A stretch of DNA of 64,000 nucleotides. Source: Asterella californica. Its lineage: Eukaryota > Streptophyta > Marchantiopsida > Marchantiales > Aytoniaceae. The DNA lies in contig JAYKYS010000008.1 of NCBI GenBank assembly GCA_036924285.1, forward strand, positions 20,569,001-20,633,000, in the 5' to 3' direction. Below, one piece after another: positions 1-64,000 of the stretch (its first letter is position 1; the number at the start of each line of letters is the position of its first letter). The notes under the pieces are model-generated. The model did not search any database. It was not told the origin of the DNA and worked only from the letters and a program-made list of their open reading frames with translations. Made by a program: the position numbers and the translations under genes.

Positions 1-948
1 CTCATGAGGGTCCAGGAGCATCTTCTCTCTCTCTCTATCTCACATCTCGAAAGGAGGGGAGACGACAGTCGAATATTTCTTTTACATTCCGAGTGGACGA
101 AAATGGCTCACAGGACTGACAGGAAACAACAATACTCCAATTCAAGAATCCATAAGATCCGATACAGATCGATCAACCAGATAGTCCATAGAAGAAAGAA
201 GTTGGGTGACTTGCAAGTAACTTCGGCAGGCCGAGAGAGAGAAGAGAGAGGCGGTGCTAGTGATTGGTACGATATGTACATCCTTGATATTCTCGGCCCA
301 TGTACGGCGGCGGAGGTCAGAGATCTGTGTCTACCGACTTTCTGTTTGGGAGCGGCCATACAGTAGTGGAACATCGTCTTAAAATAGACGGAACCGTGGC
401 AGGAGCCGAGAAGGCAAGCGTCAAGACTTTTAACACCCGAGAAGCTCTGGTCGAACTTCTTTGAATCCCGACGAATGCATGAACTGATGATGATAGAGTA
501 GATGAGCCAATGTGAGGTTTATGTTGTTAAAGATTGTGGTTTAAGGGAGGAGAGATGCAAACTTATTGTTGGCGCCTGAACTCCACGTCTAGGCGGCAGG
601 CGGAGAAGAGCTCGTGCTTTCACTAACTCTCCCTTGCATCGCTGGTTGTTCAACCCTTCGAGTTCGTCGGATCGTGTCAAGATCGACCTGGGGCTTTAGC
701 CATAGGAGAATCTCGACATTGATTGCTCTGAGAGTCTGAGCATCTCCTTGTCGGTCCAACGAAGGATATGCAAGAGGATCCAATCTGAGGAGCTGCTAGT
801 GAGATTGGTTTGGGTGCTGGATTCTGCATTTGAATACTCGACTAGCACTTAATATCTCGGAGCTGGGGGAGTATTAAATTTCTGCTCCTACCCGGTACGA
901 CTTCCAGCAGGATAGGTTCAGTTTGATTCCTATTTTCTCTTGAAGGGG
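1..948. other. Upstream region of the amine oxidase gene
   Basis: No gene is recognised here. Only short open frames without family resemblance are present on either strand. The stretch immediately before 949 presumably holds the promoter and 5' untranslated region of the amine oxidase gene, but I see no convincing TATA box or other defined element. Bases 1-250 are rich in CT and GA runs. Confidence 0.4.
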
Positions 949-3900
949 ATGGCGGTATTTACACTGAAGGAGGAGAGTTTCAAGGTGGCAGTTGTTGGAG
1001 GTGGACTGGCAGGGCTTTCAGCTGCAGAGGTTCTTTCTTCTCATCTTGGCAAAGGAAATGTGGTGGTACTCGAGGCAGCACCCCACTTGGGTGGGCGAAT
1101 TCAAAGCGTCTGCGGTCTTGCTCCGTGGCCTGTGGAGGTTTGTTTCACTGCTATCCTTCCACCAAGAATGACTTCAGCAAGCGGAGTTGACAGTACAAGT
1201 GTAAATGAAAGAAAAGTTAAGCACGTGTTTCAGCGTTTCTGATCGATTACATATCCAGACGGTCAGTCCTTCCGTTCCTTGTTGTTCCTTTTCTTCACAA
1301 ATACAGGCTCAGCTCCTGGGTTTACTTTACGTCGTGGTGAGGCGCAGTCACGGGAGAACTACTGGTTTAGGATAGAGCTTTTGTACCCGAATTTAACTTA
1401 TCATATTTATCTCGTCCCAGGGGCGCGAGTCACCCAATATTATCCCGCCTGCCTGATTGCTCTGCATGCACGCACAGTCACGATTACCCACTTTGAGTCG
1501 CCAGCACTGGCGGTGCACGAAACCAACACGGCAGGCATATGGACCTTCGAAATTACGTTGCTGGGATGTAAATTTATGAAAAGAAGACCACAACGAAGCT
1601 ACGAAGAATTACATATAGTGATAATTCTATTGTGTACTCAAGTTCTGGAGTTTAGTTGAGGCTGACGCGTTGCGTCAATCCATATAGGTTGAGATGGTGC
1701 AGGGTAAAACTTCTTGCTAAAACCCCGATACGGTTTGAATCTGTGTGTCGGTAACTAAAGACTGATCGGGTTTTGACTCAAGGTATGATTTTTTTCTCCC
1801 TCACAGATCGGACCTGAGTTTCTACATGGAACTCAAAATTCCTCGATGAAGAAACTTGTCGACGAGATGGGCTGCGTGCAAAGAGAGCTTAACTTTCATA
1901 TCCTACCCGAAGGGCCGTAGGGTTTAGGGCCAGTTCTGACTCGGTAGTGTCTCATGCGTGTAGGAGGGCATGACATAATGACGTTTGAATCTGTACAGTT
2001 CGGAGAAACAATTTCAATATTTCTGATGTAGTTTATCACAGTCTAGTAGGTCTCTCGTACTGAGCGTATTGAATTTAATTAGGTGAGTTGATTCCGTCTC
2101 CTATCCTGAAAGATAGCTGCAGACGCTTCTGAATCAGGATTTGCTAAACCTGGTTCGTTAGGGCATGAAACCCTTCTCCAGTATCAGACGTCGAATCAGG
2201 TCGCATCAGAAGATCGAATTTGGAAACTGGTAACACTGTCAGGTGTCGTACGCATAGAATCTGAGGTGACAGCAATCCTCGTATCCTTCTAGTAAGTAGC
2301 GTAAATATACTTATTTATGTAGTGGTAAAGAATTACCGTGGAAAACTTGAGTGGAATGTTGCATTTGTCCTTTTCTTTGACTAAACATTGGTTTCTTCCA
2401 CCGGATTACTATTACATCGGACGCGAAGGTCGATTGCTTTCTAGTGCGGATGCGGCTAGGCATGCTGACATCGCGCAGGTGCACGAGTTATTCAAGGCTC
2501 TGCTCGATGCAGAAGAATCGAGTTTGCAGGATATGAGTATGGCAGACTACTTGCAGAAGAAAGGTGTGACCTCGACGGTAATGGGCTTTGCCGAAGGTGA
2601 GGAGAATCTCCTCGTCCAACTGGATTTGAATCTCTCATACAATCGATAGATCTACTATATATCTCTATTATTAAGCAAGCTTTACTACTAAACGAACCTG
2701 GACCTGAATCAACCTTGACACTGTGTGATTGTTTTCTAAATCCTGGAGGAGCATGTTACTTCTCTTCTCGCTTCAACTGATCCCGTTGCCAGTCTGGACT
2801 CATGTACGTGCCGATTGGTGCAGCTATATACGGGAATGACTTCGGCTGCTCACTTGATAAGCTTGGTGTACACGAGTGTATAGAAGAAGCTAATCGGTGG
2901 ATCTACGGCGATACGTACGTAATCGTCGATAGACCGCTCTCATCGGTTGTGAACTACATCGCCCGGGACCTGAATGTATCAATCCTCATCCTCCTGTTTA
3001 TGACTATCGCTTCCAGAATCCAGCACTCCATGAGTCCAGGGCGTAGCTAATGATGCTTTGAGGTCATTCTCATTAGTTATGCTTAGTAGACAAGTACAAC
3101 AGTAAGTTACCGATTCATTATTAATCGCAAGCAACCTCCTTTAGACAGATAGACTGACGCGGTACTAATTGTCCACAAGCGGTTATAATTTTAGTTAGAT
3201 ATCTACTGATGGCTAATATTAAACACTATAATTACGCGTTTGCAGGTACGAGTAAATTGGGCTGTGAAACAAGTTGAACATCTGAAGGATGGTAAAGTGC
3301 GCCTACGCAGCCAGGATTTCCGCGTTGTCAAAGCAGACTACGTGATTCTTAGTGTCCCTGTGGTAAGATCGCTAACGCATCACTTCTGTATATATGTACA
3401 TCGTCCACGATATGGATTCAGCTTTTGTCAGTGGAATTCACCTTTACCTGTTCTATTCTGACTTCAGTTGTAGATCTTGAGCACAAGGTATTTTGATTTC
3501 CAACTTTAAGGCCTTCCTCTAAGGTAGGTAAAGTTTGTTTACTGGTTCTCCTTTCGAGCATGCGCAGACAATTTTACAGCAAGGCTTGATTTCGTTTGTA
3601 CCACCTCTACCGGAATCAAAAATACGAGCAGCTCAAGCTATTGGGATGTCAAACGTCATGAAGGTACGTGCATGGTGGTACAGTCGTGGTTAGTTTTCCA
3701 CAATAACCCAGATTCTTTGACGGTCCGTCGCAAAAGATGATAAGTATTACAGGTGACGTTTCGAATTCATTGATTCCTTCATATAGTCTCTCAGTTCGTG
3801 TTCTAATGAACACTTGTTTCAGGTTGTAATGGCCTTCTCTCATCAGTTTTGGCCCAAAGGCCTTTTCGACGTTGTCTGCTCAGACTGTTTCCTGCCTGAG

Positions 3901-4506
3901 GTGTGGATGACAGAGTATCCCCAACATAATGGCATCGACGAGGGCTGCTATCCAACCGCTAGTCCTCTTGGACAGTACACTGTGGTGGGCTTCATTGCAG
4001 GTGATCGAGCGACTAGAGTGGCTCAAATGCCTGAAGTGGAAATTTTGAGACAATCCTTGGCACAACTGGATAGAATGTTCGGCACAGGTGAAACATCTGA
4101 CTGGAGCTCAGCCTCAACATCGTCAGGTGCTGAGTTGGAACGTACTGATTACGACTCCGCGAACTCAAAAGTATCTGGAACAATTATCCCGAGGAAAGAC
4201 GTGTTTAAGCCCTCCTCCAAAGCTGATAACAGTTCTAAGTCTCGTCCAGCGTCCTATTTCTTCAATGGGGGCATGATCGTCAGTTGGGCAGATCGCAGCT
4301 TCATCCGAGGAGGTTATTCTCACCCATCTGTCAACGCCCGAGGTGCTAGAGCAGAACTAGCTAAACCCGTTGGGAATATCATCTTCTTCGCAGGGGAAGC
4401 CACGCACCCCGGCGTTAATCCTTGTCTGCAAGCTGCCATTGATACAGGAAGACATGCAGCCGATGAGGTAATTGGAGCCTGTGGAAGACGGAGGTGTGCC
4501 TTGTAA
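949..4506 (+). CDS. Flavin-containing amine oxidase, polyamine oxidase-like (7 exons)
   Basis: Exons read as 949-1137, 1807-1897, 2402-2596, 2824-2975, 3246-3362, 3568-3663 and 3823-4506. They join in frame to 507 residues. The family oxidises polyamines or related amines with FAD, giving an aldehyde, an amine and H2O2. Seen in the protein: an N-terminal Rossmann fold (VVGGGLAGL, residues 15-23) followed by an acidic end of strand two (E42) and GGRI (48-51); GPEFLHG (65-71); a lysine at 280 in MSNVMK, where plant polyamine oxidases carry their conserved active-site lysine; and the C-terminal FAD motif FAGEATHPG (about 469-477). The start is the first ATG of the Rossmann exon; the open frame also extends a little upstream without an ATG. 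Residues 368-425 are a Ser/Lys-rich insertion within the C-terminal half. No signal peptide or C-terminal SKL-type peroxisomal tripeptide is seen (it ends in CAL), so a cytosolic location is inferred. All introns are GT-AG except intron 2. The substrate cannot be told from sequence; a histone-demethylase LSD1-type role is unlikely because no SWIRM domain is present. Confidence 0.88.
1898..2401 (+). other. Putative U12-type AT-AC intron (intron 2 of amine oxidase gene)
   Basis: No GT-AG pair gives a natural join between the coding blocks on either side. The coding sequence before it ends in CTTAACTTTC, followed by ATATCCTAC, close to the U12 donor consensus ATATCCTTT. The block after it begins CGGATTACTATTAC, preceded by ...TTCTTCCAC, an AC end. 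Joining C to CG gives Pro and continues the family-like run NFPDYYYIG in frame. About 21 nt upstream of the AC sits TTTCTTTGACT, one base from a U12 branch-site motif such as TTTCCTTGACT. An alternative GT-AG join (donor at 1915, acceptor at 2352) keeps frame too but inserts about 15 unrelated residues. Confidence 0.65.
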
Positions 4507-7500
4507 CGTATGGATCCTGCCGCAATGTAGGCAGGCTCCTCTGGATTATTCCCATTGATACCATGTTTAGTTTCACCTTGTCTTGAAGGTGTGCTGCTCA
4601 ATCGGTCAAACGGTGCGATACAGATAGAGTTGCAGCTTCTAGCAAGAGCGAATGTAGTACAGTAGTAAGAGGAATACATAGCACGAAAAAATGAGAAAAA
4701 CAACCACCGTGGCATACTGTAACAGAGAGAAGAGCAAAGAACGAGACAAAATGACAGTCTCGTTAAAGACTTGATGTGGTTTTCTCAGCTATTTCTTCTA
4801 GTAGTGTATGAACTAATTCCTTTTCTCTTCTGAAGTAATCGTAACAACTCTCTTCTGTAGTTCATTTGTTAGTTATCTCTATAATTCAAAACTAGTGCAT
4901 ATCTGAACTCAAGATGCATTTCGGATGAAGATATCCACATATTCCAGTTGTTAAAGCCAAAAAATCTAAAGAAACATCTCGATCAGCAAAGGTTCAAGCT
5001 TTCATCAGTAGCGATGGATGCAGTATGTGGGATAGAAGAAGATGCTCGTTAGATCATAAGCGATATAAGTAAAAGATAGAAACTCGTTTCACAGCAAAAA
5101 GGAAAAATATATCTGTTTCTTCTTCATGTGTACTGTGATCGTTCTCATAACTGAGCAGATTGTATCTTGGACTGTATCATGTTTTCTTCTCATTTCACCA
5201 CCTTATGCACAACTTAACAAGTGTATTCGAATTGCGGCACCAGTGGACTGTTAACCAGTAAAACATGGGATATCAGTTATTACGATTGTGGGAAACCAAG
5301 TGGGATGTGCATCATTATATAAGGGATGAAGCGCGTGCGAAGTGTGTGAAGTATCTTTTGGTGTTTGAGTTGTCAAAGTGTTCAGAAAGAAGTGCGGGAA
5401 TGCGCAGACGATATATGGAGAAAAACGTAAGCGCGCTTGCACCGAAAGCTGACTTCGCTCAGGACGAAGCATTTTGTTTATCGATTATGGATAGATGTCA
5501 TACGAATGGTAAGTTCGCACCCTAGTGAAGTGGACACTAGTGTACCACGATTGGAAGAAAGCGAGTATGTTACTCCTTTGGAAATAACCCTTGAGGACAT
5601 CCTGAGAATGTTGGATGTCCTGAAGTTCGCAGTGAGCGATGTTGTGTCGTGGACTCGCTTCTACTTGAAGTCTAAATTCAGTTCTATATTTTTGTTCTCA
5701 AGAAATTCATGAAGAGAAATAATGATTTTTTATCTACTTATAGACATACATTTTCACTGCACTAAGTGATAGAGCTAGTTGTAAGGTTTCCAATTGCACT
5801 TCATTTGTTTCATTTGGGTGCTTAATGATGAAGTTATGAGATTCGAAAGAAAAAAAAACAAGATAAGCCTTTGCTTGTATATGTGAATGGTATCTATAGT
5901 TCCTAGTGTTACACTAAAGGCACAAGGGCTTGCTTGGTCATTTTCTAGAGATTTCATGTACTTTGAAAACTGACGTAAGACGTGCTTAAGACGTCAATTT
6001 GTACTTGCAACTTGTTGATGGATATTTCGGGAGATTAGGAGGTCTAATGCATGCGCACAAGGTGTCACTAGATTCTGTGCATGTGACACATAGAATAATA
6101 TGGTTTGTGAAGAGACGGATCATGTTGTATGTTATGGAGGAAATTGAGACGTAGAGAGAAAAGATTGGAGTCTTTCAGTTGCATGTGAAACAGAGTTGGA
6201 TCGTTCGAGCTATTATGGAGCTCAAACTTGTTGTCTTTTGATCCACCGAGATGAGAACCTTGAGTTCTTCAAGAAAGTGAAGACGTTACAAAGTTTCATC
6301 AGACGATTTGAAAAATGTAAGAAAGATTATATCGTAAGGAGAAGCTTTTAATCGGTTTCTATTTACTTACGACTTGAGGTTGGGTTGTTCTTTGTCATCG
6401 GTGGAGCAAGCTCTTCATTCTTGGTGCCTATGCTATTAGAGAGTCTTCATGTATGCACAAGAGGAGACCGCAAATAGATTGGATTGTTGTGTTGACCGTT
6501 GTCGTATAACATGTTATATGTCTAAGAATTCACTAGGTATATATTTGTGCAGAGATATGTGGCTTTGAACAAGTTGGTTCTAAAGCTCGATCTTTCAACC
6601 CAAATGTTTTTTTATCTACTCTTCTAGCACAAATGACCTTGTACTCTCTCGATTCAATGTCAAAGCTTACTATGATCCAAAAGATATGTATAAGTTGTAG
6701 AAACGGCGTTACAAATAGATCCTTTTGTGTTCTATCTGAAATACTCAGCTTTGTATCATTTAACTGAAAGTAACTCTACATCACTAGAATCACGACTTGA
6801 TAAATTTCCTTGATGCTAGTTACCCGTCAATCCAATCATCACAACTCTATCTTTTACAACCAAAAGATGATCTAGTGTTGCTCAACCAAACTTCGTATCC
6901 ATATCTGAATCAGTTCCTATATTTTTTTGGCTTGTCAACCGATCACTGAAGTTGAAGGGTGTAGACGTGACATGATGGATATTACAAACTGTGTCAATGA
7001 TGAGAGATTAGCTATTTTTCAGATTTTGGATCGAATTTCTGAGTGGAATTTTCTAAGCTTGAAGGATGTCTTATCAGTAAGATATCTAGAGAGTTATCTT
7101 GAATGGTCTAATAGGTTTTTCAGGGTCTTGGATCAAGTCTACATGGGTCTATAAAGCTGTTAAGTTAGCACAGATTAGGGTTTGATCTATATCCGAGAGA
7201 TGGATTGAGATTTCGATATGAATTTCTTTTAAGATAAGAGTGAAAGGTCCAATAAAATTTCCTGTGAAGTTTGATCACCATTGTTGATCGATCTAGGAGA
7301 ATTGAGGTCTCAAAGTTCAAAGAAGCTTTTGTTATTAACGGATCAGATTTTCAATATATCTATCGTTACTTTTTGATTCTTTCCGAACTATTAGGGAGGA
7401 GTTTGCTGCTGAAATTGCTATGCCAGCATATATTGTGAAGGTGTGATTTCAACTCTATGTGACGAAGGAGCAAGGAGTCTTGATGAATCAAAAATAGTTG

Positions 7501-9160
7501 TTTGTGTTTTCAGAATTGCCAAGTACCACTATCGTTGGTGCTATGGTATGAAATGAGTATTGTCTTGAGGAGTGCATGTTTTATCTTGCTGGAATTCTTA
7601 GAAGACCAGGGTGTGCAAAAATTTGTATCGAGACCCGATAGTTTATTCAACTTGATATCAAAATGACCAGTCCGTCGTCAACTCGTAGCAGTGGGTATAA
7701 ATTTCACCCCCTCTACTCAATCGATCATAGCATCTACAATCCTCCATGAAATTCTTTGATTCTTCAGCTTGGATTGTAGCTCCAGTCGAGAGCTTTCCAA
7801 CCATATCTTTTTTGCTCAAATGTCCATCCGAAGCCTCCCGAAATCATAGAAAATGTTGTGAAAAACAACTAGAACACCATTGGTCCAAAAGTAGATCAAT
7901 GAGAGAAAAAAAAAACTCTAATTTTGTCTTTTTCCACTAGAACGACTTGTAACATCCAAGGAAGCTCAGACATCAATAAGACTAGAAGAAACCATAAAAA
8001 TCCTTGAGACATGTTGAAAGATTCTCTACAAAACATAAATACGTAGAAACGCTAAACAAGAATGTGACAATTGAATCATCGACTAATACAAAGTCAATAT
8101 TACAATCTGAAAATGATATATAATGAAAAGTACGACAAAAGAAAACGGTGAAGTTATCAGTCGATTCAAATATTCTTCCTCAAAGTTCTTCACGGTCCAT
8201 GCTCCATGATTGATCTTTGATCTGCAGTGACATCGAATATCGATCCAAACGTCGAAAAGACGTTGGTTAGATAGTTGAGATCCATTCTTTGTCATAACAA
8301 GATGTACACCATCAGATCTCAAGTCTCTCCATATGTAACAATCAGAAGGGTCATCGAAAGCGATAAGTCCATCGTCCTCCTCATGAATTCATCATCAAAC
8401 TATGAAACTAATCATTGTCAAAAGTGATCACGGTGATGTGAAATGGATCCAAGAAAGGAAGATCGTTAGATGATATCAAATTTACGTTCATAACCACCAC
8501 TTCCATGGTTCTTCACTCCTCCATGCAGACCACCGAAAACTCTCACGAATCATCCGCTAAGAGAGAATATCTCACAAACCTCTCGACCCATCATTTTATA
8601 CTCAAAACTGATGACAAGGACCACTCAAGTGAACGCCCACAGATTGTTGATTTGGGACGTTACACTATCATACGATCGCTTAAACAAATAATCGTGATCG
8701 TGACACCCATCACACCATTGGACGAGTTACACGATAAAGTTCACGAAACATAGAAAAGAAACACATCTTAAGTTCTACAAGAATTTCACACAAGAGTCAT
8801 TTCACAACACGACACCGTGGCGAGAGAGATTGAGCCGTACGTGATCGATCTATGTCAGATTTTACTTCCTATGATCAACTTTTTGATCATACTTCGCGAG
8901 GGGAACTCCAAACTACTTGTTTGGGATCTCGTTGGTTGGAGCTATTTACTGGAAGAGACTGATCTCAGATCAAACGATAAATTGTGATTTTAACTCGTAA
9001 GGAGGAGGTTTTGAGGATTCCGAAAGTGAGAAAGTTAGAGATATCTTGACTATTGAATATCAGATTTGGAGGTTCTTGAGGTCATTGGAGTCAGAAGAGT
9101 AGACCTTTTTCGTATCGGAAGATCGTTTTGAGAAAGGAGGAAGTTCACACAATTTTGTAT
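4507..9160. other. AT-rich intergenic region without recognised gene
   Basis: The first few hundred bases are the 3' side of the amine oxidase gene. Beyond that only short open frames occur, for example on the + strand at 5437-5712 and 6927-7154 and on the - strand at 8083-8322. None shows a family motif I know. The texture of short broken frames suggests old transposon remains, but I could not identify reverse transcriptase, integrase or transposase motifs. Confidence 0.4.
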
Positions 9161-9164
9161 AATG

Positions 9165-9420
9165 CTAGCTACAAGGACTACACCCACGACCCGCGTTTGG
9201 ATTAGGATGATCTGACCATTGGGCTAGTCGTATACTGAGCGGTGACAGTGGTGCGATTTTGAGATTTTGACATCGAGTTGCATTCTCTATGTCTCTAGTT
9301 ACATGAGTTGTACTCACGACCCTCGTTTCAATTAAGGTGATTTATCCATCGGACAAGTGGTGTACCGAACGACAACATCAATACGACGACGATATTGCAT
9401 TTGCAACTGCGGTTGTTACA
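9165..9420. repeat. Diverged tandem duplication, period about 132 bp
   Basis: A block around 9182 (CACGACCCGCGTTTGGATTA) recurs around 9314 (CACGACCCTCGTTTCAATTA). Similar flanking text follows in both (GGATGATCTGACCATTGG against GGTGATTTATCCATCGG). Two units are visible, both diverged and non-coding. Bases 9421-10480 hold nothing recognised. Confidence 0.55.
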
Positions 9421-10479
9421 CCATATATTTGAGAGTTTAGTGTGAGGGACGCTGTTGTGAAGCTTTATGTTAGCAAAGGGACGTTTTCCTTGCTTTTAGT
9501 TACGCTTCGACAGATATTGTCTTAGGTTTGGCTAGGGATTTGGGGTGCAGTTTATGTACACTTCTGCTGTAAAACACAAAATTAAAAAACAGATGTCAAG
9601 TGAGGTTTTGGTACATCTCAAGGGCTCTCATGGTTGTATTTTCCTCTTTCTTGTAGATTTTCAGAGTTCTTTTGTCAATCTTCAAGAGCTTCTCAGAGAT
9701 CAGTTTTGAGCGTTTATGAGGCTTCAGACAGTACCTCGTGCTACACTTGCAACTTCTTTGAAATCTGCTGGTTCCCCTCACCAAATCGAATAAGCATCCC
9801 CAACATGCAAACGCAACCGATCGCAGAAAAAAAGAAAAGACAAAGGAAATTTTACGAGAGATGATTGGGTGTCGCTGCTATAACATAAGCTTGTGGTTTC
9901 TGTTCCTTTGTCCGTTAAAGAGAAAGCGAAGCTGTAAATTATTGCTCGTACTAGAGTCGGCAACTACATGACGTTTGTTTACTCGCTTTCTTCTTGCAGA
10001 ACTACTTGTAAGGTGGAGGGCTGCTTCTTTGTGACGGAGTAGTATTGTCTGAATGTTTGAGTGCGAGTGAGAACTTCAGGTTTAGTGTCATGGCAGAATT
10101 GACAGCAGAAACAGTAAGATCCAGTTCATCTATCATGTGTGCAAGGTTGACTATATCAAGAACAGCAAAAACTTCCATAGAGAACTCATAAATGAAGAGC
10201 AAGACAACTCACTTCCAAGACGATAAGTCTCACTCCTTAGTGTTTGAAAAGATTAATGTAATCAGTGCATTCCGGACGAAAAGGTTATGTGATAAATTAA
10301 ACTTGTTTGCCTCTTGCATATGCATATTAGATGAATGATGCATACGCAAGAGAATTTTGAACTTTTATTTGTTGTTATCAGGGAATTATATACAGAACCT
10401 GTATTTAAATTGTAATGATTTTTCAGTCCCAGGCTCGTAGTGCATAAAAGATCTTCTGATTTCGATAAATGTTAAACAA

Positions 10480-10740
10480 AACTTATGTAATAAATAAATA
10501 AAAATAATCATAAATTTATATAAATATTAACGATTAGTCCATGTCTGAAAACACTAGGAGAACAAGAGATAAACCATAAGTACTGAGTCGATTACCACAC
10601 TTCAAATGGTAGAATTCCGAGAAACTATAATAATTAATATATAATTCAATGTGAGTTTAATTTAATACCTAACCCTTCTTGCCAAAAGGGTTAGGTAATA
10701 AATTAAACGCCTGGATATAATGAATATGAATGTGAACATA
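10480..10740. repeat. Dispersed repeat with 22-nt inverted-repeat hairpin (copy A)
   Basis: The core at 10656-10707 is an inverted repeat. The left arm at 10656-10677 and right arm at 10686-10707 are 22 nt each with one mismatch, and read as TACCTAACCCTT facing AAGGGTTAGGTA between TTTAATTTA-like ends. Related hairpins occur at 30431, 34158, 36513, 56363 and 57295, so this is a repeat family. The element type is unknown. Confidence 0.6.
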
Positions 10741-11184
10741 CAAGGAATAAGCACTATGTGAAGATGCTATCAACAGGAAAAGGGTAGTTTCTGAAGTTTT
10801 CCAGATCAGCAATACAAGCTCCGGAAGTAACCAGCTCTGCAATATAATTTTGGGACTGATTCTGACTGGAAACCGAAAATTCCTACACAGACTTTCATGA
10901 GATTATTCGACTCGGACGTTGAGCGCCATTGCATCAACTGTGGAACTCTGTTATACTTTTACAAACAGGGAAGACTCACTGGATGTTGATCTTGACAAGT
11001 AGCAGACTGGCTGAACATATCAACTATCATGGTAAGCTAATTCGATTCTGCCACTCATGAAACCCGCACGAGGTTGCTGAACGTGTTACTTTCCGGGAGA
11101 AGAAACGAACGCCGATCGTGGCGAAAGGGAACATCCAATCACCTCCAGGATATGTGTCACTTCGCTACGTTAGATCCACGAAAT

Positions 11185-11500
11185 GGCCGTGTAGCGAAAT
11201 GGACGGATGAAGTCCGAGTGAAAACCGAAAAGCGAAAGGAAGTAGCATGAACGCACGTGACGAGTCGTTGTGAAGACCGGAAAAGAGACTTGAAGGGGAT
11301 AAACCCGAAAAATCGCTAACGCATATCCTCAGCAATTCCCATGCAAGCTGAGCTCTTTGTTTGCTTTTCCCGCTTTCTTTCCGGTTTTCATAATCGACCT
11401 ATAGCTATGCTACCGCATAGCAGCAACTACTCCGATTTCATCCGTCCGTTTCGCTACACGACCAAAAGTTCCCGCTCCCTTTCCGGTTTTCACATTCGAC
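11185..11500. repeat. Cluster of repeat units related to the copy at 62.9 kb
   Basis: The text CATCCGTCCGTTTCGCTACAC at 11438 is present in inverted form around 11190-11215. The text CGGTTTTCATAATCGACCTA around 11381 is repeated near 11480. A small hairpin GCTATGC-TACC-GCATAGC lies at 11404-11421. The same ingredients recur near 62880-63018, so this is a dispersed repeat. Its class is not recognised. Confidence 0.5.
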
Positions 11501-14280
11501 CTATAGTCCCGTCCATGGAGCCGCTTGTTCTCGGCAGTCAAGGACCTGGGCGACAGGTAACAGTGTACCGTAGTTGACCGTCCTTCCTTCAGCATGGATA
11601 TTTACAGCATTCAGCCCACCAAGATACTTGCTAATGTTGCTATTTAAGGCAGCGCCATTTACAGTATCAGCGTTTCGGAAGCAAGCGAACCTGTTGGATT
11701 GAGCTTCGCAAAGGTTTCTGCACATGGACTGACTGGAGACTGAAGGAGGGGACTGAAGAAGTGGGTCCACACAGATATGCAGAATGTCGAATCAGTCCTG
11801 CTCGTTGTACTCGTGTGGAATGCATTCGTAGTAGATTCTCGGGCCATTTGGAAGCTCGTAACGCGTCTGAATACAAAGTGGAATCGGCTGATGTTCTGGA
11901 GCACAATGCAGTCTAAACGCCAGTCCTGGTTATCACAGAGGACATATCATGGCACTACTATACACGCACCGTATCTCTCACAAATTCGCAGTTAATGACG
12001 AGATAAGAGGTTTGATGGTGAGCCTTTTGGACATCGTTCTTGGCAACCTGAACGAGAGGTCGGTCGAGTATCCGTGGAGCAATAAGAATGAACTTTAACA
12101 TTTAGCAGGCTCCATCGCTTGCGTTTTCCCTCGGTTCTTCTGACTCCTGTTACAGTCCCGCTGTGAACGTGTGTATGGTGAACGGTCAAAACTTCAGGCC
12201 AACTCTTCAGAAGACGAGTGTTCTTAGTGCTGTTACTGAACTTGCAGCTCGATCACTCCACTCCAAACATGGTAACTCATTATCTGCGCACGGCACATGG
12301 AGTGAACAAGATCTCTGCGCCCCAATGAGCGTCTACAGCAGGAACGACGACCCCCGGACATGTAGAACATCCTCGACAGTATGACGTGAATGGTGTCGGA
12401 TCATAAAAAGTAGATCTGTCTTTCAGCGGGCGAGAGTCCCGGACGTTTCTTTGTTCTCTTGTATGCCGTTAAGCCCCACAACCTGCATGTTCCGTCGGTC
12501 GATTCTGATGAGTAATCATCATTCTATGGTGGAATAAAAGCTTCGGCTCTGTACGTAAGTAGGGGATGGTACGTAAATCATTCAGAAGGGGCAAATTCCA
12601 TCTTCGGTCCAGTGCAGGTGCAGAGACCATCAAGGCTCAAGCCAGAAACACAACAAGAGAAGAAGTTCTAAGGAGACTGTTATTATGCTAAGGAGACATT
12701 ATCATTACCTATCTTAACTGCTGCAGGCATGGATGCCTTCATACTGGAAATATCACACTGTTTCAAATCAGGCTTCTCGCTTTCCCTCGTCATTCTCAGG
12801 TCTCTGTTGCTCTCCCTTTCGCACCCTTTACCCTGCCCCTTGGTCCAGAAAAGCTCAAACACCCCCATTCCTTGTCAGGTCAGCATCAATATCCTTCACC
12901 AGATCTCTTAGCCCACCACTCAGAATGCAGGATGCGAGTACGAATAGATCATGATGGTATCAAATCCCGACAATTTCATTCAAACCTCCGTGAAACTGAT
13001 CTCTCAAGAGATCCGACACTCGGGAAAACAGAAAACACATCCATCCCAAGAATCAGACTGACACTGTGTCGACCACGACCACGACCACGACCGGCACCTG
13101 ACCACCTTATCAAAAAGCCATGAAAGGGATGCTTCAACAGGAAGAGCAGAAAACCATTTCCTCTTAGTGAGAAGATAGAATGTGAAACTTGTAAGGCAGC
13201 GAGGAATTATCTACTCTCTCAGATGTTACTGTACGTCAATTTAGCACCACAACGGCCACGACTATGATACACAGCATAACATGCACAAATGTCATTCCAT
13301 CACTAATCAGATACAATATTCTGTTTGCTCAAATGTGATGCTCTCTCGAATAGGGAGAGCCCGTAATTACCATTCACTGTAGGAAGACATAGCCGAACGG
13401 TAAAAAGGGAATAAGATCCCTAAAGACAAAACTACACTGCTGAACACGTAGGCGTCTACTAATGTTCGCCAACGATCAGGCAAAGTGTCACCATTTCCTC
13501 TTCCCCATCCATCAAGAAAGCACTGAGGTGAGGAGTTTTGCTTGGATCTTTAAGGCCCTCAATCCAGAGCCACAGCTGCAAATACTTGCAGCCCGAGATT
13601 CTTCAAGTATCTCTGCGGTTCTCTGAACGTTAAATGTCATCCTATACAACCCATGTGAATCTGGGAGGAAATAAGTTACTGACCGCTTGGGAGCTCTCTA
13701 TACATACAAGATCCTGTTTAGCATGCTGTTTCAATTTACTAAAGCTTGTCCTTATTCTCATCTTAAGCAGGAGGACTGATAAGACCAAATGGACGTTCTC
13801 CACTCTTTCCTCCAATCTATATGGTCCTATCAGACAGCTATGAAACCTGGACGTTAATTTATGTTCCCTCTGATGTTTTTATCGGCAAATAACCATTATA
13901 ACCTTCACCCGTTTTCCTCTACAGACAAGTTGACCCAGTATCCTCGAATCCTGTTTGGGCGCAACGTGTTATGATTCACCACAGGCCCAACAGTCTCTAA
14001 TGACCAAGCATTGGGGATCTTCATACCTGATTCCCGTCCACATGCTCTGCTGGTAACTGGTCTGTGATAAAGCTAGACCACCCCGCTGATAAATCGTTGC
14101 ATAACAAATTTTCCACCTTGATCCGGAAACCCAAGTTACGGGACGGAGAGGATTCAGAATAATCTCCCTTGGTCGCACTATCATCTTCCCTCTAGCGAAT
14201 CAAGTGACTATCCATTTCCATGTTGTGCTCATTGTCGTGAAGAGACTTAAGAAATGCGTACATTCAACTTCTATGATAAG
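11500..14280. other. Intergenic region 3' of the EFR3-like gene
   Basis: No gene is recognised on either strand. Short open frames are present, but none has a motif or a splice arrangement that I can support. A short GACCAC microsatellite lies at about 13070-13093. The last few hundred bases before 14281 should contain the 3' untranslated region and polyadenylation site of the gene on the - strand. Confidence 0.4.
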
Positions 14281-17200
14281 TCAGCAGCAAGCAGCCTTCA
14301 GGAAGTTGTCATAAGGACTAGCTGGAGGGAGTCGGAAGACTTGCCAAGGTTCAGGGGGAGCTGGTGTTAGCCAAGCCGGGCTAAATGAAACGGACTTCAA
14401 TGAACCCTGCTTTATCAGTGGTGAACTTTGAGCGACAGACATGTCGGGATTCTGATCCACTCCCTGCATAGCAAGAAGCAAGCACAGACGTCAAGCATCC
14501 TCGCGTAGTTGATACAAAGGAGTAAGGACATCACAACATTAATGCTCGGACGAGAGGCCTCCAAGATACCGAAGATTCAGACACGTCACTCGACGGACAC
14601 AACATGCAGACAGCGTTACGTCGGCATGATTACCATGAAAGCCAGAAGGTACTCAGTAGGAAGCTGCCACTTTACCGTGCCTTCCGGGAGATGAGCTTGC
14701 GGTTGATCATCACTGAAAGAAATCAACGCTGGCCAATCCTTGTCAGGAAGTGTTAAGCGCATTGAGGTGCACTCTGGTTCTAACTTCAGTACAGAGGACA
14801 TCTTCCTTCGGCTTCCAACACCGAATGCTTCGCACTGACTCGCGACAGCGCTGTAAGACAAAGGAGCTTCTGATATTTGGACAGATGCCACTTGCCCTGC
14901 TGTTTGAAGAGCCTGGACAACAAGGAACACATAGTCAGACTAACATATATTAGTACGACACAATCGGCGGCCAACAAGAACAGGATGAAGATGAGGATCT
15001 CAGTGTTACCGCTTCTAATAGTGCTGTGACGCCGATAGCGTGTTGGACATGAGCAGGAGTAGGAGCCCAGGCAGGAAGTCGGAGTAGGTCCCCACCACCT
15101 TCACTTAGGTGGTCTTCTTCATATGACGAGCTTGTATGAGCTACGATCTGCATGAACAGCAAAAGAGAACACGTTTCAACCTGTTCAGACGAGCTGGATA
15201 GTGACCCTTTCACGCTTAGTAGTTTACACAAGCAAGAACTGGGACCTGCGCATCAAAGCACAAATCAGGCAAGGGTGGACTAGACTTATTAGTGGAATGG
15301 AAATAACCTCATCAAATGACATCGACTCTCCAGAACCCTTATGAGGCGCCTCCAAGTACAAATGAGGCACCAATCCTTGAATGTCATCGGCACAGAAAGG
15401 CTGAAGCAACTTGGTAGCAGTTTCTCCAGAGGATTCAGACTGCCAGGAAAACATAGCGCATGTAAGCTGCAATACTCAGCTTGACTCTGTGACCACCTCC
15501 AATCGTTATGTTCAAGTAACGACTACTAAATCACGGTATGAACGACCTCACTCACATCGGAAATTACAGCACCACTGTGAATGATGAGGGAAACCAGAGC
15601 TTCTGATGTCTGGTTGGGGGCGAAAGATACGCAGGATAAGGATCTCAGAGCCTCATGATCATCCGCAGCTGATCCATAATCCTTCACACTTGCTGCGGAC
15701 ACGACTTTCAGTCTGTTGTCGTCTACCAGGTCCAAGAACGGATCCTTCTGCATTTTGACATTATCCACATTCAACTATCAAGTTGAACACGCGTGATCAC
15801 AATGATATGAAGCCCTAGGAACCAAAATCAGTTTAGAGCACGTAGCGGTAATGAATATAACAGACACCAGTCTCCCTGTTCAACAACTTACCACAGCAGT
15901 TGTGAGGGTTGCCTTAGCAAAAAACATGACTTGAGGAATGTGGTATGCACGACCAGCAAAAACAAGCATTGCAGTTGATAGCATGAACAGCGACCTGCGC
16001 CTTGATGGCGGGAGCTGACTACCTGTAGCACTCGCAAAGTAGAATACCATTAGACAACGAAACGCGCAAATTCTGGTCTAAGAACGTCAACTTTCTTCAG
16101 ACACACATGAGATCTCTTACCAAACTGAGTCCTGGTGTCGACACGTAAAATTCGTACAGAAATCGAAATCGAAAGCATTCATAACAGAAGTTTCAGTCGT
16201 ACTTCCTGAATCTAGTGACAAACTCCTGATGGAGAACGCCAACTGGAAGGCGCGCAAGCTAGTGCTGTGGCTCGAAGTCTGCATCGATAGGAAGCGCAAC
16301 CTTCTAAGTCATAAGGAAAATCACTTTGCAACATATCAGTAACTATAATCAACCCACACTCAGTTACCAGAAATGTGACTCAGTCGAGTTCCGACAGTGA
16401 AAGAGCTGCACCTACTTGTGTTATGAGAAAGACGTTCACCCCTTATTTAACACTTAGAGGTTGGAATCACCTTCGCTCTCGAGAAAAGAAGAACCAGCAT
16501 GTAGGTGTGAGCAATGGCTTCGAAGTTGGAGGGTTGATTATCAGGAAATGTAGCTTGAACCCAAAGAGCAGACAGGAGAAGTGATGCTTGTTGTCCACTG
16601 AGCCGCACGACAGTCATATCCTGCAGTTTAGGGGTCAGCATAATCCACAAAATGTTTACTTAAGCCTCGGTGAAGAGATGGAGGACAAAAGAAAGAGTAT
16701 ATGAAAAACTTATAGCAACTTACGGCATCCCTGAAGCTTTTAGAAGCCCGCCTTGGTTGTCTTGAAGGAGACCGATCCATGGGCGACTCTGTTGTACGAT
16801 CTAAGCTCATCCTAAAGCCAAATACCCGATTTGGACTTGCAAAAGGATTAGTACTGGCGGGGTTTGCGAAAGGATTAGTGCTTGCGGCACTTGCAAAAGG
16901 ATTAGTGCTAGCGGGGTTCGCGAAAGGGTTATTACTCATCTCTTCACTATTTCTACTGGAACTCATCTTTCTTAATTCTATACCTTCTCTGCTTACTTCG
17001 TCCGATCCCGCCTCTGGCTGGATCTCTCTGTCCCTAAAGCTAGCTGAAAATCCGTATTTATCAGTCCTCAACTTCTCAAACAAAGCGGCAGCAGAAGAGA
17101 ATACTGAGGACGTCCTCGCTAACATGGTGGTGACCTCAGGAACTGTTTGCAGAGCCTCTTGGTCATCAGGTCTGGTTGTGACTACATTATGACTAGGTAC

Positions 17201-20200
17201 AGCTAAGAGAACAGCTAGTATATGGTGAGCCCGAAGACGGGTTTCCACGTCCGAATGAATCATCGCCTGCAGAAGTTGTTGGAAGAGCGCTTCTGGGAAC
17301 AACTGCAAATAGACAAATTCAAGTTGATTTACGCCACAGAAGGAAAAGAAATTACTGGTAGGGACAGCACTCTTTCCTGAATCAGTGCTGTCTAAGAGAC
17401 GAGTCGGTGACTAACAATAATCGCGATATGAATAGCGTATTCCGCAGTACGAGTAACATACGATTGTTCCGTACTAGTAGTCATGCAAATTCACTTCCAG
17501 TGAAATGAAGCACGGAATTACGAAAGGTCATCCGATCATACCTGTTCTGTATACGACTGATCTGGAATACAGGAAACACGACGAGCCAACACAGACACAG
17601 CTTCAATTGCTGATCTTGCGACGGATGGACTGTTTGAAAGCTTTTCCAGATTGGCAGCCATCATGTCGAGGACTGGACCAGCATCAACAACCTGCATGAT
17701 TGACATTATTGCAAAATGGATACGCAACAGGGAAATCTAATTGGTGCAATGAAGATAGAAAAATATGAAAAGTGCATACAGATTACTCAAGAAGGTATCT
17801 TTTACCTTCTTCGCAAATTCAGTGAGGGCGTCCTCAAGTGCCAGTTGGAGGGCTTTGTGTTCCTCCATCAGGTGACGATGTGTGAAATGTGTGGCATCAC
17901 GGGTGAACTGGATGCTCTTACGCAGATGCTTCAGTAGGTCGCTCATAGATGCAACGTCCGTAACTGTAGTTTTAGCCTTGGATTGACGTCTCAAAGTGCC
18001 AATAACCTCCACTATATTGGCTTTCAAAGCAGGCTGATCAACCACAGCCTTATGATCCAGATGTCTCACCAACACAGGAAGAAACAACTTCTCATTTCCT
18101 GGGAGATAAATTCAATTTTAACGGTCAGCAAGTATTGATCTTGTGAATTAGCACGACACATGCACGGTAGTCCGCCTCATGGGCGCTACTACTTCGAACT
18201 ACTCAAGATATGTTGCCGTAAGGCTGTTGGCAAAACTCAAGCCTAAAACAATAATCATCTACTACAGCTCTTCACGATGGGAAAAGATGCGGGTGGGATG
18301 AAAATTTATCTGGAGTTACAACCGTAACCGTACGTTTCTTTTACCTGATTTAATCATGAAGAACTGCATTTCACGGAGAACGGGAAGAGCAAGTCCTTGC
18401 TCTGGTGACCAGTGACTCCCTCCGTCAAAGTACTGGAGCATGGGATCCATCATTCGCCTCACAGTCGTAGCTTCCTTCGCTAAGCGAGCGAGGTTTTGCA
18501 CACATATTTGCGACCACACCTTCGATTGTTCTGACTCCGTACTGTCAGGCAAGGATCACGTCTTTGAGGTCTGGAACTTGTGAAAACAATGTAATCGTAG
18601 AGCTCAATTCTAGCTCATACTGCATACTGTTCTGACCTGGCTAGACGCTGTCGCCTGATTTCAGTTCTAATTTCGGGGTGTACTCTGGCAGGGAAAAGGT
18701 CATTACTTCCTACATCCCTTTACAGCCTCAACACGTAATCCATACAATCCACAAGAGGTCCACATCCGGGTCAACGCGAGCGAATCCCGACCATTACGGA
18801 ATTCTAGCTTCACCGGAAGAAAGCAATCGGATTTCAGCAACATACCTAGTCAAAGTCTGGGGGTCCTTCGCACGAGCATTATCTTTATGCGAGTACAGCT
18901 TCGATATTGCTCGAGTCATGGCTGACACAGCCCCCCGGCCTTCACCCTTCAGAACCTCCTTTACCCAATTGTTCTCATCCTGTGGCTCAGCCCTTGCGTG
19001 CATCTCTTCTTCTAAATCAGCAGCATCTGCGTCGTAGTTGTCCAGGACAACAGCCACAATCTGCGTTCGAATTTCCAGTTCAGTCGTCTTGATAGACTAG
19101 AAGTGTATCTAGTAAAGAGTTTTGGAGATACGTAACTGCTAGAAATCCTATTCGGGAGCCCGAGAATTTACGTACATCTTCAAACTCCGCAGATATGTGC
19201 GAATACTTGCCCATAAAACTTATCTGCGAAATTACAAGTTGTAAACGAGGTCAAAAGTGAAGTGGATCTTCGATCCATCATGTGCATCCTCACATTAGGT
19301 GCAACGAGACAGTCAATTCAGGATCAGAGAACCCATGATCAGCAAGATTGAGTCGAGGCCACAGATCTACTAGTATTCACGAGTCTGCGGAAGGAACGTG
19401 CAGCTCGGATAAAACGTTTATACCATAGCAGACAGAGCGTGCAACCCAGCGGCCCGCAGTTTCTCGCGTCGACTCTCTTCTCCCGTCTCACGAGCCAATG
19501 CACACAACTTCGGGAGAAATGCATCCAAGTTCCGCAAGTATGTGGAATCAATCTGCTTGACCAACCACGCGGTTGCACGCGAAAACGGTGTCATTCATAA
19601 AATGAAGTACATCGCCCTGACTACGTCGGTGAAATTGACTCGATCAGAATCGAACTTGTTCAGTCATCTGCTCCAGGAAGCGAGCAAAGGTAATTGGTCG
19701 CCTACCTGACTTTGAAGGAAGTCAACGAGGGTCTGGCAACCTAAAACTCTCATTGGATCATGCCTTACTTGATCCAAGAGAGCCTTGATCATGCTCAGAC
19801 AACTTGTTGCGAAGAGCGGCCTGCGTCCAGTTTCTTCGAGTGTCAGAATCAGCAATTCGAAGTTCGGGGAACGGCGGATAGTGAATATATTATACATCAT
19901 CCGTACATAGGGAAGGAAACACCGTGGAAGTTATGATTTCACCGGCCTATACTCGTATCCCAGTGACCGACCTGTGACTGTGGAGAGACAAAAAAGCGAT
20001 GACATACATTTGATCTCGGCAAGACGTGATGAGTTTGCTGTAGGTTCGCATCACCACTCTTACAGTACCATAGTGTTCACTCCGCAACTCCTTGTAACCT
20101 CGTTGTTCCAGTCCATCGGCAATCTGCACTAATTGGCTTACAGTGAGAATGAATTAGCGCTCTACGGTTCCGAAGCCCGCGCACTTTAGTAAAAGACCAA

Positions 20201-20987
20201 TGATCGTATGATCGTGAGAACGTAAGGACGATTATAAGTTCCACTTCACAGGAATGTGCAAACTAATTATCACACCAAGCCTACTTGCCACTTGCATGCC
20301 GCTACATGGACCCCCTGAACTACATTCCTCCAAATCAATGGGCTGAGCTCAAGCATATCCTCCTTCTACACAGCCACCATCTTCACAAGGTTGTAACTGA
20401 TACGCTACGCTAGTATGCAGCAAAACCGCCCGTTTCCACTAGGGATGAAGATTGGTCGCTAAGTGGGTCAATTTCCCAACAGGCCAAATTCTCTGATGCT
20501 GGAAATCTACTCAAATAGAGGAAGTTTATCCAGGTAATTTGCACATCATTTAAGCTGTACTGCCTTCGGTCCAGCTACTCCACAACTGGCATCCTCCCTG
20601 GAAAGGTGTAAACGAACGGCACCTTTGGAATGCGCAGGGGATTTTTCGCCGCATACTCCGTCAACTTGCCAATCTTACGATCATTAGGCAGTTCATCCTG
20701 CAGTCATGAGCAACCAAGAATGAGCATACCATCCTTACTCGACTTCGGGTGTTCAACGTCGGCATTACTCGACGCCCTCGACCACAGCAGGCAGCAAATT
20801 TCTGACGGAGTGGAACAGGAAATCCTCGGATCCTAAAGGAAGGAAACTGGACCTGAGACTTGGGAAATATATCCACCAAAAGTTTCTTGTAACGCTTGAC
20901 CGGCTGACGAGATCTTGCTCGCAGCTCAGGACAGCATACGCAAGCCATGCCCATAGCGGGCACGATTCTCCTGGATATAACCCCCAT
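14281..20987 (-). CDS. EFR3-like ARM-repeat protein, plant type (19 exons)
   Basis: Exons in reading order are 20987-20853, 20697-20623, 20123-20008, 19820-19706, 19552-19424, 19223-19176, 19096-18846, 18541-18345, 18098-17806, 17691-17542, 17302-16724, 16620-16471, 16278-16203, 16022-15892, 15747-15556, 15439-15308, 15147-15010, 14912-14676 and 14463-14281. They join in frame to 1108 residues. The N-terminus (MGVISRRIVP, CVCCPELRARSRQPVKRYKK) matches the plant EFR3 family, including rice SEMI-ROLLED LEAF 2. The cysteine cluster plus basic patch is the part that in EFR3 proteins is palmitoylated and anchors a PI4-kinase scaffold at the plasma membrane. The remainder is alpha-helical ARM/HEAT-type sequence, with family runs such as LGCQTLVDFLQSQ, FMGKYSHIS, PSRRRSLFMLST and DPFLDLVDD. 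Exon 11 carries a low-complexity linker with four NPF motifs (residues 627-657). All introns are GT-AG. The lipid-kinase role in plants is inferred from the family. Confidence 0.9.
16830..16933 (-). repeat. In-frame 27-bp coding repeat encoding four NPF motifs
   Basis: Inside exon 11 of the EFR3-like gene a 27-bp unit is repeated about 3.8 times. It encodes nine residues each, NPFA(N/S)(P/A)AST. NPF tripeptides start near residues 628, 637, 646 and 655. NPF is the canonical ligand of EH domains in endocytic adaptors. The codons vary between units (CCT/CCC, TTT/TTC), so the protein repeat looks maintained rather than freshly duplicated. Confidence 0.85.
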
Positions 20988-23186
20988 TGTGACTACCTTC
21001 AAACCCCTGAAGGATAAAATTCAAACCAAAAAAACAAAAGGGAAACAGAATGGGGAAAGAATCGTAGTTTGTGAGATCGAGTGAGGAAAGGAGGTCTCGA
21101 GGGAGAAGAGAAACTACTGAGTCTAATTATGCGCAGACGAGAAAGAGAATGGAGTGGAGTGGAGTGAGTTTGGAAAAAATGAGTTATTGTAACTATGTTT
21201 AGACTACAAAAGCTCCTCGTTTTCCTCGTCCGCTTGGATCGGCTGCCGCCGATCTACGCAGACCTGTTCTTCTAGTCCAGCCGTTGTCGTCTAATAATCG
21301 AGAAATTTGTCGACTGGTTGCAGCCCCGCCTCGTTTGGGCCGCAGGTTCCTGAAAGCGAGAGACAGCGATAGTTACATCCCAACCACTTACTACTGTCTC
21401 CCGTGCCAGAAACTTCCTCTCTTTCCCTACATTACCCCCATGTTCTTCATTCTCTCGCCCATCTGCACTCCTCATAAGACGAAAATCGGAGCAGGCACAG
21501 ACGGATGAGAGAATGTACGCTAAGCTACGAGTGTCCGCAGTCTGGACAACAAATATGATGCATAATTCAGCGCAGAACAATAGCGGTGACAGTGATTCGG
21601 GGTCTGATCCAGAAATTAGGGAACTCCATACGCAGCGATCTGTCGCGCAAACCCCTCACTCTACCGCGCGCGACAATCCACAGTAGTCAAACGTACACTC
21701 ATCAATCGCTTGAGACTTCGGCTGGAGCTCTTCCATCCATTCCTGTCCGTCTCTTCCTGTCTCTCCGGCTCGCTGTTTCAGCACCTCACCTGGCGAAGTC
21801 AGCGGCGCCCGCATCATCAATCCATCCCTCTCTTTATTATTCTTCCCCTGTCTCGGCGATTGCTTGCCAAGCTGTCATGCACGTTCCCACCCACGTCCTC
21901 TGCTCCCGTCTCTTCTCCTTTCCTTTCACAGTCTCCTTCTGCTCCCCCGCTCTCCTTCTGTTCTTTTCAAATATCCGTCCAAACACAACGAATTCGTTCC
22001 AGCGCCTCTTTGCCTAGTGGCGCGTCTCGGTGCCTCCCTCGGAACCCGTTCTAACAAACCCAAAGCATGTAGTCCCCAGACGACCGACACTTGTAACACA
22101 TCAGCAGAGTCTCGCGTCTGAAATTCTCCCGCACTGCAACGCCATTACAATACTCTTTCTTCACTTACTGCCGATTCTCGCCCACCGGACCAGACCAGCC
22201 ACTTGAGACCAGACCAGTTGGCTATTCATTGCGTCGCGTGTTATTATCTTGAGACCAGATCAGACCACGACAAAACAAAAACAGGACGGCGCGAAAAGCG
22301 ATCGCTCGAATCCAACTCCTTCTCTACTTCGTCCGCTTCGTACGTCCTTCCGTTCTTGATTTTCCGAATGATGCAACAGAAGTAGACTGCAGTCACTGCA
22401 CCTGCTTGGTGCTAAGAACGAGTAAATTGCTCATTTGATTACTGTTGTCCTGTTTCGACGACCGAGCTGTTAGGTCGTCTCTACCTGATGCCGCTCTACC
22501 AGTTCTTTGGCATAGAACAGCAGTTCAATAGTACAAAGTACGTGTTTTATTATTTTTGCTACAATGAAGGCTGACTCTCATCGGCCGGGTTTCGCGTTTC
22601 CCGTTCCTCGTTTCAGCTGGTACGTCTATATGATCCCGGCAAGCTCCGTACCAGTCCGTAGCCTAGAAGTTCTGCTTCAAAAGAGGGGGAAGTTTTCCAC
22701 GTTGGACTAAGGAGATGCGTCTTACCTGTTTCTACCGGGTGGCCACATGGAGAAGGTACACACTTTGACAAGTTTAGTGTAAAGCACATGGCTCGTCCGA
22801 ACTTCCAGCTGATAACCATGTGTTTCGAGGTGTTCAGAGCTCGATCGAGCGGACACTTGAAAAACACGAGAAGCGAGAATGTGGTAACAGACGTCCGTCT
22901 TTTCCTTTTCCTTTTGAAAATCTCAAAGTCTGCACTGAAGAATTGACAAACCTCCCACGATCGAAAATGTCAGTTCACGGATTATCTTTTCTGCGAATAT
23001 TTCACCAATTAGAATGTAAGATTAGGGACTATTTCCTTTTGCATAAGAATTTTCATCATTTTAAGTGAAGGTTATGTTTTAATGAGATCGACCTTCCCAA
23101 ATCTGTTGGAAGATCTATAAGCCAGCGACTGAGAGGCCGAGGAACCACTTCAGTTGATTTCGCATTTTAATTGCTGGTTATTCGCG
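20988..23186. other. Upstream region of EFR3-like gene; pyrimidine-rich tract
   Basis: The - strand gene starts at 20987, so this stretch holds its 5' untranslated region and promoter. Bases 21380-22050 are strikingly CT-rich on the + strand, with repeated CTCTTCC/TCTCC runs, and give overlapping low-complexity open frames (21586-22121) that I do not believe are coding. No defined promoter element was identified. Confidence 0.4.
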
Positions 23187-23466
23187 ATGTCCGCTTTCGA
23201 AGAAACCACAAAGCTTTCCAATGAATGTTTCTCAATCGATACTGAACAGGTATTTTGAAGTGAATTCAATATTGTAAAGCTCTTTGAGAGCTTTGATTTT
23301 AGTCATTACTTGAAAGATTCCATTCTCTCAAGAAAGTTTTTTCAGCAAAAGCATTTTATGTTTAACGGTTAAATTTCTTTGTTTGCAGACATTAAATCCG
23401 CACAATGAGCTCCGGCTGGTTACCAAAAGTATTACCGGCATTTCCCATGGTTGCCGAGAAACGTGA
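23187..23466 (+). CDS. Candidate two-exon micro-gene, 46 residues, unknown function
   Basis: ATG at 23187 opens a 21-codon exon ending GAACAG at 23249. The intron 23250-23388 begins GTATTT and ends TTTGCAG. The second exon, 23389-23466, continues in phase and stops at TGA. The product has no signal peptide, membrane segment or known motif. Its interest lies in a second copy of the intron end and second exon at about 33560-33841: TNPENDILLVTKHI there against LNPHNELRLVTKSI here. Similarity also extends into the flank. It may be a small gene, or an exon captured by a repeat family; the flanking similarity favours the latter. Confidence 0.35.
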
Positions 23467-26093
23467 ACGTAATGAGACGCATACAAGATCTGCCGAACCC
23501 AAAAAATAGAAAAAAGTTCGATGAGAATCAGAGAGAAGGTGGCAGCGTCAGTAGGACCGGTAGTGATGAAGAATTTCTCTGTTTTGTTGACAGCGGAAAC
23601 TGCTTTAGCAGACATGGAAACCCAACCTGCGGAAGAACATGCAGGGACGGTATAAAAAACCGGAGATAAAGTGCGATGTGAAGTTGTCGATGCTTCAGTC
23701 AGTCCCAGCATCATGACCGTCAGATCGAGAATATATCGCGAGTCGCAATCATTAGACTCACAGTTAAATCTAGCCCCCGGAGATAATCATCCCGATCGGG
23801 GTTCCTTGTGTAACCCAACCGGCAACTGTGACTCGTTAAAAAGAAGTGTAATCAGAATATAATGTGGAATAGTTACCGTTTGAATAGTTAGAAGTGGACC
23901 ACCCCACCTGTTTGCGTTCGCGAGAAGTCCATGCAACCTAGAATCGACGGAATTGCTTGCAGCGGGATCGCACTTCATCGTCTAGTACAAAGGTACCCGC
24001 TTCGAACTCTTAGTTTAGACTCTGTCGTGCTTTTGTGCACAAAGATTATTTTAGTAGTATTTGAAAAAAGTTTGTCAGTCGTTTTGACAAACGATGACGG
24101 GAAGTGCTTTCGAGCGTGGCGAGGACTGCACATAGAAGATGATGTGGAATAGTGCAAAAAGACTTGGTTCTCGTTAATTCGAAGTTTGGACGTGCTGCCA
24201 TAAGATATGAACATCGTACTTCATTCTTTCGTGTATCCTGCTGCTATTTTCTCCTCGATGTAAGTTCTGTTTGTGAGTTCGATCTTGTTGGTTTTTTTAG
24301 GTCTTGTACTTGTTTGAAAGTTGTCGGTTTGAGGTTTCCATTGCGGTGGAGTCTCGCTCTACAGTTTTTCAGAGCACCGTTTGCCATTGGCTGCGATAGT
24401 CATTTCACGAACTAGTAAATCTTTCTTGACTCTAGTCAAGATTTGAATCAGTATTTAATTCCTTCGTGCCAACGACAGACTCCTGCCTCCAGTGCTACAT
24501 GACAATCCATTTGACGCTATAGTTGTTCATCCATCGTTGCAGCGACTACTTATTGATTGACCTCCAAGAAGAATGCATGGCAATCTTGTCATGAGAGCGA
24601 GCATGTCACACTATCGTGTCGGATATTGCGTGAAGGATGTCCAGGAAAATGCGAGGTTCTTGCTTGTGGAGATGTTGTATGCTGAACAGAAACAAAACAG
24701 AGAAAACAACCACGAAAACGAATGCTGCAATATATATCAACTCCAAATGTATGTATACTATCGGTTCTTTTTTCTTAAGAACACAAAACTGAGAAACAGA
24801 CCAGAACGGTCTGTAATCTGTTTCAAAACCTCTAAAACGTACCCCTGAATCTCAACCCTGACCCAAAGTCATCGAAGCGTAGCTCAAAGCAAGAGAAACT
24901 TCTCTTTGCTAACAAACAGAGCTGTACCAATATCACACGATTGAAACCTAAATCCAAACCACATCCATGTATAAGCTCTTAGCTAAAGTTAGCTACCACA
25001 AGCCGTACACAACCAACTAAGTCCCTAACGAACTCAAAAGGACGAAATCCGTAGCGAAGGAACCGAAAAAAGTCTATTTGAGAATTTTCTTTTTTCGTCA
25101 AACGGTCTTCAGATGTCGATAGCGTCTTCTTCTTTGACTTCGTTGGCTTTAAGAACTATCAGATCCGATTCTCGATAGCTGAGATATCGCTAGTTTTCGG
25201 TCGCAGGTGATCGAACTTTCAAAAACTCCTCCTTGTGACTTAAAACCGCACACACCGCACAATCGGATCATCTAAACTGATATCCGTCTTCTCTGGTAGG
25301 TAGATCTAACTACCCTGAACCCAACAAGACTCCAAACAAGTCGTTTGGAGTTTCCCTTGCAAAACCGCACAAGAAATTTGATCGCAGATTGCAAAAAACT
25401 GACGTAAATCGACTCCCTATGACTCCAAATTGCTCACCACACCCAAACCAACAATCCAATCCACACATGGTCTTCTCTATGCGTAGATGAGGATTCCCTG
25501 ATCGCATAGGCACCAAGAACGAAGAGCTTGGCTCCCTGATCGCGAAGAACAACCTAATCTCAGATCGCAGACGAACGAAAATCTGACATAAGCGCTTCTT
25601 TGCGAGCCAATTTCACTCAGAACTCCTAATCGTCTGATGAAACTCCGTATCGTCATCAATTTCCGGTAGAACTTGATGTTTTGATCTCGATGGATCCAAT
25701 GACAACAAGTTTGGACTCCCGAACGGTCTGAACGATCCAACTCTCCTTCACAGACAACTAAAATCTCCTAATCTCTTTCCCACGTCTCAATTTCTCTCAG
25801 TACACACTCTCCGATCCGCCTCTTCCTAAACCATCTTAACATGTGCGTAGCCTGCACAGACCTGAACCTAATGACACCTTGCAACATATATTGGACCTCT
25901 CAAATCCCCAAACCGTCCACTGACAGATCGTAGGTGCAAACTAACCCCTAACCTGCTCCCTTGCATCAGTCTCTGTACGTACGTCTTTGTGATAATGAGG
26001 AAGCTTGCCCCTTGCGTCTTTAATATAACGCCTGGAGCCGCTAATACCTAGTCAGCAAGTAAACTAAGACCTAGCTTGATTTTTTCTTCTTTT
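23467..26093. other. Intergenic region, no recognised gene
   Basis: Open frames are short and carry no motif known to me, for example + strand 24152-24415 and 24573-24848. Bases 25300-25760 contain loosely repeated phrases such as GGCTCCCTGATCGC and CCCTGATCGCATAGG, suggesting repeat-derived DNA. Nothing more specific is supported. Confidence 0.35.
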
Positions 26094-26880
26094 GAGTCGC
26101 ATAACTTCTTCACTAGACGTCCAAACGAAGTAAACAAGGTGCCTATGAAAAGCTGTCAATGAGCTCTACCCATTGATGTGATGAAAGTGGAGATCCTGAA
26201 TTGTACCAAAAGCTTGTAAGCTGGGGCTTAGCTTACTTTCTCCATCTTTCGAGTCTTGTAACTTCTCCACTAGGCGTCCAAACGAAGTAGACAAGGTGTC
26301 TATGAAAAGCTGACAATGAGCTCTACTCATTGATGCGATGAAAGAGAAGATCCGAAGTTATGCCAAAAGCCTATAAACTAAGGCTTACCTTGTTTTCCTC
26401 ATCTTTCGAGTCTTGTAACTTCTCCACTAGGCGTCCAAACAAAATAGACAAAGTGCATATGAAAAGCTGACAATGAGCTCTACCCACTGATGCAATGAAA
26501 GTGGAGATCCCGAATTGTACCAAAAGTTCGTAAGCTGGAGCCTAAGCTTACTTTCTCCATATTTTTGAGTCTTGTAACTTCTCCACTAAGCGTCCAAACG
26601 AAGTAAACGAAGTGCCTATGGAGTGCTGACAATGAGCTCTATCCACTGATGCGATGAAAGTGGAGATCCGAAATTGTGCCAAAGTCTGTAAGCTGGGGTT
26701 TAGCTTGCTTTCTCCATCTTTCGAGTCTTGTAACTTCTCCACTAAGCGTTCAAACGAGTAGACGAAGTGTCTATGGAGTGCTAACAAAGAGCTCTATCGA
26801 CTGATGCGATGAAAGTGGAGATCCAAAATGGTGCCAAAAGTCTGTAAGCTGAGGTCTAGCTTGCTTTCTCCATGAGTGTC
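26094..26880. repeat. Satellite-like tandem array, five units of about 157 bp
   Basis: The phrase GAGTCTTGTAACTTCTCCAC (GAGTCGCATAACTTCTTCAC in the first unit) begins at 26094, 26251, 26408, 26567 and 26723, giving spacings of 157, 157, 159 and 156 bp. Within each unit CGTCCAAACGAAGTA and GACAATGAGCTCTACC recur at the same offset. Units differ by point changes, so the array is not recent. The longest - strand frame across it is an accident of the repetition. Confidence 0.85.
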
Positions 26881-27057
26881 TTTGGAGCGACAAGCATCGA
26901 AGTCTGAATTTCAGGTAAGAGCCGGTCCACGACACGACAACGCGATCAATCTGCACAAGTAGGTAATCAACCGAGAGTGATTAGAAGGCAGTGGGAATCA
27001 TGGCAAGTCGTTGCTCTTCTATAATGTAAGAAAGCAGAAGCTGAGGAGTGTCAATCT

Positions 27058-27700
27058 ATGATAGGACGCGAACACATAGTGTCATCAGAAGCCAAATGGC
27101 GAAAGATTTCAACTGCTATGACGGAGAAGACTATGATCTTAGATCCAAATCAGTGTAGGAACAAGTGGAAATCTTTGCGTCCTTCATATGAAAAATGAAG
27201 AACTGGAACAATCATTCCGGCGTAGAATCGTATGCATCATTGTCTCTTGTCGAGTGAAAGATGCACGATCTGCTGCTAGAAATCAACAAAAGTTTCAATG
27301 AGATTCTAGAAAGTTTATGGCAGTTGACCATCAGTAAATATTCCATGTCTGACCGAGCTGATGTCGTCTCCTCCCATGGATGAACCTACCTCCACAAACC
27401 AGCCGAACAATAGTACAGGTCATCAAAACCAGCTTGATGACGCATGCGCAATATAAAATACTAGTGAATTCAAATATTGCTCTAAATCAAGTGTGGAGCA
27501 CAAAAAGGACATGAGTCGGAGCTCTTCTGCCATTGTTGTGACTATGAATCGCTTTATGACTTCCATCTGTGAAGTAGAACAGCGACGCGATCCGTCGATA
27601 GAACTTGTAGATGAGAGAGAAGAGCGTCGAGTCAAGTGGTCACATGAGTCTGAACTTTTGCATGTTGCCGCACAAATCAAATTGTTTCAAGAATGTTTTT
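27058..27700 (+). pseudogene. Broken trihelix/Myb-SANT-like DNA-binding protein
   Basis: The frame 27058-27198 encodes 46 residues with WRKIS at 14-18 and QCRNKWKSLRPSYEK at 32-46, the tryptophan and C-x-x-K-W-x-x-L-x-x-x-Y pattern of trihelix (Myb/SANT-like) domains. The same frame, after several stops, resumes at about 27360-27430 with an Asn/Ser/Pro-rich linker. From 27493 it gives a charged helical stretch (DPSIELVDEREERRVKWSHE) like the C-terminus of such proteins. PIF/Harbinger elements encode a partner protein with this domain, so it may be the remains of one, but a decayed host transcription factor cannot be excluded. Confidence 0.5.
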
Positions 27701-28292
27701 TACTATATCATTGGATAGTCCTTGTCGAGGCGGTCAAAATTGATATTTTTATCGTCACGAACGGAGCTAAGATGACGGAGTTACGAGCAATTGTGACTTT
27801 TACGGTTTTCTTGTCACGATGTTGACGGGGGTGCCTGACAAGCTGATGTGGTATCCGACACGTTAACAAGACAGAGTGCTGACAATGCAAGATGATGACA
27901 TGATGGGTGCTGATTGGACGAGATGATGACGATGCATTAAGATTGAGGTGACGATTTAAGGTGATGTGTCATTCTACATGTGTGACACTTGGCAGCTCGA
28001 CAAACTTGACACTTGGCATGCATGCATGGATGACACTTGGTACACAGAAACGGTGACACTTGGAATTTTATCTCGTGCAGCTGAGAGTTTAGACTGTAGA
28101 ATTTTGAGAAGGCGTTGAGAGACTGTCTATTTTTTCGCTTGGAAAATAGAGACTTTCGATGGATTTTGTAGCAAAACTGAATTTAAATAGCAAATATGCG
28201 CAAGACCTCACACAGATTTACTGAAGAGAAAGAATGAATAAACTTTAAACGGCCATAGTGTTTTGTACATATCTCATTTTACATCATGCTTG

Positions 28293-28930
28293 GTACCGTT
28301 GGAAAGAACGCGACGAGGCTTTTTCAACACCATCTCAACTGTTGGATTTTGAGTCGTGGGTAGAGAACTACAACGGATTGACTGAGTACTTTTAGGTTGG
28401 ATGTCAAATCTGTATGAAGACTCGTACAGATTTTAGAGGGAGAAGAACTTTGGGACTAGGAGGTGACAATCTGCACGAAGGCTCGTGCAGATTTCCTCAA
28501 GGAAGGGTCTAAAACCTTCAAGTAGATGTAACTTGGACTACATGGTCAGTTTTTACCCAAACTGACCATGTAGTCCAAGTTGGATACCAAGATATTATTG
28601 GATAGAGTTTTTCAAAGACTTTTCAGTGACACCAAGATCAGATTCTGAGTTACGTGGTGGAAGTTTACCAAGTCCTTTGGAGTTATGCGTCAAATCTGTG
28701 CGAGAGCTCATGCAGATTTGAGTGGAAGTGTGAGGTTAAGGACTGAAGGTAGCAATCTGCACGAGGGCTCGAGTATATCTCTTCAAGAAAAGATCGAAAA
28801 GCTTTTAAGTGGTCATAACTCGAGCTACAAACGTCAGTTAGAGCCATATTGATACCATTGGATAGAGTTTTCCGAGAGCTTTCCGATGACACCAAAATCA
28901 TCAGATTTTGAGCTACGAGACAGACGAGGC
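28293..28930. repeat. Hairpin-bearing tandem repeat, period about 286 bp
   Basis: One partial and two full units are seen. The phrase GTCAAATCTG starts at 28403 and 28689, and ATTGGATAGAGTTTT recurs at the same offset. Each unit contains short inverted repeats. At 28469-28493 the arms AATCTGCACGA and TCGTGCAGATT are perfect around AGG-type spacers. At 28530-28580 two perfect 22-nt arms flank a 7-nt loop. Just before the array, TGACACTTGG is repeated four times between 27980 and 28065. Confidence 0.7.
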
Positions 28931-30430
28931 TACAAATCTTTATCAATTTTCTTTAGTGATACTACTGTTTTGTCATACAGGAATTAAAAAAGTCGTCACA
29001 ATACTGAAAGATTTGTTTGTTGTAACTCTCTTTCTATGAACATCTTGTGTCCTTCTCTTCTTGCTATCGTCGGTGATCTTGCTATACGTGGCTTTCAACA
29101 ACTTTTGACATCTTACTACCAAGTCTCCAGGGGTAACTGGTATAGTTAGTACTCCGAAGAGTAACAAAGATGCAAGGTTACAGTTATGTAGCATCAACTT
29201 GTAAAGTTCAGTGTCTAACATGATGAATCTTGACATAGGACCTTTAAGTTATGCTCTCAGGGTGGTCACTCATCCTCCATTAGCAAACAATGTACAACCT
29301 AATAAAAGCCTCAATAAATTAATTTTTTTATAATATGAGCTAATCGCTATAAGTAATGAAGAGCTAGAAAATAGTACATATTAATTTTGAATAAAGAGTC
29401 AAAAATAAATTATATCAACAGTATTTTATGATACATATAATATCCTCAATCAGAGTAAAATATATATATATATATATTTAGCTTCCATCCAGAAGAAAAG
29501 AAGAATAATTTCCATCTTATAGATATATACAGACCTTAAACAAATTTAACCTAGTATCAGTAAATCTTTATAGTTCATGAAAGTAAAGAAAAAGTACACA
29601 AAATATCATAATGATATTTTTATATCACTTTTTCTCTATTCATATGATTTTTATCTTATTAATAACTAATGAAGAGGAAAATGTAAGTTGACTCATGGAT
29701 ATTAGTAAGTACACAAAGGGTATAAAAAATGCAAAATTATGTAATAAAAAAATAGTTTTTTTAAAATAATAATGTACAATAAGAGCCTAAAAAATACCCT
29801 AATGCCGCACATGGTATATGGAACCTCCATGTGGTGACCTCTCGAGGTTATGCTAAACACTAAAACCTTAGAAAAAAATCTTCCTAAAGGTGATACACTT
29901 CCTATTATGCAGAGAATGAGATTATTAACAAAAGTGACTTCGTAACAGTTCACAAATGTGGAATCTCCTTTAAGTCATAAACTTTTACTATGGAAATTTG
30001 TGTTCAAAGATTTTCTGATTACATGAAATTATATGTTCCGGGAAACAAAAAAGTTCATGATCGAAGGTATCCAGTGTGTTAAGTGATAAACTCCATGTGC
30101 ATTATCATTTAACACTTATAGATAGATTTATTGTTTCTTCATATCTTAGTATAGAAATTTCACATAATTCTTACGTCTTTTCCTATAATATACAATGAAC
30201 AAAATTTCCCGAGGTATATCTAACACGCATATATATTTACCATGTAAGTTTAACCATCATTTAACATTTACAAATATATTTAATTTTTAAGCATAGCTTA
30301 GTCCAAAATTTCTATATAATAATTACACTATTTTTTATAACATAAAGATAACAAAAGCTCCCAAAGTTGATCGAGCATGCTTATATATGCACTCCTCCAT
30401 TTTTCAATGGAGGAAAAAAATATCTAAGGT
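28931..30430. other. AT-rich intergenic region with TA microsatellite
   Basis: No gene is recognised. A TA dinucleotide run lies at about 29460-29478. Several short - strand frames exist (28973-29236, 29702-29953), but their composition follows the AT bias and no motif is visible. Confidence 0.4.
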
Positions 30431-30482
30431 TTTAATTTATCACATAACTTTTTCGACAAAAAAGGTTAAATAATAAATTAAA
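30431..30482. repeat. Dispersed hairpin repeat (copy B)
   Basis: An inverted repeat reading TTTTAATTTATCACATAACT ... GGTTAAATAATAAATTAAA, the same design as copy A at 10656 and other copies. Arms are diverged. A poly-A/T-rich flank surrounds it. Confidence 0.5.
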
Positions 30483-32149
30483 CTCATAGTAAATTAATAT
30501 ATACATAGTTACAAGTTCTCAGACTTATATCTTTAATAGCGCAGAAGTCTACTCATGCATTACGGTTTATATCCTGGTTTTCTCATGTTTCCAGGCATAG
30601 ATTAACAGTTATTATTTATAAATTCTTTCTATTATTTTTATTCATTTAATATATAATTTTTATTTAACATCTATATATTTTCGGGATATTATTAAAGGAG
30701 CAAAAGTTCGCCAGAAGTTGAATCGAGCATGCACATGCAATCACGTAACTCAAAAAACTGCACGAGTCAAAGGGAGTAAAGGAGTTTCCTTCAAATTTAC
30801 TAATCCCAAACATGCCAACGTTAGGTAACAAACTATGACTAAAAGCAAGGGGAGCAGAAACGACTTTTGGAAACGTGAAGCTTTCGAGAACAGTAAGCAA
30901 ATCATCCAGTTGAAGTTGCATATTTTGAAGTCCCCTTGACTGCAACAGAGATTGTCTATCCTTCAGAAGAGTCCAAGGGACTCGCAACCTTTTCTTATCT
31001 TTTCTACTTGTATATTGTCAAGTTGTCCAATAGACAACCTAAACAAACACTAGAGCCTCGATAGGGAAAAACAAGTACAGTCCGTTTCATCGTACAGAAA
31101 TGGAAGGGTCTTGGACCTCTAGACTTTCGGTCATTTTTTGGACACTGGGGTGTATCTCTTGCGTAAATTGATCGTTACGGTTTTGTTTTTACTTTTAAAC
31201 TCTTCTATTATACTCCTGCATATGTTCTCCCAGGGGCAATGACATGCTTCTATCTGGCTGTACTGTTTGAGCTGAGAACTCCAAGTGGGTTTTATGTGGA
31301 TGACATATATAGCATAATGGAGCTAAATCAGGTGGGCATCCACGTGAAAGAACCTGCTTCACTGCTTTGACTTCGTCATTACTGTGACACGAAGTACATC
31401 AAGCCGAAGTTCGAACTCCAGACTCCGACTCTCTTGACTTGGAGCACCATCGCTAAAAGGAAGAAAGAGAGAGAGAGAGAGAGTGTGACTCCACAGACGT
31501 GCCCATACAAAGTTTCGGACCGTTAGCAACAAAATTCCCCGTATAGTTGCCAGGTGATGGAGTGTGTTGGTCTGGAGGGGTTGACAATTATACAGCGTGG
31601 TGATGGTTCTCTCACATGCGGCAGTCATCAGAGCCGGCCATGGCCTTGCTGTCTCTCTCGTAACTCCAGCTAGCTGCATTGTTGCAAAAACTATACTGCC
31701 AGCCACAGCTCCAGCTCCAACTCCAACTTGCCCGTCTCTCTCTCACAGTCCTGTCATTCCCTCAGTTTCCTCCTGTCCTTTGAATGGAGCGGGGCCTTTC
31801 CTTGTCCCAGCTCTTCCTGTTGTGCGGTTCAAGCATCTCAATCATCGAGTTTGCCGTGCAAGCCGAAATACGTACAGTACCATCTGAGACAAGTGATGGA
31901 AATGCAACACAGGAAAAAAGTGTACAAATCTGAACAGGATGATAGACAGTCTTGCATGTGTGTAGACAGTTTTGAATTATACCTGAACGCTTCTCAGGCT
32001 TTCAGCTGTAGTTGTATGTTCAAATCTCATGCACTACGTTACTGCAACAACGATGGAGATCATTTGATATATGAAAATGGCAGCTCATCTAAGGAACAAG
32101 AACCAAGCTCAGTTATACTAATTCGAAAATATATTTTGAAAGGTTAACA
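30483..32149. other. Intergenic region with GA microsatellite
   Basis: No gene is recognised. A GA run lies at about 31465-31482. Frames at 31359-31706 (-) and 31597-32147 (+) overlap each other and are low in complexity. I do not support either as coding. Confidence 0.35.
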
Positions 32150-32630
32150 CCATTATTAGTGTCATACACACTAATTTTGTGTCATACTAATAGAGGTGAA
32201 GGGTCTTTAATGTCATACACATTCTTTTTACTTGTAATAATGTGAGTAAAGATGTTTGGAATCTTGGCTTGCTTAATAGAGAAGTGATTGGTAACAAGTC
32301 ACTCAGTTTTCATTCTAGATTTTCCTTTTATTTTTTCTGGTCAGTTTATTTTCTACTATATTTTTGTGAATTTGGAAAAGATGCATATGCGTTGATCTTA
32401 GAAGCGATTTTCAGTAGCAACAATCTCAGAAGGGAGTATTTTTAATAGGATACATGTTGTTTTTATCCAAGAAATAATGAACAAAGAACATCGTGAAGTA
32501 AGTTTTACAGTCTATTTATCACTAATGAATCTGTTTATTATTTGAGTCAACCGATTGTATTACAGTTCTCTCTAATCTACATCTCTCATCTTCATTTTCT
32601 GTTTGTACAGATATGACAACTAAATCAAGT
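32150..32630. repeat. Dispersed repeat, copy related to 57560-58040
   Basis: The text TAATAATGTGAGTAAAGAT, then GAAGTGATTGGTAACAAGTC, then TCAGTTTTCATTCTAGATT is matched in order near 57620-57750 by AAATAATGTGAGTAAAGGT, GAAGTGGTTGGTAACCAAGC and TTAGTTTTCATTTTAGATA. Shared GTGTCATACACA-like phrases lie upstream. This looks like two copies of a non-coding element in the same orientation. The class is unknown. Confidence 0.6.
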
Positions 32631-32675
32631 TTTTGGGTGACAACATGTTTAAGTCCCAAGCGGATATAAGCATGA

Positions 32676-32715
32676 ATGTGGAGTATATATTTGTACATAA
32701 ATATATACTCCACAT
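32676..32715. repeat. Perfect 16-bp inverted repeat hairpin
   Basis: Arms 32676-32691 and 32700-32715 (ATGTGGAGTATATATT and its complement) are perfect around an 8-nt loop. The AT-rich context makes a spontaneous origin possible. No element boundary is evident around it. Confidence 0.6.
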
Positions 32716-33724
32716 GTATTTGTATTTTTTGTATATATACAAAAAAATAGGTACATCATTGCTTGATGATGTGTCACATAAATACATCAGATATCAATGG
32801 ATAATCTTCATCTATAATTTTGTGTTTATATTTTAGCTTGTCTTCTTCCAACCCTCTGTCCAAAAGTTCATACATATTTATTCTTTTCAATTCCGGGAGC
32901 ATCTTAGAGCAAGATCATTTGATATATACATTCATACTATATCAAAGGTAGCAAACAAGTTTCAGTTTGCGCTTTTGATGATTTATCATATAAACACCCG
33001 CTATTCTATCTTCTTCGGCAAACACACCCACTCTTTTTACGTCTTTTTCAACTCTTTCTACATTTTTCTGCTCCCACTTTTGTAGATCAACAAGTTGTGT
33101 ATATAAAAAAAATTGACTTTTAAAAAATCTCACAACTCTTGTACAAAAGACAAATCCATCCGCTAGCGAGAGTACCTTCTTTTTTGTATCAGTATCACTA
33201 TACCCTCGCTCTATAGTGTCTTTATGCAAAAAATTTTAAACTCTTCAGTCACTCTAGGTAGAGAACCAATCCACAAGTACACAACTGATGTGATAGTTAA
33301 TACTTTGTCAGATAAAATACGCAGTGAAAATCCACACGTGACCTATATATAATATGCTGATATTAATATAAGCTTTATTTGAAGTTTTCTTATGTCAGTT
33401 AAGTCACTGTTGAATGACAAACGAAGAAAAAGATACAGAGCTTCAAATCCTAGATGCTGGAATACAATCAAAAAAAGAATGTTCACATTTTCTTCCCCGT
33501 GTGCTTTAGGTTAGAGAGAAGATACTCTTTTGTTTCAAGAAACTATCAAAATTTTGTTTTCATATTTTTCAACAGTTACTCCATGATACTTGTGAAATGA
33601 ATCACATATTATAAAGATCAGAGAGAGCTTTGATTCAAGTCTTTGCTTCACAAATTTTGTTCTCTTAGACAAATTCTTATAGCAAAAATATTTAGATATA
33701 ACGATTAAATTTCATTGTTTGTAG

Positions 33725-33841
33725 ACAACCAATCCGGAGAATGATATCCTCCTAGTTACCAAGCATATTTATAGGGACACCTGGGCTGTAAGAATTCATA
33801 GATCCGCTTACCAGATGTGGCATGTGACGTTGAAATTATAA
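33725..33841 (+). pseudogene. Second copy of the exon seen at 23389
   Basis: After a TTTGTAG acceptor-like end, 38 codons run to TAA at 33839-33841. The first 14 residues (TTNPENDILLVTKH) align with the second exon of the candidate micro-gene at 23.2 kb. The preceding ~160 bp also matches that intron's 3' half (GAGAGCTTTGATT, ACGATTAAATTTCATTGTTTG). A possible upstream exon begins with an ATG near 33416, but its join is not clear. Function is unknown. Confidence 0.35.
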
Positions 33842-33949
33842 AGGTATGTATCGAATCTAAACCCAAAAAAAAGAGGCTATCGGATCTTCTTTTCTCCTGT
33901 TAGCCTGTAAAGAAATAAATATGTAAGATCAACTTTGAGGAACATTTAT

Positions 33950-34260
33950 TCACTTTTTGTATCACTATGAAGAAATACGTAAATATTATGTGAAAATTGT
34001 ATAAACTGTTAACAAAAATTAAATTTATCCCTAAGTATTAAATGATAACTGTACCTAGAGTTACGAGATGATCTAGTATAATCCATCAAAAGAGTATAGT
34101 AAGAAACCTTTCCAAAATTAAGAGTATAAAAAGTTACACAACCACACACATCGAAGTAATTTATTACCTAACATTTCTCAACAAAGAAGGTAAGTGATAA
34201 ATTAAACCTTTGCATATTAAACCTTTGCATATATATACAAGGAAAACACCAGACGACCAT
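33950..34260. repeat. Dispersed hairpin repeat (copy C)
   Basis: The hairpin core at 34158-34206 (TAATTTATTACCTAACAT ... GGTAAGTGATAAATTAAAC) is preceded by AAATATTATGTGAAAATTGT and ATTAAATGATAACTGTACCT. Close matches to both stand in the same order before the copies at 56.2 and 57.1 kb. This shows that the repeated unit is at least 250 bp, not only the hairpin. Confidence 0.6.
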
Positions 34261-34570
34261 GATACAGCTTGCCCTCTAATGTCTGGGCTGGTATGAATTT
34301 GTTTATAAGTTTGATATGGAAACTTCTACAAGAACTCTAAAAGAATATAGGAATTTTTACAAGAACTCTAAATGAAACTCCGTAACCTCCACCCTAAATT
34401 TGACTTACGAGAGGTGATCTGAAAACTTTAGCATACGGATCGGATTTAGTTTACGATCATATATATATTATCCTCAAGTGCTATTCCTCATCTCTTATGC
34501 ATTAATGACTTGATTTTGAAGCGTGTCTTTATTTTGTCCATCATTATTGCCCGAGCTACTTCTATCTCCT

Positions 34571-34760
34571 AAACCCATCGAAAGAAAAGATTAACAGAGA
34601 TAAAGAACCCTAAGGTGCAGGTCGGTCCTAAACCCAGAGGGACAAAGAACCCTAAGGTGTAGGTCGATCCTAAACCCGTGGAGGGAAAAAGTTAACAGAG
34701 GGGCCAAGAACCCTAAGGCACCAGCCTGCGGCTTAGAAGGAGATGAGAACCGCTAGAACA
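34571..34760. repeat. Short tandem repeat with AAGAACCCTAAGG core
   Basis: AAGAACCCTAAGG begins at 34603, 34645 and 34706, each with TCCTAAACCC or TAAACCC and a GGGA/AAAG purine tract between. Spacings of 42 and 61 bp show an irregular array. It lies in a stretch of higher GC than its surroundings. Confidence 0.55.
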
Positions 34761-36586
34761 AAACTAAAGCCAAGGTTCAATCCCAAGACATGACTCTCCC
34801 AGAGTTAGCTTGGTAACCCTACGCTACCGCACTTCGCTCCGTCTTCCATCTCCGCCAGACTCCCCCAAGTGCCAACGCGCACGGTTAAGTGAACTCATTA
34901 CGAGGAATAGCGACTATGGAAGACGCGTGATCTTGGGCAATGCAGTGGAAATCGACCTTGTGCGTGGGAAAGGAAGGTCCATGAGTTTGCACGTTCCTAC
35001 CTTCTATAGGGGAAGGTGACCTACCAAGAGTAAACCGGATACTTACCTAACCCGGGTGAAGTCAAGCGCTAGGCAACTTCTCACCGTCACAAATAGAAGT
35101 TTGCATCTTCTCTAGAGGAACAACGATCAACGAGTTAAATACAACTATTTATTACAAGATTTCACTCCGCAATAAGATACGTAGAGATTGTCAGAAGAAT
35201 GCCCTCCATGATTATTTCGCATGGGTACAAGAAACCAAGTACGGTTTCAAGTCGGTTTGAAAGATGGAAATTTTCTGTCTCTTACTGTAAGGCTTATTTT
35301 CTTTGTAGATGAATGGTAATAGGTAAGTTGCAGAAAAGCTTATTAGTAGATACAGTAACCATAGTACCATCATTACAACCTGGTTCGCTTACAAGTAGAG
35401 ACAGAAAATAACATACAGGACAAGTGGTAAGAACTTCACTGCGGGTTATACCAAACCAAGAGTGGAGAGAAAAAGAAACCCTTTGAACACTAGTCATGTC
35501 TAGCAAACTTTACAACCTACTCAAGTACTTACAAAGAGTATTGCATAGTGATACTACGGTAAAGTATAATATTTTTGTTCATCTCTAATATCCACAACAT
35601 GTGTTTGTATTGATGTTAGTATTTTTATGATAAAACAGTATAACTTCATTGCTAACATCAACACCAAGTGATTTCACTGGTGGGGAGTGAAATCAAAGTA
35701 GTCCCAAAGTTAACCCCACAAATGTTAAAGTATTGTCTGGTCTTTGCAAGAAAGAATAGAAGGAACACTTCTCGGGATCAGAAATGAAGATCAACAGTTG
35801 GGAGCCCCCAGTATAGTCTGTTGGTGTATCGGCCTTTGATATGTTTGTGCAGATTGGTTGCTTATATATTTCAACAGCTAACTTCAGTCTTCCTTATTGA
35901 GTCCGAAAATCACTACCATTATGGATATTATAAGTTGATCGCTCAGCCTTTTTTTGCTATACTCTCAATGTGATTCCATTTCCAACTAGTAGTACTAGTT
36001 AGGACGCTCCGCTGCTCAGGGTTGGTCAATTTTCCTGAAAGGATGTGTTCTGACAAATTGTTCGAAACTGAATTCTACCACAAGAGAGCATGATTTTAGT
36101 AGAGGTTATCAAAGAAGAAGCTTTTTTAATTATTCAGGTGTCATGGGTAAAAATATGCATGAAACATGGAGTTCTCATCAGAAAGAAGAAATCGACATCT
36201 CGCAGTGTTAGGAGGTAAATTACCCAAGGTCATTGGTGGGTCGGGGATCGTTCATTTCGAGGTTAAATGATCACCGATTTTTAATATACATGTCAATCTA
36301 CTCTAGGAGAATATTTTGTATAAATGTTACTGAAACATATATGTATTAGAAAATAATTATAGACTAAGCAAGCATGATAAACCAAAATAAAGTTTAATTA
36401 TAAAATATTACATCCAGCGAGAGTTACAAAAAGAACCCATAAATCGAATGCTTGTAAACACGCTCGAGAAACTGTATAAACCACAACGTGATGAGTAAAA
36501 GAGTTATTTTTATTAAAAAGGTAACCTATTGCCTAATCCTTGTTTAGTGATTGTTGACAGAAGGATTAAACCACAAGTACCGCTAT
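34761..36586. other. Intergenic region, no recognised gene
   Basis: Short frames only. Around 36513-36570 a degenerate copy of the dispersed hairpin repeat can be made out (CCTATTGCCTAATCCTTG ... AAGGATTAAACC). Nothing else is supported. Confidence 0.35.
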
Positions 36587-36614
36587 ATTAGCGGTGGGGA
36601 TCCCCACCGCTAAT
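36587..36614. repeat. Perfect 28-bp palindrome
   Basis: ATTAGCGGTGGGGA followed directly by its complement TCCCCACCGCTAAT, with no loop. The 20 central bases are GC-rich in an AT-rich neighbourhood. It sits just after a degenerate copy of the dispersed hairpin repeat. Confidence 0.9.
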
Positions 36615-38540
36615 CATTTTAAACCTTCGCTAAGTAAGTTCAGCACGGGCGGGGGCCCCTGAGAGATTTGCGCAACGCAGTTACCAACGCAGTATAGCCT
36701 TAAACACTGTGATCTTGGTAACAAAATGAGCAGAAAAGGAAGAGCTTCAAAATGAGCCCATGATAAACTCAGGAGGACTACGGATGACTTCAAAATTATC
36801 AAGTGAATCCCGAATCACTGAGAACCACAGAAATAGAATATTCCGAATTTTGAATTTTGAAATGTTCTCCTATCTAGCATATTTTGTTATTATCACTTAC
36901 CTTCGCGTTACTATGAACCAACTGCTCTTTTGAGACAAGGAGCTCCACAGAGACCTTGGCCTCCCGCACTCTGACTGAGAGAAAAAAAGCAGCTACAGTG
37001 AAAAGAGTCCGCCGCGTGGGAAGTGAAGGCTTTTATACCCCTACTAGTGGTTTAAGTAATAAATGCACATTGGTTACACGAAGCCCAATTTACTTCTCAG
37101 AGAGACCGAGTTTTGCGCGACGAGCATCTTCTATCTTTTCCACCCATTCAAATATTTTCTTCATCATTAGTGCGGCTTCTGTCGATTTGCGTAATCCGTC
37201 AAACATGCTTTTAGTTCTTTCAACGTACTGAAATTGTCTTGAAAGCATCATTTATTAGGGTGGATTTTGTGTGAGCTAACTATCTTCTAGGCTAATAATT
37301 TCTTTCACCTTGTAATCAAGTCGAATCACACTCGGGGAATTGTGAGTAAAGCTCGTGTTCTTCATGGCATCCGGTTCCCGATACTAGTTTACATTTTAAG
37401 TGTTTTCTTTTGACATCTTTAACATTTACACATGACGACTCCGAACTTCAGGCCCGTGTGTTTGGAGACAGATTACTCTTACGTGTATTTCCATTGCTGT
37501 TGGTTTATACCTGGGCAGGAATGCTATCGTAAATGGCACACTTAAAGAGAGAGCGTCGGAGTGAGACCTGAATAGAGCACACTTTCTGAAACACACGCAC
37601 CACGTATGTCAGCTTTTTGTCCACTATACAAGAACAATAGCTCTCCTGTGCCACGTGAACCATATCTGTTGAAAGAACAAATATTCCCTGCCATTCCCCT
37701 TAGCCTCGGGCTGCGATTATTCACTCTTTTCAGGCTATCTCTTCCTCAGGGTCTTTGCATGAAGTTAAAAGTTAAGGCAATCTGGTAAGGATACCCTCTA
37801 CCGGAATCTGGGCCGTAGCCGGATGGGACATGAGTCAAATTTCCCTTCCGGGGCAAACAAACTCTTCTCTCCCTTCGGACCCTTCCCAACCTACACGTCT
37901 TTGCTGATAGGTTGGCACAAAAGGTCATTTAACAGGAACACTTCTTGGATAAACGAGGCATGGATCCTCATTATTCGCCTTCGACTGGTGAGAAGGGTCC
38001 GCGTATCGGGTACTGGCATGAGAATATGGAACTAGTTACAACGGAAGATAAGAATAAAGTTCACGAGAAAAAGTTAAACCAAAGTAAAAAAGTAAAGTTC
38101 ACGGTGAAAGGTTAATCCTTCAACTGAGTCCAACGGTCTTTAGTTCTCTTAAGAAGACGATGGCCTTTGGCCGGGTCGGGGTGGGATCGAGTCCCCATGC
38201 CCGGAGGGCTCAGTCCGTGCCAGGGCGGGAGTGTTCGGCTGCAGAAAGCCCCACGGCAAATAGAGGCCTAAATAATGGCGTAGGGAGCCTAACCGGCTTT
38301 CTTAGTTGACCAAGAAGGGGGAAAAAACACAAGATGGCTTTACCTTACCTTAAGAGATTGGACTTTTGGCCAACATTAGGATCCGTTCTTGGTTTGGATG
38401 GCTGTGGCCCAACTTCATGGCCACCAAGTCAGCACCAAAGTACACCATATACAGCTAAGCTACGTGTGTCAACACAAAGACTCCCTAACTCTCACTCGTC
38501 AAGAGTCATCCAAGATTTAGACTTGGTGAAACTCTCCCTG
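36615..38540. other. Intergenic region, no recognised gene
   Basis: Short frames only. Bases 38150-38260 are GC-rich and carry GGGATCGAGTCCC, which resembles an RNA polymerase III B box. No tRNA fold with proper arms could be drawn around it. Nothing else is supported. Confidence 0.35.
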
Positions 38541-38645
38541 TTAGTTGTCGATACCAAGATTCGAACCGACCTTCCCCCAAGTCATCCAACAATTGCACCC
38601 GGCTACTCTGTACATGCAAACAACTAACATTCCCTCTTAGTTGTC
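38541..38645 (-). repeat. Possible tRNA-derived SINE head
   Basis: On the - strand the order is TAGCCGGGTGCAATTGTTGG (about 38605-38586) and then GGTCGGTTCGAATCTTGG (about 38572-38555). These resemble a pol III A box and B box about 30 nt apart, as in tRNA-derived SINEs. Flanking copies of TTAGTTGTC lie on the + strand at 38541 and about 38637 and could be a target-site duplication. The acceptor stem of a functional tRNA is missing. Confidence 0.35.
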
Positions 38646-39370
38646 ATACATCCAACTTGTGACAAGAGATAACACACAGGCAAGTTAAATTCATAGATGG
38701 CTATCCTTGGCGACAATGCTCAAGTCTGAACCCAATACCTACTGGAAGGAATGGTGTGGTACAAACCGTTCTTCGTACAAACCCAAGGTATCAAGTCGAT
38801 GTCCTTGAAAGAAGATAAAGAAGGTGGCATTCCCTCATCTGCGTAAAACACATACCAGAGCATACCTCCTGCCTGGAGAATTATTAGGTGATATCCATCT
38901 GTGAGTAATATATGAGGTAACCATCAACTCATACAAGTGATTCATTACACGTTTAAGCACACAAAACTGACACATACGAGCCAAATCGTAGAGTTGAGAC
39001 AATTTTAAATATCTCGAACCGGACGACTCGTCGGTCACACCAGCTTTAGAAAGACTACCAAACCAAAAAGGAATCAGAAGACATTACACTTCCAAACATC
39101 AAAACGAACCAAAATTGATTATTTCCAAACCTCGTAGATCTTCGAGACCATGACGTCGAACGTAGACGACATGAAAGCAAATGTAACGCAGGGGATAATA
39201 GACTCCTGCCAAGCTTCCAACCGATTTGTTCAAAGTCCATAGCCACTCTCCAAAGCAAGTGCAACAGGACTACAGACAATTGTACAATCTCTGATCAAGG
39301 GCGTTTCTTTCTCTGAACTTGTGACACACGAGGTGGAAAGTCCTCCAATAAGTTTACTTACACCTAACTC
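38646..39370. other. Region 3' of the aminotransferase gene
   Basis: It contains the presumed 3' untranslated region of the - strand gene ending at 39371. No other feature is recognised. Confidence 0.4.
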
Positions 39371-42300
39371 TTATGCTATTTGCAGGATCCAGCCCAATCC
39401 ATCCTCTGCCTTCCCCGTCTGGATGTCTGTCAACGCTGTGTAGAGTTGCTGCGCAACACCACCTAGTCCTCCATTCTTGTACATCACACTGTTCACGCAC
39501 GAATACGAAGTGAATAAACTTGTCCCAAATCTTCTCCATGCCGCAGCTCACCATGTCCATGAAATTTCGGGAATAGTAAAGGTACATCAAAGACATTCGT
39601 AAAGGGATAAATGCATAAGAACATTCTGAGCTGTTCTGCATCATGAGATTTCTCCCTTTGCATCAAGAAGGAGAGAAATCTGCATCGGATACATACCGCT
39701 TGTCGTTGTATGTTACGCTGCCAACGGGGTTCACCACAACAGCTGTGCCGGTGCAGAATACTTCATCGGCATCCATCAACTCATCCACAGAAACTGGACG
39801 TTCTTCAACCTGGCACGGCAAAAGTGTTGAGACTGCACTGAATGACCCATGGATTCCAAACCTTACCAATTCTATACTTGAAGACTGCCCAGTCCTAGCA
39901 AAATCGACTCATGCATCAGCCACGGTCAAACTCAACGAAACAAGAAGTTCGACCCGGTTACCAGCATAATAGTCAAACTATGCACAGATCAAAACTTTCA
40001 AGTCGTACCTCGTACTGGAAATTGCGGGCAAGCTCGATAATGCTCTTTCTCGTAATTCCTGGGAGTATTGTTCCTCGGAGCTCCGGAGTCGATACTTTGC
40101 CATCCTACGGCAAACATAAACAGGCAGTCAGAGACAAATTTAGAGACAAATTTGGACCACCTGCAGTAATCCATGGGCCATGGGATCCCGTAAAACTGGG
40201 TTGCACAAAAAAGGCTCAGAGGCAACCATTGCCGTGAGTGTTTATCTGAATGTTGTTTTTTGGCATGCGATGCGTTGGACCAACTAAGCACATACACTCT
40301 GAGGTAACCAAATTTGAAACCCAGAGAAGATGTATTAATTAAGAATTGCATGCCGTAGCCTTTCGACCATAAACCCCGCGCCCTGTCTGGACGGTGTAGA
40401 AACAAGGATCCGTTGAAACACAAAGCTGTGATGTTTAATGTTCGCCACAAAACTGTGATGTTTAATGTTAATATGAACAAAACGATGGCAAGCATAGAAT
40501 GAGACAGCCAAAACTCAAAAGAAGAGCGTTAGTTTAAATGAGTTCAAGAAAGATTTATCGAGTGAATCAGCTATCAGACAGGCAAAAGATAAAGAATAGA
40601 GAATAGAGGAAGAAATTTTGCCACAGGGTCACTGATGCATGTAGGTACTGATTAGGTGTACACTCAAGAACCTGACTACCACAAAGATACACTCGGAGAT
40701 TACATAGTGAGTAGCAAAGATGGGTCTGAATGTATGCTATCTTGAGGCGTCAAGATAGCAAATGTCTGTAACCAATAGGTGTATCACCAGAAATGTATAG
40801 CACAAGGCACAATGCCGGAGATCGTACTCCCAGGTATGAAGGTGCAAATATATCAGGCCTGCCTGTACAACATGCAGTGCGGGACAAATCTACGCTTATG
40901 CAGAGGTATCATCTATATAAGGTGTGACATTAGCCAATAATCCAGTGAGTACTAAGAGCGGAAGATGAAGTGAATGTGCTTGGGATCACAGGGGAGACAG
41001 TAACCTGGGTAGAACATCCAAGGAAGTGCGATATAGAAGACAAATACGTGATACAGAGCATACAAATCTATGTGTAAGGGTTTTCTAGTGCAGAAGAGGA
41101 AATGACGTGTGGTAAAGCAGCAGGAGCACCGTAGTAGAGCATTTCGACAGATGTAGAATGCTACTGGCCTTCAATTAACCCGCAAAGCAGAAACCAGAGA
41201 AAAATCACCACAACTGGGGGGTAAGAAGCAATAGTGCAATGTAGAAGAGAATATGGAAGTGTAATACGAAGTCCAATATCGAAGGCATGTACAATATGCA
41301 GGGCAGACAGATCCATGCGTATTCGGAATGTGCGCTAACTTTAAGCATTAAGTTGGCGAATATTTCTAACCAGGGGACAGGCAAACAGGAATGTGTCGTA
41401 AAGAGACATTTCCAGAGATTGGACCCTGGTGTTAAGCGCAGCATAGACAACACGTACAGTATGCAGTGCAGACAGATCAATGCGTATTATCTTTCTAATG
41501 CATAAGACAAAACTGAGGTCTATATGTGCATAAGGACTAAAACAGACATTCAGTATAAGCATGGGAGAGAGTTGGAAATTTAGCAAACAGCACATTTCCT
41601 GAAAGCAACGAGCGAATGCTATCGTAACCTTGTGAACGAAACCAGAAGATGGAAGAGAGTGCGCCATCTGCTAAACAGTACACAGAGCGATCAAGCAGCA
41701 TAGGTCCACGATCCGGAAAACTTTTCTGCTCAAAAGTCTCTGACACAGCTGTAGGTAATCGGTAGGTGTACACCCAAATGCCTAACTACCAAAAATTACA
41801 CACACAGCATGCTGGTAATTCACCCTTCCCTTCAATGCACCTCCACCTTGTTTCTGACTTCACCAGCACCTAGCAGAGATGGTCCAGGATATAGATGAAA
41901 AGCGAAGTTAAGACACATTTCCAGCTCAGCCGATCCTAGTCGGTCAAGAGTTTCTATTCAGTTGGGAACACCTTTGGGTGGATCCGTGTCTGTGTGTGTG
42001 AGCAAAGAATGGATATTCTGGAAGAGCGTGAAACTCCTATGTTGAGCACCTTACCACTAGACAGAGAACAGGAGTTGAAGTATACTAACCTTTACAATAA
42101 AAATGTTGCAAGATGATACTTCCTCTACATACTTGTTTTCTACCGCATCCAAGTATAGAACATCTGAGTAGCCCTTGCTTTTGGCAGTAAGCTGTGTCTT
42201 CAACACCTGGCAAAGGTACCCCAACATGATCGAGTGGAGAATTAGACGTGCTGATGTACGGAAACCTTTCCCTTCCTTGTACATGTACAGAAATCTTCAT

Positions 42301-45070
42301 AGAACCCTATCTCCGCGTGGTAAACTCAGTAGAATGATAAGATACGATTACTCTGGTAAAGGAACCTTCTATAAGATAAAGGCAATCGATGGGGATGAGC
42401 GTCCTACCGGAGCGTAGTTTCCAATAGTCTTAATTCCCCCAGTTCCCCCTGGGGCTGCTCGATGATAGTAGTTATCAACTTTCAAATCAATTGGTGCTAA
42501 TCCTCCCTGTACATAGAAATCCGCAAGGATAATGTAGCTGGTCATAAACATGAGAGAACTAGCCACAATGAAAGCTTCAGTTTGATCACGGACTATAGAG
42601 GGAGTACCTTTGAAGTACCAGTGCATGAACAGCACCGAAATGTAAGTAACAAATCATACATAAGATAACCTAGATCCTTAAACCACAAATACAAAAACCC
42701 AATACTGCTGGCTTAACTCGTCGTAAGAAAGTTTTTTTACCTTGAAGTAGTTTCCTACGGGTGACACATAAATAAGGAAAGTGTATTCTGGAGCTGGAGC
42801 CAGACCCAGAACAGTTCCTGAACCAAGAAGTAGAGGGCGAATATACAAGGAGCCCTTGCCTGCTGGAGGTATCTGCAAAGTGCGAGTAGAAACGAAACAG
42901 TCAATGCGAGGACACTTTCCTGTAGTAAGGGAATGAGTATTGCCATCAATGAGATTATCAAGGAGCTAGGAACCCACCGGAGAGAACCCTAGATGATCGA
43001 CAGATCAGGTGACAAAGCCAACGCAGTAAGCAGATGTCTATGATAAGATCAGATTTCTACCGCAGGAACTTTGAGATCAAGTACAACATCAGACCAGAGC
43101 TTGGTGGCATACAACCGAAGCTAGACTGACCGCAACCACGCTAGAACTACATCAGCAGCAACGACGAAAATTAGCCGTGAGAAATCACTGCTTGACCCGA
43201 AGTAGCTGCAAGAAGAACAGCGGACCAGAACCCATGGACCAACAGGTAGAGAACCGAGATTCTACAAACTAGGAATGGCTTATCAACAGACGAGGAAATG
43301 TTCGGAGCTCATGACTCCAGAAGGCTTTCCACCAGCCACTTTAGGGAAACCACTCCACTTTAGCTCGAGAAACAAAGCTTGCATACATTCATGTATCCTG
43401 TGCCGAACCCCGGTTTACTTTGAGTCAGAGACTAGGAGTTTTACCCATCGCTTATTTGCAAGTACTGTTTGCTTCACAGCGTCAACGAACACATCCACGG
43501 GAGGCGCAGGCATGCTCAGCCTATCAGCCCCACTGATCATACGTAAGGCATTCTCCTCGGGTCGAAACATAAGAATTCGTCCGTCAACTGTCCTGTAAGC
43601 CTTCAAACCTTCGAACAATCCCTGTACGTTTTGACAAAGATATTGATCAGAGGTGAAATCAGTATCTTCTGACATACTGGCTGATTCATAACATGCTGAG
43701 GGCTTGATAATTTAGTCAGTAACAAAGGCTTATATTCTAAAGGGTCCTCCCGGATAAAGACTTCTGCGGAAGATATTAAGAGACTGAATTGTTCCTCGCG
43801 TGTTTTGGTTGCTAAGGAAAGCAACAGAATGTCAAATTCTATGCTAAGGGGACGCATTACTCAGAAACTTTGGGAGCACCCTACATTACAAATGTAGGAG
43901 ATCAGACTCGTTGTTCAGTACCTGACCATAATTGAGAACACCAGCAGCGGGGCTAAGCTCCAAATTGCCGAAAGGTTTCAACTCTCCTTTGCTCCATTCT
44001 CCGTCACGTTCACATTTCATGATAAACATGCAATCTGTTGGCCGAAGTCCAAATCCAAAGTTATCCCAGTCAACGCCTTCCAGCGTATCAACCTTACTGC
44101 AGACACAACGAGCCGGGAAACAACAGATAAAAGCTTGAATTTCAGGAACGTTGTGAAGAGAAAATAAGACACGCTACTCATTTCAGCGCAAGAGTAGTTA
44201 TGAGAGAAGCTGACGCATCGAAGGTAGAAAACAGAAAAAAAAACACACATCCTTACGTTAGCGCTTACAATATTTGCTTCAGAGTCAGCTCTTCGCGGCC
44301 TGAGTAAGACAGACTGGATACGGGTACGGAAGACTTCATCATACGCGAGAACTTACTTGGAAGTTATAGCCGTGGCTTCAGACCGAATGCCACGAGATTT
44401 CGAAGTCTGGCACCTCGAACCCCACACACAAAACTTGTTGTCTGAGCTGTTTACCTGCGACATCCAGTGTACCACGAGTGATGTGACGTGAACAGATAGA
44501 CTACTGGAGCGGCATACTCCGCTGGCTCGTCAGTGATGACACCTACATTATGATGGCAATTTATCCAAAATCTGTTTCGCACTTCTGCGGGATTCGGACT
44601 GACAAAGCAAGAAGTAACAATAATTCCAATAACAAGAAGCCACTAAAAACAAGAAGCTGAATCGAACTGATCCTCCTTTTCATATATGATATCGGCTTTT
44701 AATGCCAAAGACACAAATTTGAAGTAACTACTGATATGAACATAAACACCGCTTCGAAGAACACTATACCCATGTAACCCCAAAACAACGTATTGTATGT
44801 CAATCCAACACAGTCCGGTTCTCATGGAAACCCTCTTCATGGCACCAAAACGCTTCGCAAGGAACAATGTCGAGTATAAATTACCACATAAGCAGAGGGC
44901 CAACGGGGCGAAGCGGGAGACAAGTCCCTGTCCCTTTGAAGACCCCGGAAAGCATGAGAACGGAGTCTGGGCGACTGGGCAGCTCCTCCAGTAGAGCGCC
45001 CAGTCTCTGTAGCGCCATCCCTCAATCGGAAATCCGCTGGAAACACAAGCTGCCTGCACGTCATCGCCAT
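39371..45070 (-). CDS. Branched-chain amino acid aminotransferase, plastid-type (10 exons)
   Basis: Exons in reading order are 45070-44885, 44406-44357, 44096-43922, 43621-43445, 42872-42741, 42506-42408, 42206-42090, 40104-40009, 39809-39693 and 39475-39371. They join in frame to 417 residues. This fold-type IV PLP enzyme interconverts Leu, Ile and Val with their 2-oxo acids using glutamate/2-oxoglutarate. Seen: an Arg/Ser-rich N-terminal extension of about 80 residues spread over exons 1-2, as in plastid-targeted plant BCATs; [52 protein letters not shown] with the presumed PLP lysine at 266; [45 protein letters not shown]; and a C-terminal LY-ALT-IQTG ending. An in-frame ATG 45 bp further upstream (45115) is an alternative start. 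Introns are GT-AG. The last acceptor (AACAAG) is weak but the only one that keeps frame with exon 9 ending at TAT. Whether it serves synthesis or breakdown of branched-chain amino acids cannot be told here. Confidence 0.92.
40860..41490. repeat. Decayed tandem repeats in the long intron of the aminotransferase gene
   Basis: The 2-kb intron 40105-42089 repeats the phrase GTACAATATGCAGGGCAGAC at about 41289 and about 41454 (165 bp apart), with a weaker copy near 40865. Each is followed by ATCCATGCGTAT-like text. This explains the exceptional length of this intron. Confidence 0.5.
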
Positions 45071-47060
45071 CTTTGCTAACCTCTCCAATCTCCTCGTCTT
45101 CGAGATTCCAAACAAAACTTCAACTTTACTGTCTCACAAATCCCCACTTCCCTCTATCTCTATCACGCCAGACGCAAAGAGCCGTAGGAGGATGTAGTGG
45201 GACGGTCTACTGACCAGCAAACGCACTCTCGCAATCCGACAATTGTCGAGAAAAAGCGTCTGAAAAGTACAGTAGATCTCGCAATTTCTCCGTTGGACCG
45301 TTCTCTCAAGTCTGGTGTTCGGAAGGGGAAGAAAAGATTGGAATCAGACACTGAATGGACAAGTGAATGAGTGAGAGAATGATCGCAAATAAAGCTTGTC
45401 TGCTTGCTGGCATTAGATGCGTCGTGATCGCACGCGCTGACGCCAAAGGCTCAGCTCCGCCCGGTCTGCCCTGCCCACCCGTTGCTGCTCCTCCCTCCTC
45501 CTCCTTCATCTCCAGCCTGCGCCCGCGTCCGCTGCCCTTTTCGCTCCTCCACAAGTTCAGGACGGACTTCGACTTCGTAGTTTTCTACGAAGTCCAAGTT
45601 ACAGTAACACCATTTCTATCGCACGGATCTAAACAACAGGTTCGCAAGCTGTGCTCCTTGTCCGAACTCCGGACTCCGGACTCCACTGATTCACGGCAGA
45701 CGGTACACTTCCATTGGTTCCACTGACTACCACGGTCCTACCAAGGGCCTAACTTCCTCTCAAGGGACTTCAATCAGACTAACTACGGTAGTCGGGGAAT
45801 CGCAGGCACGGATGAGCCTGTTGTTGAGAAAGAGTTCCGAACCTCAGGGAAAGAACTCTTTCCCACAAGGCTGGGTGACTGAGAACATGACCGTTCGATG
45901 TATTTCGAGCGTGTGAGAGCAACTTTGAGTCGTCGATTGCGAACATCCTTGACAATATGTAAAGTCCGGAACTTGAGTTAGAGGCGAGGCGTGTCAATGC
46001 AGGACTTCTTTCGACCCGTTTCGTTCATCGCTTATTTCGAAAAATCATCTTGGAAGGTGGAGCTATAACAGTCTATCACATTACTGTATGCTGGAATAAA
46101 GTGCACCACGGTAGGTAGTTGTTGAAGGAGAAAGAGAAAAAAAGGCGGAGCGGCGAATGCAGTTCACGATGCTAGAACTCTAAAACAAAATCTAAATGGC
46201 AAGACGACTTCACCTTCGCTCTCCTTTTCACTTTCCAATGCGTAACCAATCGGTAGTTTGTCCTTAGTAACTGAAAGATCGCAGTTGCGTTCAAGAGAGA
46301 GCTTTAGACCAGCTGCTTGGAATTAATATCACATTGATTCACAGAAATTGAAGAGAATCTAGATTGTGTAACTGAGTACAACACATAATGTCGCACTGTT
46401 CCAATTTTACATATCATATTCATAATATTTTTCTTTTTTCCATCTCTTTGTAATCAGTTTTGATTATATTCTCTTAACACATGGTACTATTTTGGCATTT
46501 AGGGTGGAGCGGTTGGCCTAAGGTGTGTAGAATTGTCGGGCAAACACGGCCACAAAGGACTCGACTCTCAGACCTTTTGATTCTCGCACATTAAGATATG
46601 TGACGGTGATGTAAATATCAGTTAAGTTATTGCTATTAACAATGATCATATTGTGGATATGAAGAGGACAGTTAGTGAGTATTTGACAACAGTTAACACC
46701 GATCAATTAATATTGCTGGAGTTTCTGGACTGAAGATGACTGCTAGCATAAGTTATAATCTAAAATTGAACATTTTCAGTGAACACTAAGACACTCTGCA
46801 AACTAGAGTATAATGCAAAATCTGTCCATCATCGCTTGCCATAGTCTGATAAATAACAATATCCTTCCATTGCAATTGGAGGAGTTACGTGAGTTTGAGG
46901 GATTCGGAAATTCCCCTTCTACTCAATACAGAAACTGAATATACATGCTGATGGAGTCTTGCGGCGGCCCGAGGAAGCAGACAACCGTAATTATCGGTCG
47001 AAAATACCATACAGTGACTGATTCCGGTGGTGGTATGCAGCATTTCGGTATTTGATGCGA
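45071..47060. other. Upstream region of the aminotransferase gene and adjacent intergenic DNA
   Basis: This is the promoter side of the - strand gene. A perfect short hairpin lies at 45571-45594 (GACTTCGTAG, TTTT, CTACGAAGTC). A + strand frame at 45367-45726 overlaps the expected promoter and is Pro/Ser-rich without motifs; I do not support it as coding. 46100-47040 shows nothing recognised. Confidence 0.35.
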
Positions 47061-48041
47061 AGAGGCCTTTTGGGAAAATATTTGAGATGAAGGGGCCGTG
47101 TAGAGACAGTGTGCGGGAAATATTTAGGTTAAGGGGCTCTGGGGGAAAATATTTAGGTTGCAGGGTTGACGGGAGGTTTTAGGTTTACGGGGCGGAAGAC
47201 AGATTTTTGAATGAGGCGCGGTTCGTTGCCGCTCGTCTTCTCGTGCTTGTTGTGTCTTGCTTGTTGGCTGCTCGCGTTGCTGCTGCGTTTTTGCTATTGT
47301 TCTCGTCTCGTGCGGCGGCAAGGCTCTTCGTCGTTGTGGCAGGTGCTGCTGATCTTGGTCGTCCGGTTTTGCTCTCGTTCGATGCGGTGTTGCGAGTGCG
47401 GTTTTGACGAGCGATTGGAGATTCGCTTGTGGCAAGCTTGTGGTGGTTCTCATTGCGTTGCTACGGCGGTGTTCTGTTGGTCCCGCGGCGATTTTGTGGT
47501 ACCGAATTGGTGCCGCGGTGACGTTCGCTGGTTGGGCTGGGCGGGAAGTCGCTCGCTCCGATTGGACACCGCTGAAGCACTGCGGTGTTGCGGTCTGCAC
47601 AGGTTGCAATTCGGGTGTTCGTTGTGGGCTGTCTATGGCTGTGGACAGACGACGGCACATTTCATTGGGTTTGCCTTTGCGTAGTGCTGTCCGGTGGAAA
47701 TGTGCATGTATGCTTCGGGCAGTCGGCTGTGGGCTGCCGGCTTTGCTGCTTGTCATTGTCGGTCTCGCTCATGCAAATGTGCGCTATGGACACGCAGTCT
47801 ATGGGCTGTCCAGTCCACTCGAAATGTGCAGGTATGCTTCGGGCAGTGCGGTGTGGTCTGCCGCCTTTGCTGTTTGTCCTTCTCGCTGTCGCTGATGCAG
47901 GATGGCATACATTTTGTTGAACCTGGTCTCGATTCTTGATGATGCTTCCGAGTTTTTCCAGGTGAACGTATACATGGAGTCAAGTATGGCTGATACTCTA
48001 TTTGCAACGTTTGTGTTGTTTCTGTGTTTTCTGTTGGCTCG
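47061..48041. repeat. GC-rich leader of the Rep element with short and 124-bp repeats
   Basis: GGGAAAATATTT-type units recur at 47072, 47115 and 47143. Further on, GAAATGTGCATGTATGCTTC at 47697 is repeated at 47821 (GAAATGTGCAGGTATGCTTC) with the following GGGCAGT and GCC(G)CTTTGCTG phrases, a 124-bp duplication. Long open frames on both strands here (for example 47124-47756 -, 47404-47895 +) come from GC-rich repetitive composition. The region may be the 5' non-coding part of the element whose genes start at 48042. Confidence 0.45.
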
Positions 48042-48686
48042 ATGATGAGAACGTTAGAAACGATGGGTAGTGGTACTTCTGAAGGAACTACTGTTGTTGC
48101 TTCTAGTCAAGAAACAGCTCCTTCCAGTCCTCAGCCTGGAGTTATTAGTCCTGCGACTTCTGTGACTGATTCTTCCTTCTTCGAGGAAGACTTTCTTTAC
48201 ATTTCTTTGGGTTTTCCACCTATTTTTCCTACCTTAGACGAGGTCTGCCATGAAGGGTTTAATGATCACGGCTTGGAAACGCATCGTTTTTATATCTACT
48301 TAGATCTGGAATTTTGTGAGTATGTGCCGCAGTTTCTGTTTGATACAGATTTTGTAAAAGTGGCTCGGGTGTTTGCAGCTCTGTCCGGACCTTTTATGTA
48401 CTTGGGAACGACTGACGATACCTATTGGCTGGTACTAGAGGATCGGGACAAACGGATGTTTACCTACCCACGTTTATTCCTCGATTCTTGTTCTGTACAG
48501 TTATTCAAGCCTACAGTACGAGCGATATACATGATACGTAGTTTGCCTTGCATCTGTCTTGGTCTTGATCCGTCGAGATTTAGGTACGTTTGTCCTCATT
48601 TTCCTGAACCATCTTGCCTCAATGTCTCTTCGAAAGGAAGCGAGAGCCAAGAGGACGAATCCGTCCAATCCCGAAAAGAGTCTTGA
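48042..48686 (+). CDS. Companion ORF of the HUH-Rep element (unknown protein, 214 aa)
   Basis: The frame opens with two consecutive ATGs (48042, 48045) and runs 214 codons. Residues 1-45 are Ser/Thr/Pro-rich and probably disordered. About 75 onward is a hydrophobic/aromatic globular part, with RFYIYLDLEFCEYVPQFL and WLVLEDRDKRMFTYPR. No known fold or motif is recognised. The same protein is encoded, with stops, upstream of the second Rep copy (54836-55591 on the - strand): RSYVYIDFHFC and LWLILKDSISTFFSYSKF align with it. Its 3' end overlaps the Rep start by 65 nt in another frame. It may be a separate accessory protein, or an N-terminal domain joined to Rep by +1 frameshifting or splicing. 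A GTACGT donor-like site at 48584 is not conserved in the other copy. Confidence 0.6.
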   Translation: MMRTLETMGSGTSEGTTVVASSQETAPSSPQPGVISPATSVTDSSFFEEDFLYISLGFPPIFPTLDEVCHEGFNDHGLETHRFYIYLDLEFCEYVPQFLFDTDFVKVARVFAALSGPFMYLGTTDDTYWLVLEDRDKRMFTYPRLFLDSCSVQLFKPTVRAIYMIRSLPCICLGLDPSRFRYVCPHFPEPSCLNVSSKGSESQEDESVQSRKES

Positions 48687-49350
48687 AGTTTCCATCACTG
48701 TATGTAAGACAGGAGGAGATTTGGACTTAGAGCTCTTTTCCTTGTTAGGAGTTTTTCTGGAGAGGCAGTGCATTTCGGGTTTGTTCTCTGTAGAGCGTGG
48801 GGGTGGTTTGCTTCATTTGCACTTCCAAGGAGTCGTTTGTATCCATGCGAAGAACTGCCCGCAGGTGAAGAGGATGGTTACGACTGCTTTGGGTTGGCAG
48901 CGGGAGAAACTTTTAGGGGGTGAGATTTGTGTCAAGTCTCTGACGAACCGTGGCTTGCACACCTACGTCGGGATGCTGGATTATTGTATGAAGGATCAGA
49001 AGGAAGAGTATCACCATGTCACCATGAAAAACGTTTCTGAGAGCATGCTAACTGATGGCAGCGATATGTACGTTCTTCTAGGTGCTACGGACACTAAAAA
49101 TCGGGTTGAGCTCACTTGTGCAAATATACTTGCTCGGGCATTGCAGTTTAATAAGTACAGGAATTCTCATCCCTTGTCTACTACTATCTGTAGTTGTTTG
49201 AGAACAATGCTAACCTCTGGGAAGTACAGTGCTTCTCCGCGATGGATTATTCAGGGTGGAATGCAGGAAAGGAGGTTAGACTCTTTGTGGAAGTCTTTTT
49301 TGCATCCTGCTGAGGTAACTGCAGAGGATGTCCAAAATATCTTTTTCTAG
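48622..49350 (+). CDS. HUH endonuclease (Rep-like replication initiator) of a mobile element
   Basis: The first ATG of this frame inside the conserved overlap is at 48622; the product is 242 residues to TAG at 49348. Rep-type HUH enzymes nick and join single-stranded DNA through a tyrosine. Seen: a motif-I-like strand LEVSITV (21-27); the HUH motif HLHFQG (65-70), with H65/H67; GLHTYVGMLDYCMKD (111-125), with Y121 and K124 in the Y-x-x-K arrangement; and a C-terminal helical part with NILARALQFNKYR. No Walker A (GxxxxGKT) or helicase domain follows. That argues against a virus-type Rep and against Helitron RepHel, and fits helicase-less HUH transposons such as Replitrons (inference). A second, broken copy is at 54040-54918. 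The frame continues for 83 codons after the TAG, and the other copy has a sense codon there, so this protein may be C-terminally truncated. Confidence 0.72.
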   Translation: MSLRKEARAKRTNPSNPEKSLEVSITVCKTGGDLDLELFSLLGVFLERQCISGLFSVERGGGLLHLHFQGVVCIHAKNCPQVKRMVTTALGWQREKLLGGEICVKSLTNRGLHTYVGMLDYCMKDQKEEYHHVTMKNVSESMLTDGSDMYVLLGATDTKNRVELTCANILARALQFNKYRNSHPLSTTICSCLRTMLTSGKYSASPRWIIQGGMQERRLDSLWKSFLHPAEVTAEDVQNIFF

Positions 49351-49599
49351 CAGGACAACATGTGCTGTGGGCAGTGCAAGAGGCGGTATATCGAGACAGA
49401 TCCCGTGATGTGGAGTGAGGTACCTGTAGCACCTGCCGAGGCGGACCCAGTGCCGCAGATGGTGTTTCCTGCTGCTCCAAGACCTCCTGTGTTGAATGAC
49501 AATGAGCAGGCATCGGAATACATTCCACTCTTGGATGCATTCGTAAGACGTATGGACGCTGGAAGAGCTTTTGAGCACCACGAGACGATTTCTGTTTGA
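49351..49599 (+). other. In-frame continuation of Rep beyond the TAG
   Basis: The reading frame of Rep stays open from 49351 to a TGA-type stop at 49597-49599. It gives about 82 further residues starting QDNMCCGQCKRRY, with a cysteine cluster followed by a Pro/Ala-rich linker and an acidic helix. In the - copy the equivalent position reads FFSKRED with a sense codon. The ancestral Rep was therefore probably longer, and the TAG is either a disabling change or is read through. Confidence 0.5.
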
Positions 49600-50847
49600 T
49601 TGATAGAGTATAGAGTAAATAGTGAATGATTTGCAGACTATGCAGTAAATAGTGAAGTAGAATCGATTCTCTAGTGAGGTATGTGTTTTGTTATGCGCAG
49701 TATACTACGAACTGTGACTGAAGTGTGTGGCCGCTCGCACTACCTTCGTACGGTTCTGTACAAGGACCATATACACATAATTTTCCAGTGGTAATAAAAC
49801 TCATGGTCCACCGTGGTCTTTTTTCTCAAGACGAACTTGCAGCTGTGTGTAGGGGAAGAGAAAAAGGCCGTGAAATTGCTTACTTTCGTGAATGGAGGCA
49901 GCAGCCATTTAATGAAACTTGTACGGCTCGTTTAATAGCAGGAACGAGTCTAAAAGAATTATAGCAGGAGGGGAGTCGAAAATAATTATAGGCCAGAAGT
50001 GAACCCGCGGAAGGGAGACCAGAGGAAGCGTTGAGGAGAAATGAATAGCGTTAAATAGTATTGCAAAACCAAAGGAAGGGCTACCGATACATAAAGCCGT
50101 CTCATATATTATTGTCCACTGACTGCATGTGTAAGATGTAGTCATGAATGCTCTGAATACGAACTGAATCGTATTCGTATTCACCTCCTCCAGAAAATGG
50201 CTTGATCATACCCCTCTTAACGTTTAGTTTCTTGATCATACCCCCAACCTCCCATCGTCTGCCCTGCCGGTATCGCGTGTCATGTAGATCATGTCATGAT
50301 GCCACTGTACACAGTTTGACGTGGAGTGCATCATGACAATGTACACAGTCTGACTTGGGACATGGAAACGCACAGTCTTACGTGTGGCGTGTTTCATTGC
50401 CAAGGAGCCGGAAAGAACCGGACAGTGACACAATGACATGGAGATGCATAGCAGACAGTCTGACGCTCACGTGCAATACCACGCAGTGCTCTAAAAAGCA
50501 AGATGTATCCATGTGAAACAGATCATGACGCGTTTATTTGAACATTTGAAATAGATCATAAGAGGTTCCTGCACATTAGCGATGTGTGTCAAAACAACAT
50601 TGTGAACTAAATCCGAGACTAAATTCGAGAAAGTAGTGATCCGAGCGAAACAGAAAGTGATCAAAAGCACGAATTCTGACATAATGATATGACCACCGAA
50701 CGAAACAATGTTATGAACCTTGATGTAGAGAGCGAGGATGATTGCTTAGACAGATTACATTTCAGAGATGAAAAATAGAGGTTTACTAGGGATGTACGCT
50801 CCGAGGATCTTGCAAAAGAGAGCGTGCTAAAAAGATGACGACAAGAA
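49600..50847. other. Region 3' of the Rep element; orphan frame and short repeats
   Basis: GTAAATAGTGAA occurs twice at 49614-49655, followed by a 12-bp palindrome AGAATCGATTCT at 49659. The frame 49725-49964 (+), without an ATG at its start, reads protein-like (DELAAVCRGREKGREIAYF) and could be a detached C-terminal piece, but I cannot assign it. Near 50307-50460 GTACACAGTCTGAC-like phrases repeat, the first two 34 bp apart. Confidence 0.35.
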
Positions 50848-52882
50848 ATGACCGATGTGAGAGTCGTGAGTCGGTTACTCCAAGACAAGACTTTGGAGTC
50901 GCTCAGGGCCGCTGGAAGCCTCGTGTGTCTCGGATCAGAATTCAAATCCTTTAAGGAGTTTGATTTTTTCGTTGATTGTTGGTCTTTCTTGAATAGCCGA
51001 GCGAGTCGTAAATTGAAGAACTTTCTAAACTATAGAGTTAGAGTGTGCATGTATGGAACGAAGACTCGTTGTAGAAAATTATTCAAACAACAAACGGAAA
51101 CATCGAGTAGTGCTGAAGCGAGTCACAGAAATAGTCAGCATCGCAGCTTTCAAGAAAAATACACAAAGACATCAAGCGTTAGTAAGGCAACTTGTAGCTA
51201 GTCGATCCGAATTGGCACAAATCCAATCAAGAAAAGAATCAACTAATGACCATTGTGGTGAACGACGTCAATATCAATCAGCCGAGAGATCAACCTTTTA
51301 TGAGACTACTACACGTGATAGTCAGCTCGAGCATCCATACAAGTGATAAGTTAGAGCACAGAAGGGCAAGTTCACAAGACAAATTGCTATTACTATTTGT
51401 GATTTAGAGCACAGTTGTCCTAGTCATATTGGATATTGACGTGGTCCCGCATCGAACTCGAAAGTCCTAGCTGCAGTTCCGTGTAACAAGGTCGCCATTG
51501 ATCCGAACACCTCCATCCAAAATCTGATGGAAGATCTTCGAACTACATTCAATAAGTGGGCTCCTTACTACCAGGTCTGGGGGAGTCGAGAGCACTCTCG
51601 AGACTGGTTGGAGGATAATCAAGCAACATCCTTCTACTACATTCTTTCTGTAGACGTATACTTGAAGTAGATCCGATGGCAGTTGTGGATTGGAGTACAT
51701 GAGAATGTAACACAAGAATATTCAGTATATATTACGTGTGTCATAGTGTCACTCGCGATGCATTTTCTTTGGGTCAAAAGGTGATATGTTTGGACGCTTG
51801 TCATAGCAAGTCGAGAAAGTTTCCATGTCAAATATTTTTAGCTTCCATGCTAGATGGTGCAAATGAAGCAATCATTTTAGGCTTCGCGGTTGCACCGCAA
51901 GAAGACACTGCAAACTGGACATGGTTCTGTCAACATCTCCATAACTCGATACACGGTATTGTTTGTCCTCATACTATAATTATCAGTGATAGACAAAAGA
52001 GTCTCGAGCGAGCTGTTTCGGATGTATTCTCTGAAGTTGTCCACGAGCATTGTGGACAACACATCCAAATGAGAGATATAGTCGGTTAGCATTTCCTCTA
52101 TCTCGCTATGAGAAAGGCACTTCCAACTTGACAAAGAGTATGAATAATGCTTTGAGACAGATCCGATGGAATGCTCCATTGAAGATCTTGTTGGATTTAT
52201 GGTATTATATTATGCAGCAGTTCACTAAGCGCAAGATACAGCTTCAGCAAGAAACAGGTGTATTGACACATTTTGCTCAACTACGGCTTATGGAGACGAG
52301 CACGATGCAGAAGGTTTTATGTGTCGGATTTCTTCTCCATTTGAGACTACAGTCCGCGGCCATGCTAATGGAGTAACACATGTGATGAAACTAGCACAAG
52401 GTGATGCAGGAAAATGGACATGTATGGAACTCCAGGAGATGAGATGGCCATGTGGTCATGTTATTGTCTTCGACAATGAGACTGATGGGAATCCAACAAC
52501 GAGATTTGATAATGTTTGGCATAGCTCTTCGTTATTTTCAATCTACGGACATAGTGCTTTGCCAACCATTTTCACTGTTGACCTTCAATCAGTGTACTGT
52601 TGTTGACCTCCTCATGTGACAAGAAGAAGAGGAAGACACAAAGTGGTCAGGATTGACAACAATACACAATTCTCTCACTCTGCATCATATGGCAATGAGG
52701 AGGATCTATCTCAGACGAGTAGTACACATGTCCCTTCGCTAATTGAAGAGAGTCACATGACTGAACGCATGAACGAACCCAAAATGATTGATACTGAATA
52801 TGCTGTTAACGATGAGCAGATATCACATTTTTTTGAAAACAGAATGTGCCATCGAAGACGAAGACGAGTACTGGAGGTATGA
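50848..52882 (+). pseudogene. Mutator-like element (MULE) transposase, frameshifted
   Basis: Pieces lie in order in different frames. 50848-51201 may be the N-terminus (FVDCWSFLNSRASRKLKN), which is uncertain. 51500-51667 gives DPNTSIQNLMEDLRTTFNKW before a TAG. 51736-52089 contains the first part of the DDE domain (VICLDACHSKSRKFPCQIF, TANWTWFCQHL, IISDRQKSLERAVSDVF, then HEHCGQHI). 52050-52376 has TSNLTKSMNNALRQIRWNAP, the NxxxN-type segment of MULE transposases. 52319-52606 has the SWIM zinc finger (KWTCMELQEMRWPCGHVIVF). After one stop an AT-hook-like RRRGRHK follows and charged sequence runs to 52882. At least three frame changes and several stops show that it is dead. No terminal inverted repeats were found by eye. 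Confidence 0.82.
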
Positions 52883-53391
52883 TCAAGTCATTTTCTGCAC
52901 CTCTTCTCAACTCGGTTGAAAAAATATTATCTCGTGTTCTGTATTCTTTTTTCTGCTCGAATACGATCGCAGTTTGCTTTATCAGAGTGAGATGCGATGA
53001 GACAACATGCATCTGACGACGAACATTAAGAACGTTTTTTTTGTTTTCAGCAGTCCCGCGAAAGAAAACTATTTGGATTTGTCGATTTTTCCTCTTCCTC
53101 TAGATGCCACAGTTCGTCCGTTTCCGGACATATATTGCTGGACCAGCAAGAATTGGTAAGCAGCAATCATTACCAATTCAGTACAATGTACAAGTCGGTC
53201 ATTTTTTTAAATTCATTTATTTATTCCATACCAAGACAATGCGAGCGCTTTGCTCGCATATAAATACATGTGTCCAAGGACGAAAAATAGTGCTTTACTA
53301 TAGTGTAAACAAAGCGAAATGAAGGAGGAAAACAGTCAAGTAAGTACTGTAAGCTACATGAAGTCCAAAAAAATCCTCCATTAACATAAGA
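52883..53391. other. Spacer between MULE remnant and tandem repeats
   Basis: No gene is recognised. It probably includes the 3' end of the MULE. Nothing further is supported. Confidence 0.35.
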
Positions 53392-53935
53392 AGAAGAACA
53401 GAGTTCACCGTCTTCCGTCGTACTACTGAACGAGAAAGAGGAAAACTAGCGACTGTACAGTGCAAAAAATGCTATGCTACATAATGGAGCATATGTATAT
53501 AAGAGAAGCCTTTCCACCGAATATTACCTGAAAAATGAGTGACTTTACACAGTTGAGCCTACATGGACTGCAGTTTGTACACAGTTCAGTCTACATCAAG
53601 CCAGAAGAACAGTGGGCGCCTTCCGTCGTAGTACGGAACGAGGAAAATGAGCGACTGTATATAAGAGAAACCCTTCCAGTGATATTGCCTGCTGCTCGTA
53701 CACCGCTGTCTTCTCCGCAATGCCCTTCCACCAATATAGAAGAACAGTGGCCGTCTCCGACACACTGCTGAATGAGAAAAATGAGCGATTGTACATAAGA
53801 GAAGTCATTCCACTAAATATATTACATGCTGCTCATACACCGCTGTCTGGTCTACAATGCCCTTTCATGAATATTGCCTGCTGCTCCTATACCGCTGTCT
53901 GGTCTGCACGCAAAAGGGAAGTCATGTATGAAAGA
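53392..53935. repeat. Tandem repeat 3' of the second Rep copy, period about 136 bp
   Basis: AGAAGAACAG starts units at 53392, 53603 and 53739. The last two are spaced 136 bp, and the first is longer. Shared phrases are CTTCCGTCGTA, GAGCGACTGTATATAAGAGA, TTGCCTGCTGCTC and ACACCGCTGTCT. The final partial unit ends near 53935. The array lies immediately downstream of the - strand Rep copy and may be part of the element's terminal region. Confidence 0.6.
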
Positions 53936-54039
53936 AAAAGCTTTTAACGTGCAAGTACAAAAAAGCTGTCAACTTACCTTCCGTTGCTCGTTGTGCCGTC
54001 CTGTCTCGAAGTAAAGCGCTATAAAGAGAAATGTAGTCA

Positions 54040-54918
54040 GGAAAAGCTTGCTTCGACTTCGAATAGTGGACAAGCATCCATTGTCGAGAAAGGCAGATCG
54101 AGTGACCGCGCCTCTTCTTCAAGAGTTAGAGTGGTGAAGTAGCGCCACCGATCCTCGCGCTTGGAGAAAAATATAGTATCAATATCTATCAGGATCACAG
54201 TCTACGGATGTACAATGGATTTTTAGAGTGTCTCACTCCTCGTCCGTTGTATATCGTTACCCATTAGTCATTTACAGGATGGAGCATACTTGCCAGATTG
54301 AACCATCGAGCGAAGAGAAGCGTAGAAGGTACTGCCGAAAAGATGCCAGCACTTATACTTGTTGAACTGCAAAGCGCGTTATAATATATTGTTCGAGTTT
54401 AGTTCCATCCTGTTTTTTGTGTCTGTGGCACCCAAAAGTGTAAAGAGCTCATCTCCATCTGCAAGCATAGCATCACTAATATTTTTCATACAACATTGGT
54501 GATGTACCTCAGATTTATCTTTCATATTGTAGTCAATCATACCCACAAAAGTATGAAGGCCTTTGTTATTGAGCTTCTTTACGCACACTTCACCTCCCAG
54601 TGATCTAGTACTCCCTTTCCAACCCAAGACGATTAGTAGTCTGTTCTTAACAGCAATCAGACTGGTGGCCTGCAAACATAAAACACCTTGAACGTGGAGA
54701 TGTAATAATGCTCCTCCTCTTTCCATCGAGATGAGCTCACTATCACACTCTTGTTGTAGAAAAACAAACAACGATCCCCAACAAGAGAGGTCCAGATCCC
54801 CACTAGTTTGACCAATTGTCACGAAGACTTCAAGACTATTTAGAGAGGTCTTTTTTCTGGAGCGAGGAACAGGTGGGTTGTTCGCACTGTTCGCACGAAC
54901 GGCTTGTCGCATTTGCAT
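54040..54918 (-). pseudogene. Second HUH-Rep copy, interrupted by stops
   Basis: ATG at 54918 opens 179 codons to TAA at 54379. HLHVQG and DYNMKD (the HUH and Y-x-x-K motifs) are intact, as are GLHTFVGMIDY and TDTKNRMEL. The same frame then continues past the stop with RALQFNKYK and SGKYAPS, matching the + copy, before further stops at 54268 and 54223. It reaches FFSKRED where the + copy has its TAG. Similarity fades by about 54040. Divergence from the + copy is large, so the two are old or separate insertions, not a recent duplication. Confidence 0.7.
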
Positions 54919-55591
54919 CAGATGGAAAGAGGAAATGTTTACAACCTATCTTATAAACTCTACTGTTCATAGCTTTGCATACATAAGTTAAAGATTTCTG
55001 TACGTACACAAAAGAAACAACTGCTTTGAGAAGGTTCTTGTCTTCCTCGTGTCACAGAAATTTAGAATAAGAGAAGAAAGTGGATATGCTATCCTTCAGG
55101 ATGAGCCACAACTGTCTGGATTTGATATACAAAAAAGGTCTGATTATGCAATAGAAGCATTCGGTAGCCCCCGAGAAAGCATAAGACAGTTTTACATAAT
55201 CCAAACCAGGAAGAAGGAATTCAGGTGGTTTTAAACAGAAATGAAAGTCGATATAGACATAGCTTCTGGTCAGGTGTAGTTGAGTTTCAGAGAAGGAAAG
55301 GTAGCCGGAAGAGAGCAAGGGATAGGAATGAAGAGTCATTGGAGGAGCAAATTGAAGCACTTGGCATTTGTAGCCTTCAATTCTGTGGAGGCAAACTGGT
55401 TGAATAGATTATAACGACGAAAGTACTACCGACGGAGAGACTGGGACAGAGACATGAAGGGGATGGGATGGAGGGCTCGAAGGTATAAGCAAAGGACTAT
55501 GTGGAGGAGAATATGACAGTTGAAGATTGACATATTTATCATCATCGAACACTGTAACAATATTGTCATCATCATGTGAATCACTAGACAT
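54836..55591 (-). pseudogene. Second copy of the companion ORF, with two in-frame stops
   Basis: A frame starting at ATG 55591 (MSSDSHDDDN, acidic, then Ser/Pro-rich) meets TAA at 55409 and TGA at 55052. It stays in the same phase to TAG at 54836, a total of 252 codon positions. Between and after the stops it aligns with the + strand companion protein (RSYVYIDFHFC, VKLSYAFSG, LWLILKDS, then GCKHFLFPSDA against VCPHFPEPSCL). It overlaps the Rep start by 83 nt in the same relative +1 frame as the + copy. Upstream, 55592-56026 is open on this strand and GC-rich but not recognised. Confidence 0.6.
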
Positions 55592-56169
55592 TGTGGAGAG
55601 TGGAGGCAGGGTGCGGCAGAAGTGAAAAAGAATGTACCATGCACCGAAGCAGACAGGACGTTGACATGTAGCAGATGTGGAAGCAGACCCTCCATCCTCC
55701 CCATACCAGCAGGCGCATCCAGAGCCAAAGCATGTCCGAGCTGCTCCGGTAGAAAGCAGAGGTCTGCCAGTTCTCGAAAACCGCTCCGCTACAAGCAGCG
55801 ACTCGTCCCGATTGTGCAATACATGACAAGACAACAGCAGCGACGAGCGAACACACACGCAGCCAACGCAGAGGCTGTCCCATCCGGATCCCACAGAGAA
55901 GTCGAGAAGCCACGACAAAAAATACACGTTACGTGAAGAAACGGCTCCCGCCCCCAAAAAACAAGACATCTTGGAGCACGCGATATACGCAGGAGGGAGG
56001 AGAATTAAATTGAAATTGATTTTCAACTTAGACGGGTGAGGGGTTTACAAAGAGCATCTCATCCCCTCCGACGTTCCGTCGTTCGGGATGCTTATTTATT
56101 TCCCCGTTGCTCTCTAAGCAACTTCAGTCACCAAGCAAAATATGGATACAAGATCAACTCCGGGAAATT

Positions 56170-57430
56170 TTACTTGTTGTTATCGAAAAAGATATAAATA
56201 TTATGTGATAATTTTGACAAGAATAGTTAAAATTATTTTCAAACATTAAATAATAACTGAACCTGGAGATGCATGAAAGTCCTAACATGACTCAAAAAGA
56301 CAACGTGTCTCAGAACTACATATTCGAGAGACTGCTCGAAAACATATCACACTTTGTTGTAGTTTTAATTTATTACCCAACCCTTCTGTTATCTCCTCCA
56401 TCAAAAGGTGAAAGAGGTGAATAATATGCAATATAGAATCACTTTGGTTCAAAACTAACAAAACACTACAAATTCATATCTTTCTAGTTGCACAACATAT
56501 AGCAAAACTAAATTAAACCATTTGGGTATTTCTTTTCAAGTAAATTGTGATGCATATTAACTTGAATAGAAAGCTTTTCGTTATCCATTGGCCGAATGGA
56601 TCTGTCCATTATATGACAGACATTTTTTAAAACATAAATTTATTTGTAAAATTCACCTAGATTATTCAGTTTTCAGCATAATGTATCTTAAAGTTTGTCA
56701 ATACTCAACAAGATTAGTTGGAGTTAGTGCATTAGCAAGCTCCACAATATGAGCATAAATCTTGAGAGATTGTTGGAATTTAAGATTACACAGTTATCGT
56801 CTCTTCGCATTTTTCTAGGGACCGATACTAGATATTCATTTTGCTAATTGTCTAGCATATATAGATAGAGATAATAAGGTGCGAAAGACTCGTAGATAAA
56901 TATGCATCGTTATATGCGTTTGTCGGTGGCTAAAAATAATAATTCATGCTCAAACAGAAAAAATAAATCAGGTCATTGGCTTCAGTGCGCTAAAGTTAGA
57001 TGTTGTACTACCATCAAAATTTCATGTTAACTTGGAAAGATATAGTTGAAGTCCAATATTAACATGCATTGAAGATTAACTTTATAGATAACTTTTGATC
57101 GTTGCTATTATTGAAATAGATATAAGTGTTATGTGAAAATTCTGTCTAAACTGAAAAGAAAAATCAAATTAAGTGATAGTCAGACATGGACATGCAACAA
57201 AATCAGACATAACCCATAAGAAAACCACGTCAATTTACGTTAGGATCTTACATATATGAGAGATGGCTAACAAACATATCACATCTAATTGTAGTTTTAA
57301 TCTGACCATCCACAAGGGTTAGGTAATAAACTAAACCCTTGCATATTTGCCTCATCCATCAGAAAATGGAGGAGATGAAAATATGCAAAGAAGTTAGATT
57401 GAATACTTATTCACTCAAAATAGGTACAAC
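56170..57430. repeat. Two dispersed hairpin repeats in direct order (copies D and E)
   Basis: Copy D spans about 56180-56400, with core TTTTAATTTATTACCCAACC at 56363. Copy E spans about 57110-57350, with core at 57295-57336 (AGGGTTAGGTAATAAACTAAA). Both carry, in the same order and at similar spacing, GATATAAATATTATGTGA-like and AACATATCACA...TTGTAGTTTTAAT phrases. Two direct copies about 930 bp apart could be long terminal repeats of a short element, but no internal coding or primer-binding site was seen. Confidence 0.55.
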
Positions 57431-57559
57431 TTATAACTGAAACTTGAAATGTCAATACAATATAGAAAATTATCAGTGGTTCCCTACACTATCTTCCATA
57501 TTTAGTGTAAGTGATATTAATTCCGCAAGGATATTTGGAGAGGTCCATACAATACAAAA

Positions 57560-58040
57560 TACACATCCATTTTGCGTAGACACAAATAGAGGTAAAATGT
57601 ATTTAGTGTCCCACACATTATTTTCACCTGCACTTAAATAATGTGAGTAAAGGTTTTCAAAACCCTAAATTTGTTGGTTGATAGTTTCTTAAGAAAGAAG
57701 TGGTTGGTAACCAAGCAATTAGTTTTCATTTTAGATATTGTTTTATTTTCTTGGATCAGTTTATTTTTGCCATACGTAACAGCTATGCAAGTTACATGTG
57801 TTTATCTCGAAAACGAGTTTCAGAGTGAAGAATTTCACAAGAAGATATTTTTAATAAACTACATGTTATTTTCACTTACGAAAGAGTGAGTACAAATGTC
57901 TTGAAGTCTATTTGACATCAGTCAATCTGTTTACTTTCTGAGTCAATCATTGTATTAATAGAGTTGTACCTAAGCTATATTTCTCATCTTCTCACCGGTT
58001 ATATAGTTCATTTGTTGTCTTTCTAGTTACTTTTTATAAT
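57560..58040. repeat. Dispersed repeat, copy related to 32150-32630
   Basis: It carries the ordered phrases described for the 32 kb copy (AATAATGTGAGTAAAGGT, GTGGTTGGTAACCAAGC, TTCATTTTAGAT), with moderate divergence. A fragment of the same family appears again at about 58190-58260 (AATTAGTGTCACACATATTA). Confidence 0.6.
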
Positions 58041-60584
58041 TTTTATTTAAAGTCATCAAGCTAATATGGTCTTCTAGTATAATTTATCAAGTGAGTATAT
58101 ACTGTTAGTGGGGTTAGTCTTGTTGACTATTTTTATTTTTCTTATGTATGCATTTAAATTATATATTTACTTCTAATAGTGTTAAGTTCATCAATTTTGA
58201 ACTACACCTAAATTAGTGTCACACATATTAATTTCATATTCACACTATTTGAGTATACACATTAATACGGAAGACAATGTAATTGAAGATGTTGCTGTAA
58301 GTGCACATAGACACGTCTTTGGAAAAGAACTTGTCGGTAGGTTACAACGTTGTCTACACCTATTCAAGGTCATAATATATATAAGCAAAACATTATTTCT
58401 CTGCAACTCGAAGAAAAGAACAGAAGAAGTAGACTATCGTTACCTGTTGTTTTAAAATCATATATCCTAAATCGCATTCCGGATGCTTAAGTCTGGGTTA
58501 TCCAGACTCTTCAGTTTATGACGTTCGTGGAATGAAATGCAAACCTGCACATCTTCATAAAATTTGAGTCTTACTTTGAAAATTGACGTGGTATGTAGCG
58601 TTGGAAAGCTACTAGAAAGCATTACATTTCTGCAAGAAAATAATTTAATTTTGATCTAAATATTATCAGAAACTAGTTTGTAAATTTTAGATTTTCTGTT
58701 TTCCAGAAAGAAATCAAAAAAGAATTTGAGAAGAATATGCCTGTTAGTCGTTTTTACCAGGAGTGGGGTGGAGATTAAGTTGTTTGTATTGAAGTAAATT
58801 GTTTATAGTATATTTCAGTGCAACCAAAATCGGGTGGGAGTTAGGGCCACGGACAAATAACTCTGCGGGTATCTCCAGAGATATCCGCAGGAATCACCCG
58901 CGGGCATTTCAGTTTCCTTTGCAGCAAAGTACCACGTAACTTTAACTTTTGTCTCACTTTCATAATTAACAACAGGTTCTGAAATTTGAAAACGATAACT
59001 TATTCGTACATTCTGTCAAGCCCACTTTGAGCAAAGAGAAGAAATCGCATAGACGAGGAAAAACTTCGGATGTGCTTATCGAGTTCTACACACGTCGTGC
59101 TTTTTTTTCTGAACGTTCTCGTTTTTCAGGCCACGCTAGAGCGAATTATTATACTACCTCGTGCTTATGATTGTTTCACTTTAGTTATGACAAGTTCATT
59201 TTTGTTTGTTTCACTCTGGATTTTAGGTCCGTAGTTCAGCATTTACTGATGAGAGTTTTCACTAAATGACCACAATACCACGTTGTCGAGGCGAGAGTCT
59301 CTTAAGAGAGACAGAACCCTTTATTTGTGGTCAGTAACGAGAAATTGGAGTGAACGTCGGAGACATGGCATAGATTACCGAGCCAAACAAAAGCTCTTGG
59401 TGATGCTCACAAACTTGAGATCTACCCCGCTGTCGGTTTAGGTCTCAAATCAAGCTCCTTAAGTGAACTTGCACACAGAACCGCAAAGCATGAATTTTTC
59501 TACTTCTCTAATCTTTCTTCCTAGTCCCTCTCAAAACCCAACAATTAACTCTTCTTGAAACTCACAGTGTCTCAAGAACTTAAGACCACAGTCACACCCA
59601 TGAAATTGGAGACAAATCTATTCTACGGATCACAGGAAGAAGTTGCAGTGCACAAATTGAGAGATTTTCACACCCATGTCACTTCAGTCCTCAGTAATCC
59701 TTGATCTAACCGTCTATTCTCTCTCAAACTTCACAAACATCACGGTCCAAAAGAGTTTACTCAGATTTGAGTTCTCATTCAGGTATCACAACAAATATTC
59801 AGAAAACAGTAAAAATACTTCTATGGAAACAAAATTGTATTATCAGAAATCGCTCTTACTGTCACAATTCGCTCAAAGCACACTCACACTTTTTGATTCT
59901 TCAGCCTAACTCTCTTTGCTCATCGAGAGCTCTATACAAATAATCTCATATCTTCATCTTTTCACACCAAACTCTCACCTTTGATATACCCCTTATCTTA
60001 CGACTTCAGGGTTTTATCCGCATTTACACTAGCTACAAAGCACAAACCTCCCAAATCACATAACTTCGTCAATAGGATCCCGTTTTCTCCAACTCAAGTC
60101 TTGCTCAATTCAGTGAACTCAGTGAGCTCTACAACATGGTATGATCAGTTTTCAGTTTTTGGAAAAAATCCTCTATTAAGCTCTAGCCCAACTTACCTAT
60201 GACCTAACTTAACCTCAAACCCAACTTACCTAAGGTGCAGCTTAACCACAGGTTTAGCTTAGCTATGGTGCAGCTTACCAAACAAGGGGTTAGCTTGTTC
60301 TACAACCGTCGTGCGATAACTTTTCACACACAAACCATCCATTACACGACAATGTGCTTCTGAGCGAAAGATGTTTTCTCCAAGATGGACGAAATAGTGG
60401 ACATATAAATCATAATGGATTCGAGTAACAACGGTATAAGCGAGAGTCATGGTTCTATCAGTTCTGATGATAGTATACATGAGATTCTTACGTCAAATGC
60501 TACCAATTCATCTGAAGATTCTTAATCAAGTGAAGATGAATCTAGTGGTGATGAGTTGTTCGATTTATACGTTGTGATTTATAT
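58041..60584. other. Intergenic region, no recognised gene
   Basis: Open frames are short. Bases 60190-60290 repeat AACTTACCTAAGGTGCAGC-like text. The 58580-58640 phrase GTAGCGTTGGAAAGCTACT is of the kind common in plant repeats. No coding domain is seen. Confidence 0.35.
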
Positions 60585-61470
60585 GTGCGGAGTTCACGTT
60601 ATATGCAGAAGCCTGAAAATTTTCAAAAAAATAAAGATTTTCAGAAGAACTTTTTCACTAAGTTATTCGACAGTTTCTTTAGACAACTCATACGGATGGA
60701 TCGTCGATCTTTCGTGAGACTGATAAATATCATCAAAGACCACTCTATTTTCCATAATAATTCACGTATGAAACAAGCTCTCATTTCTTTATAGCTAATA
60801 GTGGTTTTGGATAGATTTGACCACAAAGGCAATAAGAAGTATCATTGTTTCTGTGGAGAGTGTCACATAGATAATGATCCATGACCACTTGAGACACCGA
60901 AGATCGGTGTCCCAAGTGGTTTAGTCTACAGTCCTCCAAGAGAAAGGTCGTGGACTCAGTCTCTTGTGCAGGAGGTGCATGCGCTGCAAACTGTTAATGA
61001 AGCTTCTGGTCCGAGTCCTGCTGTGATGGACTCACATGGACAATTCCATGATCCGCAAAGATCCCAAGGGACATGTAATAATATTTATCATTTTAAGAAG
61101 TATACGAAGAGGATTATTGTTGCCTTGGAACCTACTCTACGTATCAAGTGCAATTGTCGTCTCATAGAAAGAGGAAATACATTTCTGTTATTTTTTCGAG
61201 AAAGGATTTCTTGGTTGTATAAGACTCATAAATGGATCTTTATTATCTCTTGGTCAGAGACCAAGGTTTGATGGAGAAACCTATTATGATAGAAAATGCA
61301 ACTATTCTATAAATGCTCAAATAGTATGTTGTCATAGTAGAAAATTCATGTTTGTGTTTACAAGAATGTTTGAGAGTTGTCAAGACATGACATGTATAAA
61401 AACATTTCTCTTATGACATCACCTGGACTCTGATGGAGTTTTCTTTGAGAAAGACGAATACATGTAATAG
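60585..61470 (+). pseudogene. PIF/Harbinger-type transposase, broken
   Basis: Pieces of a DDE_Tnp_4-type transposase occur in order. 60585-60794 has RMDRRSFVRLINIIKDHSIF and HNNSRMKQAL, directly followed past a stop by VVLDRFDHKGN. 61085-61130 has YHFKKYTKRIIVALEPTLR. 61204-61413 in another frame has GFLGCIRLINGSLLSLGQRP, RFDGETYYDRKCNYSINAQI and FESCQDMT, followed past a stop by FFEKDEYM. The first catalytic aspartate position reads Asn (LINGS where LIDGT is usual), and several stops and frame changes are present. The middle part, about 60860-61080, is replaced by unrelated sequence including a hairpin. Confidence 0.82.
60884..60920. repeat. 17-bp inverted repeat within the Harbinger remnant
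   Basis: ACCACTTGAGACACCGA at 60884-60900 faces TCGGTGTCCCAAGTGGT at 60904-60920 across a 3-nt loop, with one mismatch. It stands where transposase similarity breaks off, so it may mark an inserted small element or an inverted duplication made during decay. Confidence 0.7.
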
Positions 61471-62870
61471 ATCTCTTGGAGGATTTTTATGTAAAACATA
61501 TCATTTATTAATAAAGCTGATATATATCAAAGGAATAACGATTATATAGTGGAATCAACTGGAGTCTAATACCCTGAGGAACAAAGCACCATATCAGATG
61601 TAACTCTTCCTTAGACATACTCCCCTAATATGTCTTCAATGCTGCTAATGGATCTTGACCAAACACCATGGTGTATAGTAAACGGACGAAAGAAAGTGTA
61701 TATGCTTCATTGCTCCTCATTTCTCAACTAGGGGAGAAGTACACTGATTAAATAACCTTCTATCTCTTGACTCGGGAGAGAATGTTGGAGGATGAATAGC
61801 GTTGAAAGAGTGATTTCCAGAGTTCTTCTTAAGAATACATCTCTCGTGCAGATGTGGAAATTGTACAATCCTGAAAAGTCCTTCAAGTACAAAATAGATC
61901 CAGTGGTCGTCTCTCTCCTTGTTTTGTATTTCTCGCACATGTTTTGTGCGAAAATCTCACAAGCCTACAATGCAAAAAATGATGTAGGAAAATACCGATA
62001 GTTAAAAAGTGAAAACATGCCTCTAGGTTGATACGGCTCGTTTCGTCCTACAAGTCAAAATAGCTACGTCAAAACATACAATTTTGACTTGTGAAAAGTA
62101 GGTCAAAACATATAGTTTCGATATGTGACATACAGATATAAACACTATATTTTGCCTTATAGGCGGAAAACAGTTCATTTTAAACAAAAACTACTAAACT
62201 ATGAAACAACGAAAACAACTTCAATGAAATATAGCTAGAAAAAGAGAAGTTACAAAAGTTACAAAAACAACTTCAATGAAATATAATTAGAAAAAGAAAA
62301 GTTACCTTTCCAGAAGTCACTCCTGGTGGTAGATACTCCCTCGCATCCATCTCTCTTAACAAAGTACTGCAGTTTTGTAGAGTAATCGAAGTCCAAATGA
62401 TCACAAAATGCTCTTCCAAGCACTTGTATAAGAAGTGTATAACTCCATTACAAGTGCATTATGATGACTGTTTGTTGCCTCTATCTGTTATTATACATAC
62501 ACGGGTGCTTTAGGTAGCTTACACATCGTGAGTGTTCCGTCCATCTATGTGGGAAAATTTCCGGGTTGGTTGTGGATATTTAGACAAAGGGTAATAACTT
62601 TTGGTAATCTCAAAGTAATTTCATAAAGTTTATATATTATTTTCATGTATTACGAACAATAAATCTGTAGATATTCATGCGCCTTAAAACATGAACTAAT
62701 ATAGGTATAAAAGTATATTTTTCTCCATGCGTTGGAAAATGAATCTAACATCAACAAGATTTTATTTTGAACTTGTGAAGTGTAAGAAAACAAGGAGCTA
62801 TGTTTGCAATGGAATTGCAGGATTATACGTTAGCAATTTATTCGGATCTTTTGCTTCTTTTCTTTTTCCC
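61471..62870. other. Intergenic region with a 51-bp tandem duplication
   Basis: CAACTTCAATGAAATATA begins at about 62216 and 62267, each followed by (G)CTAGAAAAAGAGAAGTTAC-like text, a 51-bp duplication. Frames at 61717-62001 overlap on both strands and are unsupported. Nothing else is recognised. Confidence 0.45.
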
Positions 62871-62879
62871 AATTTTCTC

Positions 62880-63020
62880 AACGAGTCCATCCGTCCGTTC
62901 TCACTACTTTTTTCTCATTTCAGTTTCATCACATCTCCATCCGTATGTTTCACTACACGAGAAAACCTCATTCTTTTATGGTTTTCACAATCAATGTATA
63001 GCTATACTAACGCATAGCAA
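62880..63020. repeat. Dispersed repeat related to the 11.2-11.5 kb cluster
   Basis: CATCCGTATGTTTCACTACACG, TGGTTTTCACAATCAATGTA and the hairpin-like GCTATACTAACGCATAGC (63001-63018) match the phrases and hairpin of the 11 kb cluster. The class is unknown. Confidence 0.5.
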
Positions 63021-64000
63021 AAGTGGACCAAGAGAACAATTGATATCTGAATCCTTGAACACTAACTTGTTTGTAACCAAGATGTTACATATCACGAAAT
63101 TCAAATTATTAAATGGTTCAAAATGTTACCTCGTGTAGTGTCTCGGGATTTCTCCTTTAATCCATTGTAGCATAAAAGATTTCGTTCGCCAAGAAGATTT
63201 ACACTAGTATCGCTGCTCTAAGTTCTAAGATCTGTCCAAACTCACAAACACGCGAGATTTGTCTAGAAATCTCGTCTTCTCACAAAACCACACGACTTCC
63301 AAACCCTTCAGAAAGTGCTCTGGACCCAAACATACAACTACTACCTAAAATATCACACAATTACCCACTGAGAAGTCTGAGAAGACACTTTCTACTTCCA
63401 GACCACGACTTCTAATCTTCTCACGACGGTCTTCTCAAAGCAATTATCGGCTTCTGGGATTCAACTCGGCTTCTGACACCTCCAGAAGACTATCTCTGCT
63501 TCGTGGATGTCAAATTACTGCTCTGTATCACACATTGCTCTTACAATTTCCAACGGGGTTAGATTAATCATAGGGTGTATGCCTCCTTAGCCTTCCCAAG
63601 CTTTACCTACAGGAACGGTCTTCTTGCAACATTACAACGACATTCGCATTCGCTGCTACTCAATAGAAGTCTCAGAAGTCACATAGAAGAATGTGGGAGG
63701 ATGAGAAGATGAGAGAAGAAGAGGAAGAAGAGAAAATCCTAACAAGAGGAAACAAGAAGAAAAAGAGAAATTAAGATTCCAACAGGCTTCTAGTCCGGAT
63801 CCTGACTAACAAGTCATCCCTGCTTGTAGTAATTTGGAGAAGAAGATCAAAATTATGCTTACAGTTACACAGTCTTCCAATCGAAGATGTCGTCTTCTGT
63901 TGTGGAAAGAAGACTTCTTTCTTCTTCTGTCTTTGCTCCGACTACTCTGACTTCAGGGACCACTCTCTCATAAGTCAGTCCGTACGTGGATCCGAAGTGC
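63021..64000. other. Window end, no recognised gene
   Basis: The region has a purine-rich GAAGA run on the + strand at about 63690-63770. TCTTC/GAAGA words are frequent throughout. No open frame with a known motif is seen. Confidence 0.35.

What the first reader, a model, noticed from the sequence alone, without database searches (positions are those of the whole stretch)
48042..55591. Two convergent copies of a helicase-less HUH-Rep element in a plant genome
Seen: two Rep-like genes facing each other (48622+ and 54918-), each with an HLHxQG motif and a Y-x-M-K motif and with no Walker/helicase sequence afterwards. Each is preceded by a homologous companion ORF. The family shape (HUH, single Tyr, no helicase) is unlike plant CRESS-virus Reps and Helitrons and resembles what has been called Replitrons. 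The companion protein is unknown to me, and the pairing across two diverged copies says it belongs to the element.
Basis: partly seen in the sequence, partly recalled or inferred. Interest (0 to 1): 0.88.

Follow-up and report, generated by a model that had tools for sequence, protein, structure and literature searches.

The report
Two-gene rolling-circle transposon in a plant
The window holds two worn copies of Replitrons, a recently named kind of plant jumping gene, and in this genome every copy examined carries at least part of a second, unrecognised protein gene next to the gene for the DNA-cutting enzyme.

Summary
Both Rep genes match Pfam Replitron_HUH (40.2 and 42.2 bits, cut-off 28.5), with HLHxQG, one conserved Tyr and no helicase found. 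They belong to two diverged Replitron families, not two copies of one. Copy 1 is a 3.2-kb element (46938-50153) whose Rep has an in-frame TAG at codon 243. Copy 2 is decayed. A MULE lies between them.

The companion is the substantive result. It was found, whole or in part, beside Rep in 40 of 40 loci picked for Rep, and at least part of Rep followed it in 14 of 14 picked for the companion. It is under purifying selection between subfamilies (dN/dS 0.15-0.23 outside the overlap), diverges with Rep (Mantel r 0.90), and usually meets Rep in a +1 frame overlap. No significant match in Pfam, PHROGs, PDB or two searches of 5.8 billion proteins.

Copy-1 family ends share AATATGCA; part of the copies have a paired hairpin before the 3' end. 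Target duplications were not shown. So this is a member of a known transposon group with a two-gene layout. Whether that layout is already published could not be checked: the founding paper is not held.

The parts
46938..50153 (+). Replitron copy 1, whole element (about 3.2 kb)
   Evidence: Left edge shared within 2 bases by copies L009-L014 and L016; right edge from the terminal motif and hairpin of relatives. The exact right end is approximate because the terminal motif is eroded here.
46938..46954 (+). Left terminus AATATACATGCTGATGG (family motif AATATNCATGC[CT]GATGG)
   Evidence: AATATGCATGCTGATGG has 54 exact hits in the genome, 0 for the reversed control.
47675..47899 (+). 101-nt direct duplication (79% identical, spacing 124) in the 5' non-coding region
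48042..48686 (+). Companion ORF of copy 1 (214 aa plus stop)
   Evidence: dN/dS below 1 against relatives
48622..48686 (+). Overlap of companion end and Rep start; Rep lies in the +1 frame relative to the companion
48622..49350 (+). Rep (Y1-HUH endonuclease) ORF of copy 1, 242 aa up to an in-frame TAG; the same frame stays open to 49599
   Evidence: Pfam PF21859 40.2 bits, cut-off 28.5; L009, L011, L013 and L014 open to about 325 aa
48814..48822 (+). HUH motif His-Leu-His (residues 65-67)
48982..48984 (+). Conserved single Tyr (residue 121)
   Evidence: invariant; the neighbouring Tyr115 is Phe in copy 2, P0002, L032 and L037
50121..50143 (+). Degenerate 3' hairpin of copy 1
   Evidence: weak on its own (fold z -1.19, 24 of 200 shuffles fold as well); perfect in 8 related copies
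50144..50153 (+). Remnant of the 3' terminal motif GTGAATATGCAGGTGCTC
   Evidence: Read by eye against relatives; the intact motif has 245 exact hits, 0 for the reversed control
46923..46937 (+). Left flank that resembles the right flank (possible old target duplication, imperfect; limits by eye)
   Evidence: 1 of 56 mismatched flank pairs scores as high
50154..50166 (+). Right flank that resembles the left flank (limits by eye)
54836..55591 (-). Companion of copy 2, with 2 in-frame stops
54166..54918 (-). Rep of copy 2, with 4 in-frame stops
50191..52897 (+). MULE DNA transposon between the two Replitrons (not part of either), 22-bp terminal inverted repeats with one mismatch, 9-bp target duplication CACCTC[C/T]TC
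   Evidence: Pfam MULE E 8.5e-14 on ORF 51736-52086; ends

Best explanation
The two loci are remnants of autonomous Replitrons from two families that are abundant in this plant genome. Judged by copy 1 and four paired end motifs, an element of the copy-1 type is about 3.1-3.5 kb (a fifth pair spans 5.2 kb) and carries two genes on one strand. ORF1 (the companion, roughly 200-240 aa) has a variable N-terminus and a conserved core. ORF2 is the Y1-HUH Rep (about 325 aa) and usually starts inside the end of ORF1, in the +1 frame.

Proposed mechanism. Rep uses its HUH motif and single Tyr to cut one strand at the short repeat AATATGCA found at the left end and just inside the right end. It stays joined to the DNA, a copy is peeled off by host replication, and the 3' motif GTGAATATGCAGGTGCTC, with a hairpin before it in part of the copies, marks where the copy ends before it is joined to a new site. 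ORF1 acts in the same process, most likely by holding Rep or single-stranded DNA or by bringing in the helicase that Rep lacks.

Shown here: both genes, their pairing and selection, the end motifs, the hairpin in part of the copies, and high copy number. Inferred: cutting, copying, the role of the hairpin and the role of ORF1. The two window copies look inactive.
For: Pfam PF21859 above cut-off in both copies. Genome search with PF21859: 150 scored of 1557 candidates, all 150 over the cut-off, 0 of 14 control genomes. Companion search: 150 scored of 2096 candidates. Companion, whole or in pieces, with Rep in 20 of 20 fetched copies of family 1 and in 10 of 10 plus 10 of 10 loci taken from the PF21859 list (the model was built from family 1 and copy 2 only). 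At least part of Rep downstream in 14 of 14 loci taken from the companion list. 56 of 56 including the two window copies. Between two subfamilies dN/dS is 0.17-0.26 for the companion and 0.05-0.11 for Rep; companion outside the overlap 0.15-0.23, 10 pairs. Mantel r 0.896, 0 of 999 permutations reach it, 45 of 56 loci used. Rep start ATG at the aligned start in 18 of 19 rows printed (the L034 row was anchored downstream of its ATG, which is visible in the row). Ends. Hairpin: 72 of 72 cells paired, 3 of 9 pairs changed on both sides, covariation score 0.389 against 0.095 +/- 0.041 in 500 shuffles, none as high.
Against: Target duplications: 2 of 7 own end pairs match by 2 or more bases against 13 of 42 crossed pairs, and only 2 of 8 copies stand out. 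The hairpin is not universal: of 15 sampled right ends 5 have a stem of 11 or more with a GNRA loop, 3 a weaker hairpin, 7 none (L065 and L068 come from near-identical copies). In one search two of five measures do not exceed the shuffles (pairs with a change on both sides 328 of 500; further pair types 127 of 500), and the 8 rows fall into two main stem types, so independent changes are few. Copy 2 has no recognisable ends. The Replitron C-terminal domain is below its cut-off in copy 1 (14 of 27 bits). Within subfamilies companion dN/dS is 0.25-0.74 over 11 pairs, median 0.38 outside the overlap, as for decaying copies or weaker constraint. The permutation test ignores relatedness of copies. 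The role of the companion has no direct evidence: its fold prediction failed (pLDDT 32). The +1 relation is not universal: 19 of 20 in family 1 (L020 lacks the junction) but 14 of 20 in L029-L048 by the companion's C-terminal match and the frame of the Rep start, the others being L029, L031, L032, L039, L044 and L048. Unscored Replitron candidates could lack the companion.
Confidence: 0.85

Rival explanations
1. Companion and Rep are one protein in the living element, joined by a +1 ribosomal frameshift or by removal of a short intron, so the companion is the N-terminal part of the transposase.
For: The ORFs overlap in a +1 relation in most loci. In L032 and L037 a single open frame (508 and 490 aa from the first Met) runs from the companion through Rep. 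Between the companion start and the Rep ATG there are 4-9 ATGs, the companion's own start included, in the 5 copies counted, which makes simple leaky scanning less likely.
Against: The Rep start codon and MSLRREARA or a close variant are conserved. In L023 and L027 a stop in the Rep frame sits directly before that ATG. The companion stop is at different distances in different lineages, before the Rep ATG in L035. In L037 the companion's own C-terminal part is in another frame, so that fusion looks like an indel. Splice sites were not tested.
Confidence: 0.2
2. The companion is a captured passenger with its own function (for example against host silencing) and is not part of the cutting and copying machinery.
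For: No detectable similarity to any replication protein. Its dN/dS is higher than that of Rep.
Against: Constant pairing, fixed place and overlap with Rep, shared divergence. This does not separate a helper from a counter-defence protein.
Confidence: 0.25
3. The loci are endogenous CRESS-virus fragments that lost the helicase.
Against: Profile match to Replitron_HUH and to no viral Rep family at E<=1. No match in phage or plasmid records at E<=1 and none confirmed in viral contigs. Many copies with common ends (54 and 245 exact motif hits) are transposon-like.
Confidence: 0.02

Closest known systems
Replitrons (Craig 2023, PNAS; paper not held, known here through two passages of PMC10741241, the Pfam entries, and recall)
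   Same: HUH domain with a single Tyr, no helicase, Pfam PF21859, short direct repeats at or near the ends, window copy within 0.9-4 kb, high copy number in a plant genome
   Different: A second ORF of unknown family was present in every locus examined here, usually overlapping Rep; a GNRA-loop hairpin stands before the 3' motif in part of the copies. I do not know whether either is described in the founding paper. One end pair spans 5.2 kb.
Helitrons, including plant Helitrons with an RPA-like second gene (PMC4683698, abstract read)
   Same: HUH rolling-circle transposon with a second protein gene; a hairpin near the 3' end (PMC10741241 passage: 16-20 bp hairpins 10-12 nt from the 3' end)
   Different: No helicase found, one conserved Tyr, no match to Helitron or RPA families in Pfam at E<=1, different ends
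CRESS-DNA virus Reps (circovirus)
   Same: HUH motif order; best structural matches of a low-confidence model
   Different: No superfamily-3 helicase, no profile match, multi-copy element with its own end motifs

Membership tests
Replitron | HUH endonuclease domain of the Replitron type (Pfam PF21859) | tested here: met
   40.2 and 42.2 bits, cut-off 28.5
Replitron | Single catalytic Tyr (Y1) | tested here: met
   Y121 invariant, neighbouring Tyr not; catalysis itself not tested
Replitron | No fused helicase | tested here: met
   No helicase family in Pfam at E<=1, no Walker A motif in the scanned frames
Replitron | Replitron C-terminal domain (Pfam PF21860) | tested here: inconclusive
   14 bits in copy 1 against cut-off 27; not listed for copy 2; relative P0002 25.2 bits
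Replitron | Short direct repeats (5-11 bp) at or near the ends | tested here: met
   AATATGCA in the left and right motifs of the copy-1 family. In the window copy the left reads AATATACA and the right is eroded; no ends found in copy 2
Replitron | Length 0.9-4 kb | tested here: met
   3216 bp in the window; 3098, 3171, 3455 and 3513 bp for four paired end motifs, one further pair 5182 bp, two short ones 483 and 656 bp (positions; pairs picked by eye from lists of which one search shows only the first 100 places)
Replitron | Target duplication of 2-8 bp | tested here: inconclusive
   no more than chance overall
Replitron | Host is a green alga or non-seed land plant | tested here: inconclusive
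   One LEAFY-family (PF01698) gene, E 2.6e-35, 0 of 14 control genomes, shows a plant (that the family is confined to plants is recalled); non-seed status not tested
Replitron | Copy-and-paste movement | not testable with these tools
   Needs insertion data from living plants
Helitron | HUH with two Tyr plus helicase (RepHel) | tested here: not met
CRESS-virus Rep | Viral Rep profile and superfamily-3 helicase | tested here: not met
   No such Pfam family at E<=1 and no Walker A motif
IS200/IS605 or IS91 transposase | Y1_Tnp or Y2_Tnp profile | tested here: not met
   Pfam-A scan at E<=1 lists only Replitron families

The most novel reading that the evidence does not exclude
Land-plant Replitrons are two-component systems. 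A previously unrecognised protein family, translated from an ORF that overlaps the Rep start, is an obligate partner of a helicase-less Y1-HUH endonuclease, supplying what Rep lacks (single-strand handling, helicase recruitment or end recognition).
Probability: 0.4. Interest if true: 0.65.

Novelty: new variant of a known kind. Interest (0 to 1): 0.52.

Why it matters
Replitrons were named only in 2023, and how a HUH protein without a helicase copies and pastes DNA in a eukaryote is, to my knowledge, open. A second gene found beside Rep in every locus examined, defined end motifs and a hairpin at part of the 3' ends give concrete parts to test. If the second protein is needed for transposition, a one-gene description of the group would be incomplete for this plant. 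The end motifs also allow autonomous and non-autonomous copies to be annotated.

Tried and rejected
Element ends guessed from the window alone (46997-49984, repeat GTCGAAAATA; 5 of 200 controls reached the score) were wrong: alignment of copies moved them to 46938 and about 50153. Companion as a degenerate HUH copy of Rep: profile comparison negative twice (E 0.48 and 0.65). Companion homologues: none at E<=1 in two searches of 5.8 billion proteins (these reach only relatives sharing short words), none in PDB, PHROGs best E 0.15, Pfam none and two chance matches at E 0.11 and 0.18, each in 1 of 15 members; none confirmed in viral contigs. Rep: 2 database relatives at E<=0.01; none in PDB by sequence, phages, plasmids, or confirmed in viral or prokaryote contigs. 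Foldseek against PDB gave no match at E<=0.001, and unrelated folds stood above HUH proteins. Replitron ends for copy 2: none found. Target duplications: inconclusive. A general hairpin pattern search did not complete. The founding Replitron paper is not held. The word Replitron occurs in 3 held papers, of which I read the matching passages only; those passages mention no second ORF. Other literature searches were read as listings, plus the abstract of PMC4683698.

Rows dropped or limits: genome counts are lower bounds (only the best candidates are scored). L001-L008 repeat places also held as the window or L009-L015 and were not counted. The DNA query that picked L009-L028 includes the last 87 bases of the companion. 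The first ten PF21859 loci (L029-L038) were picked partly for long open frames; the next ten (L039-L048) came from lower in the list. Several loci hold the companion or Rep only in pieces (for example L020, L024, L041, L054, L055). 11 of 56 loci were left out of the Mantel test for short segments. The 7 companions and 8 Reps were chosen because they are open or nearly so. The hairpin rows were chosen because a hairpin had been found in them (8 of the 21 loci scanned), which favours pairing.
Full report

State of the two copies. Copy 1 Rep is open for 242 codons, then a TAG, then 82 more open codons; L009, L011, L013 and L014 are open to about 325 aa, and L023 also has a stop at that codon. Copy 2 has 2 stops in the companion and 4 in Rep. 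The copies are 48% (Rep) and 28% (companion) identical. Third codon positions match at 31% and 27%, against 60/69% and 37/58% at positions one and two, over 242 and 136 codons, so both reading frames were kept as protein over a long divergence (synonymous distance was too large to estimate). A MULE with 22-bp inverted repeats and a 9-bp target duplication sits between them.

Genome. After many unanswered requests the window's genome could be searched: 516.7 Mb, 773 contigs. It is a plant: one LEAFY-family gene, none in 14 control genomes. PF21859 gave 1557 candidates, 150 scored, all 150 over the cut-off. The companion gave 2096 candidates, 150 scored. A DNA query from copy 2 spanning companion and Rep gave 449 candidates, 40 scored: the window itself and 39 others at 73-85% identity, most of them nearly end to end.

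The companion. Twenty fetched copies of the copy-1 family all contain it, some in pieces. A model built from the copy-1 family and copy 2 alone found it upstream of Rep in 10 of 10 more distant loci, and a model from 15 sequences found it in 10 of 10 further loci, one of them only as a C-terminal piece. Of 14 loci chosen for the companion, 14 have at least part of Rep downstream. Between two subfamilies dN/dS is 0.17-0.26 for the companion and 0.05-0.11 for Rep, and 0.15-0.23 for the companion outside the overlap. Within subfamilies the companion values are higher, 0.25-0.74, median 0.38 outside the overlap. In the 7 copies chosen as open, the other five frames hold 4-15 stops each. Identity of companion pairs follows identity of Rep pairs, r 0.896, 0 of 999 permutations; the copies are related, so this overstates independence. 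The conserved core includes R-x-Y-x-Y, P-x-FL and a C-x-C ... C-x-H stretch. No database gave a significant relative.

The junction. In most loci the Rep start codon lies inside the companion ORF, in the +1 frame relative to it: 19 of 20 family copies (L020 lacks the junction) and 14 of 20 of L029-L048 (my count from the frames; in L035 the companion stops before the Rep ATG although the frame relation is the same). MSLRREARA or a close variant starts Rep; in L023 and L027 a stop in the Rep frame stands directly before the ATG. In two loci (L032, L037) a single frame runs through both. How the second ORF is translated is unknown; reinitiation, a separate transcript, frameshifting and splicing were not tested.

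The ends. Full-length alignment of copies gives a left end AATATNCATGC[CT]GATGG and a right end GTGAATATGCAGGTGCTC, with AATATGCA shared as a direct repeat. Exact motifs AATATGCATGCTGATGG and GTGAATATGCAGGTGCTC have 54 and 245 hits in the genome, 0 for the reversed controls. In 8 of the 21 loci scanned a hairpin with an ATC-GNRA-GAT core was found in the 3' region. On these 8 rows all 72 cells pair and three of nine pairs are changed on both sides; three of five measures exceed all 500 shuffles, two do not (328 and 127 of 500 reach them). In 15 loci sampled by the right motif the strong hairpin is present in 5, a weaker one in 3, none in 7. Two short copies (656 and 483 bp) carry both end motifs and look non-autonomous (positions). 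Target duplications were not demonstrated. L010 and L013 differ from the right motif after GAATAT.

Reading. The elements meet the tested protein, end and size criteria for Replitrons as given in PMC10741241 (passages); the C-terminal domain and target duplication are inconclusive. [quoted passage not shown] What goes beyond the description available to me is the second gene and the 3' hairpin. From recall, the founding abstract speaks of a HUH domain and a second domain in the same protein and of short direct repeats; I do not recall a second ORF, but I could not check. The analogy with plant Helitrons that carry an RPA-like second gene (PMC4683698, abstract) makes a single-strand-handling role a natural guess for the companion, with a Rep partner or a counter-defence role as alternatives.

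Noticed in passing
50191-52897: Decayed MULE transposon with terminal inverted repeats CAGAAAATG[G/A]CTTGATCATACC and a 9-bp target duplication CACCTC[C/T]TC (50182-50190 and 52898-52906), starting 38 bp beyond the right end of Replitron copy 1.
   Followed up: yes
L063 (C21:12348906-12349561) and L064 (C52:8206257-8206739): Short elements of 656 and 483 bp with both Replitron end motifs and the 3' hairpin; they look like non-autonomous derivatives.
   Followed up: partly
L014, oriented positions about 1530-1559 and 4690-4740: This copy appears to be inserted at the 3' end of another Replitron: its left flank is a Replitron-type hairpin and terminus, and the right flank repeats it.
   Followed up: partly
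53671-53908: Three copies of a 49-nt repeat (69 and 82% identical to the first) downstream of Rep copy 2.
   Followed up: no
47124-47756, minus strand: A 210-codon open frame opposite the 5' non-coding region of copy 1; not tested for conservation.
   Followed up: no
3787-4506: Fragment of a flavin amine oxidase gene (Pfam Amino_oxidase, E 2.5e-16).
   Followed up: no
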